Source: Azomonas macrocytogenes
GTDB lineage: Bacteria; Pseudomonadota; Gammaproteobacteria; Pseudomonadales; Pseudomonadaceae
Reading direction: 5' to 3'
NCBI RefSeq assembly: GCF_014191985.1
Contig: NZ_JACHXI010000022.1
Location: forward strand, 1 to 64,000
DNA length: 64,000 nucleotides
Shown: piece after piece, positions 1 to 64,000 of the stretch
Layout of the letters: every line of letters begins with the position of its first letter
Position numbering within the stretch: the first letter of the stretch is position 1
The notes under the pieces: model-generated
What the model saw: only the letters and a program-made list of their open reading frames with translations
Databases searched by the model: none
Told to the model about the DNA's origin: nothing
Position numbers and translations under genes: made by a program

Positions 1-104
1 AAGGCTTCGCGCATGCTGAAGTGGTGCAGGCTTTGGCGGTGATCGTGCAGGGCTTTCCAGGAGGGCAGGCCGGTGACGTCGAGCGGATTCTGGTAATAAC
101 TCAT
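1..104 (-). CDS. pgi: Glucose-6-phosphate isomerase, N-terminal fragment
   Basis: Only the first 34 codons lie in the window; the gene runs off the left edge. The reverse-strand translation from the ATG at 104 starts MSYYQNPLDVTGLPSWKAL, which I recognise as the N-terminus of Pseudomonas glucose-6-phosphate isomerase. Known role: interconverts glucose 6-phosphate and fructose 6-phosphate in the cytoplasm. Context supports it, since pgi next to panD-panC-panB is the usual Pseudomonas order. An AAGGAAG-like ribosome-binding site lies upstream, at slightly long spacing. The active site is outside the window, so the call rests on the N-terminus and synteny. Confidence 0.88.
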   Translation of the reverse strand, partial: MSYYQNPLDVTGLPSWKALHDHRQSLHHFSMREA

Positions 105-362
105 GGAGAAGGGCTTCCTTTGCTTGGCAGGCCTGGGAAACTCATGTGGCAACGGGTGTGTCACGTGTTACCGGGCCAAAGGGTACAGTCGCGCCGTTAT
201 AGTCGAGTCTCAATAGATAAGACGCAAGCCGCTTCGGTTTTACCGGAGCGGTGATAAATCATCCTGATGCCATCGGCCCTGCTTTGATCAGCACGTTCGT
301 TGTTGTGTTCCGCAACATGAGCTGGGTATACACACGAAAAGCCGAGCCATGCTCAGTCGAGG

Positions 363-743
363 TCAGGCAAGCTGAACCGGGATGGCATTACTGGTATGGC
401 TGAGCTCTCCCTCGGCCCCCATATAGAGTATCCGCGGTTTGAAGTCGACCAGCTCGGCCTCGCTGTAGTGGGCATAGGCGCAGATGATCAGGCGCTGGCC
501 GACACCTGCCTTGTGTGCGGCAGCGCCGTTGACCGAAATGATTCGCGAACCTTCTTCGCCGCGGATCGCGTAGGTCGTGAAGCGCTCACCGTTATCGACG
601 TTGTAGAGCTGGATCTGCTCGTATTCACGAATGCCGGCCAGGTCCAGCCAGTCACCATCGATGGCGCAGGAGCCTTCATAGTCGAGCACCGAGTGGGTCA
701 CCAAGGCGCGATGCAGTTTGGCCTTGAGCATAATGGCGTGCAT
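363..743 (-). CDS. panD: Aspartate 1-decarboxylase proenzyme
   Basis: Makes beta-alanine from L-aspartate for pantothenate synthesis. The 126-residue product has the usual PanD length. The self-cleavage site is visible as Tyr22-Glu23-Gly24-Ser25; cleavage between Gly24 and Ser25 creates the pyruvoyl cofactor on Ser25. The N-terminal basic stretch KAKLHRA matches the family. An ATG four codons downstream (Met5) is an alternative start. It follows panB and panC on the same strand with about 84 bp between panC and panD, so it probably belongs to a panB-panC-panD operon. The region after the stop has a small GAGC-CAT-GCTC hairpin near 346-356 and a short T stretch, a weak terminator candidate. 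Confidence 0.95.
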
Positions 744-827
744 GTGTGGAAATTCCTCCGGCTGTGTAGCGCGCAGAATGTGCCCGAACCTTTGATGGCT
801 ATCAAGAATGCGGGGCGAATTGATCTT

Positions 828-1688
828 TCAACTGGGAGCGTCGAGATCTACCTGCAGGTTATCGATCAGGCGCGTAGTGCCCAGGTAGGCTGCGGCAAGC
901 AATGCCAGTTGAACGGTATTGGCATCGGCCGGGCGCAGGGTCTGCGCATCGCGGATCTCCAGATAGTCGGGGCGCATGCCGGCTGTGCGTAGCTCATTCA
1001 GTCCAGAATCGATCAAGGTCGAATAATCTCGCTGGCCGCTGCGAAGTTGGTTGGCCATCCGCTTCAAGGTGGCATATAGCGCTGGTGCCCGCTGGCGTTC
1101 CTCTGGTGTCAGGTAGCCATTGCGCGAAGACAATGCCAGGCCATCCTCGGCGCGTATGGTTGCCTTGCCGATGATCCGAATGGGCAGGTTGAGGTCACGA
1201 ACCATGCTGCGAATCACCGCCAACTGCTGGAAATCCTTCTGGCCGAAGACGGCAAGATCGGGCTGAACCATGTTGAACAGCTTGCAAACCACCGTGGCTA
1301 CGCCGGTGAAATGTCCTGGGCGACTACCCCCGCATAATCCTTCCGACACGCCGGGTACAGTGACCAGGGTCTGGTCGGCCTGGCCGTGTGGATACATTTC
1401 GTTCACGTTCGGTGCGAACAGGAGATGGCAACCGGCGGTTTGCAGTTTTTCCTGGTCGGTAGCCAGGGTTCGCGGATAACTGTTCAGGTCTTCATGGGGG
1501 CCGAATTGCAGTGGATTGACAAAGATACTGGCAACCACAAAATCGGCTTCCCCAAGGGCTGTGCCGATCAGGGCGATATGGCCGCTATGCAGATTGCCCA
1601 TGGTGGGTACGAAACCAATCCGCTTGTTTTCACGGCGGGCTTGGGCGACGGCCGCGCGCAATTCGCTGATGGTGTTGATCGTCTTCAT
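828..1688 (-). CDS. panC: Pantothenate synthetase (pantoate--beta-alanine ligase)
   Basis: ATP-dependent ligase that joins D-pantoate to beta-alanine, the last step of pantothenate synthesis, in the cytoplasm. The 286-residue product has the nucleotidyl-transferase signature [10 protein letters not shown] at residues 28-37 (the HIGH-like HSGH) and the KMSKS-like segment [10 protein letters not shown]. Length is normal for the family. Its ATG overlaps the panB stop in an ATGA, which indicates translational coupling and one transcript. It sits between panB, which starts the pantoate branch, and panD, which supplies beta-alanine, so all the substrates for its reaction are encoded together. Confidence 0.97.
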
Positions 1689-2485
1689 GCGTTGAACCCA
1701 TGCTCCACGGCGGGAAATTCGCCAGATTTTACTGCTTTGACATAGGCGCCGATGGCTGCCGGAATATCATGTTGATCCTGCATGAAATTCCTGACGAATT
1801 TTGGCGTATGGCTCCCTAGCGAGAGGCCCAGCATGTCGTGCAGTACCAGTACCTGGCCATCTGTGCCTGCACCTGCGCCGATACCGATGACGGGGATGCG
1901 GACTGCCTGGGTGATCCGGTTCGCCAGCTCGCTGGGAACGCATTCGAGCAGCAGCATGGCGGCACCGGCTTCTTCCAGTGCCTGGGCATCTTCCAGCATC
2001 TTTTTCGCCTGGGCTTCATGGCGGCCCTGTACTTTATAACCGCCAAAAATATTCACGGCCTGCGGAGTCAGGCCCAGATGCACGCAAACGGGAATACCGC
2101 GCTCAGCCAGCAGACGTACGGAAGGAGTCAGCCAGCCGCCGCCTTCCGCCTTGACCATGTGCGCGCCGGCCTGCATCAGAGTTGTCGAATTGGCCAGGAT
2201 GCGTTCTTCGGTAGCTGCCGCCATGAATGGCAGGTCAGCCAGGATCAGCGCGCCTTGATTGCCACGCTTGACGCTGGCTGTATGGTAAGCGATATCGGCG
2301 ATTGTGACCGGTAGCGTGCTGTCGTGCCCCTGCAGGACCATGCCCAGAGAATCGCCGATCAGCAATACCTCGACACCTGCGGCACAGGCGATCCTGGCGA
2401 AGATGGCATCGTAGCTGGTAAGCATGACGATCTTTTCACCTTTCTGTTTCAGGCTCTGCAGGGTGGTCAGGGTTACGTCTGGCAT
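1685..2485 (-). CDS. panB: 3-methyl-2-oxobutanoate hydroxymethyltransferase
   Basis: Transfers a hydroxymethyl group from methylene-tetrahydrofolate to alpha-ketoisovalerate, giving ketopantoate for pantothenate and CoA. I chose the ATG at 2485 ([10 protein letters not shown]), giving 266 residues, the normal length; the open frame extends 36 codons upstream without family similarity. Visible motifs are [10 protein letters not shown] (metal/substrate loop), KAEGG, and LLLECVP with the catalytic Glu. A GAGG-type ribosome-binding site precedes this start. The end overlaps panC by four bases. About 190 bp separate it from folK; that gap holds TGTTAC repeats (separate entry), so expression may be regulated on its own. 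Confidence 0.96.
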
Positions 2486-2646
2486 GGAGGTGCCCTCGGA
2501 TTGAGTCGTGGGTTGCGGGCAGACAGCAAGTGTCAATGAACGAACGGTTTCGCATGAAATACGAGCGTTCGGAATGCCGAAACAGCGGGGCATTACCGTG
2601 GCGGGGGCCTATGGTCCTGACGCTCTGGCGATAAGTCAATCCGTGT

Positions 2647-2678
2647 TGTTACCCGGCTGTTACTGTTACCTGTGTTAC
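2647..2678. repeat. Four TGTTAC hexamers in 32 bp
   Basis: TGTTAC occurs on the plus strand at 2647-2652, 2658-2663, 2664-2669 and 2673-2678, with start-to-start spacings of 11, 6 and 9 bases. The cluster covers the folK stop codon and the start of the folK-panB gap. The same hexamer and its complement occur three times in front of crcZ. Function is unknown; a regulator binding site upstream of panB is one possibility. Confidence 0.6.
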
Positions 2679-3190
2679 CTGTTGTCTACTGACACTGAAT
2701 CCAGTTTTTCCAGGCCGTTGAAGGGACAGGCGGCGAGCAGATCGGTCAAGCGACGTCCATCGGGCAGGCGCAGACTGGCAGGTGCCAGCTCTGCCAGCGG
2801 GTACAGCACAAAGGCTCGGGCATGCAAGTGATAATGGGGCACCTTGAGCCGAGCCTCATTCAGCAGACGGTCGCCAAACAGCAGTATGTCCAGGTCCAGT
2901 GTGCGCGGTCCCCAGCGTTCGGCTTTGCGTTCGCGGCCCTGGTTGCGCTCGATGTCCTGCAAGGCATCGAGCAGGCCCAGCGGAGGCATTGTCGTGGCGA
3001 GAGCAGCGACTGCATTGACGTAGCGAGGCTGTTCCGGTGGCCCCAGTGGATCGCTTGCATAAAAGGAGGAGACGGCAACCAACCGGGTATTCGGCAATTT
3101 CTGCAAAGCGCACAAGGCCTCGCCTAGCTGCTTGATCGGTTCGGACAGATTGCTGCCAAGACCGACATAGACGCGTTCTGTTTCAATCAT
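2675..3190 (-). CDS. folK: 6-hydroxymethyl-7,8-dihydropterin pyrophosphokinase
   Basis: Transfers pyrophosphate from ATP to 6-hydroxymethyl-7,8-dihydropterin in folate synthesis. I start it at the ATG at 3190 (MIETERVYVGLGSNL), giving 171 residues; the longer open frame has no family similarity in its extra 28 codons. The GLGSNLSEP motif is at the N-terminus and the HPPK signature GPRTLDLDILLFGD lies mid-protein. The start lies inside the last codons of pcnB (8-base overlap), so the two genes are almost certainly co-translated, as in other pseudomonads. Confidence 0.95.
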   Translation of the reverse strand: MIETERVYVGLGSNLSEPIKQLGEALCALQKLPNTRLVAVSSFYASDPLGPPEQPRYVNAVAALATTMPPLGLLDALQDIERNQGRERKAERWGPRTLDLDILLFGDRLLNEARLKVPHYHLHARAFVLYPLAELAPASLRLPDGRRLTDLLAACPFNGLEKLDSVSVDNR

Positions 3191-4565
3191 CGCTAAGTGG
3201 GGCGGCTTTGCTGCTGTTGCGTCGCCGGCCACCGCGACGGCGTTTGCGCGTATTGCTTCGGCCTTCGTCGTCAAGATTGCGAATCATCTCGCGCCGTTCG
3301 CTACCGGTGGCTTCCTGATAGTCCGTCCACCAGTCGCCAAGACCCGATGTTTTCTCTCCGGCACTTTCCCGTAGCAGCAGAAAATCGTATCCGGCACGAA
3401 AGCGCGGGTTTTCCAGCAGTTGATCGGCACGACGCCCATGGCGACGCGGCAAGCGTTCCTGCATGTCCCAGATCTCGCGCATAGGGATGGTGAAGCGCTT
3501 GGGAATGGAGGTGCGCTGGCATTGTTCCCAGATCAGGTCATGCGCGGCTTCCTGCATTGCGGGAATCGGTGGAATGCCACGATCCTGCAGTTCCAGCACT
3601 CGGGCTGGCAGCGCCGGCCAGAGCAGGGCGGCGAACAGAAAGGCCGGGGTGACCGGTTTGCCTTGCGCGATGCGCTCGTCGGTATTGATCAGTGCCTGGC
3701 GGATCAGGTGCCCCGTATAGTCCGGGTTATGGCGAAGCGCTACGGCAGTAGCCGGGAACAGTGGTGCGAACAGATCGTAATGCAACAGCAGTTCCAAGGT
3801 TTCTTCTGCCTGGCCGCCCAAAAACAATTTGATGGTTTCATCGAACAGGCGTGCCGCAGGGATTTCTTTGAGTAGATGTGCCAGATGGCGGATTGGCTCG
3901 GCACTATGGTGTTCCAGGTCGAAATCCAGTTTGGCCGCGAAGCGGATGGCACGCAGCATTCGTACCGGATCTTCCTGGTAGCGTTGTTCTGGACTACCGA
4001 TAAGCCGGATCAAGCGGTTGCGGATGTCATGAACGCCGTGGGTGTGATCCAGAATTCGCTCACTGGATGGATCGTAGTAGAGCGCATTGATGGTGAAATC
4101 CCGGCGCTGTGCATCGTCTTCCAGCGAGCCATAGATATTGTCGCGCAGTATCCGGCCATTCTGGTTGCGTGATGCTTGATGGTCATCATCGTCGTCCAAT
4201 GGATGATCGGCCCGGAAGGTGGCCACCTCGATGATTTCACGGCCGAAATGGACATGTACCAACTTGAAGCGCCGGCCTATGACCCGGGCATTGCGAAATT
4301 CCGCCCGTACCTGCTCCGGTGTTGCACTGGTGGCAACATCGTAATCCTTGGGTTCTATGTGCAGTAGCAAATCCCGCACGCAGCCGCCCACCACATAGGC
4401 TTGGTAACCGGCCTTTTGGAGCCGCTCCACTACGTTGACAGCGTGTCGGCTGATGTCTTGACGCTTTAGCGAATGTTGTCGGGCCGTGAGGATGTCAGGC
4501 GCTCGGCGCTGATGTGGCAGGCGGCTCAATGGCAGGCGAAGGGACTGGAACAGCTTTTTCAGCAT
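3183..4565 (-). CDS. pcnB: Poly(A) polymerase I
   Basis: Adds poly(A) tails to RNA 3' ends, which promotes decay. From the ATG at 4565 (MLKKLFQSLRLPLSR) the product is 460 residues. The class II nucleotidyltransferase head is clear: GGCVRDLLL, the catalytic pair in PKDYDVATSATPEQ, and RRDFTINALYYDP. The RNA-binding middle and a basic C-terminal tail (TRKRRRGGRRR) follow. The frame is open back to a TTG at 4619, but Pseudomonas PcnB begins at this MLKKL. No strong ribosome-binding site is seen. crcZ lies upstream on the same strand; folK overlaps the 3' end. Confidence 0.95.
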   Translation of the reverse strand: MLKKLFQSLRLPLSRLPHQRRAPDILTARQHSLKRQDISRHAVNVVERLQKAGYQAYVVGGCVRDLLLHIEPKDYDVATSATPEQVRAEFRNARVIGRRFKLVHVHFGREIIEVATFRADHPLDDDDDHQASRNQNGRILRDNIYGSLEDDAQRRDFTINALYYDPSSERILDHTHGVHDIRNRLIRLIGSPEQRYQEDPVRMLRAIRFAAKLDFDLEHHSAEPIRHLAHLLKEIPAARLFDETIKLFLGGQAEETLELLLHYDLFAPLFPATAVALRHNPDYTGHLIRQALINTDERIAQGKPVTPAFLFAALLWPALPARVLELQDRGIPPIPAMQEAAHDLIWEQCQRTSIPKRFTIPMREIWDMQERLPRRHGRRADQLLENPRFRAGYDFLLLRESAGEKTSGLGDWWTDYQEATGSERREMIRNLDDEGRSNTRKRRRGGRRRNSSKAAPLSDD

Positions 4566-4762
4566 GAGGGATTCTGTGCGAGGGGTGGAGTGGCCGGCAT
4601 GGTTGAATTCAATCTGCAAGTGGTCGGCTGGGTACTGTAGATCCCGAACGCTGGGAAGCTAGGCATCTCATCTTGACCAGAACTCGGTTGACTGAATTCT
4701 AGCACTGGTAAAGAAGAGAAAAATGAGCGGAATGGAAAAAGCAATAGTAGACATGACGCAGC

Positions 4763-4784
4763 AGAGGGAGCCGAAGCTCCCTCT
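4763..4784 (-). terminator. Strong UUCG hairpin at the 3' end of crcZ
   Basis: A perfect 9-bp stem (4763-4771 with 4776-4784) closes on a UUCG tetraloop when read on the minus strand. It is the best candidate for the CrcZ 3' end. The bases just after it are not U-rich; a U run comes only about 20 bases later. Termination may be leaky or use processing, letting some transcripts continue toward pcnB. Confidence 0.5.
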
Positions 4785-5116
4785 TAAGTAATGTTGCGTG
4801 CTTTTATTATTATTGATCGGACCTATTGTTTTTGTTTTAGGGCCGTCCCTTGAGCCAACGCTTTTCGGGATATGCTCCTTCACTGGGAGCCAAGAGCAAA
4901 CGGATACCTTTGGCCGCTGATGTTACCTTTTCCAACCAGTTCGGGCTTCTGCTTGTGCAGTTTTTGTTGTTCTCTGCCTGGTGGTGCTGCTGGTGCAGCT
5001 TGGCAACTCCTCTCCAAAAGAATCAGTTAGCTTCGTCTCTGCCGTCTTGTTGTTGTTCTGCTAGAGCCGTTACGTTTTGTTCTTGTTATGAGTTCTGGTT
5101 GTTATCGTTGTTGTAC
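4763..5116 (-). ncRNA. crcZ: CrcZ, Hfq-sequestering small RNA of catabolite repression
   Basis: The gene-free stretch between cbrB and pcnB is where Pseudomonas encodes CrcZ. On the minus strand it carries repeated A-rich AAnAAnAA motifs, the known Hfq/Crc-binding CA motifs. I count clusters at 4804-4814, 4826-4836, 4964-4971, 5047-5057 and 5077-5087, plus partial matches near the 5' end. A sigma-54 promoter is correctly placed upstream and a stable hairpin lies at the 3' end. The predicted size of about 350 nt is close to known CrcZ RNAs. Known role: induced by CbrB under poor carbon supply, it titrates Hfq-Crc and relieves catabolite repression. The exact 5' and 3' ends are inferred. Confidence 0.9.
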
Positions 5117-5125
5117 GAAGATATA

Positions 5126-5144
5126 AAGCATCTGCTGTGCCAAC
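5126..5144 (-). promoter_or_regulatory. Sigma-54 (-24/-12) promoter of crcZ
   Basis: The minus strand reads TTGGCACAGCAGATGCTT. GG (5141-5140) and GC (5129-5128) are separated by exactly 10 bases, the defining spacing of sigma-54 promoters, and TTGGCAC matches the -24 consensus. Transcription would start near 5116. CbrB, encoded just upstream, is a sigma-54-dependent activator, so this fits the known crcZ circuit. Confidence 0.88.
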
Positions 5145-5247
5145 TTTTAAAAATCTTTTTAATTCATGCTGTTATGATTTTTTAAGATTTTTTTCTGATG
5201 ATTTTGTGAAGTGTTTCGTTACCGATAAACTCGCTTGGTGTAGATGT

Positions 5248-5291
5248 TGTTACTCATCGTTTCCTGGCGGTAACAGTTTTCGACCTGTTAC
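5248..5291 (-). promoter_or_regulatory. Likely CbrB upstream activating sequence
   Basis: Three half-sites alternate in orientation: TGTTAC at 5248-5253, GTAACA at 5270-5275, TGTTAC at 5286-5291, with gaps of 16 and 10 bases. They lie about 105-165 bp upstream of the -24/-12 element, a normal place for a sigma-54 activator site, and the outermost one overlaps the cbrB stop codon. CbrB is reported to bind palindromic TGTTAC-type sites; the assignment to CbrB here is inference from position and sequence. Confidence 0.65.
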
Positions 5292-6694
5292 TCGATACTG
5301 GTCTTGCGCCTGGGGATGCCCAGGCGTTGGCGGCGCTCCCACAAGCATTTGCGGCTGATACCCAGTTTGCGGGCCAACTCCGTTTCGGTCATGCGATCCT
5401 GATGCTCCAGGACGAAGTGCTGGAAATAATCTTCCAGCGAAAGGTCTTCGGGCGATTCGGGACAGTGATCCGATTCTGCCGAGAAATTCGCCAGTGGGAG
5501 TTCATCGAAGGATGTAGCGTCCATGGCATTCAAGTCGATGTCGATACCCAGGTATTCGGCATCGATTTCCGGTTTCTCGCTCAGGATGGTCGCGCGCTCG
5601 ACGGCATTTTCCAGTTCGCGCACATTACCTGGCCATGTGTAGCTGAGAATGGCTCGCTTGGCTTCCCGGGAAAAGTGTAGCCTGCCGGTTTCCTGTTGGC
5701 TGTTCTGGCGCTCCAGGAAGGCTTCGGCGATTTCCAGGACGTCACTGTCGCGCTCGCGCAGAGGTGGGAGTTTCAGGGCAATGACGTTCAGGCGGTAATA
5801 AAGGTCTTCCCGGAACTGTCCGGTTTTGGCCAGGGTTTTCAGATCGCGATGGGTTGCCGCTACCAGGCGTACATTGACTTTTTGTGACTGGACCGAGCCA
5901 ACCCGGCGAATCTCGCCTTCCTGCAGTACCCGAAGCAGGCGTGCCTGGGCTTCCAGCGGCAATTCGCCGATTTCATCGAGAAACAGGGTGCCACCATCTG
6001 CCGCTTCCACCAGGCCGGTACGTGTGCTGCTGGCGCCAGTGAACGCGCCCTTTTCATGACCGAAGAGTTCGGACTCGATCAGGGTTTCGGGAATGGCTGC
6101 GCAGTTGACTGAAATCATCGGTTTCTTATTGCGCCGGGAAAGGTTGTGCAAAGCCCGAGCGACCAGTTCCTTGCCGGTACCGGATTCGCCCAGCACCAGT
6201 ACGTTGGAGTCGGTTGGCGCAACCTTGCGAATCTTGTTGAACAGGTCCTGCATGGCCGGGCAGCAGCCGATGATGCCGAGATCGCTGTGGTTTACCCGAC
6301 TATCTAGGTTTGCTTCCGGTACGGTTACAGGCGCCGCTGCGGCTTTGTGGTCATGCAGGATCCTGGCGATCATCTGCAGCATTTCGTCGTGGTCGAATGG
6401 CTTGGCGATATAGTCCACCGCGCCCATTCTCATCGAGTCCACGGCCGAGCGCAGGCTGGCATAGCTGGTCATGATCAGGACCGGTTTGCCTTGGGCATGT
6501 TCGATCAGATCGGTGCCGGTGGCACCAGGCAGGCGCAGGTCACTGATGATCAGGTCGAAGTCCGGGATGCTGTAGCTGTCCAGGGCTTCTTGTACTGAGC
6601 CGGCCTCGCTGATCTGGTATTGGTTGCGTTCCAGCAGGCGGCGCAAAGCGGAGCGGATGATTGGTTCGTCTTCGACAAGCAGGATATGTGGCAT
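5288..6694 (-). CDS. cbrB: CbrB, sigma-54-dependent response regulator
   Basis: NtrC-type regulator of carbon/nitrogen use that activates crcZ. I start it at the ATG at 6694 ([10 protein letters not shown]), giving 468 residues. The receiver domain (about 1-120) has the acidic pair Glu8-Asp9 and the phospho-acceptor Asp52 in SDLRLPG. The AAA+ domain has the Walker A GESGTGKE, the sigma-54-contacting GAFTGA loop and the arginine-containing YYRLNV region. A Fis-type helix-turn-helix ends the protein ([19 protein letters not shown]). It overlaps or abuts the frame of cbrA, its cognate kinase gene, about 47 bp upstream. Synteny cbrA-cbrB-crcZ-pcnB makes this CbrB rather than NtrC or AlgB. Confidence 0.96.
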
Positions 6695-6741
6695 CGGAAA
6701 CTCTCTCGACCTCTTCGGGAGCGGATGACCTGCGACGGTCT

Positions 6742-9696
6742 TCAACCCGTAGCGGGTGTCGCGTCGATATGCCGCGGCAAACTGATCCGGATGCGGGTAC
6801 CAAGCTGGTTTTCCGGATCGATCGGGCTTTCAATGTCGACGCGGCCATGATGCTCTTCCACGATGGAATAGACCAGTGCAAGGCCCAGCCCGGTCCCTTT
6901 GCCAGGGTCTTTGGTGGTAAAGAACGGCTCGAACAGACGAGCCCGGATAGTCTGCGGAATGCCGCTGCCTTCGTCCTCGACAATCAGCTGGACCATCTGG
7001 TCCTTCTCTTCGCTCCTCACGCGAATGACGCCTCCGGCAGGCGATGCGTCACGGGCATTCGATATAAGGTTGATCAGTACCTGAGCCAGCCGCTGCGGAT
7101 CGCCTTCGGCCACATGAGTCGGATCGCACAGGTTGATGAAGCATACTTCGGTACCCTGGCGGTTGAGCGAGAGCAAGGCGATGGCGTCCTGGGCGATGGC
7201 TGACAGGCTGACCGGATAGTGCTGTTGATGGTGTGGTCCGGCATGGGCAAAGCTCATCAGAGACTGGACGATCTTGGTGATGCGCTTGGTTTGCTCGATG
7301 ATCTGGTTGCTGGTTTCGCTGATTTCCTTATCCGCTTCGTGCTCTTCGCGCAGGTTCTGCGCCAGACAGGCAATGCCGGTAACCGGGTTGCCGATTTCAT
7401 GAGCCACACCTGCGGCCAGGCGGCCGATGCTGGCCAGGCGTTCGGAGTGGATCAGATAATCTTCCAGAACCTGGACTTCGGTACAGTCTTCTACCAGCAG
7501 CACCAGCCCGGCATTGCCAGGGGCCAGTGGCTCGTCGATGGCAGCCTTGTGCAGATTCAGCCAGCGTGGCTTGCCATCGAGCGGCAGGCGTTGTTTGTGT
7601 AGATGCTCATCCTGTTGATGGATGAAATTTTCAAACATACTCATCCAGGGTTGGCCGATGGCCGACAGGCGTGAACCGACCACTTCTTGCGCAGAAATCT
7701 CCGTAAGTTCTTCCATGGCCCGATTCCACATGAGGATTTCCTGGTCCTTGGCCAGCGAACAGACGCCCATCGGCAACTCTTGCAGTGTTTGCCGATGATA
7801 GCGGCGCAAGGTATCGAGTTCGGCTGCCAGGCCGGTAAGCCTCAATTTGTAATCTTCGATACGATTTTCGATGAAGTGGATATCCTCGCTGACGAAGCCT
7901 TCGGTGGTGTCTTTGTAGGGAAGAAAATTCTTGACGATATCCTGGGCGATGCTCGGTCCCATCAGGCCGGACAGGTTGGCTTCGACACGGTCGCGCAGGC
8001 GGCGCAGGGCATAAGGTCGCTGTTCGTTGAACGGCAGGCGTAGCTCGCGCAGGGCTTTTCCGACTTCTTTTTGCGCTGTTGCCGCGCCCAATGGCTTGGC
8101 CAGTTGCTCAGTGAATTCCTGCGGCGAGACGGCAACCAGTTCGCGCCGCTGTGGCAGGCGCATGTTTTCCACTGCGCAGGCTTCGGCGGCACGGATCTCC
8201 TCGGGAGTTGAGCGGGTGAACAGGGAAACCAGCGAGAACACCAGTACGTTGATGGCCAGTGAAGCCACCGCGGCCATATGCAGGGTATTTTCATCCAGTA
8301 CATAAATGCGGTTGAGCAGCGGCAGGTACAGCACTTCATGCCCTTTGATCAGGGGCATGAGCATGCAGAAAATCCAGATACTGATACCGACCAGCAGGCC
8401 GGCGATATAGCCGCGCCGGTTTGCCGTGGGCCAATACAGGGTGGAGAGCACACCTGGCAGAAATTGCAGTGTACCGACATAGGCTACGCTGCCCAGGCTG
8501 GTGAGATCGTGCCGGCCGTCGAGCAGCCGGTAGAAACCATATCCGGCCATGATGATGGCGAAGATCAGCCCGCGCCGGGTCCATTTCAGCCAGCGATAGA
8601 TGTTGCCTTCGACGGGGGGCTGGTAGAGCGGCAGCACCAGATGATTGAGCACCATCCCGGAAAGCGCCAGGGTGCTGACGATGATCAGACCACTGGAGGC
8701 GGAAAGCCCGCCAATGAAGGCCAGCAAGGCAAGGGGTTCGCTGTTGACCGCCAGCCCCAGGCCCAGGGTGAAATATTCCGGAGGCGTGGCGACATCGAGC
8801 TTCAGCCCGCTCCAGAGGATCAGGGGAACCGCCAGGCTCATCAGCAACAGGTATAGCGGCAGGCCCCAACTGGCGGTGACCATGCCATTGGAGCCGATAC
8901 TTTCGGTGAATGCCATGTGATACATGTGCGGTGTCACCAGGGCTGCGGAAAAAAATACCAGCAGCATGGTGCGCCAGGGACCTTCCTGCAGCGGGGTATG
9001 CAAGGCGGCCAAGGCGCTCTGGTTCTGCTGCAGCCAGAGCTCCAGTTGGCTGGAGCCGTCGAATACTGCAAATAGTGCATACAGGCCGATCACTATCAGG
9101 GCGATCAGCTTGACCAGCGATTCGAAGGCGATGGCCAGGACCAGCCCTTCGTGCTTTTCCTGGGAGGCAATGTGCCGGGCCCCGAAGAGCATGGTGAACA
9201 GCATGATCAGCATGCAGTAAACCAGCGATATGCGTTCGGGTTGCGGTTCGAGAGTCATGATGCCGACGGTGTCGGCTACCGCCTGGATTTGCAGGGCCAG
9301 CAGCGGCAGCATGCCAATCAGCATCACGAGCGTAGTCAGGGAACCGCTCCAGGGGCTGCGGAAGCGGAAGGCGAACAAGTCAGCCAGCGATGAGAGCTGG
9401 TAGGTTCGGGTCAGGCGCAGGATCGGATGAAGCAGCACCGGTCCGAGCAGAAAGGCGCCGCTGACACCCAGATAGGTCGCCAGGTAACCGTAACCATATT
9501 GATAGGCCAGGCCCACTGTGCCATAGAAGGCCCAGGCACTGGCGTAGACACCAAGCGAGAGGGTATAGGTCAGGGGATTGCGGACGATCCAGGTAGGGAT
9601 CAGGCCGCGTTCGGTTACCCAGGCGATACTGAAGAGGATGAACAGGTAAAGGGCGCTGATCAGCAGCAGATGACTGAGGCTAAAGCTGGTCAGCAT
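6742..9696 (-). CDS. cbrA: CbrA, transporter-fused sensor histidine kinase
   Basis: Membrane sensor kinase for CbrB, of 984 residues. The N-terminal half is a sodium/solute-symporter-like (SLC5) domain with many hydrophobic helices, starting [18 protein letters not shown] linker (STAC-like) and PAS domain follow, then the dimerisation/phospho-acceptor segment [14 protein letters not shown] and a HATPase with the N box [11 protein letters not shown] and G boxes DEGSGIP and [11 protein letters not shown]. This architecture is specific to CbrA-like kinases; in P. putida the transporter part takes up histidine. The start overlaps the small upstream ORF cbrX by 17 bases, suggesting coupled translation. 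The full kinase signature appears intact. Confidence 0.97.
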
Positions 9697-9856
9697 CGCT
9701 TCTGCTCTGCAGGATGAAGGTCACTACGATCAGGATCAGCCAGAGCAGGTAGGGGCGATACCAGGCGCCGTCGGGAGCGATCCACAGGTCCATGATCGCC
9801 GGGGAAAACAAATAGATGCCCACAACCAGGATCAATACCAGGCGGTAGATGTACAT
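9680..9856 (-). CDS. cbrX: CbrX-like small membrane protein
   Basis: A 58-residue ORF begins at the ATG at 9856 (MYIYRLVLILVVGIYLF) and ends 17 bases inside cbrA. It has two hydrophobic segments, residues about 5-22 and 39-53, split by a short polar turn, so it is probably a membrane hairpin. A GGAGAA ribosome-binding site precedes the start. P. putida carries a small gene, cbrX, at this position with expression linked to cbrA; I assign the name by position, size and character. Its molecular role is not known to me. The overlap suggests it sets translation of cbrA. Confidence 0.78.
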   Translation of the reverse strand: MYIYRLVLILVVGIYLFSPAIMDLWIAPDGAWYRPYLLWLILIVVTFILQSRSDADQL

Positions 9857-9942
9857 GCCGGCGTTCTCCGCAGATAAGTGCGGGGATGGTAGCGGAGGAT
9901 ATCGATGGCGACCACTGTCCGGCGGTTTTTCTCTCGCTGGGT

Positions 9943-10845
9943 TCAGCGTAGTTGCGCTTCGGCGAGGCTTTGGCGCCGGGGAATGCGTTCTGCCGTCCAG
10001 TGGCTAATGGCCCAGGCAAGAATATCGGCGGGCAACGCTTGGTGCAGCTCGGCCGGCGGTTGCTGGCCGAGTGTGCGCAGGGCTCGCAGTAGCAGCGGTG
10101 CGGCTTCCTCGGGCCGTAACGGGGGAGAGCGGTAGCTCTTGCCCAGCTTGTGGCCGTCCGGCTGGATGATCAACGGCACATGCAGATAGCGGGGGTGCAG
10201 CAACCCCATGAGTTCCTGCAGATAAAGCTGGCGTGGCGTCGAGTCGAGCAGATCGGCGCCCCGCACGATATCGGTCACTCCTTGCCAGGCGTCGTCCAGA
10301 ACCACAGCCAGTTGGTAGGCAAGCAGACCATCGCGACGGCAAATGATGAAATCACCGACGTCCTGGCCCAACTGCTGGGTATATTCACCCTGAACGCGGT
10401 CGGTAAAGCGGTAATAAAGATGCGGCGCGCGCACACGGATAGCGGCATTTTGCCGGTCGCGTCCTGCTTCGCGGCAAAAGCCGGGATAAGGGCCGGGATA
10501 GGCTTTCAGTTGTCTGCGGGAACAGGCGCAGGGGTAGGCCAGCCCTTGTTCCAGCAGGTATTCGATGGCTTGCGCGTATTGCGCCTGGCGCGAACTCTGT
10601 CGGACAACTTCGCCGTCCCACTCCAGCCCGTAGCCTTCCAGCGTGTGCAGGATTGCATCCTGGGCTCCAGGTACTTCGCGCGGTGGGTCCAGGTCTTCCA
10701 TGCGTACCAGCCAGCTCCCGCCAGCAGCGCGAGCGTCGAGAAAGGAGGCCAGGGCGGCGACCAGGGAGCCGAAATGCAGGTAGCCGCTCGGGGTTGGCGC
10801 GAAGCGTCCGATGTAGCGGTCAGATCGAGCGTGCGGGAAAGACAT
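9943..10845 (-). CDS. gluQ: Glutamyl-Q tRNA(Asp) synthetase
   Basis: A truncated GluRS paralogue that attaches glutamate to queuosine in the anticodon of tRNA-Asp. The 300-residue product has the Rossmann-fold entry GRFAPTPSGYLHFGSL (the HIGH-like motif is HFGS) and a KMSKS-like KLGKS near residue 235, but lacks the anticodon-binding domain of GluRS. Cys residues in YPCACSRRQL and GFCREAG are the expected zinc ligands. Position directly downstream of dksA is conserved across gammaproteobacteria, and the two genes can be co-transcribed, although a hairpin lies between them here. Confidence 0.95.
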   Translation of the reverse strand: MSFPHARSDRYIGRFAPTPSGYLHFGSLVAALASFLDARAAGGSWLVRMEDLDPPREVPGAQDAILHTLEGYGLEWDGEVVRQSSRQAQYAQAIEYLLEQGLAYPCACSRRQLKAYPGPYPGFCREAGRDRQNAAIRVRAPHLYYRFTDRVQGEYTQQLGQDVGDFIICRRDGLLAYQLAVVLDDAWQGVTDIVRGADLLDSTPRQLYLQELMGLLHPRYLHVPLIIQPDGHKLGKSYRSPPLRPEEAAPLLLRALRTLGQQPPAELHQALPADILAWAISHWTAERIPRRQSLAEAQLR

Positions 10846-10892
10846 GCCGGAATCGGCTCGGGAAGTGAACGAGGCGGTAAAGCCCGGGAATG

Positions 10893-10918
10893 AAACGGGG
10901 CGAGCTGGCGCCCCGTTT
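10893..10918 (-). terminator. Hairpin terminator between dksA and gluQ
   Basis: A perfect 10-bp stem (10893-10902 with 10909-10918) with a 6-base loop lies just after the dksA stop. On the minus strand the stem ends in GTTT followed by CATTCC, a weak U tract. Partial termination here is a known way to limit gluQ expression relative to dksA in enteric bacteria; the same is inferred here. Confidence 0.7.
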
Positions 10919-10926
10919 CGTTCCGG

Positions 10927-11373
10927 TCATGAACCTATCTGCTTTTCCTTGATTTCCGCCAGCGTCTTGCAATCGATGCAAAGCGTTGCGGTAGGGCGAG
11001 CCTCCAGGCGACGGATACCGATCTCGACGCCGCAGGAATCGCACCAGCCATATTCGTTGTCTTCGATCAACTGGAGGGTTTCATCGATTTTTTTGATCAG
11101 TTTGCGTTCTCGGTCACGAGCGCGCAGCTCAAGGCTGAATTCTTCTTCCTGGCTGGCACGATCGGCAGGGTCAGGGAAGTTGGCCGCTTCGTCCTGCATG
11201 TGATGCACGGTACGATCGACCTCTTCCATCAACTCTTTCTTCCACTTGTTGAGGATGGCAGTGAAATGAGCGCGCATCTGCTCGCTCATGTATTCCTCGC
11301 CCTTAGTTTCCTTGTAAGGTTGGAAGCCGCGAACCAATTGTGTGTTTGTTGGGGTTGCTTTGGTAATGGGCAT
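10927..11373 (-). CDS. dksA: RNA polymerase-binding transcription factor DksA
   Basis: Binds the RNA polymerase secondary channel and works with ppGpp to shut down rRNA and activate amino-acid promoters. The 148-residue product has the coiled coil with tip acidic residues Asp68 and Asp71 (FPDPADRA) and a zinc finger with Cys111, Cys114, Cys132 and Cys135. The start MPITKA at 11373 gives the typical Pseudomonas length with the QLVRGFQPYKE leader. It is divergent from an aminotransferase gene across a 193-bp gap that must hold both promoters. Confidence 0.98.
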   Translation of the reverse strand: MPITKATPTNTQLVRGFQPYKETKGEEYMSEQMRAHFTAILNKWKKELMEEVDRTVHHMQDEAANFPDPADRASQEEEFSLELRARDRERKLIKKIDETLQLIEDNEYGWCDSCGVEIGIRRLEARPTATLCIDCKTLAEIKEKQIGS

Positions 11374-11566
11374 TGATGGCCGCCTCTCGCTATATCCATT
11401 GCGCAGCTTAAGGGTTTCCTTTGCCAGCAGTGCCGGCTCTGCGACTGCAAGCGAGCGAACTTACCAGATCGAACCGGGGTCCGCCACTCTCCGACACTAC
11501 CGACGACTGCGGTGCTCATGAATCTTTGGATAGAATCCATCCTTTAAAGACATCTGCGAGGCTTGG

Positions 11567-12739
11567 ATGATTCCAAACTACAGTGAACGCAGCAAGGCGA
11601 TAGAACCTTTTCGGGTCATGGCACTGTTGGCGCGGGCCAAGGAATTGCAGGCGCAGGGCAAGGATGTCATCCATTTGCAGATCGGCGAACCGGACTTTTC
11701 CACCGCTGCACCCATCGTTGCCGCCGGGCAGGCTGCATTGGCGGCTGGCCATACGCGCTATACGGCAACAAAAGGACTGCTGCCGTTGCGCGAGGCGATC
11801 TCCGGGTTCTATGCGCAGCGCTATGGGATTACCATCGGACCAGAGCGGATCTTGATCACTCCTGGCGGATCGGGTGCGCTGCTTCTGGTCAGCAGCCTGC
11901 TGGTCGACCCCGGTAAACATTGGCTGCTGGCTGATCCCGGTTATCCCTGCAACCGGCACTTTTTGCGGTTGGTCGAAGGTGATTCGCAACTGATTCCAGT
12001 CGGGCCGCAAGAGCGTTATCAATTAACGCCCGCATTGATCGAGCAGTACTGGAACCAGAATAGTGTCGGTGCATTGGTGGCGTCTCCGGCCAACCCTACC
12101 GGTACGCTGCTGGCGCGGGAAGAGCTGGCCGGGCTGTCCGGAGCCTTGCGACGGCATGGCGGTCACCTGGTGGTGGACGAGATCTATCATGGGCTGACTT
12201 ACGGTGTGGAGGCGGCCAGCATCCTGGAAGTGGATGACGAGGCCTTCGTGCTCAACAGTTTTTCCAAGTACTTCGGCATGACCGGTTGGCGCCTGGGCTG
12301 GTTGGTGGCGCCAGTGGCGGCGGTACCCGAGTTGGAAAAGCTGGCGCAGAATCTTTACATCAGCCCGCCGAGCATGGCCCAGCATGCGGCACTGGCCTGT
12401 TTCGAAACGCAGACGCTGGCTATTCTTGAAGAGCGACGTGCCGAATTTGCCAGACGTCGCGATTACCTGTTATCAGCATTACGTACCTTGGGGTTCGCGA
12501 TTCATGTCGAGCCGCAAGGTGCTTTCTATCTATATGCCGACATCAGCGCTTTCGGCGGCGATTCCAATGCATTCTGCCAGTTCATGCTGGAAACCGAATA
12601 CGTGGCTATCACGCCGGGAATCGATTTCGGTCGTCATCAGGCGGATCAGCATGTGCGGTTTGCCTACACCCAAGATCTGCCGCGCCTGGAACAGGCTGTC
12701 GCGCGCATCGCCCATGGCCTGCAGTATTGGAAGCCTTGA
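11567..12739 (+). CDS. Class I/II pyridoxal-phosphate aminotransferase
   Basis: A fold-type I aminotransferase of 390 residues, probable orthologue of P. aeruginosa PA4722. The PLP-binding Lys is Lys234 in NSFSKYFGMTGWRLGW, the substrate-carboxylate-binding ASPANPTGTLL motif lies upstream, and the invariant Asp/Tyr stretch is VVDEIYHGL. The C-terminal Arg is in HVRFAYTQ. Substrate is not evident; family members include aspartate, kynurenine and alanine aminotransferases. The stop codon directly abuts the sfsA start, so both are one operon, divergent from dksA. Confidence 0.9.
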   Translation: MIPNYSERSKAIEPFRVMALLARAKELQAQGKDVIHLQIGEPDFSTAAPIVAAGQAALAAGHTRYTATKGLLPLREAISGFYAQRYGITIGPERILITPGGSGALLLVSSLLVDPGKHWLLADPGYPCNRHFLRLVEGDSQLIPVGPQERYQLTPALIEQYWNQNSVGALVASPANPTGTLLAREELAGLSGALRRHGGHLVVDEIYHGLTYGVEAASILEVDDEAFVLNSFSKYFGMTGWRLGWLVAPVAAVPELEKLAQNLYISPPSMAQHAALACFETQTLAILEERRAEFARRRDYLLSALRTLGFAIHVEPQGAFYLYADISAFGGDSNAFCQFMLETEYVAITPGIDFGRHQADQHVRFAYTQDLPRLEQAVARIAHGLQYWKP

Positions 12740-13450
12740 ATGCATTTCGTTCCCGCTCTTGAGGAAGGTCGGCTGATTCGTCGCTATAAGCGTTTTCTGG
12801 CCGATATCGTGACGGCACAGGGCGAGACTCTTTGCATTCACTGCCCGAATACCGGCTCCATGCGCAATTGCATGCAAGAGGGAGGGCGTATCTGGTTCCA
12901 GCGCTCCAGCGACCCCCGGCGTAAGTTGCCGGCAACCTGGGAACTGGCCGAGACGCCTCAAGGGCGAATCGCCTGCGTCAATACGGCAAGAGCGAATAGA
13001 TTGGTCGAGGAGGCCCTGCGGGCTGGCCGCATCGAAGAGTTGTCCGGCTTCAGCGGGCTGCGGCGCGAGGTGGCCTATGGCGTGGAAGGCAGCCGGGTGG
13101 ATTTTCGCCTTGATTATCCGGTCGGGTCGGCCTTTGTCGAGGTCAAGAGCGTCACCCTGGGGTTTGCCGGTACGTCCGTGGCGGCTTTCCCGGATGCCGT
13201 GACGCAGCGTGGAAGTCGTCACTTGCGTGAACTGGCTGCCCTGGCCCGGGACGGAATTCGCGCAGTACAACTTTATTGCGTGAATCTGTCGGGCATCGAC
13301 GCGGTGCGGCCAGCCGGCGAGATAGATCCGTCCTATGCCGCTGCGTTACGTCATGCGAGGGCTGCGGGGGTCGAAGTACTGGCTTACGCGGCGCAATTGT
13401 CGGTCGATGGGATCTGTTTGCAGCGTAGAATCGAGGTGTTGCCTGACTGA
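12740..13450 (+). CDS. sfsA: Sugar fermentation stimulation protein SfsA
   Basis: A 236-residue member of the SfsA family, a DNA-binding nuclease-like protein first found as a stimulator of maltose metabolism in E. coli; its biochemical role is unsettled. Family features are the N-terminal segment [14 protein letters not shown], the CPNTGSM motif, and the nuclease-like core FVEVKSVTL. The ATG is immediately after the aminotransferase TGA with no gap, so translation is coupled. In many proteobacteria sfsA lies next to dksA, and that wider neighbourhood is kept here. Confidence 0.94.
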
Positions 13451-13470
13451 TGGATGCCGGCTGACCCTGT

Positions 13471-13986
13471 TCAGGCTTCGGGTGGCTGATCGTTTTTATT
13501 ACGCTTGTGTGCGGCGTGTTGTTCAAGTATCCGCATCAATGACATCACGAGCAGCATCAGGAGCGTGCTGAGAACGGCCGTTGAACCATAGCCGAGGCCG
13601 GCTGCCGCGCCAATGGCGGCGGTCGTCCAGATCCCGGCAGCAGTGGTCAGGCCGTGAACCCGATGCAGGGAGCCACTACCTTTGAGAATGGTCCCGGCAC
13701 CTAGAAAGCCCACACCGGTAATGATGCCCTGCAATACCCGGGATATGTCATCGTTCGATGTGCCAGCCAGGCTCGGTAGCAGAGCAAAAAGCGCGGCGCC
13801 CAGCGAAACCAGCATATGTGTTCGCAGGCCGGCTGATTTTCCGTGATATTCCCTTTCATAGCCGAGCAAACCTCCGAGAACGACGGCCAACAGCAGGCGA
13901 ATGCAAATGCGAAGCGCCTTTTCCTGATCGGCAATGTCGGAAAACTCCGCAGCGATGCTTGCCGCCAGCAGGTTCCAGATATCCAT
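13471..13986 (-). CDS. MgtC/SapB family inner-membrane protein
   Basis: A 171-residue protein with the MgtC core: LLLAVVLGGLLGYERE, then GLRTHMLVSLGAALF, and GVGFLGAGTIL, with at least four hydrophobic helices. MgtC proteins help survival in macrophages and low magnesium in pathogens; the SapB-type in environmental bacteria is less clear. I chose the ATG at 13986 because a strong AGGAAAAG ribosome-binding site precedes it; an upstream ATG at 14031 would add 15 residues. It follows the membrane-protein gene ending at 14042 on the same strand, so they may be co-transcribed. It converges with sfsA, stops 20 bp apart. Confidence 0.85.
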   Translation of the reverse strand: MDIWNLLAASIAAEFSDIADQEKALRICIRLLLAVVLGGLLGYEREYHGKSAGLRTHMLVSLGAALFALLPSLAGTSNDDISRVLQGIITGVGFLGAGTILKGSGSLHRVHGLTTAAGIWTTAAIGAAAGLGYGSTAVLSTLLMLLVMSLMRILEQHAAHKRNKNDQPPEA

Positions 13987-14041
13987 TTCTTTTCCTGCCT
14001 GAGCAATGAATGGGGTGGTTGTCGATGACATGGACAGATAG

Positions 14042-15070
14042 CTACCGAGTCACCTCGAAGCGCAGTATGCCAATCAGCTGTCCTGCTTCGGTGGTTACCC
14101 GCACATGCCATTTGCCTGCCGGGTTTTCGGGAAAGTTGCGTTTATAGCTCCAGGCACGATAACCCGCTTCCCGCCCACCCTTGATATCCAGCGCGATACG
14201 GTCGATCTGCCGGCCTTCGTAAAGCCATTCATGGTAGATCCGCTCCTTAAGTCCGCGTGGAGCGCTGATCGCGGTATAGGCATAGAGTCCGTTCGCTTTG
14301 AGCTGTTTTACCGTCAGCCGGTCGATACTGTCAGCCGGCGCGCGGCCGTGGTTATCCAGATGCATGGTAACCGAGATCTGATTGAGCCTGAGGGTAGCCG
14401 GCGGAACCCAGGTTCGCCCCAGCCATCCTGCTGTTGCAGTGAGGGCGACCAGGCCGACAATTGCCAGCAGGCGGCGCCAGCCCCAATTCGCAAACAGGCC
14501 ACTGAAGCTGGGTAGCGCTAATATCAGGGCTGTCCCCAGGGCGAGGCGATAGCTCTGTGGCGTGGACAGATGAAACACGATCGGCAGGATGGTCAGCAAT
14601 ACCGCAAACAGGGTCAGCGCATGAAAGGCCAGGTACAGCCAGCGTCGTTCTGCCAGCCATTTGTAGTACAGCGGATCGATCACCGAAACCAGCGCTGCAC
14701 AGCCCAGTAACCCGGAAAAAATCGCTTGTCCGCTGTTCCAGGTGGTCGTTACGGTAAAGAACGGGATGACGAAAAACAGGCTTTCCTGGTGAATCACCTG
14801 GGTTGCATAGCGCAACAGTGCGGTTGGCAATTGCCAGCCGAAGCGGCTCAGCAGGAAGCGACGCAGAATATTTTCCAGAGTCAGCCAGAGCCAACTGATC
14901 AGCATGACCAGGGCTACGACCTTTGCCAGCCGCGCCTGGCGTTCCACGAGAAAAAAGCTGGCCACTCCAGAGCAGAAGCCGAAAAGGGCCACGGCTCCGG
15001 GATAGCGGTGCGTCAGCCTGGCGACGATATTCAGTAGTTGGGTCAGACGGTTTTTCCAAGTCAGAAGCAT
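14042..15070 (-). CDS. DUF5924/DUF2914-like integral membrane protein
   Basis: A 342-residue protein with about seven hydrophobic helices in residues 20-220, then a soluble C-terminal domain (about 225-342) that matches my memory of DUF2914: RIYHEWLYEGRQIDRIALDIKGG and PAGKWHVRVTTEAGQLIGILRFEV. The C-terminal domain is predicted to fold as a beta-sandwich outside the membrane. Function is unknown. It lies directly upstream of the mgtC-like gene on the same strand. The name is from motif recall only, not a database search. Confidence 0.75.
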   Translation of the reverse strand: MLLTWKNRLTQLLNIVARLTHRYPGAVALFGFCSGVASFFLVERQARLAKVVALVMLISWLWLTLENILRRFLLSRFGWQLPTALLRYATQVIHQESLFFVIPFFTVTTTWNSGQAIFSGLLGCAALVSVIDPLYYKWLAERRWLYLAFHALTLFAVLLTILPIVFHLSTPQSYRLALGTALILALPSFSGLFANWGWRRLLAIVGLVALTATAGWLGRTWVPPATLRLNQISVTMHLDNHGRAPADSIDRLTVKQLKANGLYAYTAISAPRGLKERIYHEWLYEGRQIDRIALDIKGGREAGYRAWSYKRNFPENPAGKWHVRVTTEAGQLIGILRFEVTR

Positions 15071-15749
15071 GATGGCAAGTTATTCAAATTAGAAAACATT
15101 CATGAAAGCGCGGATCATGGGCTCAAGTTGGATCTTTCGAAAGCGCCTTGGCCAACCAGGCCAGCCTGTTTGGCCTGACAGTGATGGTGAGTGTCGGTTT
15201 TGGCTGGTGCGTTAGGAAAGGCAACTGATCAGATCTGGTTTCCCTGGTTTCGATTGGAGTTATCCAGTTATCCCAGAAGTCTGTGTAGCACCCTGTGGAT
15301 AATCATGGGAAAGGACTTTCCAGGCCTTGCAGCACTAGGCGTTACCGGTGTAGTACAAAAAATGCACACAGAGGATTTGGTCTTTTATCGACCTCCATTC
15401 TGATTCATATGTCAAGTATTTGTGCGTTTTTGCTTGGTGCCATTGATCAAGTGTGAGTTTTCCACGGAATATGTGGAGAGGCCTGTGGATAACCTGGGAG
15501 AAAAGCCAAGCAGTCGTTCATTTGCATAGCCCTGGGCAGTATTGAGCAAAAAGTATTCAATCGCATGGTTTTTCGGATTGCCCCGCAGGGATCCGGCAAA
15601 TGCCGGGATTGAACAGTTGGCCGCGAGACAGGCGGTAGCTGGATTATGAACTGCGACCTTAGTCGGAAGGAACTTCGGTGCGTTGAGCACATCGCTTCTC
15701 GAAGGTACACTCCAAGCCTTATTCAGCACTTGCTTACGGGGAGGCTAGT
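15071..15749. other. 680-bp gene-free region with DnaA-box cluster
   Basis: No convincing coding sequence was found on either strand. Two perfect DnaA boxes on the minus strand (TTATCCACA; plus-strand TGTGGATAA) lie at 15294-15302 and 15484-15492. Weaker relatives sit close by: TTTTCCACG near 15458, TGTGGAGAG at 15472-15480, and two TTATCC copies at 15260-15275. Other structure includes a CCGGC-AAAT-GCCGG hairpin near 15594-15607. The right end holds the promoter of the next gene. No dnaA, rpmH or gidA lies nearby, so this is not the usual oriC. Confidence 0.6.
15683..15711 (+). promoter_or_regulatory. Putative sigma-70 promoter for the PA4642-like gene
   Basis: A -35 like TTGAGC (15683-15688) and a -10 like TACACT (15706-15711) are separated by the ideal 17 bases, 38 bases before the start codon at 15750. 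Sequence match is moderate. Confidence 0.45.
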
Positions 15750-16037
15750 ATGCGTAAAGACAAGAAGCAGGTGATCGGAGAGGAGCTTCCTGATGAAGCG
15801 ATCAAACTATTTCTCCTACCTGAACCTGCTGACGATACCCCTCCTGCGTTACATAAACTTATCAAGGCATATCGGGGTTTGCGTGTGGACGACTTCGCTC
15901 GTTACCTGGAGTTTTTCGTCGCTCAGGGCCTGGATCTGCGCACCAAAAATGCCAAAGGTGAAAGTTTTCTCGACCTGGTCGGCGATCAGCGTCAGGCTGC
16001 GCCTTATGTCGAACTGGTGAAAGCCGCTCGGGCCTGA
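15750..16037 (+). CDS. PA4642 family conserved small protein
   Basis: A 95-residue, acidic N-terminal protein without signal peptide or membrane segment. The pattern (LPDEAIKLFLLPEP, then LIKAYRGLRVDDFARYLEFF, and TKNAKGESFLDLVGDQR) corresponds to the PA4642 family that lies beside malate:quinone oxidoreductase genes in Pseudomonas. The DFxRFLxFF...NxxG...L repeat resembles one ankyrin-like helical hairpin. Function is unknown. A GGGGAGG ribosome-binding site precedes the ATG. mqo follows on the same strand after a 314-bp gap. Confidence 0.8.
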   Translation: MRKDKKQVIGEELPDEAIKLFLLPEPADDTPPALHKLIKAYRGLRVDDFARYLEFFVAQGLDLRTKNAKGESFLDLVGDQRQAAPYVELVKAARA

Positions 16038-16351
16038 TCGATCCTGCATGCTTCTTGATTTGCCAGACAGGAATGACGGTGCTGCCGAGATAATCCGGTA
16101 GCTTCGATGGCCGGTAGGCCGGCTCGAAACGAGAGTCTTGCGATGCGTCCTGCTCGAGTATCGGGTAAAACACCCGCCGAGGTGCGGGCGTGTGGCGATT
16201 CAAGGTGGCCACAAGCCGCCTGGCAGTTGAATCGGAACATCGGTTCCGACTGGTCGGATGATCCGCTTTCTAGAGCGTTCGGCCCATGGTTTCGCGCGCG
16301 CCGCCTACCGCGGTCGCGAAAGTCTTTTGCTGTGTTCTGGGAGAAGCGTTA
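16038..16351. other. 314-bp intergenic region upstream of mqo with several hairpins
   Basis: No gene seen. A hairpin at 16171-16192 is followed by a short T run only when read on the minus strand. On the plus strand CGGAAC-ATCG-GTTCCG (16233-16248) overlaps a second stem, CCGA-CTGG-TCGG (16246-16257), so the two cannot form together. GTGGCCAC is a palindrome at 16205-16212. The region must hold the mqo promoter, and its leader may be structured. Confidence 0.5.
16164..16192 (-). terminator. Possible minus-strand terminator in front of mqo
   Basis: On the minus strand a GC-rich stem (CCCGC with GCGGG) is followed by TGTTTTACC, a terminator-like arrangement. No minus-strand gene reads into it, so either it stops an antisense transcript from the mqo leader or it is a structural element of the plus-strand leader. 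Confidence 0.35.
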
Positions 16352-17842
16352 ATGACGCAAAATAGCGACGCGCTGGATATGGTGCTGGTTGGAGCTGGCA
16401 TCATGAGTGCCACACTTGCGGTATTGCTCAAGGAGCTCGATCCCAGCCTCAGGCTGGAGATCGTGGAAATGCGGGAGGCCGGAGCGACAGAGAGCTCCAA
16501 CCCATGGAACAATGCTGGCACCGGTCACGCTGGACTTTGCGAACTGAATTACACCCCTCAGGCCCAAGACGGTTCCGTCGATATTTCCAAGGCTGTCGTC
16601 ATCAACAGTCAGTTCGAGGTTTCCAAGCAATTCTGGGCTTATATGGTCGGCAAGGAAGGCTTTGGTGACCCGAGCAACTTTATCAATTCGGTCCCTCACC
16701 TGAGTTTCGTTCGCGGCGACAAGGATATCGAGTACCTCAAGAAGCGCCACGAGCTACTCAGCGCTCACCATGCCTTTGCCGATATGGTTTATTCGGAAGA
16801 TCGCGCCACTATCGCCGACTGGGTACCGTTGATGATGCCGGGGCGTGATGCCGATGAGCACATTGCCGCTACGCGTTCCATGCGAGGAACTGATGTCAAC
16901 TTCGGTGCCCTGACCAACCAGTTGCTGAAGTATCTGGCTGCCCAGCCAGGTGTAACAGTGACTTTCAATAGCAAAGTGACAGGGCTACAGCGTACTGGTG
17001 ACAGTTGGCAGGTTGAAGTCAAGAACCTCAATAGCGTACAGACCCGCCAGCTCGATACCCGGTTCGTCTTCCTTGGCGCCGGTGGTGGTGCGCTACCCCT
17101 GTTGCAGATATCCGGTATCGAAGAGGGCAAGGGATTCGGTGGTTTCCCTGTCAGCGGCCAATGGCTGCGCTGCGACAATCCGGACGTGGTGAGCAAGCAC
17201 CAAGCCAAGGTGTACAGCCAGGCCGAGGTCGGAGCTCCGCCAATGTCGGTACCGCATCTTGACACCCGCGTGGTCGATGGCAAGAAGTCGCTATTGTTCG
17301 GGCCTTATGCCGGTTTCACTACCAAATTCCTCAAATACGGTTCGATGGCGGATCTGCCTCTATCGATCCGCCTGGGCAATATCAAGCCGATACTATCTGT
17401 AGCCCGCGATAACATGGATCTGACTCGTTATCTGATCCGTGAGGTAATGCAGTCGATGGACGAACGTCTGGCCAGCCTGCGCAAGTTCTATCCCGAGGCG
17501 AAAGCCGAGGACTGGCGCCTCGAGGTTGCTGGTCAGCGAGTCCAGATCATCAAGAAAGACGAGAAGAAAGGCGGTGTTCTGCAGTTCGGGACTGAGCTGG
17601 TTGCGTCGAAAGACGGCTCCATCGCCGCTTTGCTCGGTGCATCCCCCGGCGCCTCCGTTACTGTTCCGATCATGCTCAACCTGATCGAACGTTGCTTCGC
17701 CGACAAGATTGCCACTGATGACTGGAAAGCCAAGCTCGGCGAGATCTTCCAGGCTCGCGAGAAAGCCCTGCAGACCGATGCCGAAACCTATCGCAAGGTA
17801 AGCGCCGAATCCGGTAAGCGCCTGGGGCTGACTGCTGCCTGA
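16352..17842 (+). CDS. mqo: Malate:quinone oxidoreductase
   Basis: FAD-dependent peripheral membrane enzyme that oxidises malate to oxaloacetate and reduces quinone, linking the TCA cycle to respiration. From the ATG at 16352 (MTQNSDALD) it has 496 residues, the normal length. The FAD-binding N-terminus is [17 protein letters not shown], followed by the Mqo-typical [23 protein letters not shown]. The segment [15 protein letters not shown] and the C-terminal [11 protein letters not shown] also fit. An in-frame extension to 16286 lacks similarity, and GGGAGAAG precedes the chosen start. A terminator follows the gene. Confidence 0.96.
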
Positions 17843-17872
17843 TAGCGATTGTTCCATTCTATATTTGCGATT

Positions 17873-17912
17873 ACCGTCCTTCATGCTCTGCATGCAGGGC
17901 GGTTTTATTTTG
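17873..17912 (+). terminator. Rho-independent terminator of mqo
   Basis: ACCGTCCT (17873-17880) pairs with AGGGCGGT (17896-17903), with inner ATGC/GCAT pairing, followed by TTTATTTTG. This is a standard intrinsic terminator about 30 bp after the mqo stop. Confidence 0.85.
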
Positions 17913-18005
17913 TCGTGTTCGTCTACTCAGTGATTCCTGTCGACACCCGCTGGCTCTCGCTATACTGCCGTCAACATTTCAATACTCAAATTGGAGAAAA
18001 ACGGC

Positions 18006-18593
18006 ATGCTGCAGCGTTTGTTGTTCGGTCTTGCCCTGATTGCCTGTGTGGGGCTCACCGGCTGCGCGAACAGTCCCCAGCAACTCGATCCTATCCCCAA
18101 GCTGAATGACCCCATCACTGCTGTTGGGCAGGGGCAGCCTGTAATAGTGCGAGTGGTGGATGGACGCCCTTCGTCGACGTTGGGTACGCGGGGCGGTATC
18201 TACCCAGATACCAGCCTGGTCATCGTGCCAAGTGATAAGCTGCTGCCGAAACTGCAAGCCCAGGTCGAGACTGCCGTACGCCTGCTGGGCTTCACGCCTT
18301 CACCAAATGCCGCGAATGCACCGCAGCTGACCGTGACACTGGCCGAACTGAAATACCAGTCGCCCAATGATGACATCTATGTCACCGATGCGGTTATCAA
18401 CGCTACTTTCCGCCTGGATGTGCAGAACGCCACACGTCGCTACACCGGACGTTACAGTGCCAGTCTCAATCGGCGCTTTGGTATGACGCCAAGCGAGCAA
18501 ACCAACAACGAGCTGGTCGGCAGTGTGCTGAGCGATGCACTGACTCGGGTATTCAAAGACCAGAATATCGCTCCGCTGCTCGTGCAGCAGTAA
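18006..18593 (+). CDS. YajG-like lipoprotein
   Basis: Predicted 195-residue lipoprotein. The signal peptide MLQRLLFGLALIACVGLTGC ends in a lipobox LTGC with Cys20 as the lipidated residue; Ala21 after Cys fits outer-membrane sorting. The body matches YajG-type lipoproteins: VRVVDGRPSSTLGTRGG near the N-terminus and the C-terminal LVGSVLSDALTRVFKD. Function is unknown; the fold probably resembles other periplasmic LPS-assembly-like lipoproteins. I selected the ATG at 18006 because GGAG is well spaced before it. It converges with the acyltransferase gene. Confidence 0.85.
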   Translation: MLQRLLFGLALIACVGLTGCANSPQQLDPIPKLNDPITAVGQGQPVIVRVVDGRPSSTLGTRGGIYPDTSLVIVPSDKLLPKLQAQVETAVRLLGFTPSPNAANAPQLTVTLAELKYQSPNDDIYVTDAVINATFRLDVQNATRRYTGRYSASLNRRFGMTPSEQTNNELVGSVLSDALTRVFKDQNIAPLLVQQ

Positions 18594-18612
18594 CAACGAT
18601 GCACTGCTGAAA

Positions 18613-18644
18613 CACAAAGGCCTGTTCAAGCGACGGGCCTTGTG
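18613..18644. terminator. Convergent-gene hairpin
   Basis: CACAAAGGCC (18613-18622) pairs with GGGCCTTGTG (18635-18644), nine pairs with one bulge. It lies between two convergent stop codons and has TTT after it only on the minus strand. Probably a bidirectional or minus-strand terminator. Confidence 0.5.
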
Positions 18645-18666
18645 CTGTTCACGAGTTGTGTTTTGC

Positions 18667-19833
18667 TCAGAGTGGCAAGCCAGCCTTCACCCGGTACTGG
18701 TTGCGTACCGGCATCGCATACTGCTGGATCAGATAGGGACGATGTTCGTTCGGACAGGCGTTCAGGCGCTTGTTCCACTCGTCCTCGGCTTTGGCCAGTT
18801 CTTGCCTGCCGAATAGCTCGTGCGCGGCTGGTACTTGCAGCTCCGGTTCCCGTTTCATCCACATGGCATAGGCCAGGTAATGAACGGGAAATAGCCGATA
18901 GCCTTGCAGGATCTGCCGATCCAGGGCTGCTGCCATCTGTTTGGCGTCTTCCGGGATTTGGGTCATCGGCGGGCTGAAGTGGATATGTACGCGCCCTTTG
19001 TAGCCAGTGATGCCGAGGGCGATGCTGGTGTCATCTTCGCCCTTGGCCTTGCTATAGGTACCGGTAGTGGCACGAATGTAGAGCTCGCGAGCTTTAGCCT
19101 GGTCGCAAGGGTCGTATTCGTAGCTGATGGAAACCGGCACAGGGCGCAGAGCCGCCAGGGTTTCGGCAAAGCTTTCGCTCTTGCGGCTCATGTGCATCAT
19201 CTTGAGGATCGCCGAGTCGGTGCGGTCGTCGCCGTCCTTGGCGCGGCCTTCGGCCTGGGCGATCCAGATGGATTCATTATCGTTGCGGATCGAGTGGTTG
19301 ATGTAGGCAGAAAGCACCTGATAAGCAGCCAGCTTCTCGCGACGCCCAACCAGTGAGCGATGCACGATAAAGCTTTTATTCAAGCGCATCAGATCGCTGA
19401 CGAACGGGCGTTGAAGCAGGTTGTCGCCAATTGCGATACGCGGGGTACGCATTTTCGCGTGAAAGATTGCGTAATTGACGAACGCCGGATCCATCACGAT
19501 GTCACGATGATTGGCGAGGAACAGATAGGCGCAGCCACGCTGCATCTGCTCCATGCCCGAGTAGGTGGTGCCATCGGTCGCACGTTCGACGGTGCGGTCG
19601 ACGTAATGTTCGATTCGGTTCTGTAGAGCCTCAACTGTAGAAATGCTGCCGAACTGGCGGCGCAGGCGGAAAGCGATGAGCGGTTTGAGCAACCAGCCCA
19701 GGGGGCCGGCCAGTCGAGGAAAGCGGAAGTGGGCCAGTACGGCTAGAAGGGCTTCATCTGCCAGCAGTCGATTCAGGACGCCGGGGACCTCGGCATCGGA
19801 ATAAGGGCGGATGGCTTCGAATTCGTCCATCAT
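18667..19833 (-). CDS. 1-acyl-glycerol-3-phosphate acyltransferase-like protein
   Basis: A 388-residue PlsC/PlsB-type acyltransferase. The catalytic HX4D is in LFLANHRDIVMDP (NHRDIVMD), followed by the substrate-binding block NKSFIVHRSLVGRREKLAAYQ and the EGRAKDG motif typical of glycerophosphate acyltransferases. The protein is longer than PlsC and probably acts on the inner membrane face in lipid remodelling. Exact acceptor is not evident. Two adjacent ATGs (19833 and 19830) are possible starts; no strong ribosome-binding site distinguishes them. Confidence 0.85.
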   Translation of the reverse strand: MMDEFEAIRPYSDAEVPGVLNRLLADEALLAVLAHFRFPRLAGPLGWLLKPLIAFRLRRQFGSISTVEALQNRIEHYVDRTVERATDGTTYSGMEQMQRGCAYLFLANHRDIVMDPAFVNYAIFHAKMRTPRIAIGDNLLQRPFVSDLMRLNKSFIVHRSLVGRREKLAAYQVLSAYINHSIRNDNESIWIAQAEGRAKDGDDRTDSAILKMMHMSRKSESFAETLAALRPVPVSISYEYDPCDQAKARELYIRATTGTYSKAKGEDDTSIALGITGYKGRVHIHFSPPMTQIPEDAKQMAAALDRQILQGYRLFPVHYLAYAMWMKREPELQVPAAHELFGRQELAKAEDEWNKRLNACPNEHRPYLIQQYAMPVRNQYRVKAGLPL

Positions 19834-19917
19834 GTTCTCGATAGGAAACGGGATACTACGACCCAGCCGGGCCGAAACGGGCGGAGATTATAACGGCTGT
19901 CACGGAGGAAGCGATGA

Positions 19918-20100
19918 ATGCTGGAATTACAGGTATTCCAATGCCCCTATTGTGGTGAGCAGGTTGAAACCGTGCTCGATCTTTCGGCTGGTGATCAGCA
20001 GTATATCGAGGATTGCCCGGTCTGCTGCAGGTCGATGGTGCTTGATCTGCGTACCGACGGCAGCGATTGGCAGTTGGATGTCCGGCGGGAAGACGATTGA
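19918..20100 (+). CDS. CPXCG-motif cysteine-rich small protein
   Basis: A 60-residue cytoplasmic protein with Cys9-Pro-Tyr-Cys12-Gly and Cys33-Pro-Val-Cys36-Cys37, a likely zinc ribbon. This matches the CPXCG-motif-containing family. GGAGGA lies eight bases before the ATG at 19918; an ATG at 19914 is in another frame. Function unknown. It is divergent from the acyltransferase gene and upstream of the SRAP gene. Confidence 0.88.
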   Translation: MLELQVFQCPYCGEQVETVLDLSAGDQQYIEDCPVCCRSMVLDLRTDGSDWQLDVRREDD

Positions 20101-20210
20101 CGTGATGACTCCGAGAACAGGGCGATCTACCGGCGTTGGATGTGTTGTCCGGTATTTTGCCGGCAGATGGGCAGGCGCACAGCTTACCCGAGGTCTACAA
20201 TACGGCCTGG

Positions 20211-20237
20211 CCGGCTCGCTGCCTGGCAGCGAGCCGG
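20211..20237. repeat. Perfect 12-bp inverted repeat
   Basis: 20211-20222 is exactly complementary to 20226-20237 with a three-base CTG loop. It lies 40 bp upstream of the SRAP gene start. There is no T tract on either side, so it is not a classical terminator; it may be a regulatory or RNA-stability stem, or a REP-like unit. Confidence 0.75.
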
Positions 20238-20277
20238 AACGTGATCTTGTCTGCTGATTCGAGAGTCTTTGACCTTC

Positions 20278-20895
20278 ATGTGTGGCCGTTATGCCTTGTT
20301 TCGCTGGGACGCGGATTTTGCCGCCTTGCCCGGCTTTCCCGCCGATCACTCGCCCCAGTGGAATATTTCTCCGCACGGCCAGGTGCTGATCCGGCGCAAT
20401 CTGGGAAATGGCCAGCGACTCGATCGGGTGCGCTGGGGATTGACGCCTGCCTGGCTGACTGATCTTTCTCGCACACCGGCGCAGGCCCGTGCGGAAACCC
20501 TGGCGGAGCAGCCCATGTTTCGTGAGGCTTTTCGTCTGCGCCGCGGTTTGTTACCGGCCAACGGTTTCTATGAATGGCGTGGTTCGGTGCGCAAGCGCCC
20601 TTATTGGATGACTGGCCCGGTGTCGCTGCTTGGTTTCGCGGCGATTTGGGAGGCCTATCCGGTGCAAGGGCATACTTACCTGAGCGCCGCAGTGGTGACC
20701 TTGCCGGCAGCTGGCCTGCGCCGGCCATTGATTCTCGACGAGGCCGGACAAGCCGCCTGGCTGGCTGCCGATACGTCGGTCGCTCAGCTTGCTGCGCTGC
20801 TTGGGGCGCAAGCGCCACAGTTGCGGGAACGGCCGCTGGCCGCACTAGTCAATGACCCCAGCCTTGATGGCCCGCAATGCCTGACGCCGGTTTGA
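20278..20895 (+). CDS. SRAP-family (YedK/HMCES-like) protein with altered active site
   Basis: A 205-residue SRAP domain protein. In this family Cys2 is exposed after Met removal and crosslinks to abasic sites in single-stranded DNA. Start at the ATG at 20278 gives MCGRYALF, as required. Glu99 in NGFYEWRG corresponds to the catalytic Glu. The usual HDR(R/M)P motif, however, reads AGLRRPLIL: the residue aligned with the catalytic His is Gly146 while the following RRPL is kept. The NAR motif is QAR. The C-terminal VNDPSLDGPQCL is conserved. The missing His may slow crosslink reversal; an alternative is a reading error. A perfect hairpin lies upstream. Confidence 0.88.
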   Translation: MCGRYALFRWDADFAALPGFPADHSPQWNISPHGQVLIRRNLGNGQRLDRVRWGLTPAWLTDLSRTPAQARAETLAEQPMFREAFRLRRGLLPANGFYEWRGSVRKRPYWMTGPVSLLGFAAIWEAYPVQGHTYLSAAVVTLPAAGLRRPLILDEAGQAAWLAADTSVAQLAALLGAQAPQLRERPLAALVNDPSLDGPQCLTPV

Positions 20896-20992
20896 TTTCC
20901 GGCTTGCCTGCCAGTATGTTCACCGACCCTATGGCCGGTGCTCGCTGTATAAAGCATGACAGGCTGGGGCCGTCGTTTTCAGGAGAAGCGAG

Positions 20993-21814
20993 ATGTTCAA
21001 ACCGTGTTCGTTGCCTATGTTGTTTGCCGCCATGCTGGTGGCTGGTTGCGAGACTGTGAATACCACCAGTGGCGGGGCGGTTGGAGTCGATCGTCAGCAG
21101 CGTATGTTCAGCATGTTGTCGACCGAAGAAGTCAACCAGATGTATGCACAGTCCTATCGGGAAACCTTGCAGAAAGCTTCCGAGGCCGGTGTGCTTGATG
21201 AGAGCAGTGCGATCACCAAGCGCGTGAATACCATCGCTCAGCGCCTGATCGCCCAGGTTCCGGTCTTCCGCCCGGATGCAGCCCAGTGGGCCTGGGAAGT
21301 AAACGTGATCGACAGCGACGAACTGAACGCCAACTGCGGTCCTGGCGGCAAGATCATCTTTTATACCGGGCTGATCGAGGAGTTGAACCTGAGCGATGAT
21401 GAAATCGCCGCGGTAATGGGCCATGAAATTGCTCATGCTCTACGTGAACACGGGCGCGAGGCGATGTCCAAGGCTTATGGCGTGCAGATGGCTACGCAAC
21501 TGGGGTCGGCATTTGGCGTCAGTACGGCTGGTCTACAGCTGGCCAATACTGGTGTGCAATATTTGATGACTCTGCCCAACAGTCGTAGCAACGAGAACGA
21601 AGCTGACCTGATCGGGCTGGAGCTGGCGGCTCGTGCCGGCTATAACCCGAATGCGGCGCTTAGCCTCTGGCAGAAGATGAATAAGGAAAGCGCTTCCTCG
21701 CCACCGGAATTCATGAGTACTCACCCGTCCTCCAGTACGCGGATTACGGAGTTGCAGGCGAATATCCCGAAGGTCATGCCGCTTTACGAAGCGGCGCGGG
21801 CGCGTGTCAATTAG
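20993..21814 (+). CDS. M48 family metalloprotease lipoprotein (LoiP/BepA-like)
   Basis: Predicted 273-residue periplasmic zinc protease anchored as a lipoprotein. The signal peptide ends in the lipobox VAGC (Cys19). The HExxH motif is His144-Glu145-Ile-Ala-His148 in VMGHEIAHALREHGREAMS, and the downstream third ligand is in NENEADLIGLELAARAGY. The THPSS(T)xR C-terminal signature of M48 lipoproteins is present (STHPSSSTRI). E. coli relatives LoiP and BepA act in outer-membrane quality control; the same role is inferred. AGGAGA precedes the ATG. Confidence 0.92.
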   Translation: MFKPCSLPMLFAAMLVAGCETVNTTSGGAVGVDRQQRMFSMLSTEEVNQMYAQSYRETLQKASEAGVLDESSAITKRVNTIAQRLIAQVPVFRPDAAQWAWEVNVIDSDELNANCGPGGKIIFYTGLIEELNLSDDEIAAVMGHEIAHALREHGREAMSKAYGVQMATQLGSAFGVSTAGLQLANTGVQYLMTLPNSRSNENEADLIGLELAARAGYNPNAALSLWQKMNKESASSPPEFMSTHPSSSTRITELQANIPKVMPLYEAARARVN

Positions 21815-21826
21815 GGCCAGTTGGAG

Positions 21827-21855
21827 CGTCAGCCTCTCAAGATGGGAGGCTGACG
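21827..21855. terminator. Bidirectional hairpin between convergent genes
   Basis: CGTCAGCCTC (21827-21836) pairs perfectly with GAGGCTGACG (21846-21855), 10 bp with a 9-base loop, in the 47-bp gap between the M48 gene and rsmC. T-rich tails are weak on both sides. Confidence 0.65.
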
Positions 21856-21861
21856 GTAGCT

Positions 21862-22863
21862 TTAGCTGCGTTTGGCGCGGTAGACACGAAACCCCTGGCC
21901 TTCATCGAGCACTGTACACGGGCCCACATGCGCTTCGATCAAGGATGGGTACTGCAGGAACGTATTGGCTACCAGCCGCAACTCGCCGCGTGGTCGCAGG
22001 TGCTGTGTGGCCTGGGTGAGTAGCCTTTCAGTGGCCCGATAGTCGGTATGCACGCCCTGGTGGAAGGGTGGGTTGCTGATAATGGCGGCCAGCTCCTTTG
22101 GAGCGGCATCGATTCCATCGGCACCGATCAACTGGCCATGCAGGCCATTGGCGGCCAGGGTCAGGCGGCTGCTTTCAAGGGCGAAGGCATCCACGTCTTG
22201 CAGCAGCAGCTCGCTATGTGGATAGCGGCGCTTGAGAGCGCAGCCGATGATGCCGGCACCACAGCCGAAATCCAGTAAGCGTCCTTCCGGTAAATCGTCC
22301 AGCTGGCCGAGCAGCAAGGCGCTGCCGGCATCGAGCCGGCCATGGCTGAATACACCTGGCAGGCTGACGATATGCAGGGGACCGTCCGCCAGCTCAAGGG
22401 TAAAGCGTCGGGCCACGTTGGTTAGTGCAGGTACCTGTGGCGGTCGTTCGATGCGCACTTGCCAGAGTTGGCAATGCCGGGCGCTGTCCAGTTTGCTTGG
22501 CTTGCCATAGAGCGCAAGATGCTTGGCGGCCCGTTCGATGCCGGCTCGTTTCTCGCCCACCAGGTAAAGTAAGCCGCCATCGAGTCGGGCGGCCAGGCTT
22601 TGCAGCAGAAATTCGGCAAGCTCTCGCGACTTGGGCAAAAATAGCACACCGGCTTCGAATGGCGCTTCCGGAGCCTCGGTAGCGAAGCGGCAGCGTTCGT
22701 CACCGAAGCGGGATACCAACTGCTGCTGTTCGCCAGCGTGCCAGCTCCAGCCGCTGGCGGCGGGAAGCCGACCGAGCAGATCGTCTGCTGGCAGGCCGGC
22801 AAGCAGGATTTTTCCACCGAACAGTGCCATCTGGCGCAGCAGGACTTGGCTTCTTGGGTCCAC
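21862..22863 (-). CDS. rsmC: 16S rRNA (guanine-1207-N2) methyltransferase
   Basis: Methylates G1207 of 16S rRNA in the 30S subunit using SAM. Start is GTG at 22863 ([15 protein letters not shown]), preceded by GAGGGGAG, giving 333 residues; Pseudomonas RsmC begins at the same place. The duplicated methyltransferase architecture is present: a degenerate N-terminal half and an active C-terminal half with the SAM motif [12 protein letters not shown] and the catalytic ISNPPFHQG. The [15 protein letters not shown] segment is a family hallmark. It is upstream of the M48 gene in convergent orientation and downstream of hprA. Confidence 0.95.
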
Positions 22864-22942
22864 AGGGCTCCCCTCGGATAAAATGCCAAGGGTAGCAAGA
22901 GCGGCCGGGACAAACACTCGAAAGCCTGGGTGACGGTAATTT

Positions 22943-23905
22943 TTATCCTACCAGTCGGATCGGCCGGCCATCGGCGAAGGCTCGGGCGTTTTCGGCTATT
23001 TGCACAACGATGCGCTGGCGAGCCTCGCGACTGCCCCAGGCGGTGTGTGGTGTCACAATCAGACGGGGGATGTCATCGGCCAGCAATGGGTTGCCAGCGG
23101 CCGGCGGCTCCTCCAGCAACACGTCGGTGGCGGCACCGCCGAGATGACCACGGCGCAGGGTATCGGCCAGGGCTTGCTCGTCGACGATCCCACCGCGTGC
23201 CGTGTTGATCAGGAAGGCTTCTGGCTTCATCAGGGCCAGTTCGCTGGCACCGATCAGGTTGCGTGTTGCTTCGGTGAGTGGGCAATGCAGGGTCAGGGCA
23301 TCCACTTGGGGCAGCAGTTCTGCCAGCGAGAGGCGATCAGGACGTACTGGTCGTCCCGGCAGGTTGCCGACCAGCACGCGCATGCCAAAGGTTTCGGCAA
23401 GCCGGGCCACTTCGCTGCCAAGGGTGCCCTGGCCAAGCAAACCGAGCGTCTTGCCAGCCAATTCGATGATAGGAAAGTCGAGCAGGCAGAAATCCCTGCT
23501 TTCATTCCAGCGCCCAGCTGTTACGGCGCGCTGGTAGTCAGGCAAGCGGGTCGCCAGGGCCAGCAGCAGCATCAGGGTGTGTTGGGCTACTGTCGCGGTG
23601 CCGTAGCCCTGGCAATTGCAGACGGTGATGCCGCGCGCGCGCGCGGCCGCAATGTCGACATTGTTGTAGCCGGTGGCCGCGACCAGAATCAGTTTCAGCT
23701 CCGGGCAGGCAGCGATGGCTTCGGCGCTCAGTCGTACCTTGTTGGAAATGACCGCCTGAGCCCCCTGCAGGCGTTCAATGACTTGCTCCGGTGTGGTTTG
23801 CTCGTGACAGACGAGTTCGTCGAAGGCCTGGTGCAAGGGGCTTAGGTCCAGATCGTTCTGGTCCAGTGGAAGCAGGTCGAGAAAGACGGCACGGCGAAGA
23901 GACAT
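22943..23905 (-). CDS. hprA: D-2-hydroxyacid dehydrogenase, probable glycerate dehydrogenase
   Basis: NAD(P)H-dependent oxidoreductase of 320 residues, reducing hydroxypyruvate to glycerate by family assignment. The nucleotide fold is [20 protein letters not shown]; the catalytic Arg is in [10 protein letters not shown] and the catalytic His in [13 protein letters not shown]. The start is the ATG at 23905 ([10 protein letters not shown]); upstream in-frame codons lack similarity. It starts 19 bp after the guanine deaminase stop, so the two are co-transcribed. The rsmC-hprA pair matches P. aeruginosa PA4627-PA4626, which favours HprA over other D-hydroxyacid dehydrogenases. Confidence 0.87.
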
Positions 23906-23924
23906 ACTGGATTCCTTTTTATCG

Positions 23925-25253
23925 TTAAGTGGAAAGTAAGACGGTTTTATCAGTCTTTCCGCGCTCATGCACAAGCCTGCCGGCGGCATAGGTAGCCTTC
24001 ACGGTACGATCATCCCCGAGGATCATCAGGGCAAAGAGCTTTTCCGCCAGCCCTCTGGCCTGCTCGATCCGCTGGGCTAGCAGTGGCGTAGCGAAGTAGT
24101 CCAGTACCACGAAGTCTGCTTCCTTGCCCGGTTGCAGGTTGCCGATGCGATCATCCAGGTAAAGCGCCCGCGCACCGCCCAGGGTCGCCAGGTAGAGTGC
24201 CTTGAATGGATCGAGCGATTGCCCCTGCAACTGCAGGATCTTGTAGGCTTCATCAAGGCTGCGCAGTTGGGAAAAGCTGGTGCCGCCACCTATATCGGTG
24301 CCCAGGCCGACACGCACGTCATGCCGTTCCAGCCTGGCCAGGTCGAACAGGCCGCTGCCGAGGAACAAGTTGGAGGTCGGGCAGAAAGCCACCGTTGAGC
24401 CGGTCTCGCCGAGCCGTTGGCACTCGTCGTCGCACAGATGGATGCCATGGGCGAATACCGAGCGTGCACCAAGCAATCGATAATGGTCATAGACATCCAG
24501 ATAATGCTTGCGCTCGGGAAACAACTCTTTCACCCACTGCACTTCCTGGCGGTTTTCGGCGAGATGGGTGTGCAGGTAGAGATCGGGGTATTCACCAAGC
24601 AGCTTGCCGGCCAGTGCCAATTGCTGCGGCGTGCTGGTGGGAGCAAAGCGCGGAGTGACAGCGTAGTGCAGGCGCTTGCGGCCGTGCCAGCGCTCGATCA
24701 ACGCTTGGCTATCGGCGTAACCCGATTCGGCCGTATCGGTCAGATAGTCGGGCGCATTGCGATCCATCAACACTTTGCCAGCGAGCATACGCAGGTTCAG
24801 GCGCAGGGCTTCCTCGAAGAAAGCTTCTACCGATTCCTTGTGTACCGTGCAAAATACCAGCGCCGTAGTGGTGCCGTTGCGCAGCAGTTCGCGCAGGAAA
24901 AAACGTGCCTGGAGGCGAGCATATTCAAGATCGGCAAAACGGCGCTCGGCCGGGAAGACATAAGTTTGTAGCCAATCCAGCAACTGCGTGCCGTAAGAGC
25001 CGATCATGCCTTGTTGCGGATAGTGGATATGGGTGTCGACGAAACCAGCGGTAATCAGGGCGTCGCTATATTCGACCACCTCGACTCCCGCTGGCAATTG
25101 AGGCAACAAGTCATAAGCATGCCCGATCCGAGCAATTCGCCCATGCTCGACGACCAATAGACCGTCAGTGAAATATTCATGGGATTCCTGGCTTTCTGGA
25201 GCGGCGAGAAAGTGCAGCACAGCGGCGCGATAGGCTTTGACAGAATCGCTCAT
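23925..25253 (-). CDS. guaD: Guanine deaminase
   Basis: Zinc amidohydrolase that deaminates guanine to xanthine in purine salvage and catabolism. From the ATG at 25253 (MSDSVKAYRA) it has 442 residues. Metal-binding motifs are DTHIHYPQ, HTHLAEN, HGIHLCDDE and GTDIGGG, in the order expected for GuaD. The PNLFLGSGLF-type substrate region is seen as SNLFLGSGLFDL. The open frame extends about 320 bases upstream, but without similarity. A RutR-like regulator gene lies upstream on the same strand and hprA follows. Confidence 0.93.
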   Translation of the reverse strand: MSDSVKAYRAAVLHFLAAPESQESHEYFTDGLLVVEHGRIARIGHAYDLLPQLPAGVEVVEYSDALITAGFVDTHIHYPQQGMIGSYGTQLLDWLQTYVFPAERRFADLEYARLQARFFLRELLRNGTTTALVFCTVHKESVEAFFEEALRLNLRMLAGKVLMDRNAPDYLTDTAESGYADSQALIERWHGRKRLHYAVTPRFAPTSTPQQLALAGKLLGEYPDLYLHTHLAENRQEVQWVKELFPERKHYLDVYDHYRLLGARSVFAHGIHLCDDECQRLGETGSTVAFCPTSNLFLGSGLFDLARLERHDVRVGLGTDIGGGTSFSQLRSLDEAYKILQLQGQSLDPFKALYLATLGGARALYLDDRIGNLQPGKEADFVVLDYFATPLLAQRIEQARGLAEKLFALMILGDDRTVKATYAAGRLVHERGKTDKTVLLST

Positions 25254-25614
25254 GGCAACCTCGGTGCGGATATTTATTGCCTGGGTCGGCAGTAATAGAG
25301 CTTGGCGCACTGTTATCGCTGATGGAAAGCACCTCGTAAAGCTGGATTGCTTACTTCGGTAGCCTGGTGATTGCCATCTGTCCCTCGGGCGGCGATTGTT
25401 TTGTGCGGCGAAGCCGGCGAGCCGAGCGACTTGCCGAACAGGGATAGAAGCAGCAGGGCTGCATCGCAATCTAGTGGCCTGTTTGGTTGATTCGATTAGC
25501 CAATGCCGGTGCCCGAAGCGCCGATACAGCGTTGCCACTGCCCACCATCGCTCTGCTATGGTTCGTTGTGGCATCTGGTCTCGAAACTCCGGTCAGCCGA
25601 CTTGAGTCAATCCA
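25254..25614. other. 361-bp gap between guaD and the TetR gene
   Basis: No gene, RNA or strong hairpin was recognised. It must contain the guaD promoter. The open frames crossing it are extensions of guaD or unrelated to any family known to me. Confidence 0.5.
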
Positions 25615-26295
25615 TTAACCGCACAGGCTATTAGCTGATTGATTGGGAGGAGTCAGTCCGCAGCCTTTCAGGATAAGGCCTATGAGATTTTCGGTTGCTT
25701 GTTCGAAATCTTCGCGGTTCATGCGTCGATTACCGGTTACGAGGCAAATCTGTTCGGAGAAATCAGCATAGTATTTAGTGCTGCTCCATATCAGAAAAAT
25801 CAGCTGGATCGGATCTACCTGAGCCATTTTCCCGTCGGCGATCCAGGCTTCGAATACGGCGGCACGGCCACGGAACCACGTCCGATAGTCTTGATTGTAG
25901 TGGTTGGAAAGATACTCGCAGCCCCCAATGATCTCCATGGCGAAGATCTTGGAGGCCTGGGGATGGCGGCGGGAAAATTCCATCCGTGCCCGAATATAGG
26001 TCGCCAGGGCGATTGCCGGATCGTCCTCGATAGTCAGGGAGTCGAAGGCGTTGTCCCAGAGCTCCAGGATATGCCGCAGAACCTCCATGTAGAGGCCCAG
26101 CTTGCTGGTGAAATAGTAATGTAGATTGGCCTTGGGCAGTCCGGCACGCTGTGCAATGACATTCATGCTGGTTCCCTTGAACCCATGACGGGCGAATTCC
26201 TTGGCCGCTGCGTCGAGAATCTTCCCTTTGTTCTTCAGGCGGATGCGTCCTGCAGGTTTTTCGCTGGAGACACCGGTTTGCTCAAAATTGATCAT
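25615..26295 (-). CDS. TetR family regulator, RutR-like
   Basis: A 226-residue one-component regulator. The N-terminal helix-turn-helix runs through residues about 22-68 (KILDAAAKEFARHGFKG, then the recognition part LPKANLHYYFTSKLGLY). The C-terminal half has the RutR/YcdC-type pattern EFSRRHPQASKIFAMEIIGG. RutR responds to uracil and thymine and controls pyrimidine and purine use, which fits its place upstream of guaD, but ligand and targets here are inferred. AAGGAAGAG precedes the ATG. Confidence 0.85.
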   Translation of the reverse strand: MINFEQTGVSSEKPAGRIRLKNKGKILDAAAKEFARHGFKGTSMNVIAQRAGLPKANLHYYFTSKLGLYMEVLRHILELWDNAFDSLTIEDDPAIALATYIRARMEFSRRHPQASKIFAMEIIGGCEYLSNHYNQDYRTWFRGRAAVFEAWIADGKMAQVDPIQLIFLIWSSTKYYADFSEQICLVTGNRRMNREDFEQATENLIGLILKGCGLTPPNQSANSLCG

Positions 26296-26546
26296 GGCTC
26301 TTCCTTGAATCGTTATTTTCCTACCTGGTTTTCAAGCCGGGTGGAGTGAAAATCGCTACCTTCCGGGTACGCAAATTCGAAGCCAGTTGTATCCGATACT
26401 CTGGCTGCCAACTGACAACATCTTCTGTTGACGAACCGGTAAGGTGGTGCCTGGTGCTCCTTTGGGCGAAAGAAGCTTGTTCACAAGCACTATTTCACTA
26501 CCGATTCTATTCAGGTTGTGGTGTTCATTTCCAACCGGCGGTCCGG

Positions 26547-27314
26547 TTAGGTGGCCTTTTGATCGCAAATGAGTGGCATTGGTTCGCAATAATGCTGGTG
26601 ATCTTTCAGAATGCGATGCGCTTGATCGTTTGGATCGAGTGGCCGGCGGTGTTTGGCGGCCAGGTAGTGACTGGTGAAAACATCCAGCCATGCATCCAGC
26701 AACTCGCCGGCTTGCCGGTCACCGGCCAGTTGCAGGCACAGCGCCGCGACTTCGGCGGTGCACAAGTGTTCAGCACAGGTCGAGCGCCGTAAGCGATAGC
26801 GGGAAAGTGCCTCCGGTTGCAGGCTGAGTACCGGTAATGCATCCAGGTAAGGGCTCTTGCGAAACATCTTGCGGGCTTCAGTCCAGGTGGCGTCCAGCAG
26901 GATGAATAACGGGCGTTTGCTCGCTGGAAGTGGCAATTGGATGTCGTTTACGACCCGTCCAGGGGCAGTATATTCGCCAGGAAATACGACGAACGGTTGC
27001 CACTGCGGCTCGGCAAGGAGTTGCAGCAAGCGCTCGTCGACACCGGTCCGGTACCAAGTGAATGCCCAGGTATCGGGAACGATATCGGCAATCAGCCAGC
27101 CTGTGTTAGTGGGTTTGAGCGGTTCGATGTCGTGCATCAGCAGGCAGACGCCGGCATTGTTCATCGGAACGTGCGGCAGCCACGAGCACAGGCAGTGGGT
27201 AAGTGGCACGCGGCAATGCGGACAGCGCTGAATGCGCGAACCTCGGGCAACGAATGGTTTTTCGCTACGGGCAAGGCGCTCGGCGCGCAGGCGGGCAACA
27301 GCATGAGGCATCAT
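26547..27314 (-). CDS. tapT: tRNA-uridine aminocarboxypropyltransferase (DTW domain)
   Basis: A 255-residue DTW-domain protein of the YfiP/TapT type, which puts the 3-amino-3-carboxypropyl group on U47 of tRNA. Features are the N-terminal zinc ribbon CPHCRVPLTHCLC, the LLMHDIEPLKPTNTG segment and the DTW-type LDATWTEARKM. The family name comes from the D-x-T-W motif, here DATW. Two adjacent ATGs (27314, 27311) are possible starts. It is divergent from the small secreted protein gene. A short AACCGG-CGGT-CCGGTT stem overlaps its stop codon. Confidence 0.87.
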   Translation of the reverse strand: MMPHAVARLRAERLARSEKPFVARGSRIQRCPHCRVPLTHCLCSWLPHVPMNNAGVCLLMHDIEPLKPTNTGWLIADIVPDTWAFTWYRTGVDERLLQLLAEPQWQPFVVFPGEYTAPGRVVNDIQLPLPASKRPLFILLDATWTEARKMFRKSPYLDALPVLSLQPEALSRYRLRRSTCAEHLCTAEVAALCLQLAGDRQAGELLDAWLDVFTSHYLAAKHRRPLDPNDQAHRILKDHQHYCEPMPLICDQKAT

Positions 27315-27433
27315 GGAGTGGACAGAATGGCAGGGATCGGTAGTCTAGCAGGCTGCCCAATGATTCGACATTGGCAAGCTGAACCTGACGGAAAGCATGC
27401 CAGTCGAAGTTGCTCATTCGTAAAGGAGGTTTC

Positions 27434-27832
27434 ATGAAACAGCTGCCGCTGCTGTTGCTGCTCTGTCTGATCTGGACTGGCGCACAGGCTCAATCATTGA
27501 TGGAGTACGAGGTAGAGCGGATGCTCGAGCAGGTCGCTCGCGAGAGTAACGTCGGAACCCCGCGCGCGATCAACTCCGACCTGCTTGATCAGGGGTATAC
27601 GGTTGATGGTACTACGCTGGTCAACTTTATCAGTGTCCAGCCGCGGCACGCAGCGATGATGCGGGACAATCCCAAGGATGTGCGCAAGCAGCTGACCAAA
27701 AGCGTCTGCCAGAACAACGGGTTCCGCAAACTCTTGGAAAACGGCGCCAAGCTGCGTTACGAATTCAGCGAGTACAAGAGCAACCGTCCGATCGCCACTG
27801 AGCATTTCGCTGCCAAGGATTGCAAGCTGTAA
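27434..27832 (+). CDS. Small secreted protein, PA3611-like
   Basis: A 132-residue exported protein. The signal peptide MKQLPLLLLLCLIWTGAQAQ is clear and a perfect AGGAGG precedes the ATG at 27434. The mature part begins SLMEYEVERMLEQVARES and has two cysteines (SVCQNNG and DCKL) that could form a disulfide. It resembles the Pseudomonas family called quorum-sensing-regulated virulence factor (P. aeruginosa PA3611) as I remember it. Function is unresolved. dinB follows 63 bp downstream on the same strand. Confidence 0.72.
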   Translation: MKQLPLLLLLCLIWTGAQAQSLMEYEVERMLEQVARESNVGTPRAINSDLLDQGYTVDGTTLVNFISVQPRHAAMMRDNPKDVRKQLTKSVCQNNGFRKLLENGAKLRYEFSEYKSNRPIATEHFAAKDCKL

Positions 27833-27895
27833 GTTACTGCAGTCGGGGCAGGGCCCTGGCTGCGCATCCTTCTCAACCGGTCGAAACGATGGCCC

Positions 27896-28954
27896 ATGAC
27901 GCGGCGAAAAATCATCCATGTGGATTGCGATTGCTTCTATGCCGCCATCGAAATGCGCGACGATCCGCAATTGGCCGGCCGACCGTTGGCGGTTGGTGGA
28001 GCGGCTGCGCGGCGTGGCGTGATCGCCACCTGCAACTATGAAGCCCGCGCTTATGGCGTGCGCTCGGCAATGGCTTCCGCACACGCTCAGCGTCTTTGTC
28101 CAGAGCTGTTGATCCTGAAACCGCGGATGGATACCTACCGTGAGGTTTCGCGGCAGATTCACCAGATATTCCAGTCCTATACCGAGCAGATCGAGCCGCT
28201 TTCCCTGGACGAGGCTTTTCTCGATGTAAGCGATTGCGCGCATTTCTCCGGCAGCGCTACGCGTATTGCCGAGGATATCCGTCGGCGGATCTGGCAGCAG
28301 CTGCGTATTACGGTGTCGGCTGGGGTGGCACCGAACAAGTTTCTCGCCAAGATCGCCAGCGACTGGAATAAACCGGATGGGTTGTTCGTGATCACACCTG
28401 ATCAGGTCGAGGATTTCGTGCGATTGCTATCGGTCGACCGTTTGCATGGCGTGGGTAAGGTTACCGCCGAGCGGCTGCAGCGGATGGGTATTCGTAACTG
28501 TGGTGACTTGCGCGAACATGCCAGAAACACTCTGGTTCAAGAGTTCGGTGCATTCGGTGAGCGCTTGTGGAGTCTATCCAGAGGCATTGACGAGCGCCCG
28601 GTAAACGTGGCGAACCGGCGCCAATCGGTCAGCGTAGAGCGAACTTTCGAGAAAGATCTGCCCGACTTGCCGTCATGCGTCGCGCAGTTGCCGTATTTGC
28701 TGGATGAATTGTCCGTGCGTCTGGCCCGGCTGGGGGCTGGTTATCGTCCGGGTAAACCATTCGTCAAACTCAAGTTTCATGATTTCAGCCAAACGACGTT
28801 GGAGCAGGCTGGTGCCAGGTTGGACAACAATGAATATGCCCAATTGTTGGGACAGGCCTTTGCGCGTGGTTGCAAGCCGGTACGGCTGGTCGGAATCGGT
28901 GTGCGGTTGATCGATACATACGGCGAGCAGCAACAGCTGCGTTTGTTTGAGTAG
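27896..28954 (+). CDS. dinB: DNA polymerase IV
   Basis: Error-prone Y-family translesion polymerase of 352 residues. Catalytic acidic residues are in IIHVDCDCFYAAIE and LSLDEAFLDVS; the steric-gate region is CFYAAIE. The little finger domain follows and the extreme C-terminus QLRLFE is a beta-clamp binding motif. Length matches E. coli Pol IV. I saw no LexA box immediately upstream. In other bacteria dinB is SOS-induced; this needs checking here. It converges with the META lipoprotein gene. Confidence 0.96.
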   Translation: MTRRKIIHVDCDCFYAAIEMRDDPQLAGRPLAVGGAAARRGVIATCNYEARAYGVRSAMASAHAQRLCPELLILKPRMDTYREVSRQIHQIFQSYTEQIEPLSLDEAFLDVSDCAHFSGSATRIAEDIRRRIWQQLRITVSAGVAPNKFLAKIASDWNKPDGLFVITPDQVEDFVRLLSVDRLHGVGKVTAERLQRMGIRNCGDLREHARNTLVQEFGAFGERLWSLSRGIDERPVNVANRRQSVSVERTFEKDLPDLPSCVAQLPYLLDELSVRLARLGAGYRPGKPFVKLKFHDFSQTTLEQAGARLDNNEYAQLLGQAFARGCKPVRLVGIGVRLIDTYGEQQQLRLFE

Positions 28955-29237
28955 CGTCGAGTCCGCCAGGCTACCGCGAGAGCAATAAAAGAGGGAGCTC
29001 CCTGGCCTGCCTGTACCAGGGGTCCCAAGAGAACCCAGTCTCCTTGAATAGCAGCACAAGCTATGCCAGGCATTCATAGATAAGGCTGCTGTTCGTCGCA
29101 GTGCTTGCCAAGGTCGATATCAGGCGAGGTTGGCGGGCAAGCGAAACGGCTGGCAGATTTCCTTGTGCTGGACTTTGTGTCAAGGATATGCCCTCGGCTA
29201 GAGCGATTTACCCTGGCGTGCCCTCTTTTGTGACGTT

Positions 29238-29639
29238 TCAGTCGTTCTGGCCGGGCCAGAAGCGTAGCGGCTTGCCCTGGACCGGCCATAGGCGTAGCTG
29301 GTCTATCGACGAAATATCCCAGTGCTCCACATGTGCCAGCAGATTCAGGAAATGCCGTTCCTGGCGATTGAGTTCCTCGGTGCATGCCTTGCGCGTGCTC
29401 CCGATATTGCTGAAACGTAACTGCTTTTGTTCCAGGCTGTAGGTTGCGAACCAGTGGTTGCACCCCGTATTGCCGTAGGCCCGGCCTTCGCTGAAGGTCA
29501 GGGAAACCTGGCGTTGCCCGATGATCGGGTCGGCGCCGATCCACTCGGCAATGTAGGTCACGTCTTCCTGCACACTTGGTGGCGATGCTGCACAGCCAGT
29601 GAGGCCGAGAATCAGGGTCGCCAGCCTGTAATGATTCAT
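29238..29639 (-). CDS. META-domain (HslJ-like) lipoprotein
   Basis: A 133-residue predicted lipoprotein. The signal peptide MNHYRLATLILGLTGC ends in the lipobox LTGC with Cys16. The META/HslJ domain pattern is visible: SEGRAYGNTGCNHWFATY and a later Cys (RKACTEEL). Such proteins are linked to heat shock and novobiocin resistance in E. coli, but their mechanism is unknown. AAGGAG precedes the ATG, which overlaps the stop of the upstream gene in ATGA, so translation is coupled. Confidence 0.8.
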   Translation of the reverse strand: MNHYRLATLILGLTGCAASPPSVQEDVTYIAEWIGADPIIGQRQVSLTFSEGRAYGNTGCNHWFATYSLEQKQLRFSNIGSTRKACTEELNRQERHFLNLLAHVEHWDISSIDQLRLWPVQGKPLRFWPGQND

Positions 29640-30073
29640 GGGCGCTCCTTCCGGCACGCTGGACAATGACAGTAGCCATCCTGCTGCTGCCAGCCGATTT
29701 CGGTGAGCCGCGCTGCGATGGCGGAGAGCTTCGCCGCTTTGCCCAACGCTGCGTCCAGGGCGACTTCCATATCGAGTCGCTTGCCACAGGCGGCACAGTC
29801 GAGCCGTTCTTCGACGATGCGCAACTCACGAAAGGCCGGACCGTTGGCCACTGCCAGCCATTGGCCTGGCGGGTTGAGCTGATAGCGGATCTTTTCCACG
29901 GTCAGCCGCAGAGACAGTTCGCGGCTGCCTTTAAGCGTGACCAGCAGGATATCGCCCTTGCGAATCGAGCCACCCGTGCCGGTCACCTGGTAACGTCCAG
30001 GGGTGATTGCGCGGCATTCGGTTAGATTATGAACGGGGTTGAGCAGGGCATAGCGAAAGTCATGTTCGGACAT
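29636..30073 (-). CDS. Unknown protein with two CxxC motifs
   Basis: I do not recognise a named family. The 145-residue product has a beta-rich stretch in residues 20-75 (ITPGRYQVTG, ILLVTLKGSRELSLRLTVEKIRY) that could be a small barrel, and Cys pairs CAACGK and CPACRK in the C-terminal half that could bind zinc. No signal peptide or membrane segment. It is translationally coupled to the downstream META lipoprotein by a 4-base overlap, so both genes share an mRNA, but one product is cytoplasmic and the other exported. Function cannot be stated. Confidence 0.7.
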   Translation of the reverse strand: MSEHDFRYALLNPVHNLTECRAITPGRYQVTGTGGSIRKGDILLVTLKGSRELSLRLTVEKIRYQLNPPGQWLAVANGPAFRELRIVEERLDCAACGKRLDMEVALDAALGKAAKLSAIAARLTEIGWQQQDGYCHCPACRKERP

Positions 30074-30226
30074 TGTGGCAAGGACGGCGGTAGGCTAGGT
30101 ACGTGGGATGTCGCATCGTAGCACGAGGCTTGCCCGGGAAAGTCGAGGACCGAGCATGCTCTTTCGCAAAGCGGTCATTGGCGAGCACATCAGGTACCAG
30201 CGAAGTAGTCTGGCTTGTGTGCTGGC

Positions 30227-31012
30227 TCAGTCGTCGAAGGTCCGTTTGAAAAATAGGGTCATATCCGCCCAGGAGCGTTCGTCGGCCCGCTTGTTGTAGG
30301 CGACATCCAGGCCTTTTTTGCTGTTTTCATCGGCGGCTGGATTGGTGAAGGCATGTTTGGCACCGGGGTGACTGACCAGTTGATAGTCGACACCAGCCTT
30401 GACCATTTCCGCGCTGATCGCGGCCACATCGTCTGCCGTGACCATGCTGTCCGCTGCGCCATGCTCGACCAGAACGCGCGCCTTGACAGCTCCGGGCGTG
30501 GCTGGATTGCGGGTAACCAGTGCACCGTGGAAACTCACCACGCCGGCCAGCGGTACCCCCTGGCGGGCCATCTCCAGTACCACGCGGCCGCCGAAGCAAT
30601 AGCCGGCGGCACCGATGCGTCTGGGGTCGGTCTGTGGTTGTCGCTGCAGTAATTCCATGCCCGCCATGAAGCGGGATCGTGTTGTTTCGGCGTTCTGCAA
30701 GGCGGCCTGCATGAATGCCTTGGCATCCTGGGGATGCTCGGCGACCTTGCCCTCGCCGTACATGTCGATGGCAAGAGTGCTGTAGCCCAGTTTGGCCATT
30801 TCCCGGGCGCGTTCCCGGGCGTGATCGTTGAGACCCCAGAATTCATGGACCACGATAATACCGGGACGCGGGCCCTGAATTGTATCGTCGTAGGCGTGGT
30901 AACCGACCATGGTGGTGCCATCCTCCGCCGTATAAGGGATCTCGCGGGTCTGGATATCGGCTGCAGCGAGCGTGCTGCAGGTCAGCAGCAGGCCGGACAG
31001 AGCTTGGCGCAT
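30227..31012 (-). CDS. Periplasmic dienelactone hydrolase family protein
   Basis: A 261-residue alpha/beta hydrolase. From the ATG at 31012 a signal peptide (MRQALSGLLLTCSTLAAAD) is evident, with AAGGAA before it. The nucleophile is Cys in AAGYCFGGRVVLEMA, as in dienelactone hydrolases, with the acid in EHGAADSMV and the His in HPGAKHAFTNP. The family cleaves dienelactone in chloroaromatic pathways, but exported members without such a pathway nearby have unknown substrates. No aromatic-degradation gene is in the window. Divergent from the MFS gene. Confidence 0.88.
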   Translation of the reverse strand: MRQALSGLLLTCSTLAAADIQTREIPYTAEDGTTMVGYHAYDDTIQGPRPGIIVVHEFWGLNDHARERAREMAKLGYSTLAIDMYGEGKVAEHPQDAKAFMQAALQNAETTRSRFMAGMELLQRQPQTDPRRIGAAGYCFGGRVVLEMARQGVPLAGVVSFHGALVTRNPATPGAVKARVLVEHGAADSMVTADDVAAISAEMVKAGVDYQLVSHPGAKHAFTNPAADENSKKGLDVAYNKRADERSWADMTLFFKRTFDD

Positions 31013-31174
31013 CGACTGTTCCTTGGGTGAACGGTATGAATGGAAAACCATAGACGCAATCCTCCTGGGCCGCGAGTCGCTGATAGCTATGGATTGTTGT
31101 ACACAGGCAACTCGATCAGCGGTCGTGATAGGCTCAATCCCTCTATATATGCACCAGTGAGTACGGTTTTATAG

Positions 31175-32359
31175 ATGTCCAGCCAAGCGACTTCTTCGTA
31201 TTTCGTACGGGGTACTGCAGCTTATCGCAAGGCGACGCTGGCGCTGTTTTGTGCAGGTTTCGCCACCTTTGCACTGTTGTACTGTGTGCAACCGCTGTTG
31301 CCGCTCCTAGCTACGCACTTCGCAATCTCTGCCGCGAGCAGCAGCCTGGTATTGTCGCTGACTACGCTGAGCCTGGCTGGAGCCCTGCTGGTTTCCGGCG
31401 CGCTGGCGGAAAGTTGGGGACGTAAATCGGTCATGGGAATTGCGCTGGGGCTGGCCTGCCTGTTGGGCGGTGCCTGTGTTTGGGTAGATTCCTGGCACGC
31501 TTTACTGGTTTTGCGTGCGCTGCTCGGCTTGGCCCTGAGCGGCCTGCCGGCCGTAGCAATGGCTTATGTAGGCGAGGAGTTCCATCCCGATTCACTGCCG
31601 GCGGCAATGGGGCTGTATATCGGCGGTACTGCGCTGGGTGGCCTGCTTGGCCGGATGCTGGCAGGGTTGTTAAGCGATCTCGGTGGTTGGCAAGTGGCGT
31701 TGGGAGGCATTGCTGCGCTTGGTTTTCTATCTCTGGGCCTGTTTCTCTGGATGCTGCCACCGTCCCGGCATTTCACCGCCCAGCCGCTTTCTCTGGTAGG
31801 TCTGCTGGCCAACTTCCGCCTGCATTTGGCCAATCCGATTTTGCGTATGCTGTTTTTGCAGGGCTTTTTGCTGATGGGCGGCTTTGTAGCCCTGTTCAAC
31901 TATATCGGCTTTCGTCTGGCGGCAGCGCCTTTCAATCTTTCTTCCACGGTGATCGGCCTGTTGTTTGTCGCTTATCTGGCCGGGATTTTCAGCGCAGGTT
32001 GGGCTGGGCATCTGGTGCCTGTCCATGGTCCGCGCAAGGTACTGCAAGGCGGTATCGGTTTGATGATGACTGGCGTCGTACTGTGTGCCACTCCCTGGCT
32101 GATCTGCATCTTCCTGGGACTGATTTCGCTCGCGCTGGGTTTCTTCTGTGCCCACTCCGTAGCCAGCGGCCAGATTGGTGTCAATGCCAGGAGCGCCAAG
32201 GCGCAGGCAGCGGCACTGTATCTCTGCGCCTACTATTTGGGATCGAGTGTCGTGGGGTATGTGGCGGGTTATGTCTGGGAGCATGCCGGCTGGTTGCCGT
32301 TGCTGGCGGTACTGGCCGGGTTGTTCATGATTGCAGGCTGGCAGGCTCGGCGTCTGTAG
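31175..32359 (+). CDS. MFS transporter (YnfM-like exporter)
   Basis: A 394-residue membrane protein with about 12 hydrophobic helices. The MFS loop 2-3 motif is LAESWGRKSVMG and the family helix 4 pattern RALLGLALSGLPAVAMAYVGEE is typical of YnfM-type sugar/arabinose-like exporters. Substrate is unknown. The ribosome-binding site before the ATG at 31175 is weak. It converges with sprT, with only 7 bp between the stops. Confidence 0.88.
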   Translation: MSSQATSSYFVRGTAAYRKATLALFCAGFATFALLYCVQPLLPLLATHFAISAASSSLVLSLTTLSLAGALLVSGALAESWGRKSVMGIALGLACLLGGACVWVDSWHALLVLRALLGLALSGLPAVAMAYVGEEFHPDSLPAAMGLYIGGTALGGLLGRMLAGLLSDLGGWQVALGGIAALGFLSLGLFLWMLPPSRHFTAQPLSLVGLLANFRLHLANPILRMLFLQGFLLMGGFVALFNYIGFRLAAAPFNLSSTVIGLLFVAYLAGIFSAGWAGHLVPVHGPRKVLQGGIGLMMTGVVLCATPWLICIFLGLISLALGFFCAHSVASGQIGVNARSAKAQAAALYLCAYYLGSSVVGYVAGYVWEHAGWLPLLAVLAGLFMIAGWQARRL

Positions 32360-32366
32360 TTACCTG

Positions 32367-32861
32367 CTATTCGAAGCGTTGCTGGCCGTTATGCACGAGC
32401 GGAGCATTGCACTGTTTGCACCGATAACGATGCCCTTTGGCAACCAGTGCATGTCGCCGTGCGCTAAAGGCGAAATCCCGGTCCGGGCATTCACAGCGAT
32501 AGATATAGCGTCGGCTCTTGCGTCGCGCGACCTGGTACTGATGGCAGCGAGCTGGCGTCAGATCGAATACGCCACGCATGATCTGCTGCCACTCTTTGCC
32601 GTGGGGTCTGATCCTCGGACCGAACAACTGGTGTGCCACCAGATGCGCCACTTCATGGGCGACGGTCTGGTGCAGGAAGTGTTCTTTGTTTTCCAGATAG
32701 AGCTGCGTATTGAAGCGCAGGCGATTTTCGTCGAGATACGCCACACCGGCTTTCTGGCCGCGCAGCTTAAGACTTACCACGGGGCGCAAAAAGCGCTTGC
32801 CGAAGAAGGCTTCAGCCTGTCGATAGCACGTCTCGACACGAGCCAGTAGTTGTTCGGGCAT
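32367..32861 (-). CDS. sprT: SprT family zinc metalloprotease-like protein
   Basis: A 164-residue SprT domain protein. The HExxH motif is in QTVAHEVAHLVAHQLFG with the usual HG downstream (RPHGKEW). A C-terminal zinc ribbon has YRCECPDRDF and YRCKQCNAPL. Eukaryotic Spartan homologues degrade DNA-protein crosslinks; the bacterial role is uncertain. I start it at the ATG at 32861 (MPEQLLARVETCY), as in other Pseudomonas; an ATG at 32876 is a close alternative. Divergent from ttcA. Confidence 0.92.
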   Translation of the reverse strand: MPEQLLARVETCYRQAEAFFGKRFLRPVVSLKLRGQKAGVAYLDENRLRFNTQLYLENKEHFLHQTVAHEVAHLVAHQLFGPRIRPHGKEWQQIMRGVFDLTPARCHQYQVARRKSRRYIYRCECPDRDFAFSARRHALVAKGHRYRCKQCNAPLVHNGQQRFE

Positions 32862-33012
32862 CGGCAGGGTCTCCATATGTCCAGGAATTATGCCCGAAAG
32901 AAAAATGCGGATCGGGACGGTATGCCGATCCTGCCATTCGCTGCATCGACTGGGGAGAAAAGCGCTTTGCGCGTAGAATATAGGCTTTGTATTTTTCGGA
33001 TCCGCATTCGCC

Positions 33013-33837
33013 ATGGGTACCCTTTCGGTCAACCAGAACAAGCTGCAGAAGCGCCTGCGCCGTCTCGCCGGTGAAGCTGTCACCGATTTCAACATGATCG
33101 AGGAAGGCGACAAAGTCATGGTCTGCCTGTCCGGCGGCAAGGACAGCTACACCATGCTCGATGTCCTGCTCTATTTGCAGAAGGTCGCGCCCATCCGGTT
33201 CGAGATTGTCGCCGTGAACATGGACCAGAAGCAGCCGGGGTTTCCCGAACATGTGTTGCCGGAATACCTGCAATCCATCGGCGTCGAGTATCACATCATC
33301 GAGAAGGATACCTACTCGGTCGTGAAAGAGAAGATTCCCGAAGGCAAGACCACCTGCTCGCTGTGCTCGCGTCTGCGCCGTGGCACGCTGTACACCTTCG
33401 CCGATCAGATCGGCGCGACTCGGCTGGCGCTTGGGCATCATCGTGACGACATTCTGGAAACCTTTTTCCTCAACCTGTTTTATGGCGGTACGCTCAAAGC
33501 CATGCCGCCCAAGCTGTTGTCCGACGATGGCCGCAACGTGGTGATCCGCCCGTTGGCCTATTGTAGCGAGACCGATATCGAGGCCTACGCCAGGATCAAG
33601 CAATTCCCCATCATTCCCTGCAATCTCTGTGGCTCGCAGGAAAACCTGCAGCGCCAGGTAGTCAAGGAAATGCTACGGGACTGGGAGCGCAAGACGCCGG
33701 GGCGGACCGAAGTCATGTTCCGTGCCCTACAGAACGTGGTGCCCTCGCAACTGGCCGATCGCGAGCTGTTCGATTTCAGCAGCCTGCGGATCGACGAAGA
33801 GGCACCCCCGCGTTTCGTCGAGGTAATGAATCTCTGA
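33013..33837 (+). CDS. ttcA: tRNA 2-thiocytidine biosynthesis protein
   Basis: ATP- and Fe-S-dependent enzyme that thiolates C32 in tRNAs. The 274-residue protein has the PP-loop SGGKDS at residues 40-45 and the cluster/catalytic Cys pairs Cys115-x2-Cys118 and Cys203-x2-Cys206, with the GHHRDD motif between them. Length and motifs are complete. Start at the ATG at 33013 ([17 protein letters not shown]). The glycosylase-sirtuin pair follows 50 bp downstream on the same strand. Confidence 0.97.
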
Positions 33838-33886
33838 CCGCTTGCCGGACTCTTTCTGAAAACCAATACGGATTTCGTCAGGATCG

Positions 33887-34558
33887 ATGCACGATTATCG
33901 CTGGTTATACGAATATTGCCTGAATCGCTTTGGCTCCACGGCTGCGCTGGAAGCGCAGTTACCCATGCCGAAGTCGGCAGAAGAGCTACGGATTCTGCCG
34001 GATGATCGCTATCTCTCACAGATGGCATTACGCGTCTTCCGGGCTGGCCTGAAGCACAGTCTGGTGGATGCGAAATGGCCGGCTTTCGAAGAGGCATTTT
34101 TCGGCTTTGTTCCGGAAAAGGTCGTGTTGATGGGCGGCGAGCATCTTGAGCGCCTGATGCAGAACAAGCAGCTGATTCGTCATCTAGGCAAGCTCAAGAG
34201 CGTTCCGCTGAATGCACAGATGCTGCTCGATATCGCGAAAGAAAAGGGTAGCTTCGGTGCTCTGATCGCCGACTGGCCAGTGACCGATATCGTCGGGCTG
34301 TGGAAATACCTGGCCAAGCGCGGCAGCCAGCTTGGCGGAGCATCGGCGCCGCGTTTTCTACGCATGGTCGGCAAGGACACCTTCGTATTTACCGAAGATG
34401 TGATCGCGGCTTTGAAGGCCCAGGGTATCGTTGACAAAGCGCCCACCAGCCAGCGCGATCTGGCCACTGTTCAGGATGCCTTCAATGCCCTGCATGCCGA
34501 AAGCGGCAGACCGCTCTGCCAGCTTTCCGTCATGCTGGCGCACACCGCCAACCATTGA
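33887..34558 (+). CDS. DNA-3-methyladenine glycosylase I-like protein
   Basis: A 223-residue helical protein whose overall pattern fits the Adenine_glyco (TAG) family that Pseudomonas encodes next to ttcA. Visible elements are FVPEKVVLMGGEHLERLMQNKQLIRHLGKL in pieces, corresponding to the TAG helix that follows the hairpin motif, and the core GSFGALIADWP. The N-terminal Cys/His zinc-snap residues of classical TAG are not seen, so this is a divergent paralogue and base specificity is unproven. A sirtuin gene begins 11 bp after its stop. Confidence 0.75.
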   Translation: MHDYRWLYEYCLNRFGSTAALEAQLPMPKSAEELRILPDDRYLSQMALRVFRAGLKHSLVDAKWPAFEEAFFGFVPEKVVLMGGEHLERLMQNKQLIRHLGKLKSVPLNAQMLLDIAKEKGSFGALIADWPVTDIVGLWKYLAKRGSQLGGASAPRFLRMVGKDTFVFTEDVIAALKAQGIVDKAPTSQRDLATVQDAFNALHAESGRPLCQLSVMLAHTANH

Positions 34559-34569
34559 AGAGGTAGTGC

Positions 34570-35394
34570 GTGAGCACCTTGGATATTCCCATGCCGCAAG
34601 CCATCGATACCGTTGCCGAGGCCCTGCGAAAAGCCGGGCGTATCCTCATTATCAGCGGGGCGGGCTTATCCGCCGATTCCGGCCTGCCAACCTATCGCGG
34701 CTTGGGCGGGCTTTATAATGGCCATACTACCGAAGGATTGCCGATCGAAACGGCACTCTCCGGTAATATGCTGCGTCGTGATCCTGCTCTCTGCTGGAAA
34801 TACCTTGCCGAGCTCGGCAAGGCTTGCCAGGGAGCCTTGCCCAACCTGGCCCATCGCATTATTGCGGCATTGCAGGTGCAGTATCCGGGCTGCTGGATAC
34901 TGACCCAAAATATCGATGGTTATCACCTGCAGGCGGGTAGCCCACCTGAGCGATTGATCGAGATCCACGGCCAGTTGCGGCCACTATTTTGTCCATCCTG
35001 CGGATTTACAAGCGACGAGCTGGATACTTGCCTGCATGGCCCGTTACCACCTCGTTGCGAGGATTGCGGCGGCGTGCTTCGGCCATCAGTAGTCTTGTTC
35101 GGTGAAATGTTGCCTGCGCGAGCGCTACAGACGTTGCAGGAGCGGGTCGATATGGGCTTCGATCTGGTCATGAGTGTAGGGACAACGGCCAGTTTCCCCT
35201 ATGTCGTTGAACCACTTTTGCAGGTGCGTGACGCCGGTGGCTTCAGCGTGGAAATCAACCCGGAACGTACCGCAATCAGCGACATGGTGGACGTCCATCT
35301 GGCAATGGGTGCTGTGGCGGCTTTCCAGTCGCTGGCTGCGACCATTGGGCTTGTCTCTGAAATTTCTGCCGATTGGTTCATGCCAGCAGGCTAG
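34570..35394 (+). CDS. SIR2 family NAD-dependent protein deacylase
   Basis: A sirtuin of 274 residues. The NAD-binding GAGLSADSGLPTYRG is at residues 30-44, TQNIDGYH at 112-119, the catalytic His133 follows in EIHGQL, and four zinc-ligand cysteines are Cys141, Cys144, Cys163 and Cys166. It removes acyl groups from lysine using NAD. The start is GTG at 34570; an ATG at 34591 is an alternative. It is 11 bp from the glycosylase-like gene and probably co-transcribed. It lacks the Ala-Arg-Tyr desuccinylase signature in an obvious place, so acyl preference is open. Confidence 0.9.
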   Translation: MSTLDIPMPQAIDTVAEALRKAGRILIISGAGLSADSGLPTYRGLGGLYNGHTTEGLPIETALSGNMLRRDPALCWKYLAELGKACQGALPNLAHRIIAALQVQYPGCWILTQNIDGYHLQAGSPPERLIEIHGQLRPLFCPSCGFTSDELDTCLHGPLPPRCEDCGGVLRPSVVLFGEMLPARALQTLQERVDMGFDLVMSVGTTASFPYVVEPLLQVRDAGGFSVEINPERTAISDMVDVHLAMGAVAAFQSLAATIGLVSEISADWFMPAG

Positions 35395-35530
35395 AAGAGA
35401 ATTAGTCGCATTGAAAATGACCTGGATCAAGGAGCCATATACTCTCTGAGCCAGCAGCGTTGAAAGTCGAATTCGTGGGGAGCATATTCGGCCCCCACTT
35501 CTTTATGAACTTTCGAACACGGTTGTGCCG

Positions 35531-36121
35531 ATGCTTAGACGCTTAGCGCCCCTCACGACTTGTGCCGCTGCCATTCTGCTGACTGCCTGTGCAGGCCAGG
35601 TTCCCGAACAGCAAGCCAGCAACTCCAGCAAGGATCTTGCCCGCCACTTGTATGAGCAGCATGCGATGCAGGAAGAGGAGCAAGAGCCGGCAGAGGAGAC
35701 CGCCCAGGTACAGGCCGAAACTATCCTCGAACGTGGCTTGAAGCTGCTTGGTACCCCCTACCGCTTCGGTGGTGTCTCGCTGAAAACCGGCTTCGATTGC
35801 AGCGGCTTTATCGGCTTCCTGTTCCGCGAGGAAGCGGGTATTCAACTGCCGCGTTCCACCCGCGAGATGATCGCGCTCGATGTGCCACAGGTTTCGCGTG
35901 ACAAACTGCAAGCTGGCGACATTCTGTTCTTCAATAAGCGTGGCCGCGGGCGAGTTTCCCATGTGGGCATCTATATCGGCGATGATCGCTTCCTTCATTC
36001 GGCCAGCAGGCGCAGCGGCGGCGTGCGGGTCGACAGCCTGGGTAATACCTACTGGCGTGCCAGCTACATGCAAGCCAAGCGGGTTCTGACTGATACTACC
36101 AGTGCATCTGGTGGTGCCTGA
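35531..36121 (+). CDS. NlpC/P60 family lipoprotein (first of a tandem pair)
   Basis: A 196-residue predicted peptidoglycan endopeptidase lipoprotein. Signal MLRRLAPLTTCAAAILLTAC has a lipobox LTAC (Cys20). An acidic linker (EEEQEPAEE) leads to the NlpC/P60 domain: GTPYRFGG, the catalytic Cys in GFDCSGFIGF, and the catalytic His in GRVSHVGIYIG. A GTG two codons upstream (35525) is another start; no good ribosome-binding site is seen. It is followed 93 bp later by a paralogue. Expected to cut stem-peptide bonds in the periplasm. Confidence 0.88.
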   Translation: MLRRLAPLTTCAAAILLTACAGQVPEQQASNSSKDLARHLYEQHAMQEEEQEPAEETAQVQAETILERGLKLLGTPYRFGGVSLKTGFDCSGFIGFLFREEAGIQLPRSTREMIALDVPQVSRDKLQAGDILFFNKRGRGRVSHVGIYIGDDRFLHSASRRSGGVRVDSLGNTYWRASYMQAKRVLTDTTSASGGA

Positions 36122-36214
36122 CCCGAGGCTGGCGTTGGTAGAGGGCCTGCCAGCGCTTGTACAGTTTCACCGCAGGCGGCAAAGTTAGGCGAAACTCAAC
36201 AGGACTTATCGCGC

Positions 36215-36754
36215 ATGCCAGCCCAGGTCCGCATCCTCTTCCTGCTTTTCGCCGCCTTGCTCAGTCTCACTGCTTGTACCAACCATACTGCTCCTGCCAA
36301 ATCTGCAGCCATTCCCAAAAAGTCGCAGGTCCAGGCCTTTCCACCCATGGCCAACGAAGTACTGTTTCGGGCTTTGGGGCTGGTCGGCACACCCTATGTC
36401 TGGGGTGGTAACACACCGGAAAGCGGTTTCGATTGCAGCGGCTTGATCGGTTACGTCTATCGTGATGCCGCAGGCATCGTACTGCCGCGCACGACCAGCG
36501 AAATGATTCAGGTAAAAGCTACCCATATTCCACGCCAGTCGTTGCTGGCAGGTGATCTGGTGTTCTTCGCCACCAGTGGTGGCAGGCGCGTCAGCCATGC
36601 GGGGATCTATGTCGGCGAAGAGCGTTTCGTACATGCGCCGTCTTCCGGTGGAACGGTTCGTCTGGATCGGCTCTCCGACAGTTATTGGCAGCGCAGTTAT
36701 CTTGGTGCCAGACGTATTCTCGATAAAGGCCGATTGACCACGCAGAATTACTGA
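36215..36754 (+). CDS. NlpC/P60 family lipoprotein (second of the tandem pair)
   Basis: A 179-residue paralogue of the previous gene. The lipobox is LTAC (Cys21), with a basic linker instead of an acidic one. The domain has GTPYVWGG, catalytic Cys in GFDCSGLIGY, and His in RRVSHAGIYVG; the C-terminal SYWQRSYLGARRI mirrors TYWRASYMQAKRV in the first copy. This implies duplication followed by divergence in the linker. Both should act on peptidoglycan; different linkers suggest different partners or locations. It converges with the phosphoesterase gene. Confidence 0.9.
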   Translation: MPAQVRILFLLFAALLSLTACTNHTAPAKSAAIPKKSQVQAFPPMANEVLFRALGLVGTPYVWGGNTPESGFDCSGLIGYVYRDAAGIVLPRTTSEMIQVKATHIPRQSLLAGDLVFFATSGGRRVSHAGIYVGEERFVHAPSSGGTVRLDRLSDSYWQRSYLGARRILDKGRLTTQNY

Positions 36755-36806
36755 CTGGTCAGGCCGAGGTGCCGGAAAGCCTTTTCTCGCCGCCTGTCGA
36801 GCCTGT

Positions 36807-37619
36807 TCAGAGTATGGGCCATTCCAGCATGAAATGCGTGGCAAGGACGAAGGCGTCGTCCTGGAAGTCCCAACGTTCCACCTTTACCCGTTTACTCTGG
36901 CCAAGCTCCAGTTGCAGCCGGTTGAAGGAGTTCGGCGAAGTGCCGCGAACCCGGTGCGATAATGCGGTTCCTGCCTGTATTGTCCAGATTTCGCGGCTCA
37001 GGTCGGGATATTGAGGCTTCAGTGGCAACACATAGGGCAGGTGGATATGCCCGCCCATGACGATATCCAGGCCAGCATCTGCCCAGCGTGCCAAGGCTTG
37101 CGCGGCACCGTGCTGCAGGTTGTAGACGTCGCTGAGTTCCATCAGGCCGAACGGCTGGTGTGCCACGACTATTTTCAGTTTGCGTGGATCACTTCGCTGT
37201 AATCGTTCATAGACGGCTTCTATTTGCCGGGCGGTGACCAGGCCATCCTTGTGCCGCCTCGGATGCGTGGTATTGAGGCCGATCACCAGCATGTCGTCAC
37301 TCTCGAATACCGGCTCGAGGTTTTTGCCCAGATGACGGCGGTAGTTGGCGTAGGGGGCAAGAAAGCGCAGCGGCAGGTTGAACAGTGGGATGTCGTGATT
37401 ACCCGGAACGATCAGTCGGGACGGAATACCCAACGTCTCCAGGCGTTCGATGAACTCTCGAGCTGCAGCAAATTGCTCGCAGCGCGCACGTTGCGTGATG
37501 TCTCCGGAAAGAACGAGCAGGTCAGCTCCATGTTCGTGAACATGGGCTTCCATGGCCTTTACTACTGGAGCAGTTTCGGTACCGAAATGCGTGTCGGAAA
37601 TCTGCAAAATGGTCTTCAT
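36807..37619 (-). CDS. Calcineurin-like metallophosphoesterase
   Basis: A 270-residue cytoplasmic phosphoesterase from the ATG at 37619 (MKTILQISDTHFG). The metal-binding motifs are DTHFG, LSGDITQRA, GNHDIPL, VAHQPFG and GGHIH, in the canonical order. It resembles CpdA-type 3',5'-cyclic nucleotide phosphodiesterases and lineages of uncharacterised Pseudomonas phosphoesterases. Substrate is not deducible. An in-frame extension to 37670 is likely untranslated. Confidence 0.88.
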   Translation of the reverse strand: MKTILQISDTHFGTETAPVVKAMEAHVHEHGADLLVLSGDITQRARCEQFAAAREFIERLETLGIPSRLIVPGNHDIPLFNLPLRFLAPYANYRRHLGKNLEPVFESDDMLVIGLNTTHPRRHKDGLVTARQIEAVYERLQRSDPRKLKIVVAHQPFGLMELSDVYNLQHGAAQALARWADAGLDIVMGGHIHLPYVLPLKPQYPDLSREIWTIQAGTALSHRVRGTSPNSFNRLQLELGQSKRVKVERWDFQDDAFVLATHFMLEWPIL

Positions 37620-37802
37620 GAAAGGTTCTTGCTGACAAATGGCAGGTGCGCCTGGCGTCCTGGTTAACAAGGTTGTTGATATGAGGCAATGCGTACTGTT
37701 GAAGGTTCGCGCGGAGGCTGCAACGGAACGACCTCCAGGTCAAGATCATTCCGCCTATAGAACGTATCAACAGCGTATGGATTGCTTGATCAATCGCTTG
37801 AT

Positions 37803-38657
37803 TCAACCAGTTGTTGCCACGGGGCGTGTCGGGTCGGTGATCCATTCGCTCCAGGAGCCGGCATACAGGCGCGGCAGTGGATAGCCTGCCAGGCAGAAGG
37901 CAAAAAGATTGTGACAGGCGGTCACGCCAGATCCGCAATAGGCGACCAACTTTTCCGGCGCACGATTGGCCAGCAGCGCGGAGAAGCGTTGGCGCAATTG
38001 TTCCTGCGGCAAAAAACGTCCGTCCGGGCCGAGGTTCTCGGTGAAAGGGGCACAAGATGCACCAGGAATATGGCCGGCGACCGGATCGATGGGTTCCACT
38101 TCGCCGCGAAAACGGGGCAGGGCGCGAGCATCGAGCAAGGTTAGTTCGGCTGAATCCAGGTGCTGCTGCAGGCCTGTTGCGTCGATGACCACGGTGGGGT
38201 CGGGCTCGCCGTGCAGGTTGCCCTGGTAGGGTTTCGGCAATGTAGTGGTAAGCGGAAGATCGGCTTCGCGCCAGGCCTTGAGCCCACCATCGAGCAGGCA
38301 GACGCCTTCGCGTTTACCCAACCAGGCCAGTAGCCACCAGGCTCGTGCGGCAAACGTACCGGGACCGTCGTCATACAGAACCACATCGCAGTCGTCGTCG
38401 ATCCCCCAGGTGCGCAATCTGGCCAGCAAGTGGGTCGGGTCGGGGAGCGGGTGGCGACCGGTTCGGCCAGGTTGTACTGGTGCGGAAAGGTCTTTTTCCA
38501 GATCGGCGAAATACGCACCGGGAATGTGGCCCGTATCATAGCCATGCTGCCCGTACGCAGGATCCTCCAGGGCGAAGCGGCAGTCGAGCACGACAAGCTT
38601 CGGTTGCAGCAGGCGGGGCGCAAGTTGCTGGGGCGTGATCAGACAGGCAATCGGCAT
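37803..38657 (-). CDS. 3-mercaptopyruvate/thiosulfate sulfurtransferase
   Basis: Two-domain rhodanese of 284 residues, start at the ATG at 38657 (MPIACLITPQQLA). The N-terminal domain carries GHIPGAYFADLEKDLS; the C-terminal domain has LLDARALPRFRGE and the active-site loop CGSGVTA. The CG(S/T)GVT loop favours 3-mercaptopyruvate over thiosulfate as donor. It could feed sulfur to cyanide detoxification or tRNA thiolation; neither is shown by the neighbours. Upstream in-frame codons are not family-like. It is divergent from rnd. Confidence 0.92.
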   Translation of the reverse strand: MPIACLITPQQLAPRLLQPKLVVLDCRFALEDPAYGQHGYDTGHIPGAYFADLEKDLSAPVQPGRTGRHPLPDPTHLLARLRTWGIDDDCDVVLYDDGPGTFAARAWWLLAWLGKREGVCLLDGGLKAWREADLPLTTTLPKPYQGNLHGEPDPTVVIDATGLQQHLDSAELTLLDARALPRFRGEVEPIDPVAGHIPGASCAPFTENLGPDGRFLPQEQLRQRFSALLANRAPEKLVAYCGSGVTACHNLFAFCLAGYPLPRLYAGSWSEWITDPTRPVATTG

Positions 38658-38794
38658 TTTGATACTCCAGACAGGTTTTTTGGAAAGCGTTAGCATGCGA
38701 ATCATGCAGGTAGCCCTTGAAGGGCGATATATACTGCGACCCCAAATATGGCGATTAAGCCAATCCAGGCGCGGATGCTGAAAGGATTTTTTTC

Positions 38795-39919
38795 GTGAGT
38801 ATCGACATCCAGTGGATTCTTGATGATGCCTTGTTGGCAGAGGCCTGTGCCCAGTGGTGCCAACTGTCATACGTGGCATTGGATACCGAGTTCATGCGGG
38901 TAGACACCTTCTATCCGCTGGCGGGGCTGGTGCAGGTCGGCGATGGCCAGCGGGCCTGGCTGATCGATCCGTTGACGATCAAGGATTGGCAGCCATTTGC
39001 ACAGTTGCTCGAAGATCGTCAGGTGATGAAGGTCCTGCATGCTTGCAGCGAAGACCTGGAAGTGCTGCAGCGCCTGACCGGCAGCCTGCCGCAGCCACTG
39101 TTTGACACGCAACTGGCGGCAGCTTATCTCAACCTTGGCTTTTCCATGGGGTATTCCCGGCTGGTGGAGCAGGTACTGAGTGTGGAGCTACCCAAGGGAG
39201 AAACGCGCTCCGATTGGCTGCAGCGGCCGCTCAGTGAGATGCAGGTACGCTATGCTGCCGAGGACGTCCAGCATCTGGCTGAGTTGTATCTGGTACTTGA
39301 CCCAAGGCTGCCTGAAGAAAAACGCCTCTGGTTACTGGCGGATGGTGCCGAATTGGTGGCCAATCTCTGTCGCGAAAGCGATCCCGCCGAGCTGTATCGC
39401 GAGATCAAGCAGGCATGGCGGCTGAATCGCCAGCAACTGGCTGTGTTGCGCGCTCTGGTAGCCTGGCGTGAGCGCCAGGCGCGCGTGCGAAACCAGCCGC
39501 GTAACCGCATCATTCGGGAAAACAGCCTGTGGCCGCTGGCGCGTTTCCAACCTGGCGATTTGACAGCCCTGGCACAGATCGAGGATATCCATCCGCGCAC
39601 TGTTCGTCAGGATGGTCAGGTTCTATTGGAGTTGATCCGGCAAGCGGCGGTCCTGACTCCTGAGGATCGGCCGCAAGTTCTGGCGCAACCGTTACCGCTG
39701 GAGTCCTCGGCGCTGCTCAAAAAGCTGCGGGCCGTGGGGCAGCGCGAGGCGGAGCGACTGCAGATCGCTCCCGAGCTGATGCTGCGCAAGAAGATTCTCG
39801 AAAGTTTGTTGAAAAGTGGCTATCCCGATGGCCCGTACCAATTGCCCGATTCCTTGCGTGGTTGGCGCCGCGAACGGATGGGGCAAGCCTTGCTGGATGC
39901 TTTGGAAGTCGACCGATGA
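38795..39919 (+). CDS. rnd: Ribonuclease D
   Basis: 3'-5' exoribonuclease of 374 residues that helps mature tRNA 3' ends. The DEDD nuclease core is visible: [15 protein letters not shown] (first Asp and Glu), [11 protein letters not shown] (second Asp), and [14 protein letters not shown] (third Asp with the upstream Tyr). Two HRDC domains follow, including [19 protein letters not shown]. Start is GTG at 38795. Its stop overlaps the ycgL start by ATGA. Confidence 0.95.
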
Positions 39920-40209
39920 AACGTATTTGTTCTATCTACAGAAGCCCGCGCAAGAGCGAAATGTATCTCTACGTCGACAAGCGCGAAGCGCTGGCGCGTG
40001 TACCCGAAGCCCTGTTGGCGACATTCGGTCCGCCACAGCACGCGTTCGATCTCGTGCTTACACCAGAGCGCCAATTGGCGCGTGAGGATGTGAGTAAGGT
40101 GCTGGCCAATCTCGAGAAGCAGGGTTTCCATCTGCAGATGCCGCCTCCTGAAGATGAGTACATCGAGCATCTTCCGGACGAGCTGCTGCGGCGCAACGAT
40201 CCCGTCTGA
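39916..40209 (+). CDS. ycgL: YcgL domain-containing protein
   Basis: A 97-residue protein starting [20 protein letters not shown]. The YcgL family has a small alpha/beta fold; the residues [14 protein letters not shown] and [12 protein letters not shown] are family-typical. Function is unknown; its conserved linkage to rnd suggests RNA metabolism. The ATG lies in the rnd stop overlap (ATGA), so the two are translationally coupled. Confidence 0.9.
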
Positions 40210-40294
40210 AACTTCCGCCAAGTCCGTGGCTTGGACGGCCATGGCTGGCAGGCTAGACTGACTATCCTTTTTCGTCCGGTGTCGCTCTCTGCCA

Positions 40295-40744
40295 ATGGCT
40301 GCCAAAGTAGAACCCTTCTGGAAACGTAAAAGCCTCGACCAGCTCGATCAGCAGGAATGGGAATCGCTCTGCGACGGCTGCGGGTTGTGCTGCTTGCAGA
40401 AACTGGAGGATGACGAGGACGGTAGCGTGTATTACACGCGTATTGCCTGTCGGTTGCTGGACCTGAATACGTGCCGTTGCCGCGATTATGTCAACCGCCA
40501 GGCCAGTGTGCCGGACTGCATCCAACTGACCGCTGCCGAGGCCGGGCAGTTCGCATGGCTACCGGCCACCTGCGCCTATCGCCTGCTGGCCGCGGGTGAG
40601 GATCTGCCGCTCTGGCATCATCTGATCTGCCATGATCCGGATGCAGTGCATGGCGAACGAATCTCCCAAGCTGGACGGATGCTCGCTGAAGATGCCGTGC
40701 CTGATGAAGACTGGGAGTCCTATCTGATTTTCCGAGCAGGATAG
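40295..40744 (+). CDS. ycgN: YcgN family cysteine-cluster protein (UPF0260)
   Basis: A 149-residue protein with a CxxCxxCC cluster ([10 protein letters not shown]) and further cysteines in CRCRDYV and PDCIQL. The YkgJ/YcgN group may bind zinc or an iron-sulfur cluster. Function is unknown. It follows rnd-ycgL on the same strand and in other Pseudomonas belongs to the same group of genes. The ATG at 40295 begins [17 protein letters not shown], matching the family start. Confidence 0.92.
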
Positions 40745-40860
40745 CTTTTGGCAGGGCAGACGATTCAGAGCACGGGATTCCGAACTGCTACGCTAAATAT
40801 CGATAGTCGTTGGTAACAGCTGGCGTACGAGAATAACCGTGAAATCTTCGGGAGCAATCC

Positions 40861-41865
40861 ATGCAGTTGATCGATCTGCGCAGCGATACGGTGACCCAGC
40901 CAACCGATGCCATGCGCCAGGCCATGGCCAGAGCCGAGACTGGCGATGACGTCTATGGTGACGATCCGACCGTCAGGCTGCTTGAAAGCACGCTGGCCGA
41001 GCGATTGGGCATGGCGGCGGGCATGTTCGTGCCCAGCGGAACCATGAGCAACCTGCTGGCGTTGATGGCACATTGTGAACGGGGGGACGAGTACATCGTT
41101 GGCCAGCAGGCGCATACCTATAAATATGAGGGTGGCGGTGCAGCTGTGCTGGGCTCGATCCAGCCGCAACCGATCGAAATGGAGGCGGATGGCACCCTGT
41201 CGTTCGAGCGTATTCGAGCGGCGATCAAGCCGGATGACTTCCATTTTGCCCGAACTCGGCTACTGGCGCTGGAAAACACCATGCAGGGCAAGGTGCTGCC
41301 AACTGATTATCTTGCCGCCGCGCGGGCCTTTGCTCACGAGCATGGTCTGGCCCTGCATCTGGATGGTGCCCGGTTGTTCAACGCTGCGGTCAAGTCGGGC
41401 TGCGAAGCACAGGATATCGCTCAACATTTCGATTCGGTTTCGGTATGCCTATCCAAGAGTCTGGGAGCGCCAGTCGGTTCGGTGCTGTGTGGCGATTGGG
41501 CATTGATCGACAGGGCTCGCCGCCTGCGCAAGATGGTCGGTGGCGGCATGCGGCAGTCAGGTATCCTGGCGGCAGCAGGCCTGTATGCGCTGGAGCATCA
41601 TGTCGAGCGTCTGGCCGAAGACCATGAGCATGCCCGGCTGCTGGGGGAAGGCCTGCGCGAGGCTGGCTATGAGGTCGAACCGGTGCAGACCAACATGGTT
41701 TATGTACAGATCGGCGAGCGGATTCAGGCACTGGCGGCGTTTTGTTCTGAGCGTGGTATTCGTCTGATCCCTTCAGCGCGTTTACGGTTGGTTACGCATC
41801 TCGATGTGAGTGGCGAGATGATCCGGCAGGTTATTGCCGCGTTTATCGAGTTCGCCCGAGCTTGA
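40861..41865 (+). CDS. ltaE: Low-specificity L-threonine aldolase
   Basis: PLP enzyme of 334 residues that cleaves L-threonine or L-allo-threonine to glycine and acetaldehyde. The N-terminus [19 protein letters not shown] and [10 protein letters not shown] are diagnostic. PLP-binding Lys is in [15 protein letters not shown]; the His stacking on PLP is in [14 protein letters not shown]-containing leader precedes the ATG. It lies directly before alaS; neighbours suggest no specific pathway beyond amino-acid use. Confidence 0.94.
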
Positions 41866-42031
41866 ATGAGTCGACAGATGATGAAAATGCGTTTCGGCAA
41901 TGCCCTGCCGGTCGCAAACCACGCTGATATCGTGCGAAAATTCCACCATAAGTCCGATTCAACTGCCCATGGCTGCTTTGTTTCATCGCGCCGACTGGCA
42001 GTCGCCCCGCCGCCGTCCCCTGGATGAATTT

Positions 42032-44659
42032 ATGAAAAGCGCAGAAATCCGTGAAGCCTTCCTTCGCTTCTTCGAAGAAAAGGGTCATACCCGTGTCGCC
42101 TCCAGCTCGCTGATTCCGGCGAACGATCCAACGTTGCTGTTCACCAATGCCGGTATGAACCAGTTCAAGGATTGCTTCCTCGGGTTGGAAAAGCGCTCTT
42201 ATACCCGTGCTACCAGCAGCCAGAAATGCGTTCGAGCGGGCGGCAAACACAACGACCTGGAAAATGTCGGCTATACCGCGCGCCACCATACATTCTTCGA
42301 GATGCTGGGCAATTTCAGTTTCGGCGATTATTTCAAGCGCGATGCCATCCATTACGCTTGGGAGTTTCTCACTGCGAAAAAATGGTTGGGCCTGCCGCAA
42401 GATAAGCTTTGGATCACTGTCTATGCCAATGATGACGAGGCCTACGACATCTGGACTAAAGAGGTCGGCGTACCGGCCGGGCGCATGATTCGTATCGGCG
42501 ATAACAAAGGCGCACCTTACGCTTCCGACAACTTCTGGGCGATGGGTGACACTGGACCCTGTGGTCCCTGTACCGAAATTTTCTATGATCACGGCGCGGA
42601 GATCTGGGGTGGCCCGCCCGGTAGCCCGGAAGAAGATGGCGATCGCTATATCGAAATCTGGAACAACGTGTTCATGCAGTTCAACCGCACCGCTGACGGT
42701 GAAATGCAACCATTGCCGGCACCCAGCGTGGATACTGGAATGGGGTTGGAGCGAATCAGCGCGGTATTGCAGCATGTGCATGCCAACTATGAAATCGATC
42801 TGTTCCAGAATCTCCTGAAAGCTTCGGCCGTCGCCATCGGTTGTGCCAACGACGGCGCGCCTTCTCTGAAAGTGGTGGCCGATCATATCCGCTCCTGCAG
42901 TTTTCTGATCGCCGATGGCGTGTTGCCTTCGAATGAGGGGCGAGGTTATGTCCTGCGACGGATCATTCGTCGTGCCTGTCGGCATGGCAACAAATTGGGC
43001 GCCAAAGGCGCTTTCTTCTATAAGATCGTCACCGCCCTGGTGGCAGAAATGGGCGATGCCTACTCGGAATTGCAGCAGCAACAGGCGCATATCCAGCGTG
43101 TATTACTGAACGAAGAGGAGCAATTCGCCAAGACCCTGGAGCAGGGATTGCGCATCCTTGAACAGGATCTGGTTCAGTTGCAGGGTTCGGTAATTCCTGG
43201 TGATGTGATCTTCAAGCTCTACGATACTTATGGCTTTCCGGTAGACCTGACCAACGATATTGCCCGCGAACGCAATCTTACGCTGGATGAGCCGGGGTTC
43301 GAACGTGAAATGGAGGCACAGCGCGAACGTGCCCGTTCGGCCAGCGTCTTTGGCATGGACTACAACAGCCTGGTCAAGGTGGAAGGCGAAACCCGTTTTA
43401 CTGGCTACGCCGATACTCGTGGCACTGGCACGATTCTGGTGTTGTTCAAGGATGGCTTGAACGTTGAACGACTACAGGCTGGCGAGAGTGGCGTAGTGGT
43501 CCTGGACCAGACGCCGTTCTATGCTGAGTCAGGAGGGCAGGCTGGCGACAGCGGCTATCTGCGCGCGCCGGGATCGTGCTTCGATGTGGGCGATACCAGC
43601 AAGACGGCCGGTGGTGCATTTCTGCATCACGGCAGCGTCGCTAGTGGCTGTCTTGAGATTGGCGCGAGCATAGAGGCGATAGTCGACGACTCCGTGCGCC
43701 AGGCCACTGCCCTGCATCATTCGGCTACTCATCTCTTGCACGCTGCACTGCGGCGCATTCTTGGCGAGCACGTGCAGCAGAAAGGCTCGTTGGTCAACAG
43801 CCAGCGCCTGCGTTTTGACTTCAGCCATTTCGAGGCTGTATCGCCTGCCCAGATTCAAGCCTTGGAAGACATGGTCAACGAGCAGATTCGCCAGAATTCA
43901 CCGGTCGAGATCGAGCAAACCGATATCGATACGGCCAAGGCCAAAGGTGCCATGGCTCTGTTCGGTGAAAAATACGGCGAGTGTGTTCGGGTATTGACCA
44001 TGGGCAGCGGTTTTTCGGTCGAACTGTGCGGCGGAACTCACGTCCAGCGTACGGGTGATATCGGATTGTTCAAGATTGTCAGCGAAAGCGGCGTGGCTTC
44101 CGGTATCCGGCGTATCGAAGCGGTAACCGGCGCAGTGGCACTGGCCTATCTGAATCAAGCGGAGCAGCAACTCAAGGATGTGGCGGCACTGCTCAAGGGT
44201 AGTCGCGAAAATCTGCTCGACAAGCTTTCCATCGTGCTCGAACGCAACCGCCAACTTGAGAAAGAACTGGAACAGCTCAAAGCCAAGGCTGCCAGCGCAG
44301 CGGGTAATGATCTGGCTGGCTCGGCCGTTGATATCAAAGGGATCAAGGTTCTTGCCTCACGCCTCGACGGGTTGGACGGCAAGGCCATGCTGGCGATGGT
44401 CGACCAGTTGAAGAACAAGCTGGGTAGCGCGGTCATCCTGCTGGGTGGTGCTCTCGACGGCAAAGTCATCCTGGTTGCAGGGGTCACTCAGGATCTGACC
44501 GGCAAGCTCAAGGCGGGTGATCTGATGAAGCAGGCTGCGGCTGCCGTCGGCGGCAAGGGTGGTGGCCGTCCCGACATGGCCCAGGGGGGTGGTAGCGAGG
44601 TAGACAGACTGGACGAATCCCTTGCTCTGGCCATTTCTTTTGTCGAGTCGAAGGCATGA
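42032..44659 (+). CDS. alaS: Alanyl-tRNA synthetase
   Basis: Charges tRNA-Ala in the cytoplasm. The true start is the ATG at 42032 ([19 protein letters not shown]), giving 875 residues. The catalytic domain has [13 protein letters not shown] and [18 protein letters not shown]; the editing domain has the zinc motifs [12 protein letters not shown] and [13 protein letters not shown]; the C-Ala domain ends [12 protein letters not shown]. All are intact. A 45-codon upstream frame is not part of the family. alaS-lysC-csrA is a conserved Pseudomonas order. Confidence 0.98.
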
Positions 44660-44754
44660 ACCACGAAGCATGCTTTGCTCCCAGGAAACGGCTTGGATTC
44701 TTTTTCTGAAACCCTGTATTCAATGATTGCCCTCAGGGCTTAGGCGGCTAGCAC

Positions 44755-45993
44755 ATGGCTTTGATCGTACAAAAATTCGGCGGTACTTCAGTGGGTAGCA
44801 TCGAGCGAATCGAGCAAGTCGCCGAGAAAGTAAAAACGTTTCGCGAAAAGGGTAATCAAATCGTCGTGGTCGTTTCAGCCATGAGCGGCGAGACCAACCG
44901 CTTGATCGAGCTGGCCAGGCAGGTCAATTCGCAGCCCGATCCCCGCGAGCTGGATGTGATGGTTTCCACCGGCGAGCAGGTGACTATTGCGCTGCTGGCA
45001 ATGGCGCTACTCAAGCGCGGCGTCAATGCCGTTTCCTATACCGGCGACCAGGTGCGGATTCTGACTGACAGTGCCTTTAACAAAGCACGGATACTGCAAA
45101 TCGATGCGCATCGCATTCACGCTGACTTGAAGGCCGGTCACGTCGTGGTCGTGGCAGGCTTCCAGGGTGTGGACGGGCAGGGCAACATCACGACGCTCGG
45201 CCGTGGTGGTTCAGATACCACCGGCGTGGCTCTGGCTGCTGCACTCAAGGCGGACGAATGCCAGATCTATACTGATGTGGATGGTGTCTACACTACCGAT
45301 CCACGGGTCGTACCCAAGGCGCGTCGTCTGGAAAAAATCACCTTCGAGGAAATGCTGGAAATGGCCAGCCTCGGCTCGAAGGTCTTGCAGATCCGCTCGG
45401 TGGAATTCGCCGGAAAATACAATGTCCCGCTACGCGTGCTGCATAGTTTTCAGGAGGGGCCGGGCACCCTCATTACCCTTGATGAAGAGGAATCCATGGA
45501 ACAGCCGATTATCTCTGGCATTGCCTTCAATCGTGATGAAGCCAAGCTGACCATTCGAGGAGTACCTGACAATCCTGGTATCGCCTTCCAGATCCTCGGC
45601 CCTATCAGTTCAGCTAATGTGGAAGTGGACATGATCGTGCAGAATGTCGCGCGGGATAACACGACCGATTTCACCTTTACCGTGCATCGCAACGATTACG
45701 ACAAGGCGCTTGGCATTCTGAAACAGACTGCTGCGCAGATGGGGGCTCGCGAAGTATCCGGCGATACTGAAATCGCCAAGGTGTCCATTGTCGGCGTTGG
45801 CATGCGTTCACATGCTGGGGTTGCCAGCCGCATGTTCGAGGCCCTGGCCAAGGAAAGCATCAACATCCAGATGATTTCGACTTCCGAGATCAAGGTTTCG
45901 GTCGTCATCGAGGAGAAGTATTTAGAGCTGGCCGTGCGGACATTGCACGCCGCATTCGAGCTGGATGCGCCAACTGGTCAGCAGGTCAAGTAA
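44755..45993 (+). CDS. lysC: Aspartate kinase
   Basis: First enzyme of the aspartate family pathway (lysine, threonine, methionine). The 412-residue product has the kinase signature [15 protein letters not shown] and GRGGSDTT, plus two C-terminal ACT domains. An in-frame ATG at 45496 ([11 protein letters not shown]), preceded by GAGGAA, could start the separate beta subunit known for alpha2-beta2 aspartokinases; this is inference. Its ATG follows alaS by 95 bp, and csrA follows. Confidence 0.96.
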
Positions 45994-46174
45994 TTATCAA
46001 AAGTTCATTTCGAAACTGAACCTTTCGTCGAGTTTAGCTTGTTTTGAAGGAATTTCATTTCTTGCGCATGGGTCCATTATTGGCGTCAGGCTTATTGTCC
46101 ATTTGTTTTCATGGACCTGTTTCAAACTTAATTTTGCAGACTGTTTTTTGACTGAATCCGTTAAGGAGAAAGGA

Positions 46175-46360
46175 ATGCTGATTCTAACGCGTCGGGTCGG
46201 AGAGACCTTGATGGTGGGTGATGAGGTCACTGTCACCGTATTGGGAGTAAAGGGTAACCAGGTACGAATCGGCGTGAATGCTCCTAAGGAAGTAGCCGTG
46301 CATCGCGAGGAAATTTACCAACGGATTCAAAAAGAAAAAGACCAGGAATCAAGCCACTGA
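46175..46360 (+). CDS. csrA: Carbon storage regulator CsrA/RsmA
   Basis: RNA-binding post-transcriptional regulator of 61 residues, called RsmA in Pseudomonas. The sequence starts [20 protein letters not shown] and keeps the RNA-contact residues in [12 protein letters not shown]. It blocks translation of biofilm and secretion targets and is titrated by RsmY/RsmZ-type RNAs. The ATG at 46175 is preceded by AAGGAGAAAGGA. A 180-bp gap from lysC may hold its own promoter. tRNA-Ser follows, as is usual in Pseudomonas. Confidence 0.97.
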
Positions 46361-46420
46361 TTTAGCGTTTTTTTTGCTTTCCAATCGGGGTAAAGATAAG
46401 TATCATGCGCCCCGTGTTGC

Positions 46421-46513
<93 letters not shown>

Positions 46514-46580
46514 GCGTTATTTAGAGGCGAGCTGATGTCATCTAGCTCGAATGGTCAGGTAGGTTTGAACCTCGCTGTAG

Positions 46581-46608
46581 TTGACCATCTTCTCTAAGGC
46601 TTTATAAT
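46581..46608 (+). promoter_or_regulatory. Consensus sigma-70 promoter for the tRNA-Arg pair
   Basis: TTGACC (46581-46586) and perfect TATAAT (46603-46608) are separated by 16 bases and lie 13 bases before the first tRNA-Arg. This is a strong promoter, as expected for tRNA genes. Confidence 0.85.
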
Positions 46609-46621
46609 GCACGCCCCTAAC

Positions 46622-46698
46622 GCACTCATAGCTCAGCTGGATAGAGTACCCGGCTACGAACCGGGCGGTCGGAGGTTCGAATCCTCCTGAGTGCGCCA
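46622..46698 (+). tRNA. tRNA-Arg(ACG), copy 1
   Basis: A 77-nt tRNA with encoded CCA. Acceptor GCACTCA pairs with TGAGTGC; anticodon loop CTACGAA gives ACG (A34 usually becomes inosine and reads CGN codons). The discriminator base is G. Confidence 0.97.
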
Positions 46699-46741
46699 TT
46701 AACGTTTGTAAAGCTGTACAGTGCCACTTGGTACTTGTCAT

Positions 46742-46818
46742 GCACTCATAGCTCAGCTGGATAGAGTACCCGGCTACGAACCGGGCGGTCGGAGGTTCGA
46801 ATCCTCCTGAGTGCACCA
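46742..46818 (+). tRNA. tRNA-Arg(ACG), copy 2
   Basis: Identical to copy 1 through base 72, but the discriminator is A instead of G; CCA is encoded. It lies 43 bp downstream of copy 1 and probably shares its promoter. Confidence 0.97.
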
Positions 46819-46833
46819 TAAGTCATGAAAAAG

Positions 46834-46863
46834 CTACAGACCTGAGTTTCTGTGGTTTTTTCT
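46834..46863 (+). terminator. Terminator of the tRNA-Arg operon
   Basis: A stem of CTACAGA with TCTGTGG around CCTGAGTT is followed by TTTTTT. It ends the tRNA transcript just before the 3' end of the convergent DUF4124 gene. Confidence 0.8.
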
Positions 46864-46867
46864 GCCT

Positions 46868-47374
46868 CTAGCGTTTTTTCTTCGACGATACTTTCCCGAT
46901 TACACAATCGTTTTCATCAAAGCTTACTGTGCGGCTTTGGTGTCGATTAGCTTTGTAACGATAAACGCGTTTCCCATCATTGAATGTAATTGTGTCAGGT
47001 TTGCCCAAGGCACTTTCCACATCAGCTCGGCTTATTCCCGCGCGTATCTGCTTTTGGAGAATGGCTTTGCGCTTGTCTCTGTTTTCAAGAAGATTGCCGC
47101 AGCCATCGTCCTGCTGGCCAACAATCGTTAGCGTGTCATCATTGTGTTTCTTTACATCCTTCTGTTTTGGTGGTGATGAGATACTCTTGATGGCTGGACT
47201 GTTGGGTTGATTATGGTTCTCCTGCCACTGAGTGTTTTGATCGGCAGGACAGCCTTGTTGAGTAAAGGTGGTGTTCCCATTGCTATCGATACAGCGGTAA
47301 ATGCTGGCGGCATAAGGTATTTCGGGAATACCAAGTAGCAACACACTGGCGATTACGGGAACAGTCATACGCAT
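46868..47374 (-). CDS. DUF4124 domain secreted protein
   Basis: A 168-residue exported protein. Start at the ATG at 47374 gives the signal peptide MRMTVPVIASVLLLGIPE, preceded by AAGGAAG. The DUF4124 signature is IYRCIDSNGNTTFTQQGC just after the signal. The C-terminal half (RAGISRADVESALGKPDTI then RYKANRHQ) resembles the SmpA/OmlA-type repeat used by outer-membrane assembly proteins. Function unknown. It lies between the tRNAs and mgtE. Confidence 0.82.
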   Translation of the reverse strand: MRMTVPVIASVLLLGIPEIPYAASIYRCIDSNGNTTFTQQGCPADQNTQWQENHNQPNSPAIKSISSPPKQKDVKKHNDDTLTIVGQQDDGCGNLLENRDKRKAILQKQIRAGISRADVESALGKPDTITFNDGKRVYRYKANRHQSRTVSFDENDCVIGKVSSKKKR

Positions 47375-47727
47375 GGTTCGTCTTCCTTGACGTTGCTGCG
47401 CCATGGCTTGGGCATATGGTTGGCAAGTACCATTGACGCTTTATGCAAATGTAGTGGCGTGCGCTACCCATGCTTTATATATCTACATGCCTTCGCGCGA
47501 TTGGTTCGGGTTTTAGTCCTGTAACAGCTATATAAGAAATTGTTCTAGAGATCTATCAAGTGCATCCTTTCTTCTCTTAAATGTTATTATAAGTAAATTC
47601 GCCTTAAGGGCTCATGGAATAAACCCATGGACTTACCCAGTAGTCGCTCTGGACTTCCGTTTAATAATCCAATACTGACTGTTTGACTCTCTGGCACACC
47701 CCTATGCCAGAGGGGGGAGTGCGCCAT
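47375..47727. other. 353-bp gap between the DUF4124 gene and mgtE
   Basis: Divergent promoter region; relatively AT-rich from 47500 to 47610. No gene or known riboswitch was recognised. A magnesium-responsive leader for mgtE is possible but no M-box pattern was seen. Confidence 0.5.
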
Positions 47728-49173
47728 ATGACTGAAACAGAAGCCAAAAAAGCGCCAGAAGGCCCGCAGGACCGTTTAGCTCAGGTAGTTGACTTACTGC
47801 AGCGTCATAAGCTCATCGAAGACTTGACGCATCGCCAGGAAGGCGGACATCAAGCGTTGGTGGAAAGCTTGGTCCATCGACAAAATCTGGCCGAACTACA
47901 GCGAAAATTGAACGAGCTTCATCCTGCTGACGTAGCTCGTATCCTCGAAGCCTTGCCGTTTGAAGAACGTCTTACCATCTGGCAACTGGTTAAGGCGGAG
48001 CGGGATGGGGATATCCTGCTCGAAGTTTCCGATGCTGTCCGCGAGACCTTGATCGCCGATATGGACGATCATGAATTGTTGGCTGCGGCAAAGGAAATGA
48101 ATGCCGATGAGCTGGCTGACCTGGCACCGGAATTACCGCGAGATGTTGTCCATGAGCTGATGGAAAGCCTCGATGGGCAGCAGCGAGAAAGGGTGCGTTC
48201 GGCTCTTTCCTATGACAGCGATCAGGTTGGCGCCTTGATGAACTTCGGAATGGTCACTATCCGAGAAGACGTCAGCCTTGAAGTCGTTCTGCGTTACCTG
48301 CGTCGCTTGAAAGAACTACCAGGACATACTGATAAGCTTTTCGTTGTCGATTACGATGGTGTGCTTAAAGGTGTTCTGCCAATCAAGCGCCTTCTGGTCA
48401 ATGATCCTGAGAAGCAAGTCAGCGACGTGATGGCCAGCGACCCGGTGACCTTCCATCCTGACGAAGATGCCTATGAGGCTGCGCAGGCCTTCGAGCGTTA
48501 CGATCTGGTGTCGTCACCTGTCGTAGATAAGAATGGCAAATTGATCGGTCGCCTGACCATTGACGAAATTGTCGACCTGATTCGCGAGGAAAGCGAAAGC
48601 GAAGTCCTCAACATGGCAGGTCTGCGCGAAGAAGAAGATATATTTGCTTCTGTCTGGAGATCGCTGCGTAACCGTTGGGCTTGGCTAGCCATTAATCTGG
48701 TTACTGCTTTCGCAGCTTCAAGAGTCATCGGCTTGTTCGGGGATGCGATAGAGCGCCTGGTGGCTCTGGCAGCATTGATGCCTATCGTGGCGGGGATCGG
48801 TGGCAATTCAGGCAACCAGACTATCACCATGATTGTCCGTGCCATGGCTCTGGATCAGCTCGGATCTGGAAATACGTTACGTTTGCTGCGTAAAGAGCTT
48901 GGCGTTTCGTTGATCAATGGATTGATCTGGGGAGGAGTCATTGGCGTCGTTGCCTGGCTGTTATATGACAGCTGGAAATTGGGCGCTGTCATGGTCGCAG
49001 CCATGACACTCAACTTGCTGCTTGCAGCATTCATGGGGGTGCTTATTCCAATGACCTTGGCAAAGCTTGGGAAAGATCCAGCAATGGGTGCCAGCGTAAT
49101 GATTACGGCAGTTACCGATAGCGGTGGCTTTCTTATTTTCCTTGGCCTTGCGACTTTCTTCCTTATGGGATAG
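47728..49173 (+). CDS. mgtE: Magnesium transporter MgtE
   Basis: Dimeric Mg2+ channel of 481 residues. The cytoplasmic N domain (helical repeats, HPADVARILEALPFEERL) and two CBS domains (with LPIKRLLVNDPEKQVSDVM and YDLVSSPVVDKNGKLIG) precede five membrane helices in the C-terminal third, including PIVAGIGGNSGNQ and the pore-proximal TAVTDSGGFLIFLG. The chosen ATG at 47728 has GGGGGGAG before it. Mg2+ binding between the CBS domains closes the channel in homologues. Confidence 0.96.
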   Translation: MTETEAKKAPEGPQDRLAQVVDLLQRHKLIEDLTHRQEGGHQALVESLVHRQNLAELQRKLNELHPADVARILEALPFEERLTIWQLVKAERDGDILLEVSDAVRETLIADMDDHELLAAAKEMNADELADLAPELPRDVVHELMESLDGQQRERVRSALSYDSDQVGALMNFGMVTIREDVSLEVVLRYLRRLKELPGHTDKLFVVDYDGVLKGVLPIKRLLVNDPEKQVSDVMASDPVTFHPDEDAYEAAQAFERYDLVSSPVVDKNGKLIGRLTIDEIVDLIREESESEVLNMAGLREEEDIFASVWRSLRNRWAWLAINLVTAFAASRVIGLFGDAIERLVALAALMPIVAGIGGNSGNQTITMIVRAMALDQLGSGNTLRLLRKELGVSLINGLIWGGVIGVVAWLLYDSWKLGAVMVAAMTLNLLLAAFMGVLIPMTLAKLGKDPAMGASVMITAVTDSGGFLIFLGLATFFLMG

Positions 49174-49225
49174 GTGAGATTAGAAGGCCGGTAGTCAAAC
49201 CGGCTTTCCAGGTGCTGGATTTAAA

Positions 49226-49552
49226 TTACTTTTCTTCGGTATCTATCGTTAGGTCTTGGGCGATCAAAGAGATCAGGGCATTTTGCTGTCGCTTGGATAG
49301 TTGGCGAAAACGCTGAAGCAATTCGCGCTCGTGAAGAGATAGGTCCGGATTATCCAGACGCATATTCAAATCATCGTCCAGGGCTCCCTCTTGAAAAAGG
49401 CTTTGCTCTAATCGGGCGATTATTTCAGAGTTCATACTGCGATGATGATTACGAGCCACCTCTGCTATACGGTCTCGCATGCCATCGGGTAACCGAACCA
49501 CAAATTTATCAGCCGTTCGGCTGGAAAAAACTGCCTGTTTCATAGGGCGCAT
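49226..49552 (-). CDS. amrZ: AmrZ-type Arc/MetJ ribbon-helix-helix regulator
   Basis: A 108-residue DNA-binding protein nearly collinear with P. aeruginosa AmrZ. The ribbon strand is [14 protein letters not shown] followed by [19 protein letters not shown]. The C-terminal part [23 protein letters not shown] is the tetramerisation region. In P. aeruginosa AmrZ controls alginate, twitching, flagella and c-di-GMP genes, which fits the nearby flagellar block. Start at 49552; an ATG at 49543 also possible. Upstream DNA is AT-rich. Confidence 0.93.
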
Positions 49553-49817
49553 ATCTTACCGGTTAGTCGTTGGGCGATGCTGGCGTTGCGATTGCAATTA
49601 TCACCGGTCTGACAATTGAATTTCGCCTGCCGTTCCATGGCCAGCCTTATATATTTTTATTCGCCAGCTCAGTTATTTTTTGCCGATTATGCGCCTGCTG
49701 ATTACTTTCATGGAAGCGCCAATGAGTGCGATTCCGATATCTGAATCTAAAAATATGAAGTTTTGGAAAATACCCGCCACTTAATATTGGGCGGATATGG
49801 AGAGATACATGTAAAGC

Positions 49818-50000
49818 CTATCGCAAGATCGGGTCGAATTTGATTTTGCGACCTTTCAGTAGGGCTAACAAAAAAACTATGCCAAATACTATCGAGCCTA
49901 TACAACCCAGGCGATTCATGAAACTTGATTCGAGGCTCAGTATCGCGACAGCTCCGCAGACTAGAATGGCAAACAAGGAAAAAATGGCTGTTTTCGACAT
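49818..50000 (-). CDS. Small membrane protein of unknown function
   Basis: A 60-residue ORF with a strong GAGGAGAAC ribosome-binding site eight bases before the ATG. It has two hydrophobic helices (residues about 4-20 and 31-48) and a basic C-terminus (KGRKIKFDPILR), so it is likely an inner-membrane hairpin with the tail in the cytoplasm. I do not recognise the family. It is 36 bp downstream of the next small ORF on the same strand and may share its transcript. It sits in AT-rich DNA near amrZ. Confidence 0.7.
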   Translation of the reverse strand: MSKTAIFSLFAILVCGAVAILSLESSFMNRLGCIGSIVFGIVFLLALLKGRKIKFDPILR

Positions 50001-50036
50001 GTTTTTGTTCTCCTCGCTAAGGCAGTCCTGTTTGGG

Positions 50037-50237
50037 TCAAAAAGTCCAGCGCTGGGTTTCTTGTGATAGATGAGTAAATTCCGCAGTGTCGGCGGCAAAT
50101 ACAATACCGGAACGGTGCTCCTGCAATGCATACGTGGTGGCGTGTGCTTGAGAAGCTGTTTTTTCGTCAGTCATAAAGGGGGCGATTATGATCGAAGCCA
50201 AAAAAGCTGCGCTTGCTACGAATAATGCATATGGCAT
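50037..50237 (-). CDS. Small exported or membrane-anchored protein
   Basis: A 66-residue ORF with a hydrophobic N-terminus (ALFVASAAFLASIIIAPF) that could be a signal peptide or anchor, followed by a polar tail (HATTYALQEHRSGIVFAAD). AAGGAAA precedes the ATG at 50237. Family not recognised. It is upstream of and probably co-transcribed with the 60-residue membrane ORF. Both lie in AT-rich sequence, unlike most of the window. Confidence 0.65.
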   Translation of the reverse strand: MPYALFVASAAFLASIIIAPFMTDEKTASQAHATTYALQEHRSGIVFAADTAEFTHLSQETQRWTF

Positions 50238-50541
50238 GGCGTTTCCTTCGCTGTTCTCATTAGTCAGTCCATGTCGCTCTGAGAAAATGCAGGTCTCATG
50301 CCATTTTTTGATTGTTATTTTGTTTTAAAAATCAATAAATTATATATTTTTATTGCGATAATCCCATGCATTTTGCATGAGGTGGTGTTTTTCATAGTGC
50401 ATTTTGCAATGTCGATTTTTGTTGTTGTCCCTAAGGGATACCATCAACCCTGTGTCGCATGACAAGAAGGGGGGTTGTCGTTAGAATATATGCCCGCATA
50501 AGGCCTTGCCTGTTGCTCGTTGGTATTTATCGATGGCCTGT
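50238..50541. other. 304-bp AT-rich gap with a duplicated TGCATTTTGCA
   Basis: Contains two copies of TGCATTTTGCA at 50367-50377 and 50398-50408, 31 bp apart start to start. The first is within CATGCA-TTT-TGCATG. Most of 50290-50430 is A+T. The gap lies between a minus-strand small ORF and a plus-strand tRNA, so the repeats could control either. Nothing else is recognised. Confidence 0.6.
50367..50408. repeat. Tandem TGCATTTTGCA operator-like repeat
   Basis: The 11-mer TGCATTTTGCA occurs twice with 20 bases between, about three helical turns from start to start. Each unit is an imperfect palindrome (TGCA-TTT-TGCA). The binding protein is unknown. Confidence 0.55.
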
Positions 50542-50618
50542 GTCCCAGTAGCTCAATTGGATAGAGCATCCCCCTCCTAAGGGGAAGGTTGGTGGTTCGA
50601 ACCCACTCTGGGATACCA
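50542..50618 (+). tRNA. tRNA-Arg(CCU)
   Basis: A 77-nt tRNA with encoded CCA. Acceptor GTCCCAG pairs with CTGGGAT, anticodon loop CTCCTAA gives CCU (reads AGG), discriminator A, and T-loop TTCGAAC. It is an isolated tRNA gene in AT-rich surroundings. Confidence 0.96.
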
Positions 50619-50807
50619 TTAAAGTTTTGATAGTTGCGTTTGCCAACTCTTGAACTTTGGTTTTTATATATCGGTAGACTTGCTGGGTTAGTTGTGCACG
50701 AGTTACTGAGTGCAGTGTTGAGCTTCGGTTTCTATACTGCGAGCGGGCTCGTTTGAGGTTGGTTTGTTTCTGGGGTTATCAAATGACTAACTGGTGTCAA
50801 TGATATT

Positions 50808-51527
50808 TTATCGTGATGCTTTTTGAAGTTGATTGACGAATAGCTCTATCTTGCGTTGAATAAAGCCATCCAGCAAATGAAAGCGAAATCCATATAACGT
50901 ATGGTTTCGTGCTTCATCGTGGTGAAAATGCCGTAGCTCCACCGCTATTTCGATATTGCCGAACGGTAATTGTGTAAAAAATTTCTCATAAATCGTGCCG
51001 GCTTGAAGCTTATGCTTGATAGGTCCGTCGACTTTCAATCGACATCCGCCGACAGATATATCTATTAACTGACCTTCCAGCGCCAGGTTGCTACGAGAAT
51101 CCGTTAATTTTGCGCTTGCCTTGAACGTCAATATAGCCCTGTAGGCATTACGGCGTTGGTGATAGCTGAGTTGCTGCGGAATTTTTACCCAATGACAAGG
51201 AGCCTCATCCACTTCGTCCGGGATAGCTGCTTGTCTGTTTTCCCATAGTATGCGAGCGCCTTCATGGAACGCTTCGATCTTGAAGTATTCGCCGTTGCGC
51301 ATGTGGCGTTCGCCGTCACTTGGAATGACTTCATCAAGCATCAAGTAGCCTTCTTCCCGGTCGATATCTATCAAGTAACTTCGATAGCTGGAGCCGCGTT
51401 CGAGAAAACGAATGGTCAGGGGAGTGTGATTGGCTTGAAGAGGGCGCAGGGCTGCAACTATCTCGACAACGGATGCCAGGATTTGAGGTGGCCGAGGGCC
51501 TTCTTCTTTGGAAAATGGGTTTGACAC
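50808..51527 (-). CDS. flgZ: FlgZ/YcgR-type c-di-GMP flagellar brake
   Basis: PilZ-domain protein that slows or reorients the flagellum when c-di-GMP is high. The N-terminal YcgR domain has GSSYRSYLIDIDREEGYLMLDEVIP; the PilZ domain has the c-di-GMP-binding YHQRRNAYR (RxxxR) and DISVGGCRL (DxSxxG). The start is uncertain: I prefer GTG at 51527 (239 residues), with GGAG upstream, but TTG at 51545 or GTG at 51542 is possible. It follows flgN on the same strand, as in other pseudomonads. Confidence 0.9.
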   Translation of the reverse strand: MSNPFSKEEGPRPPQILASVVEIVAALRPLQANHTPLTIRFLERGSSYRSYLIDIDREEGYLMLDEVIPSDGERHMRNGEYFKIEAFHEGARILWENRQAAIPDEVDEAPCHWVKIPQQLSYHQRRNAYRAILTFKASAKLTDSRSNLALEGQLIDISVGGCRLKVDGPIKHKLQAGTIYEKFFTQLPFGNIEIAVELRHFHHDEARNHTLYGFRFHLLDGFIQRKIELFVNQLQKASR

Positions 51528-51562
51528 GCGCTCTGGCTCCACCAAGAGGCTGGTTTGGTGTA

Positions 51563-52036
51563 TCAGGCCTGACTCAAAGGGCGTTGCCAGCCATGCTTTG
51601 CTGTCGATCCGTGTTTATCGTAAAGCCTGGGTGATTCGGTGCAGCCATGCAGAATTACATTCAGCATATTCTCGACAGCTGTCTTGCCGGCACGGATCAA
51701 GCGCCCGTTGTTTTCGTTTGTTGTCCGGCAGTCTTCAATCAATTCTGCAAGCTTCTCAGCCTGTGACAGGATCTGCTCTCGGTTTTCCATCATCATGATC
51801 AGGGCCTTGAGTCCTGTGTGATCGACTGGCAGTCGATGAGCAGCCAGCAGCTCGCTGCGTTGGTTACCATGTTTGCCAAGCAGGGCAATGAGTGGCTGTT
51901 TTTGCGCCAATATTGTTTCAAGGCATGCAAGATTGCGTTCTTTCAATGCCTGGAATTCCTGTTTTGTCAGGTCGAGAAGTTCCTGAGCTGCCTCGATATC
52001 GTTTGCAAGCTGTTGAGGCAATTCGATCTGTTTCAT
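51563..52036 (-). CDS. flgN: Flagellar export chaperone FlgN
   Basis: A 157-residue coiled-coil chaperone for the hook-associated proteins FlgK and FlgL. The heptad-rich helices LANDIEAAQELLDLTKQEFQALKER and QAEKLAELIEDCRTTNENNGRLI are the family core. Start ATG at 52036. It follows flgM by 38 bp and should be transcribed from the same FliA promoter. FlgK is encoded at the far end of the window. Confidence 0.88.
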   Translation of the reverse strand: MKQIELPQQLANDIEAAQELLDLTKQEFQALKERNLACLETILAQKQPLIALLGKHGNQRSELLAAHRLPVDHTGLKALIMMMENREQILSQAEKLAELIEDCRTTNENNGRLIRAGKTAVENMLNVILHGCTESPRLYDKHGSTAKHGWQRPLSQA

Positions 52037-52074
52037 GGCGAGTTCCAGGGAATGATGTATGCAGCGCGAGGTAC

Positions 52075-52398
52075 TCAGGATTCGAAATCGAGCAGCTTGG
52101 AAGCGAGGCGTTCGCTGTCGACACGATAGGAACCATCAGAGATTGCCTGTTTGATCTGGGTAACGCGTTCCGAGTCGACTTCAGGTAGGTCGCGAAGGTT
52201 TTCGGAAGCCTGCTTGATCTTTTGCGCCTCGGGACTGAGGTTGACACTTTCTCCAGTAGTAATGGCAACTTGCTCGCTCTTTGGCTCACTGGTTATGGGC
52301 GAGGAGGCCGGGTCGGTTTTGCCGGCACCTTGTGTACCGCTCGTTCGTCCATTGGTGGTGATGCTGGAGTTATGCGGCCTATCGAATTCGATGACCAT
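52075..52398 (-). CDS. flgM: Anti-sigma-28 factor FlgM
   Basis: Binds and inhibits FliA until it is secreted through the completed hook. The ATG at 52398 ([10 protein letters not shown]) gives 107 residues. The Ser/Thr-rich disordered N-terminal half is followed by the FliA-binding helices [38 protein letters not shown] and [17 protein letters not shown] ribosome-binding site and a FliA promoter lie upstream, so FliA drives its own inhibitor. Confidence 0.93.
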
Positions 52399-52433
52399 GT
52401 TCGTGAACCTCGAAAAGAGTCTGTGTCTGTCTT

Positions 52434-52460
52434 GTATCGGCATTGCCAGGAAAAGCTTTA
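52434..52460 (-). promoter_or_regulatory. FliA (sigma-28) promoter of flgM-flgN
   Basis: On the minus strand TAAAGCTT (52460-52453), 11 bases, then GCCGATAC (52441-52434). Sigma-28 consensus is TAAAGTTT-N11-GCCGATAA, so each box has one mismatch and the spacing is exact. Transcription would start near 52427, about 29 bases before the flgM ATG. Confidence 0.9.
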
Positions 52461-52535
52461 ATGGGGTTTTCGAGGCTTGCCGATCTGTCTGTCGGATTGA
52501 TCGGGGTAAGCTATCGTGCATCGCCGTGTATGGCA

Positions 52536-53291
52536 TCATATGTCGACTTCGACCTGTCCCGGCCCGGTAACCCTTGCCTTGAGCATGCGTCCCGAGCTCA
52601 GGTTCTTGACCCTGATCTGTTGCCCCGGAGCGCCGCCAGCAAGGGCTTCACCCATCATGCGTACGTTCATGCCGCCGCTTGTGGCATTGATGACGACATG
52701 ATCGCCTTTGCGAACGGTTTCGGCCAATGCCAAGGCCGAGGGCGATAGTGTTTGATCGATTGGAAGCGGACGCATCAATTTGCTGCCGAGCACTTGGTCC
52801 AGATCTATCAGGTAGCCTTGGGAAAGTAGTCCGATATCGCGCTCTGCCAGGGCAACATCCAGATTTCCAAGCACAGTATTTCTTTGCAGTGGGCGGGCGG
52901 CGACGACTACCTTCCGGTAAAGGCGTACTCGTGCAGGCACGAAGACGGTCCAGGAATTCGTTCCTGCGCAGCGGATCTGTACGGTTACTCGGCCGACAGG
53001 TTGAGCAGGGCTTTCCAGCTTCGCACCGACAGGGCCGTCGCATTCTGCCAGTCGCAAGCGTGGGTCTGGCCTGTTCACGTCTATTTCGTGGCGTCCCTGG
53101 ATCGAGCCCTGCCGTAAATACTCTTCAACCGCACGCTCAAGAAACTCCTGCGTTACGTCGATAAGCTGGGCGGAAAGTGTCATCGCCTGGATATTGGATA
53201 TGTGGCTGGTGAGGTGCACAACCGATAGCAGGACAAGAGTCCGTGTTGTTTTTTTGCTGAGACGTCGAAAATAAGTCGGTTTTTTATTCAT
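52536..53291 (-). CDS. flgA: Flagellar P-ring assembly chaperone FlgA
   Basis: Periplasmic chaperone for FlgI P-ring assembly. From the ATG at 53291 ([13 protein letters not shown]) it has 251 residues with a signal peptide ([21 protein letters not shown]). The SAF domain pattern [21 protein letters not shown] and the C-terminal [19 protein letters not shown] are diagnostic. The stop lies 137 bp before flgM. A sigma-54-like element sits so close to the ATG that the leader would be about one base (separate entry). FlgI is encoded near 61,000. Confidence 0.94.
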
Positions 53292-53302
53292 ACGCTCGAT
53301 CA

Positions 53303-53318
53303 AGCAAGCAGCATGCCG
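53303..53318 (-). promoter_or_regulatory. Sigma-54-like element at the flgA start
   Basis: The minus strand reads CGGCATGCTGCTTGCT: GG and GC separated by 10 bases and TTGCT at -12. The predicted start of transcription, about 12 bases after the GC, falls at or one base before the flgA ATG. It may be real with a leaderless transcript, or a chance match. Confidence 0.4.
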
Positions 53319-53352
53319 CAGGATCAGGTTCGAACACATGAGAGGAGTTTGC

Positions 53353-54291
53353 ATGGCCGGCATATTGGACTCGGTTAATCAGCGTACCCAGCTTGTCGGG
53401 CAGAATCGGTTGGAGCTGCTGTTGTTCCGGCTTGATGGGCGACAGCTGTATGGCATCAATGTCTTCAAGGTAAAAGAGGTCTTGCAGTGCCCGCGACTGA
53501 CTGTCATGCCCAGGTCCAGCAAGCTGGTGCGAGGGGTGGCAAGCATCCGTGGCAGTACGTTGCCGATCCTCGATCTGGCCATGGCTACGGGCAAACCAGC
53601 CTTGCAGGAACTGGCCAATACCTTTGCCATCATTACCGAATACAACAACTGTGTTCTGGGTTTTCTGGTGCGTTCGGTCGAGCGCATCATCAACATGAAC
53701 TGGGAAGAAATTCTCCCGCCGCCGAAAGGGGCCGGGCGCGATCACTATCTCACCGCTGTCACGCATGTAGAGGGCGAGTTGGTCGAGATTCTCGATGTGG
53801 AAAAGATTCTGGCCGAAGTGGCGCCCGTGCCCGCTGAAATTTCCGCCAGTGTAATGAGTCGGGCAGTACAGTCGAAGGCCAGGATTGACTCCGTACGAAT
53901 TCTGATCGTCGACGATTCATCCGTGGCCCGAAAGCAGGTTGCGCGCTGCCTGGAACAAATCGGGATCGAAGTCATGTCGCTCAACGATGGCCGACAGGCC
54001 TTGAATTATCTGAAGGCGCTTGCCGATGGCGGGCAGAACCCGGCAGAAGAATTATTGATGCTGATTTCGGATATCGAGATGCCGGAAATGGATGGCTATA
54101 CCCTGACTACAGAAATTCGCCATGATCCCCGCATGAAAGATTTGTACATACTCCTGCATACTTCGCTGTCCGGGGTATTCAACCTGGCGATGGTAAAGCG
54201 AGTCGGAGCAGATGATTTTCTCGCCAAATTTCAGGCGGATGAACTGGCTGGCCGGGTACTGGAAAGGATCAGGGTTGCAGATAACGGATAA
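53353..54291 (+). CDS. cheV: Chemotaxis protein CheV
   Basis: CheW-receiver fusion that couples chemoreceptors to CheA. The ATG at 53353 (MAGILDSVNQRTQ) gives 312 residues. The CheW part has LLFRLDGRQLYGINVFKVKEVL and RGSTLPILDLA; the receiver has RILIVDDSSVARK and the acceptor Asp in LISDIEMPEMDGY. GAGGAG precedes the start. It is divergent from flgA, and cheR follows with 93 bp between. Confidence 0.95.
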   Translation: MAGILDSVNQRTQLVGQNRLELLLFRLDGRQLYGINVFKVKEVLQCPRLTVMPRSSKLVRGVASIRGSTLPILDLAMATGKPALQELANTFAIITEYNNCVLGFLVRSVERIINMNWEEILPPPKGAGRDHYLTAVTHVEGELVEILDVEKILAEVAPVPAEISASVMSRAVQSKARIDSVRILIVDDSSVARKQVARCLEQIGIEVMSLNDGRQALNYLKALADGGQNPAEELLMLISDIEMPEMDGYTLTTEIRHDPRMKDLYILLHTSLSGVFNLAMVKRVGADDFLAKFQADELAGRVLERIRVADNG

Positions 54292-54384
54292 TACATGCGT
54301 TGTAGGCGGCCTGGCACGGTAGCGAATCGCTGGCGAAGTTTTACTGTCGTTTCATGAAACGTTGAGTTTAGGCGAACGAACCAA

Positions 54385-55218
54385 GTGTCATTCAATCCTG
54401 ATTTCGAGCAGTTCCGGGTTTTCCTGGAGAAGACCAGTGGCATTGAGCTGGGAAGCAACAAGCAGTATCTGGTGTCCAGCCGTCTCAACAGATTAATGGA
54501 GCAGCAAGGGCTGAAGAGTCTGGGCGATCTGGTTGCGCGGATTCAGACCCAGCCGCGCAGTGGGCTGCGTGAGCAGGTAATCGATGCGATGACGACCAAC
54601 GAAACCCTGTGGTTTCGCGATACCTATCCGTTCGAGGTCCTGAAACAACGCATTCTGCCTGAGATACTCAAGGCGAACCCCGGACAGCGCTTGCGCCTCT
54701 GGTCGGCGGCCTGTTCTTCAGGGCAGGAGCCTTACTCGCTGGCCATGACCGTCGACGAGTTCGAACGCAGTAATCCGGCCCGTTTGAAAGCCGGCATACA
54801 GGGCGTACAGATAGTTGCGACCGATCTTTCCGGCTCGATGCTGACCGCCTGCAAGGCTGGCGAATACGATAGCCTGGCGATAGGCCGGGGACTTTCCCGG
54901 GAGCGTTTACAGCGTTATTTCGAGCCAGCAGGCCCTGCGCGCTGGGCGATAAAGCCGCAGATCAAATCCCGTGTCGAGTTTCGCTCGCTCAATCTGCTTG
55001 ATAGCTATGCCATTCTGGGAAAGTTCGACATCGTGTTCTGTCGCAACGTACTGATCTATTTTTCCGCCGCTATGAAGAAGGACATCCTGGCTCGCATCCA
55101 TGGTGTGCTGAAGCCGGGTGGCTATCTGTTCCTCGGCGCGTCCGAAGCGCTCAATGGCCTGCCGGATCTCTATCAGATGGTGCAGTGCAAGCCGGGCATC
55201 ATCTATAAGGCCAAGTAG
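54385..55218 (+). CDS. cheR: Chemotaxis methyltransferase CheR
   Basis: SAM-dependent methyltransferase that methylates chemoreceptor glutamates. The 277-residue product has the N-terminal helical domain and the methyltransferase core LRLWSAACSSGQEPYSLAM, VATDLSGSML and FCRNVLIYFS. Start is GTG at 54385. The cheV-cheR pair before flgB matches the P. putida-type order. Confidence 0.95.
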   Translation: MSFNPDFEQFRVFLEKTSGIELGSNKQYLVSSRLNRLMEQQGLKSLGDLVARIQTQPRSGLREQVIDAMTTNETLWFRDTYPFEVLKQRILPEILKANPGQRLRLWSAACSSGQEPYSLAMTVDEFERSNPARLKAGIQGVQIVATDLSGSMLTACKAGEYDSLAIGRGLSRERLQRYFEPAGPARWAIKPQIKSRVEFRSLNLLDSYAILGKFDIVFCRNVLIYFSAAMKKDILARIHGVLKPGGYLFLGASEALNGLPDLYQMVQCKPGIIYKAK

Positions 55219-55372
55219 GCGATAGCTGTTTTGGCCTTTTTCCTGTTCTTGATGGCGTCAAGCTCCTGCCGCCATGGTCGCGATAACTCCTCCTGATACG
55301 GGATTTTCTTGCCGTTATCCGTAAGGTTTTTGGCGTTGATTGTTAACTGTTTGATTTTTTTGTTTAATTTTA

Positions 55373-55389
55373 TTGGTATGGCTTTTGCT
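55373..55389 (+). promoter_or_regulatory. Sigma-54 promoter of flgBCDE
   Basis: TTGGTATGGCTTTTGCT: GG (55375-55376) and GC (55387-55388) are 10 bases apart with TTTGC at -12. The predicted start near 55400 leaves about 25 bases of leader before flgB. Rod-hook genes are sigma-54 dependent in Pseudomonas. Confidence 0.82.
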
Positions 55390-55425
55390 GTAACCCTGTG
55401 ACCATCGCTCAACAGGGTTTTGATC

Positions 55426-55845
55426 ATGAGCATCAGTTTCCAAAATGCGCTCGGTATTCACGAGCAGGCACTGGAGTTTCGCTCCCGTCGTGCCGAGGTT
55501 CTCGGCAATAACATCGCCAACGCCAGCACGCCGCACTACAAGGCACGCGATCTGGATTTCAGCGCCGTGCTTGCCGAGCAGGCGCAAAAAGCCAGCAACG
55601 GAAAAGAGTACTTCGACCTGGCCACGACCGATAACCGGCATATCGTTGCCGAAAGCGTTGTTTCCGGAGTCGAGGATGCTGCGCTGCGCTATCGCATCCC
55701 GACCCAACCTTCGCTGGATCAGAACACTGTCGACGAACAGGTGGAGCAAGCCAGCTACGCCGAAAACGCCATGCAGTTCCAGGCCAGCTTCACGCTGCTC
55801 AACAGCAAGTTCAAAGGGCTTGTCGCGGCCATTCGCGGAGAATGA
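55426..55845 (+). CDS. flgB: Flagellar basal-body rod protein FlgB
   Basis: Proximal rod subunit of 139 residues, secreted by the flagellar type III system. The N-terminal rod motif is RSRRAEVLGNNIANASTPHYKARDLDF and the C-terminal helix ends LLNSKFKGLVAAIRGE. Start at the ATG at 55426 (MSISFQNALG). Only 3 bp separate it from flgC. It is the first gene of a flgBCDE transcript. Confidence 0.95.
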   Translation: MSISFQNALGIHEQALEFRSRRAEVLGNNIANASTPHYKARDLDFSAVLAEQAQKASNGKEYFDLATTDNRHIVAESVVSGVEDAALRYRIPTQPSLDQNTVDEQVEQASYAENAMQFQASFTLLNSKFKGLVAAIRGE

Positions 55846-55848
55846 TCG

Positions 55849-56289
55849 ATGTCTCTCAGCAATCTTTTCAGCATCGCCGGCACCGGCATGAGCGCCCAGA
55901 ACACTCGCTTGAATACCGTGGCCAGTAACATTGCCAACGCCGAAACGGTGTCCTCCAGTGTCGACGAGACCTATCGGGCTCGCCATCCTGTATTTGCGAC
56001 CATGTTCAGCAATGCCCGCAATGGCGGCGGCACCCTGTTCGAAGAGCAGGGCGAGGCGGGAGCTGGCGTCCAGGTCACCGGCATCGTCGAGGATCGGAGC
56101 GATCTCCAGGCCCGTTACGAACCCAATCACCCGGCCGCCGACCAAGACGGTTACGTGTACTACCCCAACGTCAATGTCGTCGAGGAAATGGCCGACATGA
56201 TTTCCGCCAGCCGGGCGTTCCAGACCAATGCCGAGATCATGAACACCGCCAAGCAGATGATGCAGAAAGTGCTGACTCTTGGGCAGTGA
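55849..56289 (+). CDS. flgC: Flagellar basal-body rod protein FlgC
   Basis: Proximal rod protein of 146 residues. The N-terminal SIAGTGMSAQNTRLNTVASNIANAETV and the C-terminal EEMADMISASRAFQTNAEIMNTAKQM are the paired helices that build the rod. The PNVNVVEEMADMI stretch is FlgC-specific. Tightly coupled to flgB; flgD follows with 14 bp. Confidence 0.96.
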   Translation: MSLSNLFSIAGTGMSAQNTRLNTVASNIANAETVSSSVDETYRARHPVFATMFSNARNGGGTLFEEQGEAGAGVQVTGIVEDRSDLQARYEPNHPAADQDGYVYYPNVNVVEEMADMISASRAFQTNAEIMNTAKQMMQKVLTLGQ

Positions 56290-56303
56290 GCTGGAGACGA
56301 TGA

Positions 56304-56996
56304 ATGACTTCCTTTAGCGATTCTTCCAATTCTCTGCTGGCGGGCCTGTCCAGCACGACAAATACGAAAAATACCGTTTCGAGCGCCGATACCAGCTCCT
56401 TGGGCAAGGATGATTTCCTGCAACTGCTGGTGGCGCAACTGAACAACCAGAATCCGCTGGACCCGCAGGATAACAGTGAGTTTGTCGCCCAACTGGCGCA
56501 GTTCAGCAGTGTCGAAAGCCTGCAGAATCTGAATGCCTCCGTCGACACCATTCGCAGTAACTACAACTCTTCGCAAGCCCTGCAGGCATCGTCGCTGGTC
56601 GGGCGTTCGGTCATCGTCAAAGACAGTAGCGCACAGGTGGATACCAGCAGCAGCTTCAGCGGTTCCCTGGTGCTGCCCAGTACCGGTTCCAATGTTTCCG
56701 TCGGCGTCTACAACGCTTCGGGCGAGCAGGTGAAGACCATCGATCTTGGCCAGCAGGCCGGTGGCAGTGTGGCCTTCAGTTGGGATGGTACCGATGACAA
56801 CGGCAATGCCCTTGATTCCGGTGCCTATACCTTCAAGGCAACCGCCAGCATCGACGGCACCGAAACGGCTTTAACCACCTACCTGCCAGCCACGGTCAAT
56901 AGCGTGACGCTTGGTCAGGATGGTGGAGAGATGATGCTTAACCTGGCTGGGCTGGGCAGTGTTGCGCTGTCGCAGGTCCAGATGATCGGCCAATAA
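56304..56996 (+). CDS. flgD: Hook-capping protein FlgD
   Basis: Scaffold of 230 residues that caps the growing hook and is later discarded. The N-terminal signature is GKDDFLQLLVAQLNNQNPLDPQDNSEFVAQLAQFSSVE. The remainder has Tudor-like and FnIII-like folds (FSWDGTDDNGNALDSGAYTF). Start ATG at 56304, between flgC and the hook gene flgE. Confidence 0.95.
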   Translation: MTSFSDSSNSLLAGLSSTTNTKNTVSSADTSSLGKDDFLQLLVAQLNNQNPLDPQDNSEFVAQLAQFSSVESLQNLNASVDTIRSNYNSSQALQASSLVGRSVIVKDSSAQVDTSSSFSGSLVLPSTGSNVSVGVYNASGEQVKTIDLGQQAGGSVAFSWDGTDDNGNALDSGAYTFKATASIDGTETALTTYLPATVNSVTLGQDGGEMMLNLAGLGSVALSQVQMIGQ

Positions 56997-57020
56997 CCGG
57001 CTCGCCGGAAGGAGTATTCG

Positions 57021-58430
57021 ATGTCTTTCAATATCGGTTTGAGCGGTCTGAACGCCGCCGGCAAAAACCTGAATGTGACCGGCAACAACATTGCCAACGT
57101 AGGCTCGACCGGCTTCAAGGCGTCGCGGGCCGAATTCGCCGATGTCTACGCCACCTCGATGTTCGGTTCGGGCAAGAACACCACGGGCAGCGGCGTGCTG
57201 ACGGCCAATATTTCCCAGCAGTTCACCCAGGGCAACATTACCTCCACCGGCAACAGCCTGGATCTGGCGATCAACGGCAACGGTTTTTTTGTCCTGAGCG
57301 ACAATGGCTCGCGGGTCTATACGCGCAACGGTACGTTCAGTACCGACAGCTCCGGTTATGTCGTCGATAACGCCGGCAATAACCTTCAGGGCTATGGCGT
57401 CGATGCCAACGGCAATGTCATCAATGGGGTCGTGAGCGACCTCAGGATCGATACCGCTAACCAACTACCCCGGTCGACGACTCAAATCAACCAGACCGTT
57501 GCCCTGAATTCGACGTCATCCGTTCCCGTGAACACGCCATTCGATGCCGGTGATTCGCAAAGCTACAACTGGTCCACGTCCGTCGATGTGTATGACTCCC
57601 AGGGCAATTCCCACACCTTGTCGCAGTACTTCGTCAAGGATGGTTCCAATTCCTGGGCGATGTTCGTCACTGTCGATGGTCGCAATCCCAGCGATCCGAC
57701 TTCCACCACACCGGCCATGGCCTCTGTCACGTTCGATTCCTCGGGGAATCTGAATCTGGTCAGCCCTTCGCTTACCCAGAATACAGATGGAACCTATAGC
57801 AGCGATTTCATGGTGACGCAGGACGGCACCATCAGCCTGGCCAACGGTACGCAAACCAGGACCATCACCAACCCGGACGGCTCGACTAACGATGTCCAGG
57901 TCAACGTAGCGGGCTGGGTTCCAGCCACCATTACCGATGGCACCACCACACCGGCGACCTGGGGTTCCAACGGTTCCACCGCCAGCGCAACCGGCCTGGA
58001 GCTCGACATGCGTGGTTCCACCCAGACCAATACCAGCTTCGCGGTGACCAGGGTTGACCAGGATGGCTATACCACTGGCCAATTATCCGGCCTGTCCGTC
58101 GCCGAGAACGGCAACCTGTTCGCCACCTATACCAATGGCCAATCCAAGGTTATCGGGCAGACGATCCTGGCGACCTTTGCCAACATGCAGGGACTGACTC
58201 CGGTCGGCAATACCAACTGGGCCGAGTCCTATGCCTCTGGAGAGCCGGCAATCGGCACGCCGGGGTCGGGAATCCTGGGTAGCCTGGCTTCGGGATCGCT
58301 GGAGGACTCCAACGTCGACCTGACGGCCGAGCTGGTCAACCTGATCGTTGCGCAGCGCGATTACCAGGCGAACGCCAAGACCATCGAAACCGAAAACACC
58401 GTCTCCCAGACCATTATCCAGATGACCTGA
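57021..58430 (+). CDS. flgE: Flagellar hook protein FlgE
   Basis: Major hook subunit of 469 residues. The N-terminal rod/hook motif is GLSGLNAAGKNLNVTGNNIANVGSTGFK and the C-terminal counterpart is VDLTAELVNLIVAQRDYQANAKTIETEN. The centre is rich in Ser/Thr and forms surface D1-D2 domains; it is longer than the E. coli hook protein, as in other Pseudomonas. AAGGAG precedes the ATG. A strong terminator follows. Confidence 0.96.
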   Translation: MSFNIGLSGLNAAGKNLNVTGNNIANVGSTGFKASRAEFADVYATSMFGSGKNTTGSGVLTANISQQFTQGNITSTGNSLDLAINGNGFFVLSDNGSRVYTRNGTFSTDSSGYVVDNAGNNLQGYGVDANGNVINGVVSDLRIDTANQLPRSTTQINQTVALNSTSSVPVNTPFDAGDSQSYNWSTSVDVYDSQGNSHTLSQYFVKDGSNSWAMFVTVDGRNPSDPTSTTPAMASVTFDSSGNLNLVSPSLTQNTDGTYSSDFMVTQDGTISLANGTQTRTITNPDGSTNDVQVNVAGWVPATITDGTTTPATWGSNGSTASATGLELDMRGSTQTNTSFAVTRVDQDGYTTGQLSGLSVAENGNLFATYTNGQSKVIGQTILATFANMQGLTPVGNTNWAESYASGEPAIGTPGSGILGSLASGSLEDSNVDLTAELVNLIVAQRDYQANAKTIETENTVSQTIIQMT

Positions 58431-58453
58431 CGGATCTCTGCCGCGCGCTTTCG

Positions 58454-58485
58454 AAAAAGCCTCTTTCGAGGCTTTTTTATTTTTA
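58454..58485 (+). terminator. Rho-independent terminator of flgBCDE
   Basis: AAAAAGCCTC (58454-58463) pairs with GAGGCTTTTT (58468-58477) around TTTC, followed by a TTATTTTT tract. It separates the rod-hook transcript from flgF. Confidence 0.93.
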
Positions 58486-58516
58486 AAATCAACATGATAT
58501 TTGTCTTCTTCATGGA

Positions 58517-58532
58517 TGGCACAAGGATTGCT
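58517..58532 (+). promoter_or_regulatory. Sigma-54 promoter of flgFGHIJK
   Basis: TGGCACAAGGATTGCT matches the -24/-12 consensus almost perfectly: GG at 58518-58519 and GC at 58530-58531, 10 bases apart. Start predicted near 58543, about 45 bases before flgF. Confidence 0.93.
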
Positions 58533-58588
58533 GACTAACCCTTGAGTCTTTCAATAGACGGCAGAACTCCGTCGCTTCGAGGTCACTC

Positions 58589-59332
58589 ATGGACAAAATG
58601 CTCTATGTCGCCATGTCCGGCGCCAGCCAGAACCAGATGGCAATGCGCGCCCATGCCAACAATCTGGCGAATGTCTCGACCACCGGTTTTCGCAAGGATC
58701 TGGAACAGGCGCGCTCGATGCAAGTGTTCGGCGACACTCATCCGTCTCGCGTCTATGCCATGAGCGAGCGGCCGGCTACCGATTTCAGCGCAGCGGCGCT
58801 ACAGGAAACCGGACGCGATCTGGACGTGGCCATCGAAGGCGCTGGCTGGATCGCCGTCCAGTCGCCGGACGGCGGGGAAGCCTACGTGCGTACCGGCAGC
58901 CTGGAAGTCGATGCGCTGGGCATGCTGCGAACCGCCAGCGGATTGCCCGTACTGGGTAACGGTGGCCCCATCGCCGTACCGCCCAGAACGCAGATCGAGA
59001 TCGGTCAGGACGGCACCGTGAGCATCCGGGCCGAAGGGCAGAGTTCGGCGGTCATTGCCCAGGTGGACCGATTGAAATTGGTAAACCCCGATCAGCAGCA
59101 AATGGAGAAAGGCAGCGACGGCCTGATCCACCTGAAGAAGGGGCAGCCCGTTCCCCTGGCAGATGCCAGTGTTCGGGTGGTTTCCGGTTTCGTCGAAGCG
59201 AGCAACGTCAATGCCGCGCAGGAAATGACCTCGATCCTGTCGCTGTCCCGGCAATTCGAACTGCATATCAAGATGATGCGTACCGCCGAAGACGATGCGG
59301 CGGCGATGGCCAAAGTTCTGCAAATCGGCTGA
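58589..59332 (+). CDS. flgF: Flagellar basal-body rod protein FlgF
   Basis: Proximal rod protein of 247 residues. The N-terminal motif MSGASQNQMAMRAHANNLANVSTTGFRKDLEQ is FlgF-specific, with the C-terminal VSGFVEASNVNAAQEMTSILSLSRQFE. Start ATG at 58589. First gene after the sigma-54 promoter; flgG follows after 44 bp. Confidence 0.95.
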   Translation: MDKMLYVAMSGASQNQMAMRAHANNLANVSTTGFRKDLEQARSMQVFGDTHPSRVYAMSERPATDFSAAALQETGRDLDVAIEGAGWIAVQSPDGGEAYVRTGSLEVDALGMLRTASGLPVLGNGGPIAVPPRTQIEIGQDGTVSIRAEGQSSAVIAQVDRLKLVNPDQQQMEKGSDGLIHLKKGQPVPLADASVRVVSGFVEASNVNAAQEMTSILSLSRQFELHIKMMRTAEDDAAAMAKVLQIG

Positions 59333-59376
59333 ATGCCGACTGATGCGCCATAAAGCCGGCGCTAAAGGAGAAACCT

Positions 59377-60162
59377 ATGCTACAGGCACTATGGGTCAGC
59401 AAGACCGGACTATCCGCCCAGGATCTGAACCTGACCACCATTTCCAACAACCTGGCCAACGTCTCGACTACCGGCTTCAAGCGTGACCGCGCTGAGTTCC
59501 AGGATTTGCTCTACCAGATTCGCCGCCAGCCAGGCGCGCAGAATACCCAGGACAGCGAGCTGCCCTCCGGCCTGCAACTAGGCACCGGAGTGCGCATCGT
59601 CGGCACCCAGAAAACCTTCACCGAAGGCAGCTTGCAGACCACCGAGCAACCGCTGGACATGGCGATCAACGGCGATGGCTTTTTCCAGGTACTGATGCCG
59701 GACGGCACCCTTTCCTATACCCGCGATGGCACCTTCCATCTCAATTCGGATGGCCAGGTCGTCACTGCCAACGGTTTTCCGCTCGAACCGGCGATCACCG
59801 TGCCGCAAGAGACCAAAACCTTCACTGTCGGCGAAGACGGAACCGTCTCGGTCACCACGGCCGGCAATGTAACGCCACAGATCATCGGCAATATCCAGAC
59901 GGCCAGCTTCATCAATCCGGCTGGCCTGCAGGCGACCGGCAACAACCTGTTCACCGAAACCGCTTCCAGCGGCGTACCACAGATCGGTACGCCCGGCCTG
60001 AACGGTCTTGGCACGGTGCTGCAGAACACGCTGGAAAATTCCAACGTCAGCACGGTCGAGGAACTGGTGAACATGATCACCACGCAGCGCGCCTACGAGA
60101 TGAATTCCAAGGTCATTTCCACCGCCGATCAGATGCTGGGCTTTCTGAGCCAGAACCTTTGA
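59377..60162 (+). CDS. flgG: Flagellar distal rod protein FlgG
   Basis: Distal rod of 261 residues. Starts MLQALWVSKTGLSAQDLNLTT and has NNLANVSTTGFKRDRAEFQDLLYQ; the C-terminal SNVSTVEELVNMITTQRAYEMNSKVI is the conserved rod helix. Length and motifs are typical. An AAAGGAGAAA ribosome-binding site precedes the ATG. Confidence 0.97.
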   Translation: MLQALWVSKTGLSAQDLNLTTISNNLANVSTTGFKRDRAEFQDLLYQIRRQPGAQNTQDSELPSGLQLGTGVRIVGTQKTFTEGSLQTTEQPLDMAINGDGFFQVLMPDGTLSYTRDGTFHLNSDGQVVTANGFPLEPAITVPQETKTFTVGEDGTVSVTTAGNVTPQIIGNIQTASFINPAGLQATGNNLFTETASSGVPQIGTPGLNGLGTVLQNTLENSNVSTVEELVNMITTQRAYEMNSKVISTADQMLGFLSQNL

Positions 60163-60192
60163 TCGTTGTTGAGCCTGTTGTGTGAGGTGCCT

Positions 60193-60888
60193 ATGAACCG
60201 GTTGTCGATTGCATTTGCTCTGCTGTCCACCTTGCTGGTGGCCGGTTGCGTAGGGCCCACGGCCAAACCGAACGATCCTTACTACGCGCCGGTATTGCCG
60301 CGTACGCCCATTCCTGCAGCGCAGACCAGTGGTGCCATTTATCAGGCTGGCTTCGATCAAAGCCTGTTCAATGACCGGCGTGCCCGGCGGGTTGGCGACG
60401 TCATCACCATCACCCTGAGCGAGAGAACCCAGGCCAGGAAAACCGCCAACTCCGAGCTGGAGAAGAACAGCGACGCCAGCCTGAGCCTGGGTTCGTTGTT
60501 CGGCAGCAAAATGAGCGGCAAGAATCCGATCTCCGGTTCGCCCCTGTCCTTCAGCGCCGACTACAGCGGTACGCGCCAGACCGATGGCTCTGCCGATGCC
60601 GACCAGAGCAACAGCCTGACCGGCTCGATCACCGTCACGGTGGCGGAGGTGATGCCCAACGGGGTCATGCTCGTCCGCGGCGAAAAATGGATGACCCTCA
60701 ATACCGGTGATGAGTTGATCCGCATCTCCGGTCTGATCCGCACCGAAGACATCATGCCGGACAACACCGTCTCCTCCAATCGAGTGGCGGATGCCCGCAT
60801 CACCTATTCCGGTACCGGAGCCTTTGCCGACGCCAGCCAGCCGGGGTGGTTCGACCGTCTGCTGATGAGTCCCTTGATGCCGTTCTGA
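60193..60888 (+). CDS. flgH: Flagellar L-ring lipoprotein FlgH
   Basis: Outer-membrane L-ring subunit of 231 residues, start at the ATG at 60193 ([19 protein letters not shown]) with the lipobox VAGC (Cys19). The family core is [31 protein letters not shown] and [14 protein letters not shown]. It lies 30 bp after flgG and 14 bp before flgI, which makes the P-ring. Confidence 0.97.
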
Positions 60889-60902
60889 ACGAGTCGACAA
60901 TC

Positions 60903-62006
60903 ATGATCAAATACCTGTTTGGCGGCCTGGCTCTCTTGTTCGCCGCCACCTGCGTTCACGCTGAACGGCTGAAAGATATCGCCAGCATCCAGGGGGTGCG
61001 CACCAACCAGTTGGTCGGTTACGGCCTTGTCGTCGGTCTCAACGGTTCGGGCGACCAGACCACCCAGACGCCCTTTACGATCCAGACCTTCAAGAACATG
61101 CTGATCCAGTTCGGCATCCAGTTGCCGAGCAATATCGGCAATATCCAGTTGAAGAACGTCGCTACCGTGTCCATCCATGCCGACCTGCCGGCGTTCGCCA
61201 AGCCGGGGCAGACCATTGACGTGACTGTTTCTTCCATCGGCAACGCCAAGAGCCTGCGCGGCGGCAGCCTGCTGATGGCTCCGCTCAAGGGCATCGATGG
61301 CAACGTCTATGCGGTGGCGCAGGGCAACCTGGTGGTCGGTGGGTTCGATGCCGAGGGGCGCGACGGGTCGAGGATCACCGTCAATGTGCCCTCGGCGGGG
61401 CGGATTCCGGCGGGGGCCACGGTGGAGCGACCGGTGCCGACCGGTTTCGAACAGGGCAATACATTGACCCTGAACCTCAACCGTTCCGACTTCACCACCG
61501 CCAAGCATATCGTCGACAAGATCAACGAATTGCTGGGGCCGGGCGTGGCCTCGGCGATCGATGGCGGCTCGGTGCGGGTCAGTGCGCCGCGCGATCCCAA
61601 CCAGCGGGTGGACTACATCTCGATCCTGGAAAACCTCGAAATCGATCCGGGCCAGGCGGTGGCCAAGGTCATCATCAATTCGCGTACCGGCACCATCGTC
61701 ATCGGCCAGAACGTCCGGGTTGCGCCGGCTGCCGTTACCCATGGCAGCCTGACCGTGACCATCAGCGAAGATCCTATCGTCAGCCAGCCGAACGCGCTGT
61801 CCGGCGGGCAGACGGCAGTCGTGCCGAATTCCAAGGTCGCCATCGACCAGGAGGCCAAGCCGATGTTCAAGTTCGGCCCCGGCACGACCCTGGATGAAAT
61901 CGTCCGGGCGGTCAACCAGGTAGGGGCCGCGCCAAGCGACATGATGGCCATCCTCGAAGCCCTCAAGCAGGCCGGCGCATTGCAGGCCGAGCTGATCGTG
62001 ATCTAA
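60903..62006 (+). CDS. flgI: Flagellar P-ring protein FlgI
   Basis: Periplasmic P-ring subunit of 367 residues. The signal peptide [20 protein letters not shown] is followed by [33 protein letters not shown], the family hallmark. C-terminal [24 protein letters not shown] is typical. ATG at 60903. Its chaperone FlgA is encoded on the opposite strand about 7.6 kb away. Confidence 0.97.
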
Positions 62007-62019
62007 GGAGAAAGCAGAT

Positions 62020-63300
62020 ATGGATTCACGTCTGGGCGGTACCTACGCTAGCCAGGCCGACTCTGGCGCGTTCACCGACATCAACCGCCTTGCCAGGCTG
62101 AAGGGCAAGGATCGGGATAGCGCGGAAAACGTCAAGCAGGTCGCCCAGGAGTTCGAGTCCCTGTTTCTCAACCAGATGCTGAAATCCATGCGTTCGGCCA
62201 ACGAAGCACTGGCCGACAAGGACAGCCCGTTTTCCAGCGACACGGTCAAGCAGTACCAGGACATGTACGACCAGCAGATGTCCCTGAGCCTGTCCCGCGA
62301 CAATGGTGGCATCGGCCTGGCCGGCGTACTGGAGCGCCAGATGAGCAAGACCGGTAACCGCGTCGGGCGCACGAATCCCTTTGCCCAGGTTGCCGGGGCG
62401 CAGGCCGTTACCGACAGCCGTAACGCTGTAGCGACTGGCGCTGCGCCGGGCAACGCCTTGCCAACCGATAAGATAAAAAGTGCCGGGCCGGCCTTGTCTG
62501 CTGCGCGTCCATTGAATGCTGTCGACCCGGGCCGCGATGATTCGTCGTTGATCAACCGGCGGCGTCTGGCACTGCCGGGCACGCTGAGCCAGCGGATCGC
62601 CGCTGGAATCCTGCCCGATTCCGCCGCCTCGCCTCGCGCCGCGAGCATCGCCGAGCAGATCGGCAGCGACTGGAAGCATTCTGCCTCCGGCAACCCCTTC
62701 GATCAGTTCGCGGCGGGCCGCTACAGGGTGCAGCAGCAGAGTGCCGGCAGCGAGCGAGCCGCAACGGTGGCTGCCACCGCGAACAAGACAGGCTTCGGCA
62801 ACAAGGAGGCATTCATCAATACCATGTTGCCCATGGCCGAGGCCGCTGCCAAACGGATCGGTGTCGATCCACGTTACCTGGTCGCCCAGGCTGCGCTGGA
62901 AACCGGCTGGGGCAAGCACATGGCACGCCAGTCCGATGGTTCGAACAGCAATAACCTGTTCGGTATCAAGGCTCATGGCTGGAAAGGGGCTTCGGCGAAT
63001 GCCGTTACCCGCGAATACGTCAATGGCCGGCCAGTCATGGAAAAGGCCGGCTTCCGGGCTTATGCATCCTATGCCGACAGCTTTCACGACTATGTAAGTT
63101 TTCTGCAGAGCAATGACCGCTACCGGGAGGCGCTGGACACCGGCGGCAACTCGGAACGCTTCATGCGCGAGCTGCAGAAGGCCGGTTATGCCACCGATCC
63201 CCAGTATGCCAGCAAGGTAAACCGGATCGCCCGTGGCATGGACACCTACCAGTCCATCCAGACCCTGGCGTCCCGGGATAACCGCATCACTCGCTCATAG
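62020..63300 (+). CDS. flgJ: Flagellar rod-capping muramidase FlgJ
   Basis: Rod cap and peptidoglycan hydrolase of 426 residues. Rod-cap domain (about 1-110) has VKQVAQEFESLFLNQMLKSMR; a variable linker of about 150 residues follows; the glucosaminidase domain from about residue 263 has the catalytic Glu294 in QAALETGWGKHM and NNLFGIKAHGWKG. The long linker is common in Pseudomonas. It ends 9 bp before flgK. Confidence 0.96.
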   Translation: MDSRLGGTYASQADSGAFTDINRLARLKGKDRDSAENVKQVAQEFESLFLNQMLKSMRSANEALADKDSPFSSDTVKQYQDMYDQQMSLSLSRDNGGIGLAGVLERQMSKTGNRVGRTNPFAQVAGAQAVTDSRNAVATGAAPGNALPTDKIKSAGPALSAARPLNAVDPGRDDSSLINRRRLALPGTLSQRIAAGILPDSAASPRAASIAEQIGSDWKHSASGNPFDQFAAGRYRVQQQSAGSERAATVAATANKTGFGNKEAFINTMLPMAEAAAKRIGVDPRYLVAQAALETGWGKHMARQSDGSNSNNLFGIKAHGWKGASANAVTREYVNGRPVMEKAGFRAYASYADSFHDYVSFLQSNDRYREALDTGGNSERFMRELQKAGYATDPQYASKVNRIARGMDTYQSIQTLASRDNRITRS

Positions 63301-63309
63301 GGCCCGAAC

Positions 63310-64000
63310 ATGGCGAATCTACTTTCCATCGGCGTATCCGGGCTGGCTGCCAGCCAGGCGGCGCTGAACGTGACCGGCAACAACATCACCAATGCCAATA
63401 CAGCCGGCTACACGCGCCAGGCCACGGTGCAAACGGCTGCGCTGTCGCAGAAGAGCGGCAATGCCTATTTCGGCAGCGGCACCACGCTGGACGATGTCCG
63501 GCGTATCTACAGCAGCTATCTCGGTACCCAGTTGCGCAGCACTACCGCACTGGATAGCGCCGCCCAGTCCTACCATACCCAGATCAAGCAGCTGGACTCG
63601 CTCTTGGCCGACAGCTCGACTGGTATCTCCAGTGTCCTGCAAACCTTCTTTTCGTCCATGCAGACCGCTGCCGCCAGCCCGACCGACCCGGCGTCGCGGC
63701 AACTGCTGCTGACCCAGGCCAATACCCTGAGCGACCGCTTCAATTCGATCTACAGCCAACTCGCCGACCAGAACAGCTACCTCAACGAGCAACTGACCAG
63801 CATGACTGGCGAAGTCAACAAACTGGCTTCCAGCGTGGCGCAATACAACCAGCAGATCACCCAGGCTTCGGCCAGCGGTGCATCACCCAATACCTTGCTC
63901 GACGCGCGCGACGAAGCGGTCAGGCAGCTCAATGAAATGATCGGTGTTACCGCCGTCGACCAGGGCGGCAGCTACAGCCTGTATATCGGTTCGGGCCAGC
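63310..64000 (+). CDS. flgK: Hook-filament junction protein FlgK (5' part)
   Basis: First hook-associated protein, cut by the right edge after 230 codons. The N-terminal motif MANLLSIGVSGLAASQAALNV, then TGNNITNANTAGYTRQ, and later LLDARDEAVRQLNEMIGV are FlgK-typical. FlgN, encoded at 51.6-52.0 kb, is its chaperone. The C-terminus is not visible. Confidence 0.95.
   Translation, partial: MANLLSIGVSGLAASQAALNVTGNNITNANTAGYTRQATVQTAALSQKSGNAYFGSGTTLDDVRRIYSSYLGTQLRSTTALDSAAQSYHTQIKQLDSLLADSSTGISSVLQTFFSSMQTAAASPTDPASRQLLLTQANTLSDRFNSIYSQLADQNSYLNEQLTSMTGEVNKLASSVAQYNQQITQASASGASPNTLLDARDEAVRQLNEMIGVTAVDQGGSYSLYIGSGQ

Follow-up and report, generated by a model that had tools for sequence, protein, structure and literature searches.

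What DnaA would do at a pair of perfect DnaA boxes in a gap between two genes is the question raised by this locus of Azomonas macrocytogenes. An earlier note on this DNA had offered three answers, namely a DnaA reservoir of the datA type, a DnaA-reactivating site, and regulation of the adjacent genes. The whole stretch analysed, 64,000 nucleotides of contig C22, is referred to here as the window, and the named relatives of its genes point to a Pseudomonadaceae genome. Within the window, the box TTATCCACA occurs exactly twice, at 15294-15302 and 15484-15492, both on the minus strand and 190 bp apart, just as the note had reported. Its view that such a pair is unlikely by chance was borne out by shuffling, which gave a mean of 0.26 copies, with two or more copies anywhere in the window in 2 of 100 shuffles. 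When one mismatch was allowed, 9 matches were found against 8.5 expected, so by simple counting the exact pair alone is unusual. The gap of about 680 bp indeed runs from the start of a DUF5924 gene (15070, minus strand) to the next gene (15750, plus strand), and it is overlapped by a 105-aa ORF on the minus strand (15412-15729) that has no Pfam match. An Rfam search of 14900-16400 gave no match up to E = 1. The gene order around the site is mqo, orf95, the twin box clusters, DUF5924, MgtC, sfsA and aminotransferase, with the following flanking genes:

14042-15070, minus strand: DUF5924/DUF2914 gene (Pfam), left flank, with MgtC beyond.
15750-16037, plus strand: ORF of 95 aa (orf95), right flank, no Pfam match.
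16286-17842: mqo (malate:quinone oxidoreductase), after orf95.

Each copy of TTATCCACA was found to be the outer box of a three-box cluster of 35 bp with the spacing 9-3-9-5-9, in which one box opposes the other two. Read on the plus strand, the right cluster is TTTTCCACG-GAATA-TGTGGAGAG-GCC-TGTGGATAA (15458-15492) and the left cluster is TTATCCCAG-AAGTC-TGTGTAGCA-CCC-TGTGGATAA (15268-15302). The box relatives that the earlier note had placed nearby, TTTTCCACG at 15458, TGTGGAGAG at 15472 and two copies of TTATCC at 15260 and 15268, are present at those places and turn out to be parts of the same triads, with TTTTCCACG and TGTGGAGAG forming boxes I and II of the right cluster and one TTATCC beginning box I of the left. 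The middle and opposing boxes are imperfect, with two mismatches each in unit 1 and three each in unit 2. Both units stand in tandem and in the same orientation, and the GC-rich arms between triad and palindrome are clearer in unit 2. The features are as follows:

15458-15558, minus strand: unit 1, DARS-type triad with Fis-type palindrome (profile R2 match at 15458-15561, 37.9 bits; nhmmer, 35.3 bits).
15484-15492, minus strand: unit 1 outer box (DARS box III position), TTATCCACA, exact.
15472-15480, minus strand: unit 1 middle box (DARS box II position), CTCTCCACA, separated from the outer box by 3 bp.
15458-15466, plus strand: unit 1 opposing box (DARS box I position), TTTTCCACG, head to head with the middle box across a 5-bp gap.
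15544-15558, minus strand: unit 1 Fis-type palindrome, GAATACTTTTTGCTC, with 51 bp between it and the triad (Fis consensus as given in passages of PMC6907758 and PMC10380432).
15267-15368, minus strand: unit 2, DARS-type triad with GC-rich arms and Fis-type palindrome (R2, 44.6 bits, E 1.3e-12; nhmmer, 44.2 bits).
15294-15302, minus strand: unit 2 outer box (box III position), TTATCCACA, exact.
15282-15290, minus strand: unit 2 middle box (box II position), TGCTACACA.
15268-15276, plus strand: unit 2 opposing box (box I position), TTATCCCAG.
15353-15367, minus strand: unit 2 Fis-type palindrome, GTGCATTTTTTGTAC, with 50 bp between it and the triad.
15322-15342, minus strand: unit 2 GC-rich arms, ACGCC at 15338-15342 and GGCCT at 15322-15326, similar to the consensus AGGCC-N11-GGCCT.
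15410-15422, plus strand: IHF-like site between the units, TGTCAAGTATTTG, with one mismatch, which may be chance (about 0.39 one-mismatch sites are expected in a stretch of such size at the window average).

The specificity of the 3 and 5 bp gaps was assessed with the strict pattern TTATCCACA-CCACA-TGKGNNNAA, searched in 119 family genomes while each gap was allowed to vary (1-7 and 2-8 bp, 49 combinations). The results of this search showed 52 matches (39 distinct) in 31 of the 119 genomes, 51 of the 52 with gaps of 3 and 5 bp, while the reversed-pattern control gave no match in the same 119 genomes. The strict pattern has no match in the A. macrocytogenes genome itself, because its middle and opposing boxes are weaker. 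Loci fetched solely for holding a box pair gave a similar picture: CACA stands at offset 17 in 26 of 54 paired anchors, the next most frequent offset having 3, and TGTG stands at offset 26 in 26 of 54, the next most frequent having 4.

On reading the spacers between triads, we found a palindrome of the form GNNYRNNWNNYRNNC. Across 83 distinct twin spacers (those of the window and of a second twin on contig C2 included), it lies exactly 50 bp before the triad that follows in 68 cases and 51 bp before it in 3, and is absent in 12; in 300 spacer shuffles, any 25-bp band held at most 13 palindromes per 83 spacers. The same was seen across 131 triads anchored on an exact box, whose loci had all been fetched prior to the discovery of the palindrome: it stands at 50 bp in 96 and at 51 bp in 10 (106 of 131). 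Base counts made over these 131 triads without any motif revealed G at -65 in 123 and C at -51 in 121, together with GC-rich arms near -40 to -36 (AGGCC) and -24 to -20 (GGCCT). Among 121 exact-box anchors that fell below the triad thresholds, 17 still have the palindrome at 50 bp, and we read these as weaker triads.

The Fis consensus is given as GNTYAAAWTTTRANC in a passage of PMC6907758 and as GnnYAnnnnnTRnnC in one of PMC10380432, and a footprinted Fis site of P. putida, TGGATCAAAAATGAAACAAT (passage of PMC5612765), resembles the palindromes found here. The units carry a Fis consensus at a nearly fixed place, with a spacing to the triad unlike that of DARS2, and these palindromes are candidate Fis sites predicted from sequence. 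As a conserved partner, IHF is possible but unsupported: sites with at most one mismatch are absent in 4 of 9 other clusters and vary in place in the other 5, the window holding a single one-mismatch site and the C2 twin (locus L113) an exact consensus between its triads. These observations bear on the datA-like reading of the earlier note; a site of this kind would stimulate DnaA to hydrolyse its bound ATP once initiation has taken place. The presence of DnaA boxes where no gene lies and of a one-mismatch IHF-like site between the units agrees with such a role. However, the essential boxes of datA share one direction around an IHF site (passage of PMC5742627), whereas box I is inverted here and the IHF-like matches have no constant place, and we regard this reading as highly improbable.

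Two profiles were built, neither with rows from the A. macrocytogenes genome: R1 covers the triad only (52 of 59 triads, alignment A2), and R2 covers 106 bp (81 of 99 units, alignment A3, selected for a palindrome at 50 bp). In the A. macrocytogenes genome, R1 ranked the right cluster best (E 6.0e-5), followed by one C2 unit (1.5e-4) and the left cluster (8.1e-4). R2 gave four matches at E up to 0.01 among the best 26 of 1219 first-look candidates, and these are both window units and both C2 units (the latter with 50.6 and 38.4 bits). Given that the E-values are rough, coming from a short calibration, a separate random-sequence null was run. An nhmmer profile made from the R2 rows scored 44.2 and 35.3 bits at the window units and 8.3 at the next window match, and the top score in 200 Markov windows (12.8 Mb of random sequence) was 11.6 bits. 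After removal of 11 rows from seven loci of the same genus or the same site, with the remaining rows of genus g15 kept in, the window units scored 42.1 and 34.5 bits. The triad part of the profile alone gave 30.9 and 23.9 bits at the right places in the window; the palindrome part alone (5.9 bits) and the middle part alone (7.2 bits; best window match 15307-15343, E 0.91) were weak at the window units.

An exact scan of the whole genome (4.09 Mb, 70 contigs) found 35 copies of TTATCCACA versus 14 for the reversed-pattern control. Outside the dnaA region on contig C5, two exact copies within 250 bp occur at three places, which are the window gap, C2:265490/265700 and C30:20008/20022 (an inverted pair, 5 bp apart). 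When 30 of the 35 boxes were examined, four proved to be the outer box of a triad (the window pair, C2:265490 and C2:265700), and C21:60608 fits as a middle box. The C2 units form a second twin at C2:265466-265777 (L113 6467-6778), between yigZ (UPF0029) and add (adenosine deaminase); twins adjoin yigZ-like genes also in L116 (genus g14), L213 (g15) and L230 (same genus).

Two further places in this genome deserve mention. C21:60608-60616 (L026) belongs to a possible further DARS-type core, TTGTCCACC-3-TTATCCACA-5-TGTGGATTT, whose middle box is perfect, like that of E. coli DARS1; the boxes of this core have 2, 0 and 2 mismatches, no strict palindrome stands at 50 bp, R1 gives 12.6 bits (E 0.74), and the core is not among the R2 matches listed for this genome. 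C30:20008-20030 (L115 12009-12031), near a contig end, is a perfect palindrome TTATCCACA-aaatt-TGTGGATAA, in which the two boxes stand head to head with a 5-bp gap and no good third box.

Clustered DnaA boxes might also mark a second replication origin or its relic. In Pseudomonadaceae, oriC adjoins dnaA, and here dnaA with its nearby boxes lies on C5, not on the window contig C22. Eight exact copies of TTATCCACA, some within ORFs and none a triad by our thresholds, occur in about 12 kb around dnaA (L114 467-12879), beside genes that we take to be gyrB, recF, dnaN, yidC and mnmE, and C5 has no R2 match at E up to 0.01 among the genome-wide matches listed. No replication-initiator gene was recognised among the flanking genes scanned in the window, in agreement with the earlier note. 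An origin at this place is the least probable of all the readings considered, and we give it next to no credence.

Comparison across relatives showed units kept at the same site in some of them. Direct DNA similarity to the gap is nearly absent, being found in 2 of 57 genomes, namely the A. macrocytogenes genome itself and one with a 47-bp match. The 1 kb upstream of orf95 contains TTATCCACA in 3 of 80 named relatives and two copies in none, and a SulP gene lies upstream of orf95 in 61 of the 80 within the DNA examined. R1 detected triads upstream of orf95 in three of these 80 loci, with two matches each in L046 and L056 and one partial match in L058; the other 77 have no triad in the DNA examined, which reaches at most 2.5 kb upstream. 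As for the same genus, G001 and G002 have no orf95 match, and G001, G002 and G003 have neither a DUF5924 match nor the exact box pair. The order in G003 (L056 contig, MAG CSMAG_1280) is mqo, orf95, SulP, two triads (one with an imperfect outer box), DUF2726, MgtC, sfsA and aminotransferase, and that in G017 is mqo, orf95, SulP, SDR, triads, DUF2726, DUF5924 and MgtC. Stutzerimonas stutzeri TS44 (L046) has a twin with a 190-bp period beyond SulP. Little is alignable between the clusters at the corresponding site besides the boxes. Of the DUF5924 loci in 14 relatives, three have triads (L158, L159, L160) and 11 have none by our thresholds, so the site is not kept beside DUF5924 family-wide.

These arrangements speak to the third proposal of the earlier note, here taken as control of DUF5924 and orf95, the divergent neighbours, by DnaA and Fis. 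In favour of such control, both proteins also regulate transcription, and the units lie about 190-200 bp from both start codons. Yet the neighbours at the corresponding site in relatives are SulP, SDR or DUF2726, and other units adjoin yigZ and add, azurin and a TetR regulator, or a Rieske oxygenase gene. Since the units are retained despite these differences in neighbouring genes, we disfavour regulation of the adjacent genes and consider it quite implausible; the simplest reading, from few genomes, is that selection acts on the units and not on a neighbour's promoter.

Larger arrays were observed as well. Four units in tandem are present in genus g14 (L125 5889-6438 and L210 4790-5328), with a similar array in L117 (6083-6642), and the L125 and L210 arrays adjoin the Rieske oxygenase gene, presumably gbcA-like. 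The four-box clusters of g14 were also considered as oriC and rejected, given this position of L125 and L210 and a distance of about 0.5 Mb from dnaA for the clusters of G070 and G262. L178 (G045:C69) contains a unit array whose period alternates between 112 and 201-206 bp.

At E up to 0.01, R2 matched 147 of 148 family genomes (139 of 139 good ones, 19 of 19 genera), several of which had supplied training rows. Matching family genomes have 2 to at least 26 matches each, many of them 10 to at least 26; these counts come from the best 26 first-look candidates per genome under stricter filters, and weak matches may be lost. The positions of 67 family loci on the chromosome arm range from 0 to 1, with a slight excess between 0.1 and 0.6, and no fixed distance from dnaA was found among them (most genome lengths being rounded to 0.1 Mb). 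In a class-wide sample, with the best 14 first-look candidates per genome and E up to 0.001, R2 matched 182 of 274 genomes, mostly 1-3 times each, or 180 of 272 without the two family members in the sample. Twenty loci from distant matches, a biased set taken from the best matches of a palindrome-containing profile, were read, and several hold near-perfect triads, for example TTATCCACAAAGTTATCCACAGGTTTTGTGGATAA, with the palindrome at 50 bp. When these loci were searched by the triad part alone, 31 matches were obtained, 20 of them with the palindrome at 49-51 bp, and the proportion is 19 of 22 for outer boxes with at most two mismatches.

The high copy number in many pseudomonads suits the main rival explanation, a passive DnaA reservoir, in which the boxes would merely titrate DnaA and Fis would modulate access, with no nucleotide exchange; DnaA titration on the E. 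coli chromosome has been reported (passage of PMC12371093). However, titration requires no fixed 3/5 spacing, no inverted box and no palindrome at a fixed 50 bp, and plain scattered boxes would presumably suffice. We thus hold a passive reservoir to be unlikely, while giving it more weight than any other alternative.

The remaining proposal of the earlier note, a DnaA-reactivating site, is supported by the number, orientation and spacing of the boxes, which are those of DARS1 and DARS2, and by the match of the relatives' profile to DARS1. On the architecture described above, the gap probably holds two tandem Fis-coupled DARS in the same orientation, whose function would be to regenerate ATP-DnaA. 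According to passages of PMC5742627, PMC8682772 and PMC10380432, ADP-DnaA molecules bound to boxes I and II of the E. coli DARS make head-to-head contact and thereby lose ADP, with assistance from Fis and DNA bending, and because of this work we propose the same mechanism here. ADP-DnaA would bind boxes I and II head to head, with box III occupied alongside, and Fis, abundant in fast growth, would bind and bend the flank from the 50-bp arm so that the DnaA molecules touch. ADP would then be released, and apo-DnaA would depart and take up ATP, becoming able to fire oriC. The tandem pair would raise local dosage, and the window site together with the yigZ-add twin would set the supply of ATP-DnaA and hence the timing of initiation.

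The units offer a precise and testable pseudomonad element, with exact boxes, spacings and a predicted Fis dependence, which, if true, would tie initiation to growth phase; and the R2 matches in 182 of 274 gammaproteobacterial genomes provide a means to map candidate DARS where none is annotated. Sequences like DARS1 and DARS2 are stated to be conserved in many proteobacterial species in a passage of PMC10380432, which cites another paper for it, so the occurrence of DARS beyond E. coli is by itself no novelty. Among the matches listed for literature on Pseudomonas with DARS, datA or DnaA boxes, titles and abstract openings contain no description of DARS in pseudomonads, and the passages of the DARS and Fis literature contain none of a palindrome at a fixed 50 bp or of such tandem units.

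The closest known systems are the E. coli sites, examined here in MG1655 (NC_000913). The DARS1 core (813107-813141) is TTATCCACT-5-TGTGGATAA-3-TGTGTATTA; we take DARS1 to lie in the bioD-uvrB gap, and three boxes were found in that gap, which supports the placement. The DARS2 core (2969135-2969169) is TTATTCACC-5-TGTGGATAG-3-TGTGAAGAA, so assigned because published primers replacing boxes I-III flank it (passage of PMC4585315). Box I opposes boxes II and III with equal spacing in DARS1 and DARS2 (passage of PMC5742627), and the three boxes, their order, orientations and gaps (9-5-9-3-9) are the same as in both window units. The DARS2 region has a second triad-like 5/3 arrangement 316 bp from the core (L206 2952-2986; NC_000913 2969451-2969485), with an opposing box TTATCCCAG identical to that of window unit 2 and a weak outer box.

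R2 aligns to DARS1 without gaps over model positions 22-106, covering the triad and flank and not the palindrome (24.9 bits), and R1 reports no match to DARS1; a 42-bp stretch beside the last box is reported to be required for full DARS1 activity (passage of PMC4585315). In DARS1, a Fis consensus is lacking at 50 bp from box III, whereas the window units have their palindrome at 50 or 51 bp; the middle box is perfect in DARS1, while in the window the outer box is perfect and two units stand in tandem. A match to DARS1 without the palindrome fits the statement in PMC4245941 that DARS2, unlike DARS1, needs trans-acting activators. Fis sites are part of DARS2 and required for its activity (passages of PMC4245941 and PMC8682772). 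In DARS2, however, 110 bp separate the core from the closest Fis consensus on the box III side, and IHF (IBS1-2) is also essential, whereas units of the window type have no IHF site at a constant place. R1 finds the DARS2 core weakly (11.2 bits), and R2 gives no clear match in the DARS2 region (10.4 bits, elsewhere than the core). The resemblance to datA is that of a non-coding DnaA-box cluster, from which both window units differ in box directions, each having an opposing box, and in the IHF site.

In view of the class-wide R2 matches, the two E. coli sites may be reduced or rebuilt forms of the element. Tentatively, and with somewhat less than even confidence, we speculate that a composite of about 105 bp, made up of Fis palindrome, 50-bp GC-repeat arm and DARS triad, might be the ancestral form of gammaproteobacterial DnaA reactivation, of which DARS1 would have lost the Fis half and DARS2 would have been rebuilt with IHF, while pseudomonads would use dispersed, often tandem arrays in which recharging depends on how many Fis-gated units there are and where on the chromosome they lie.
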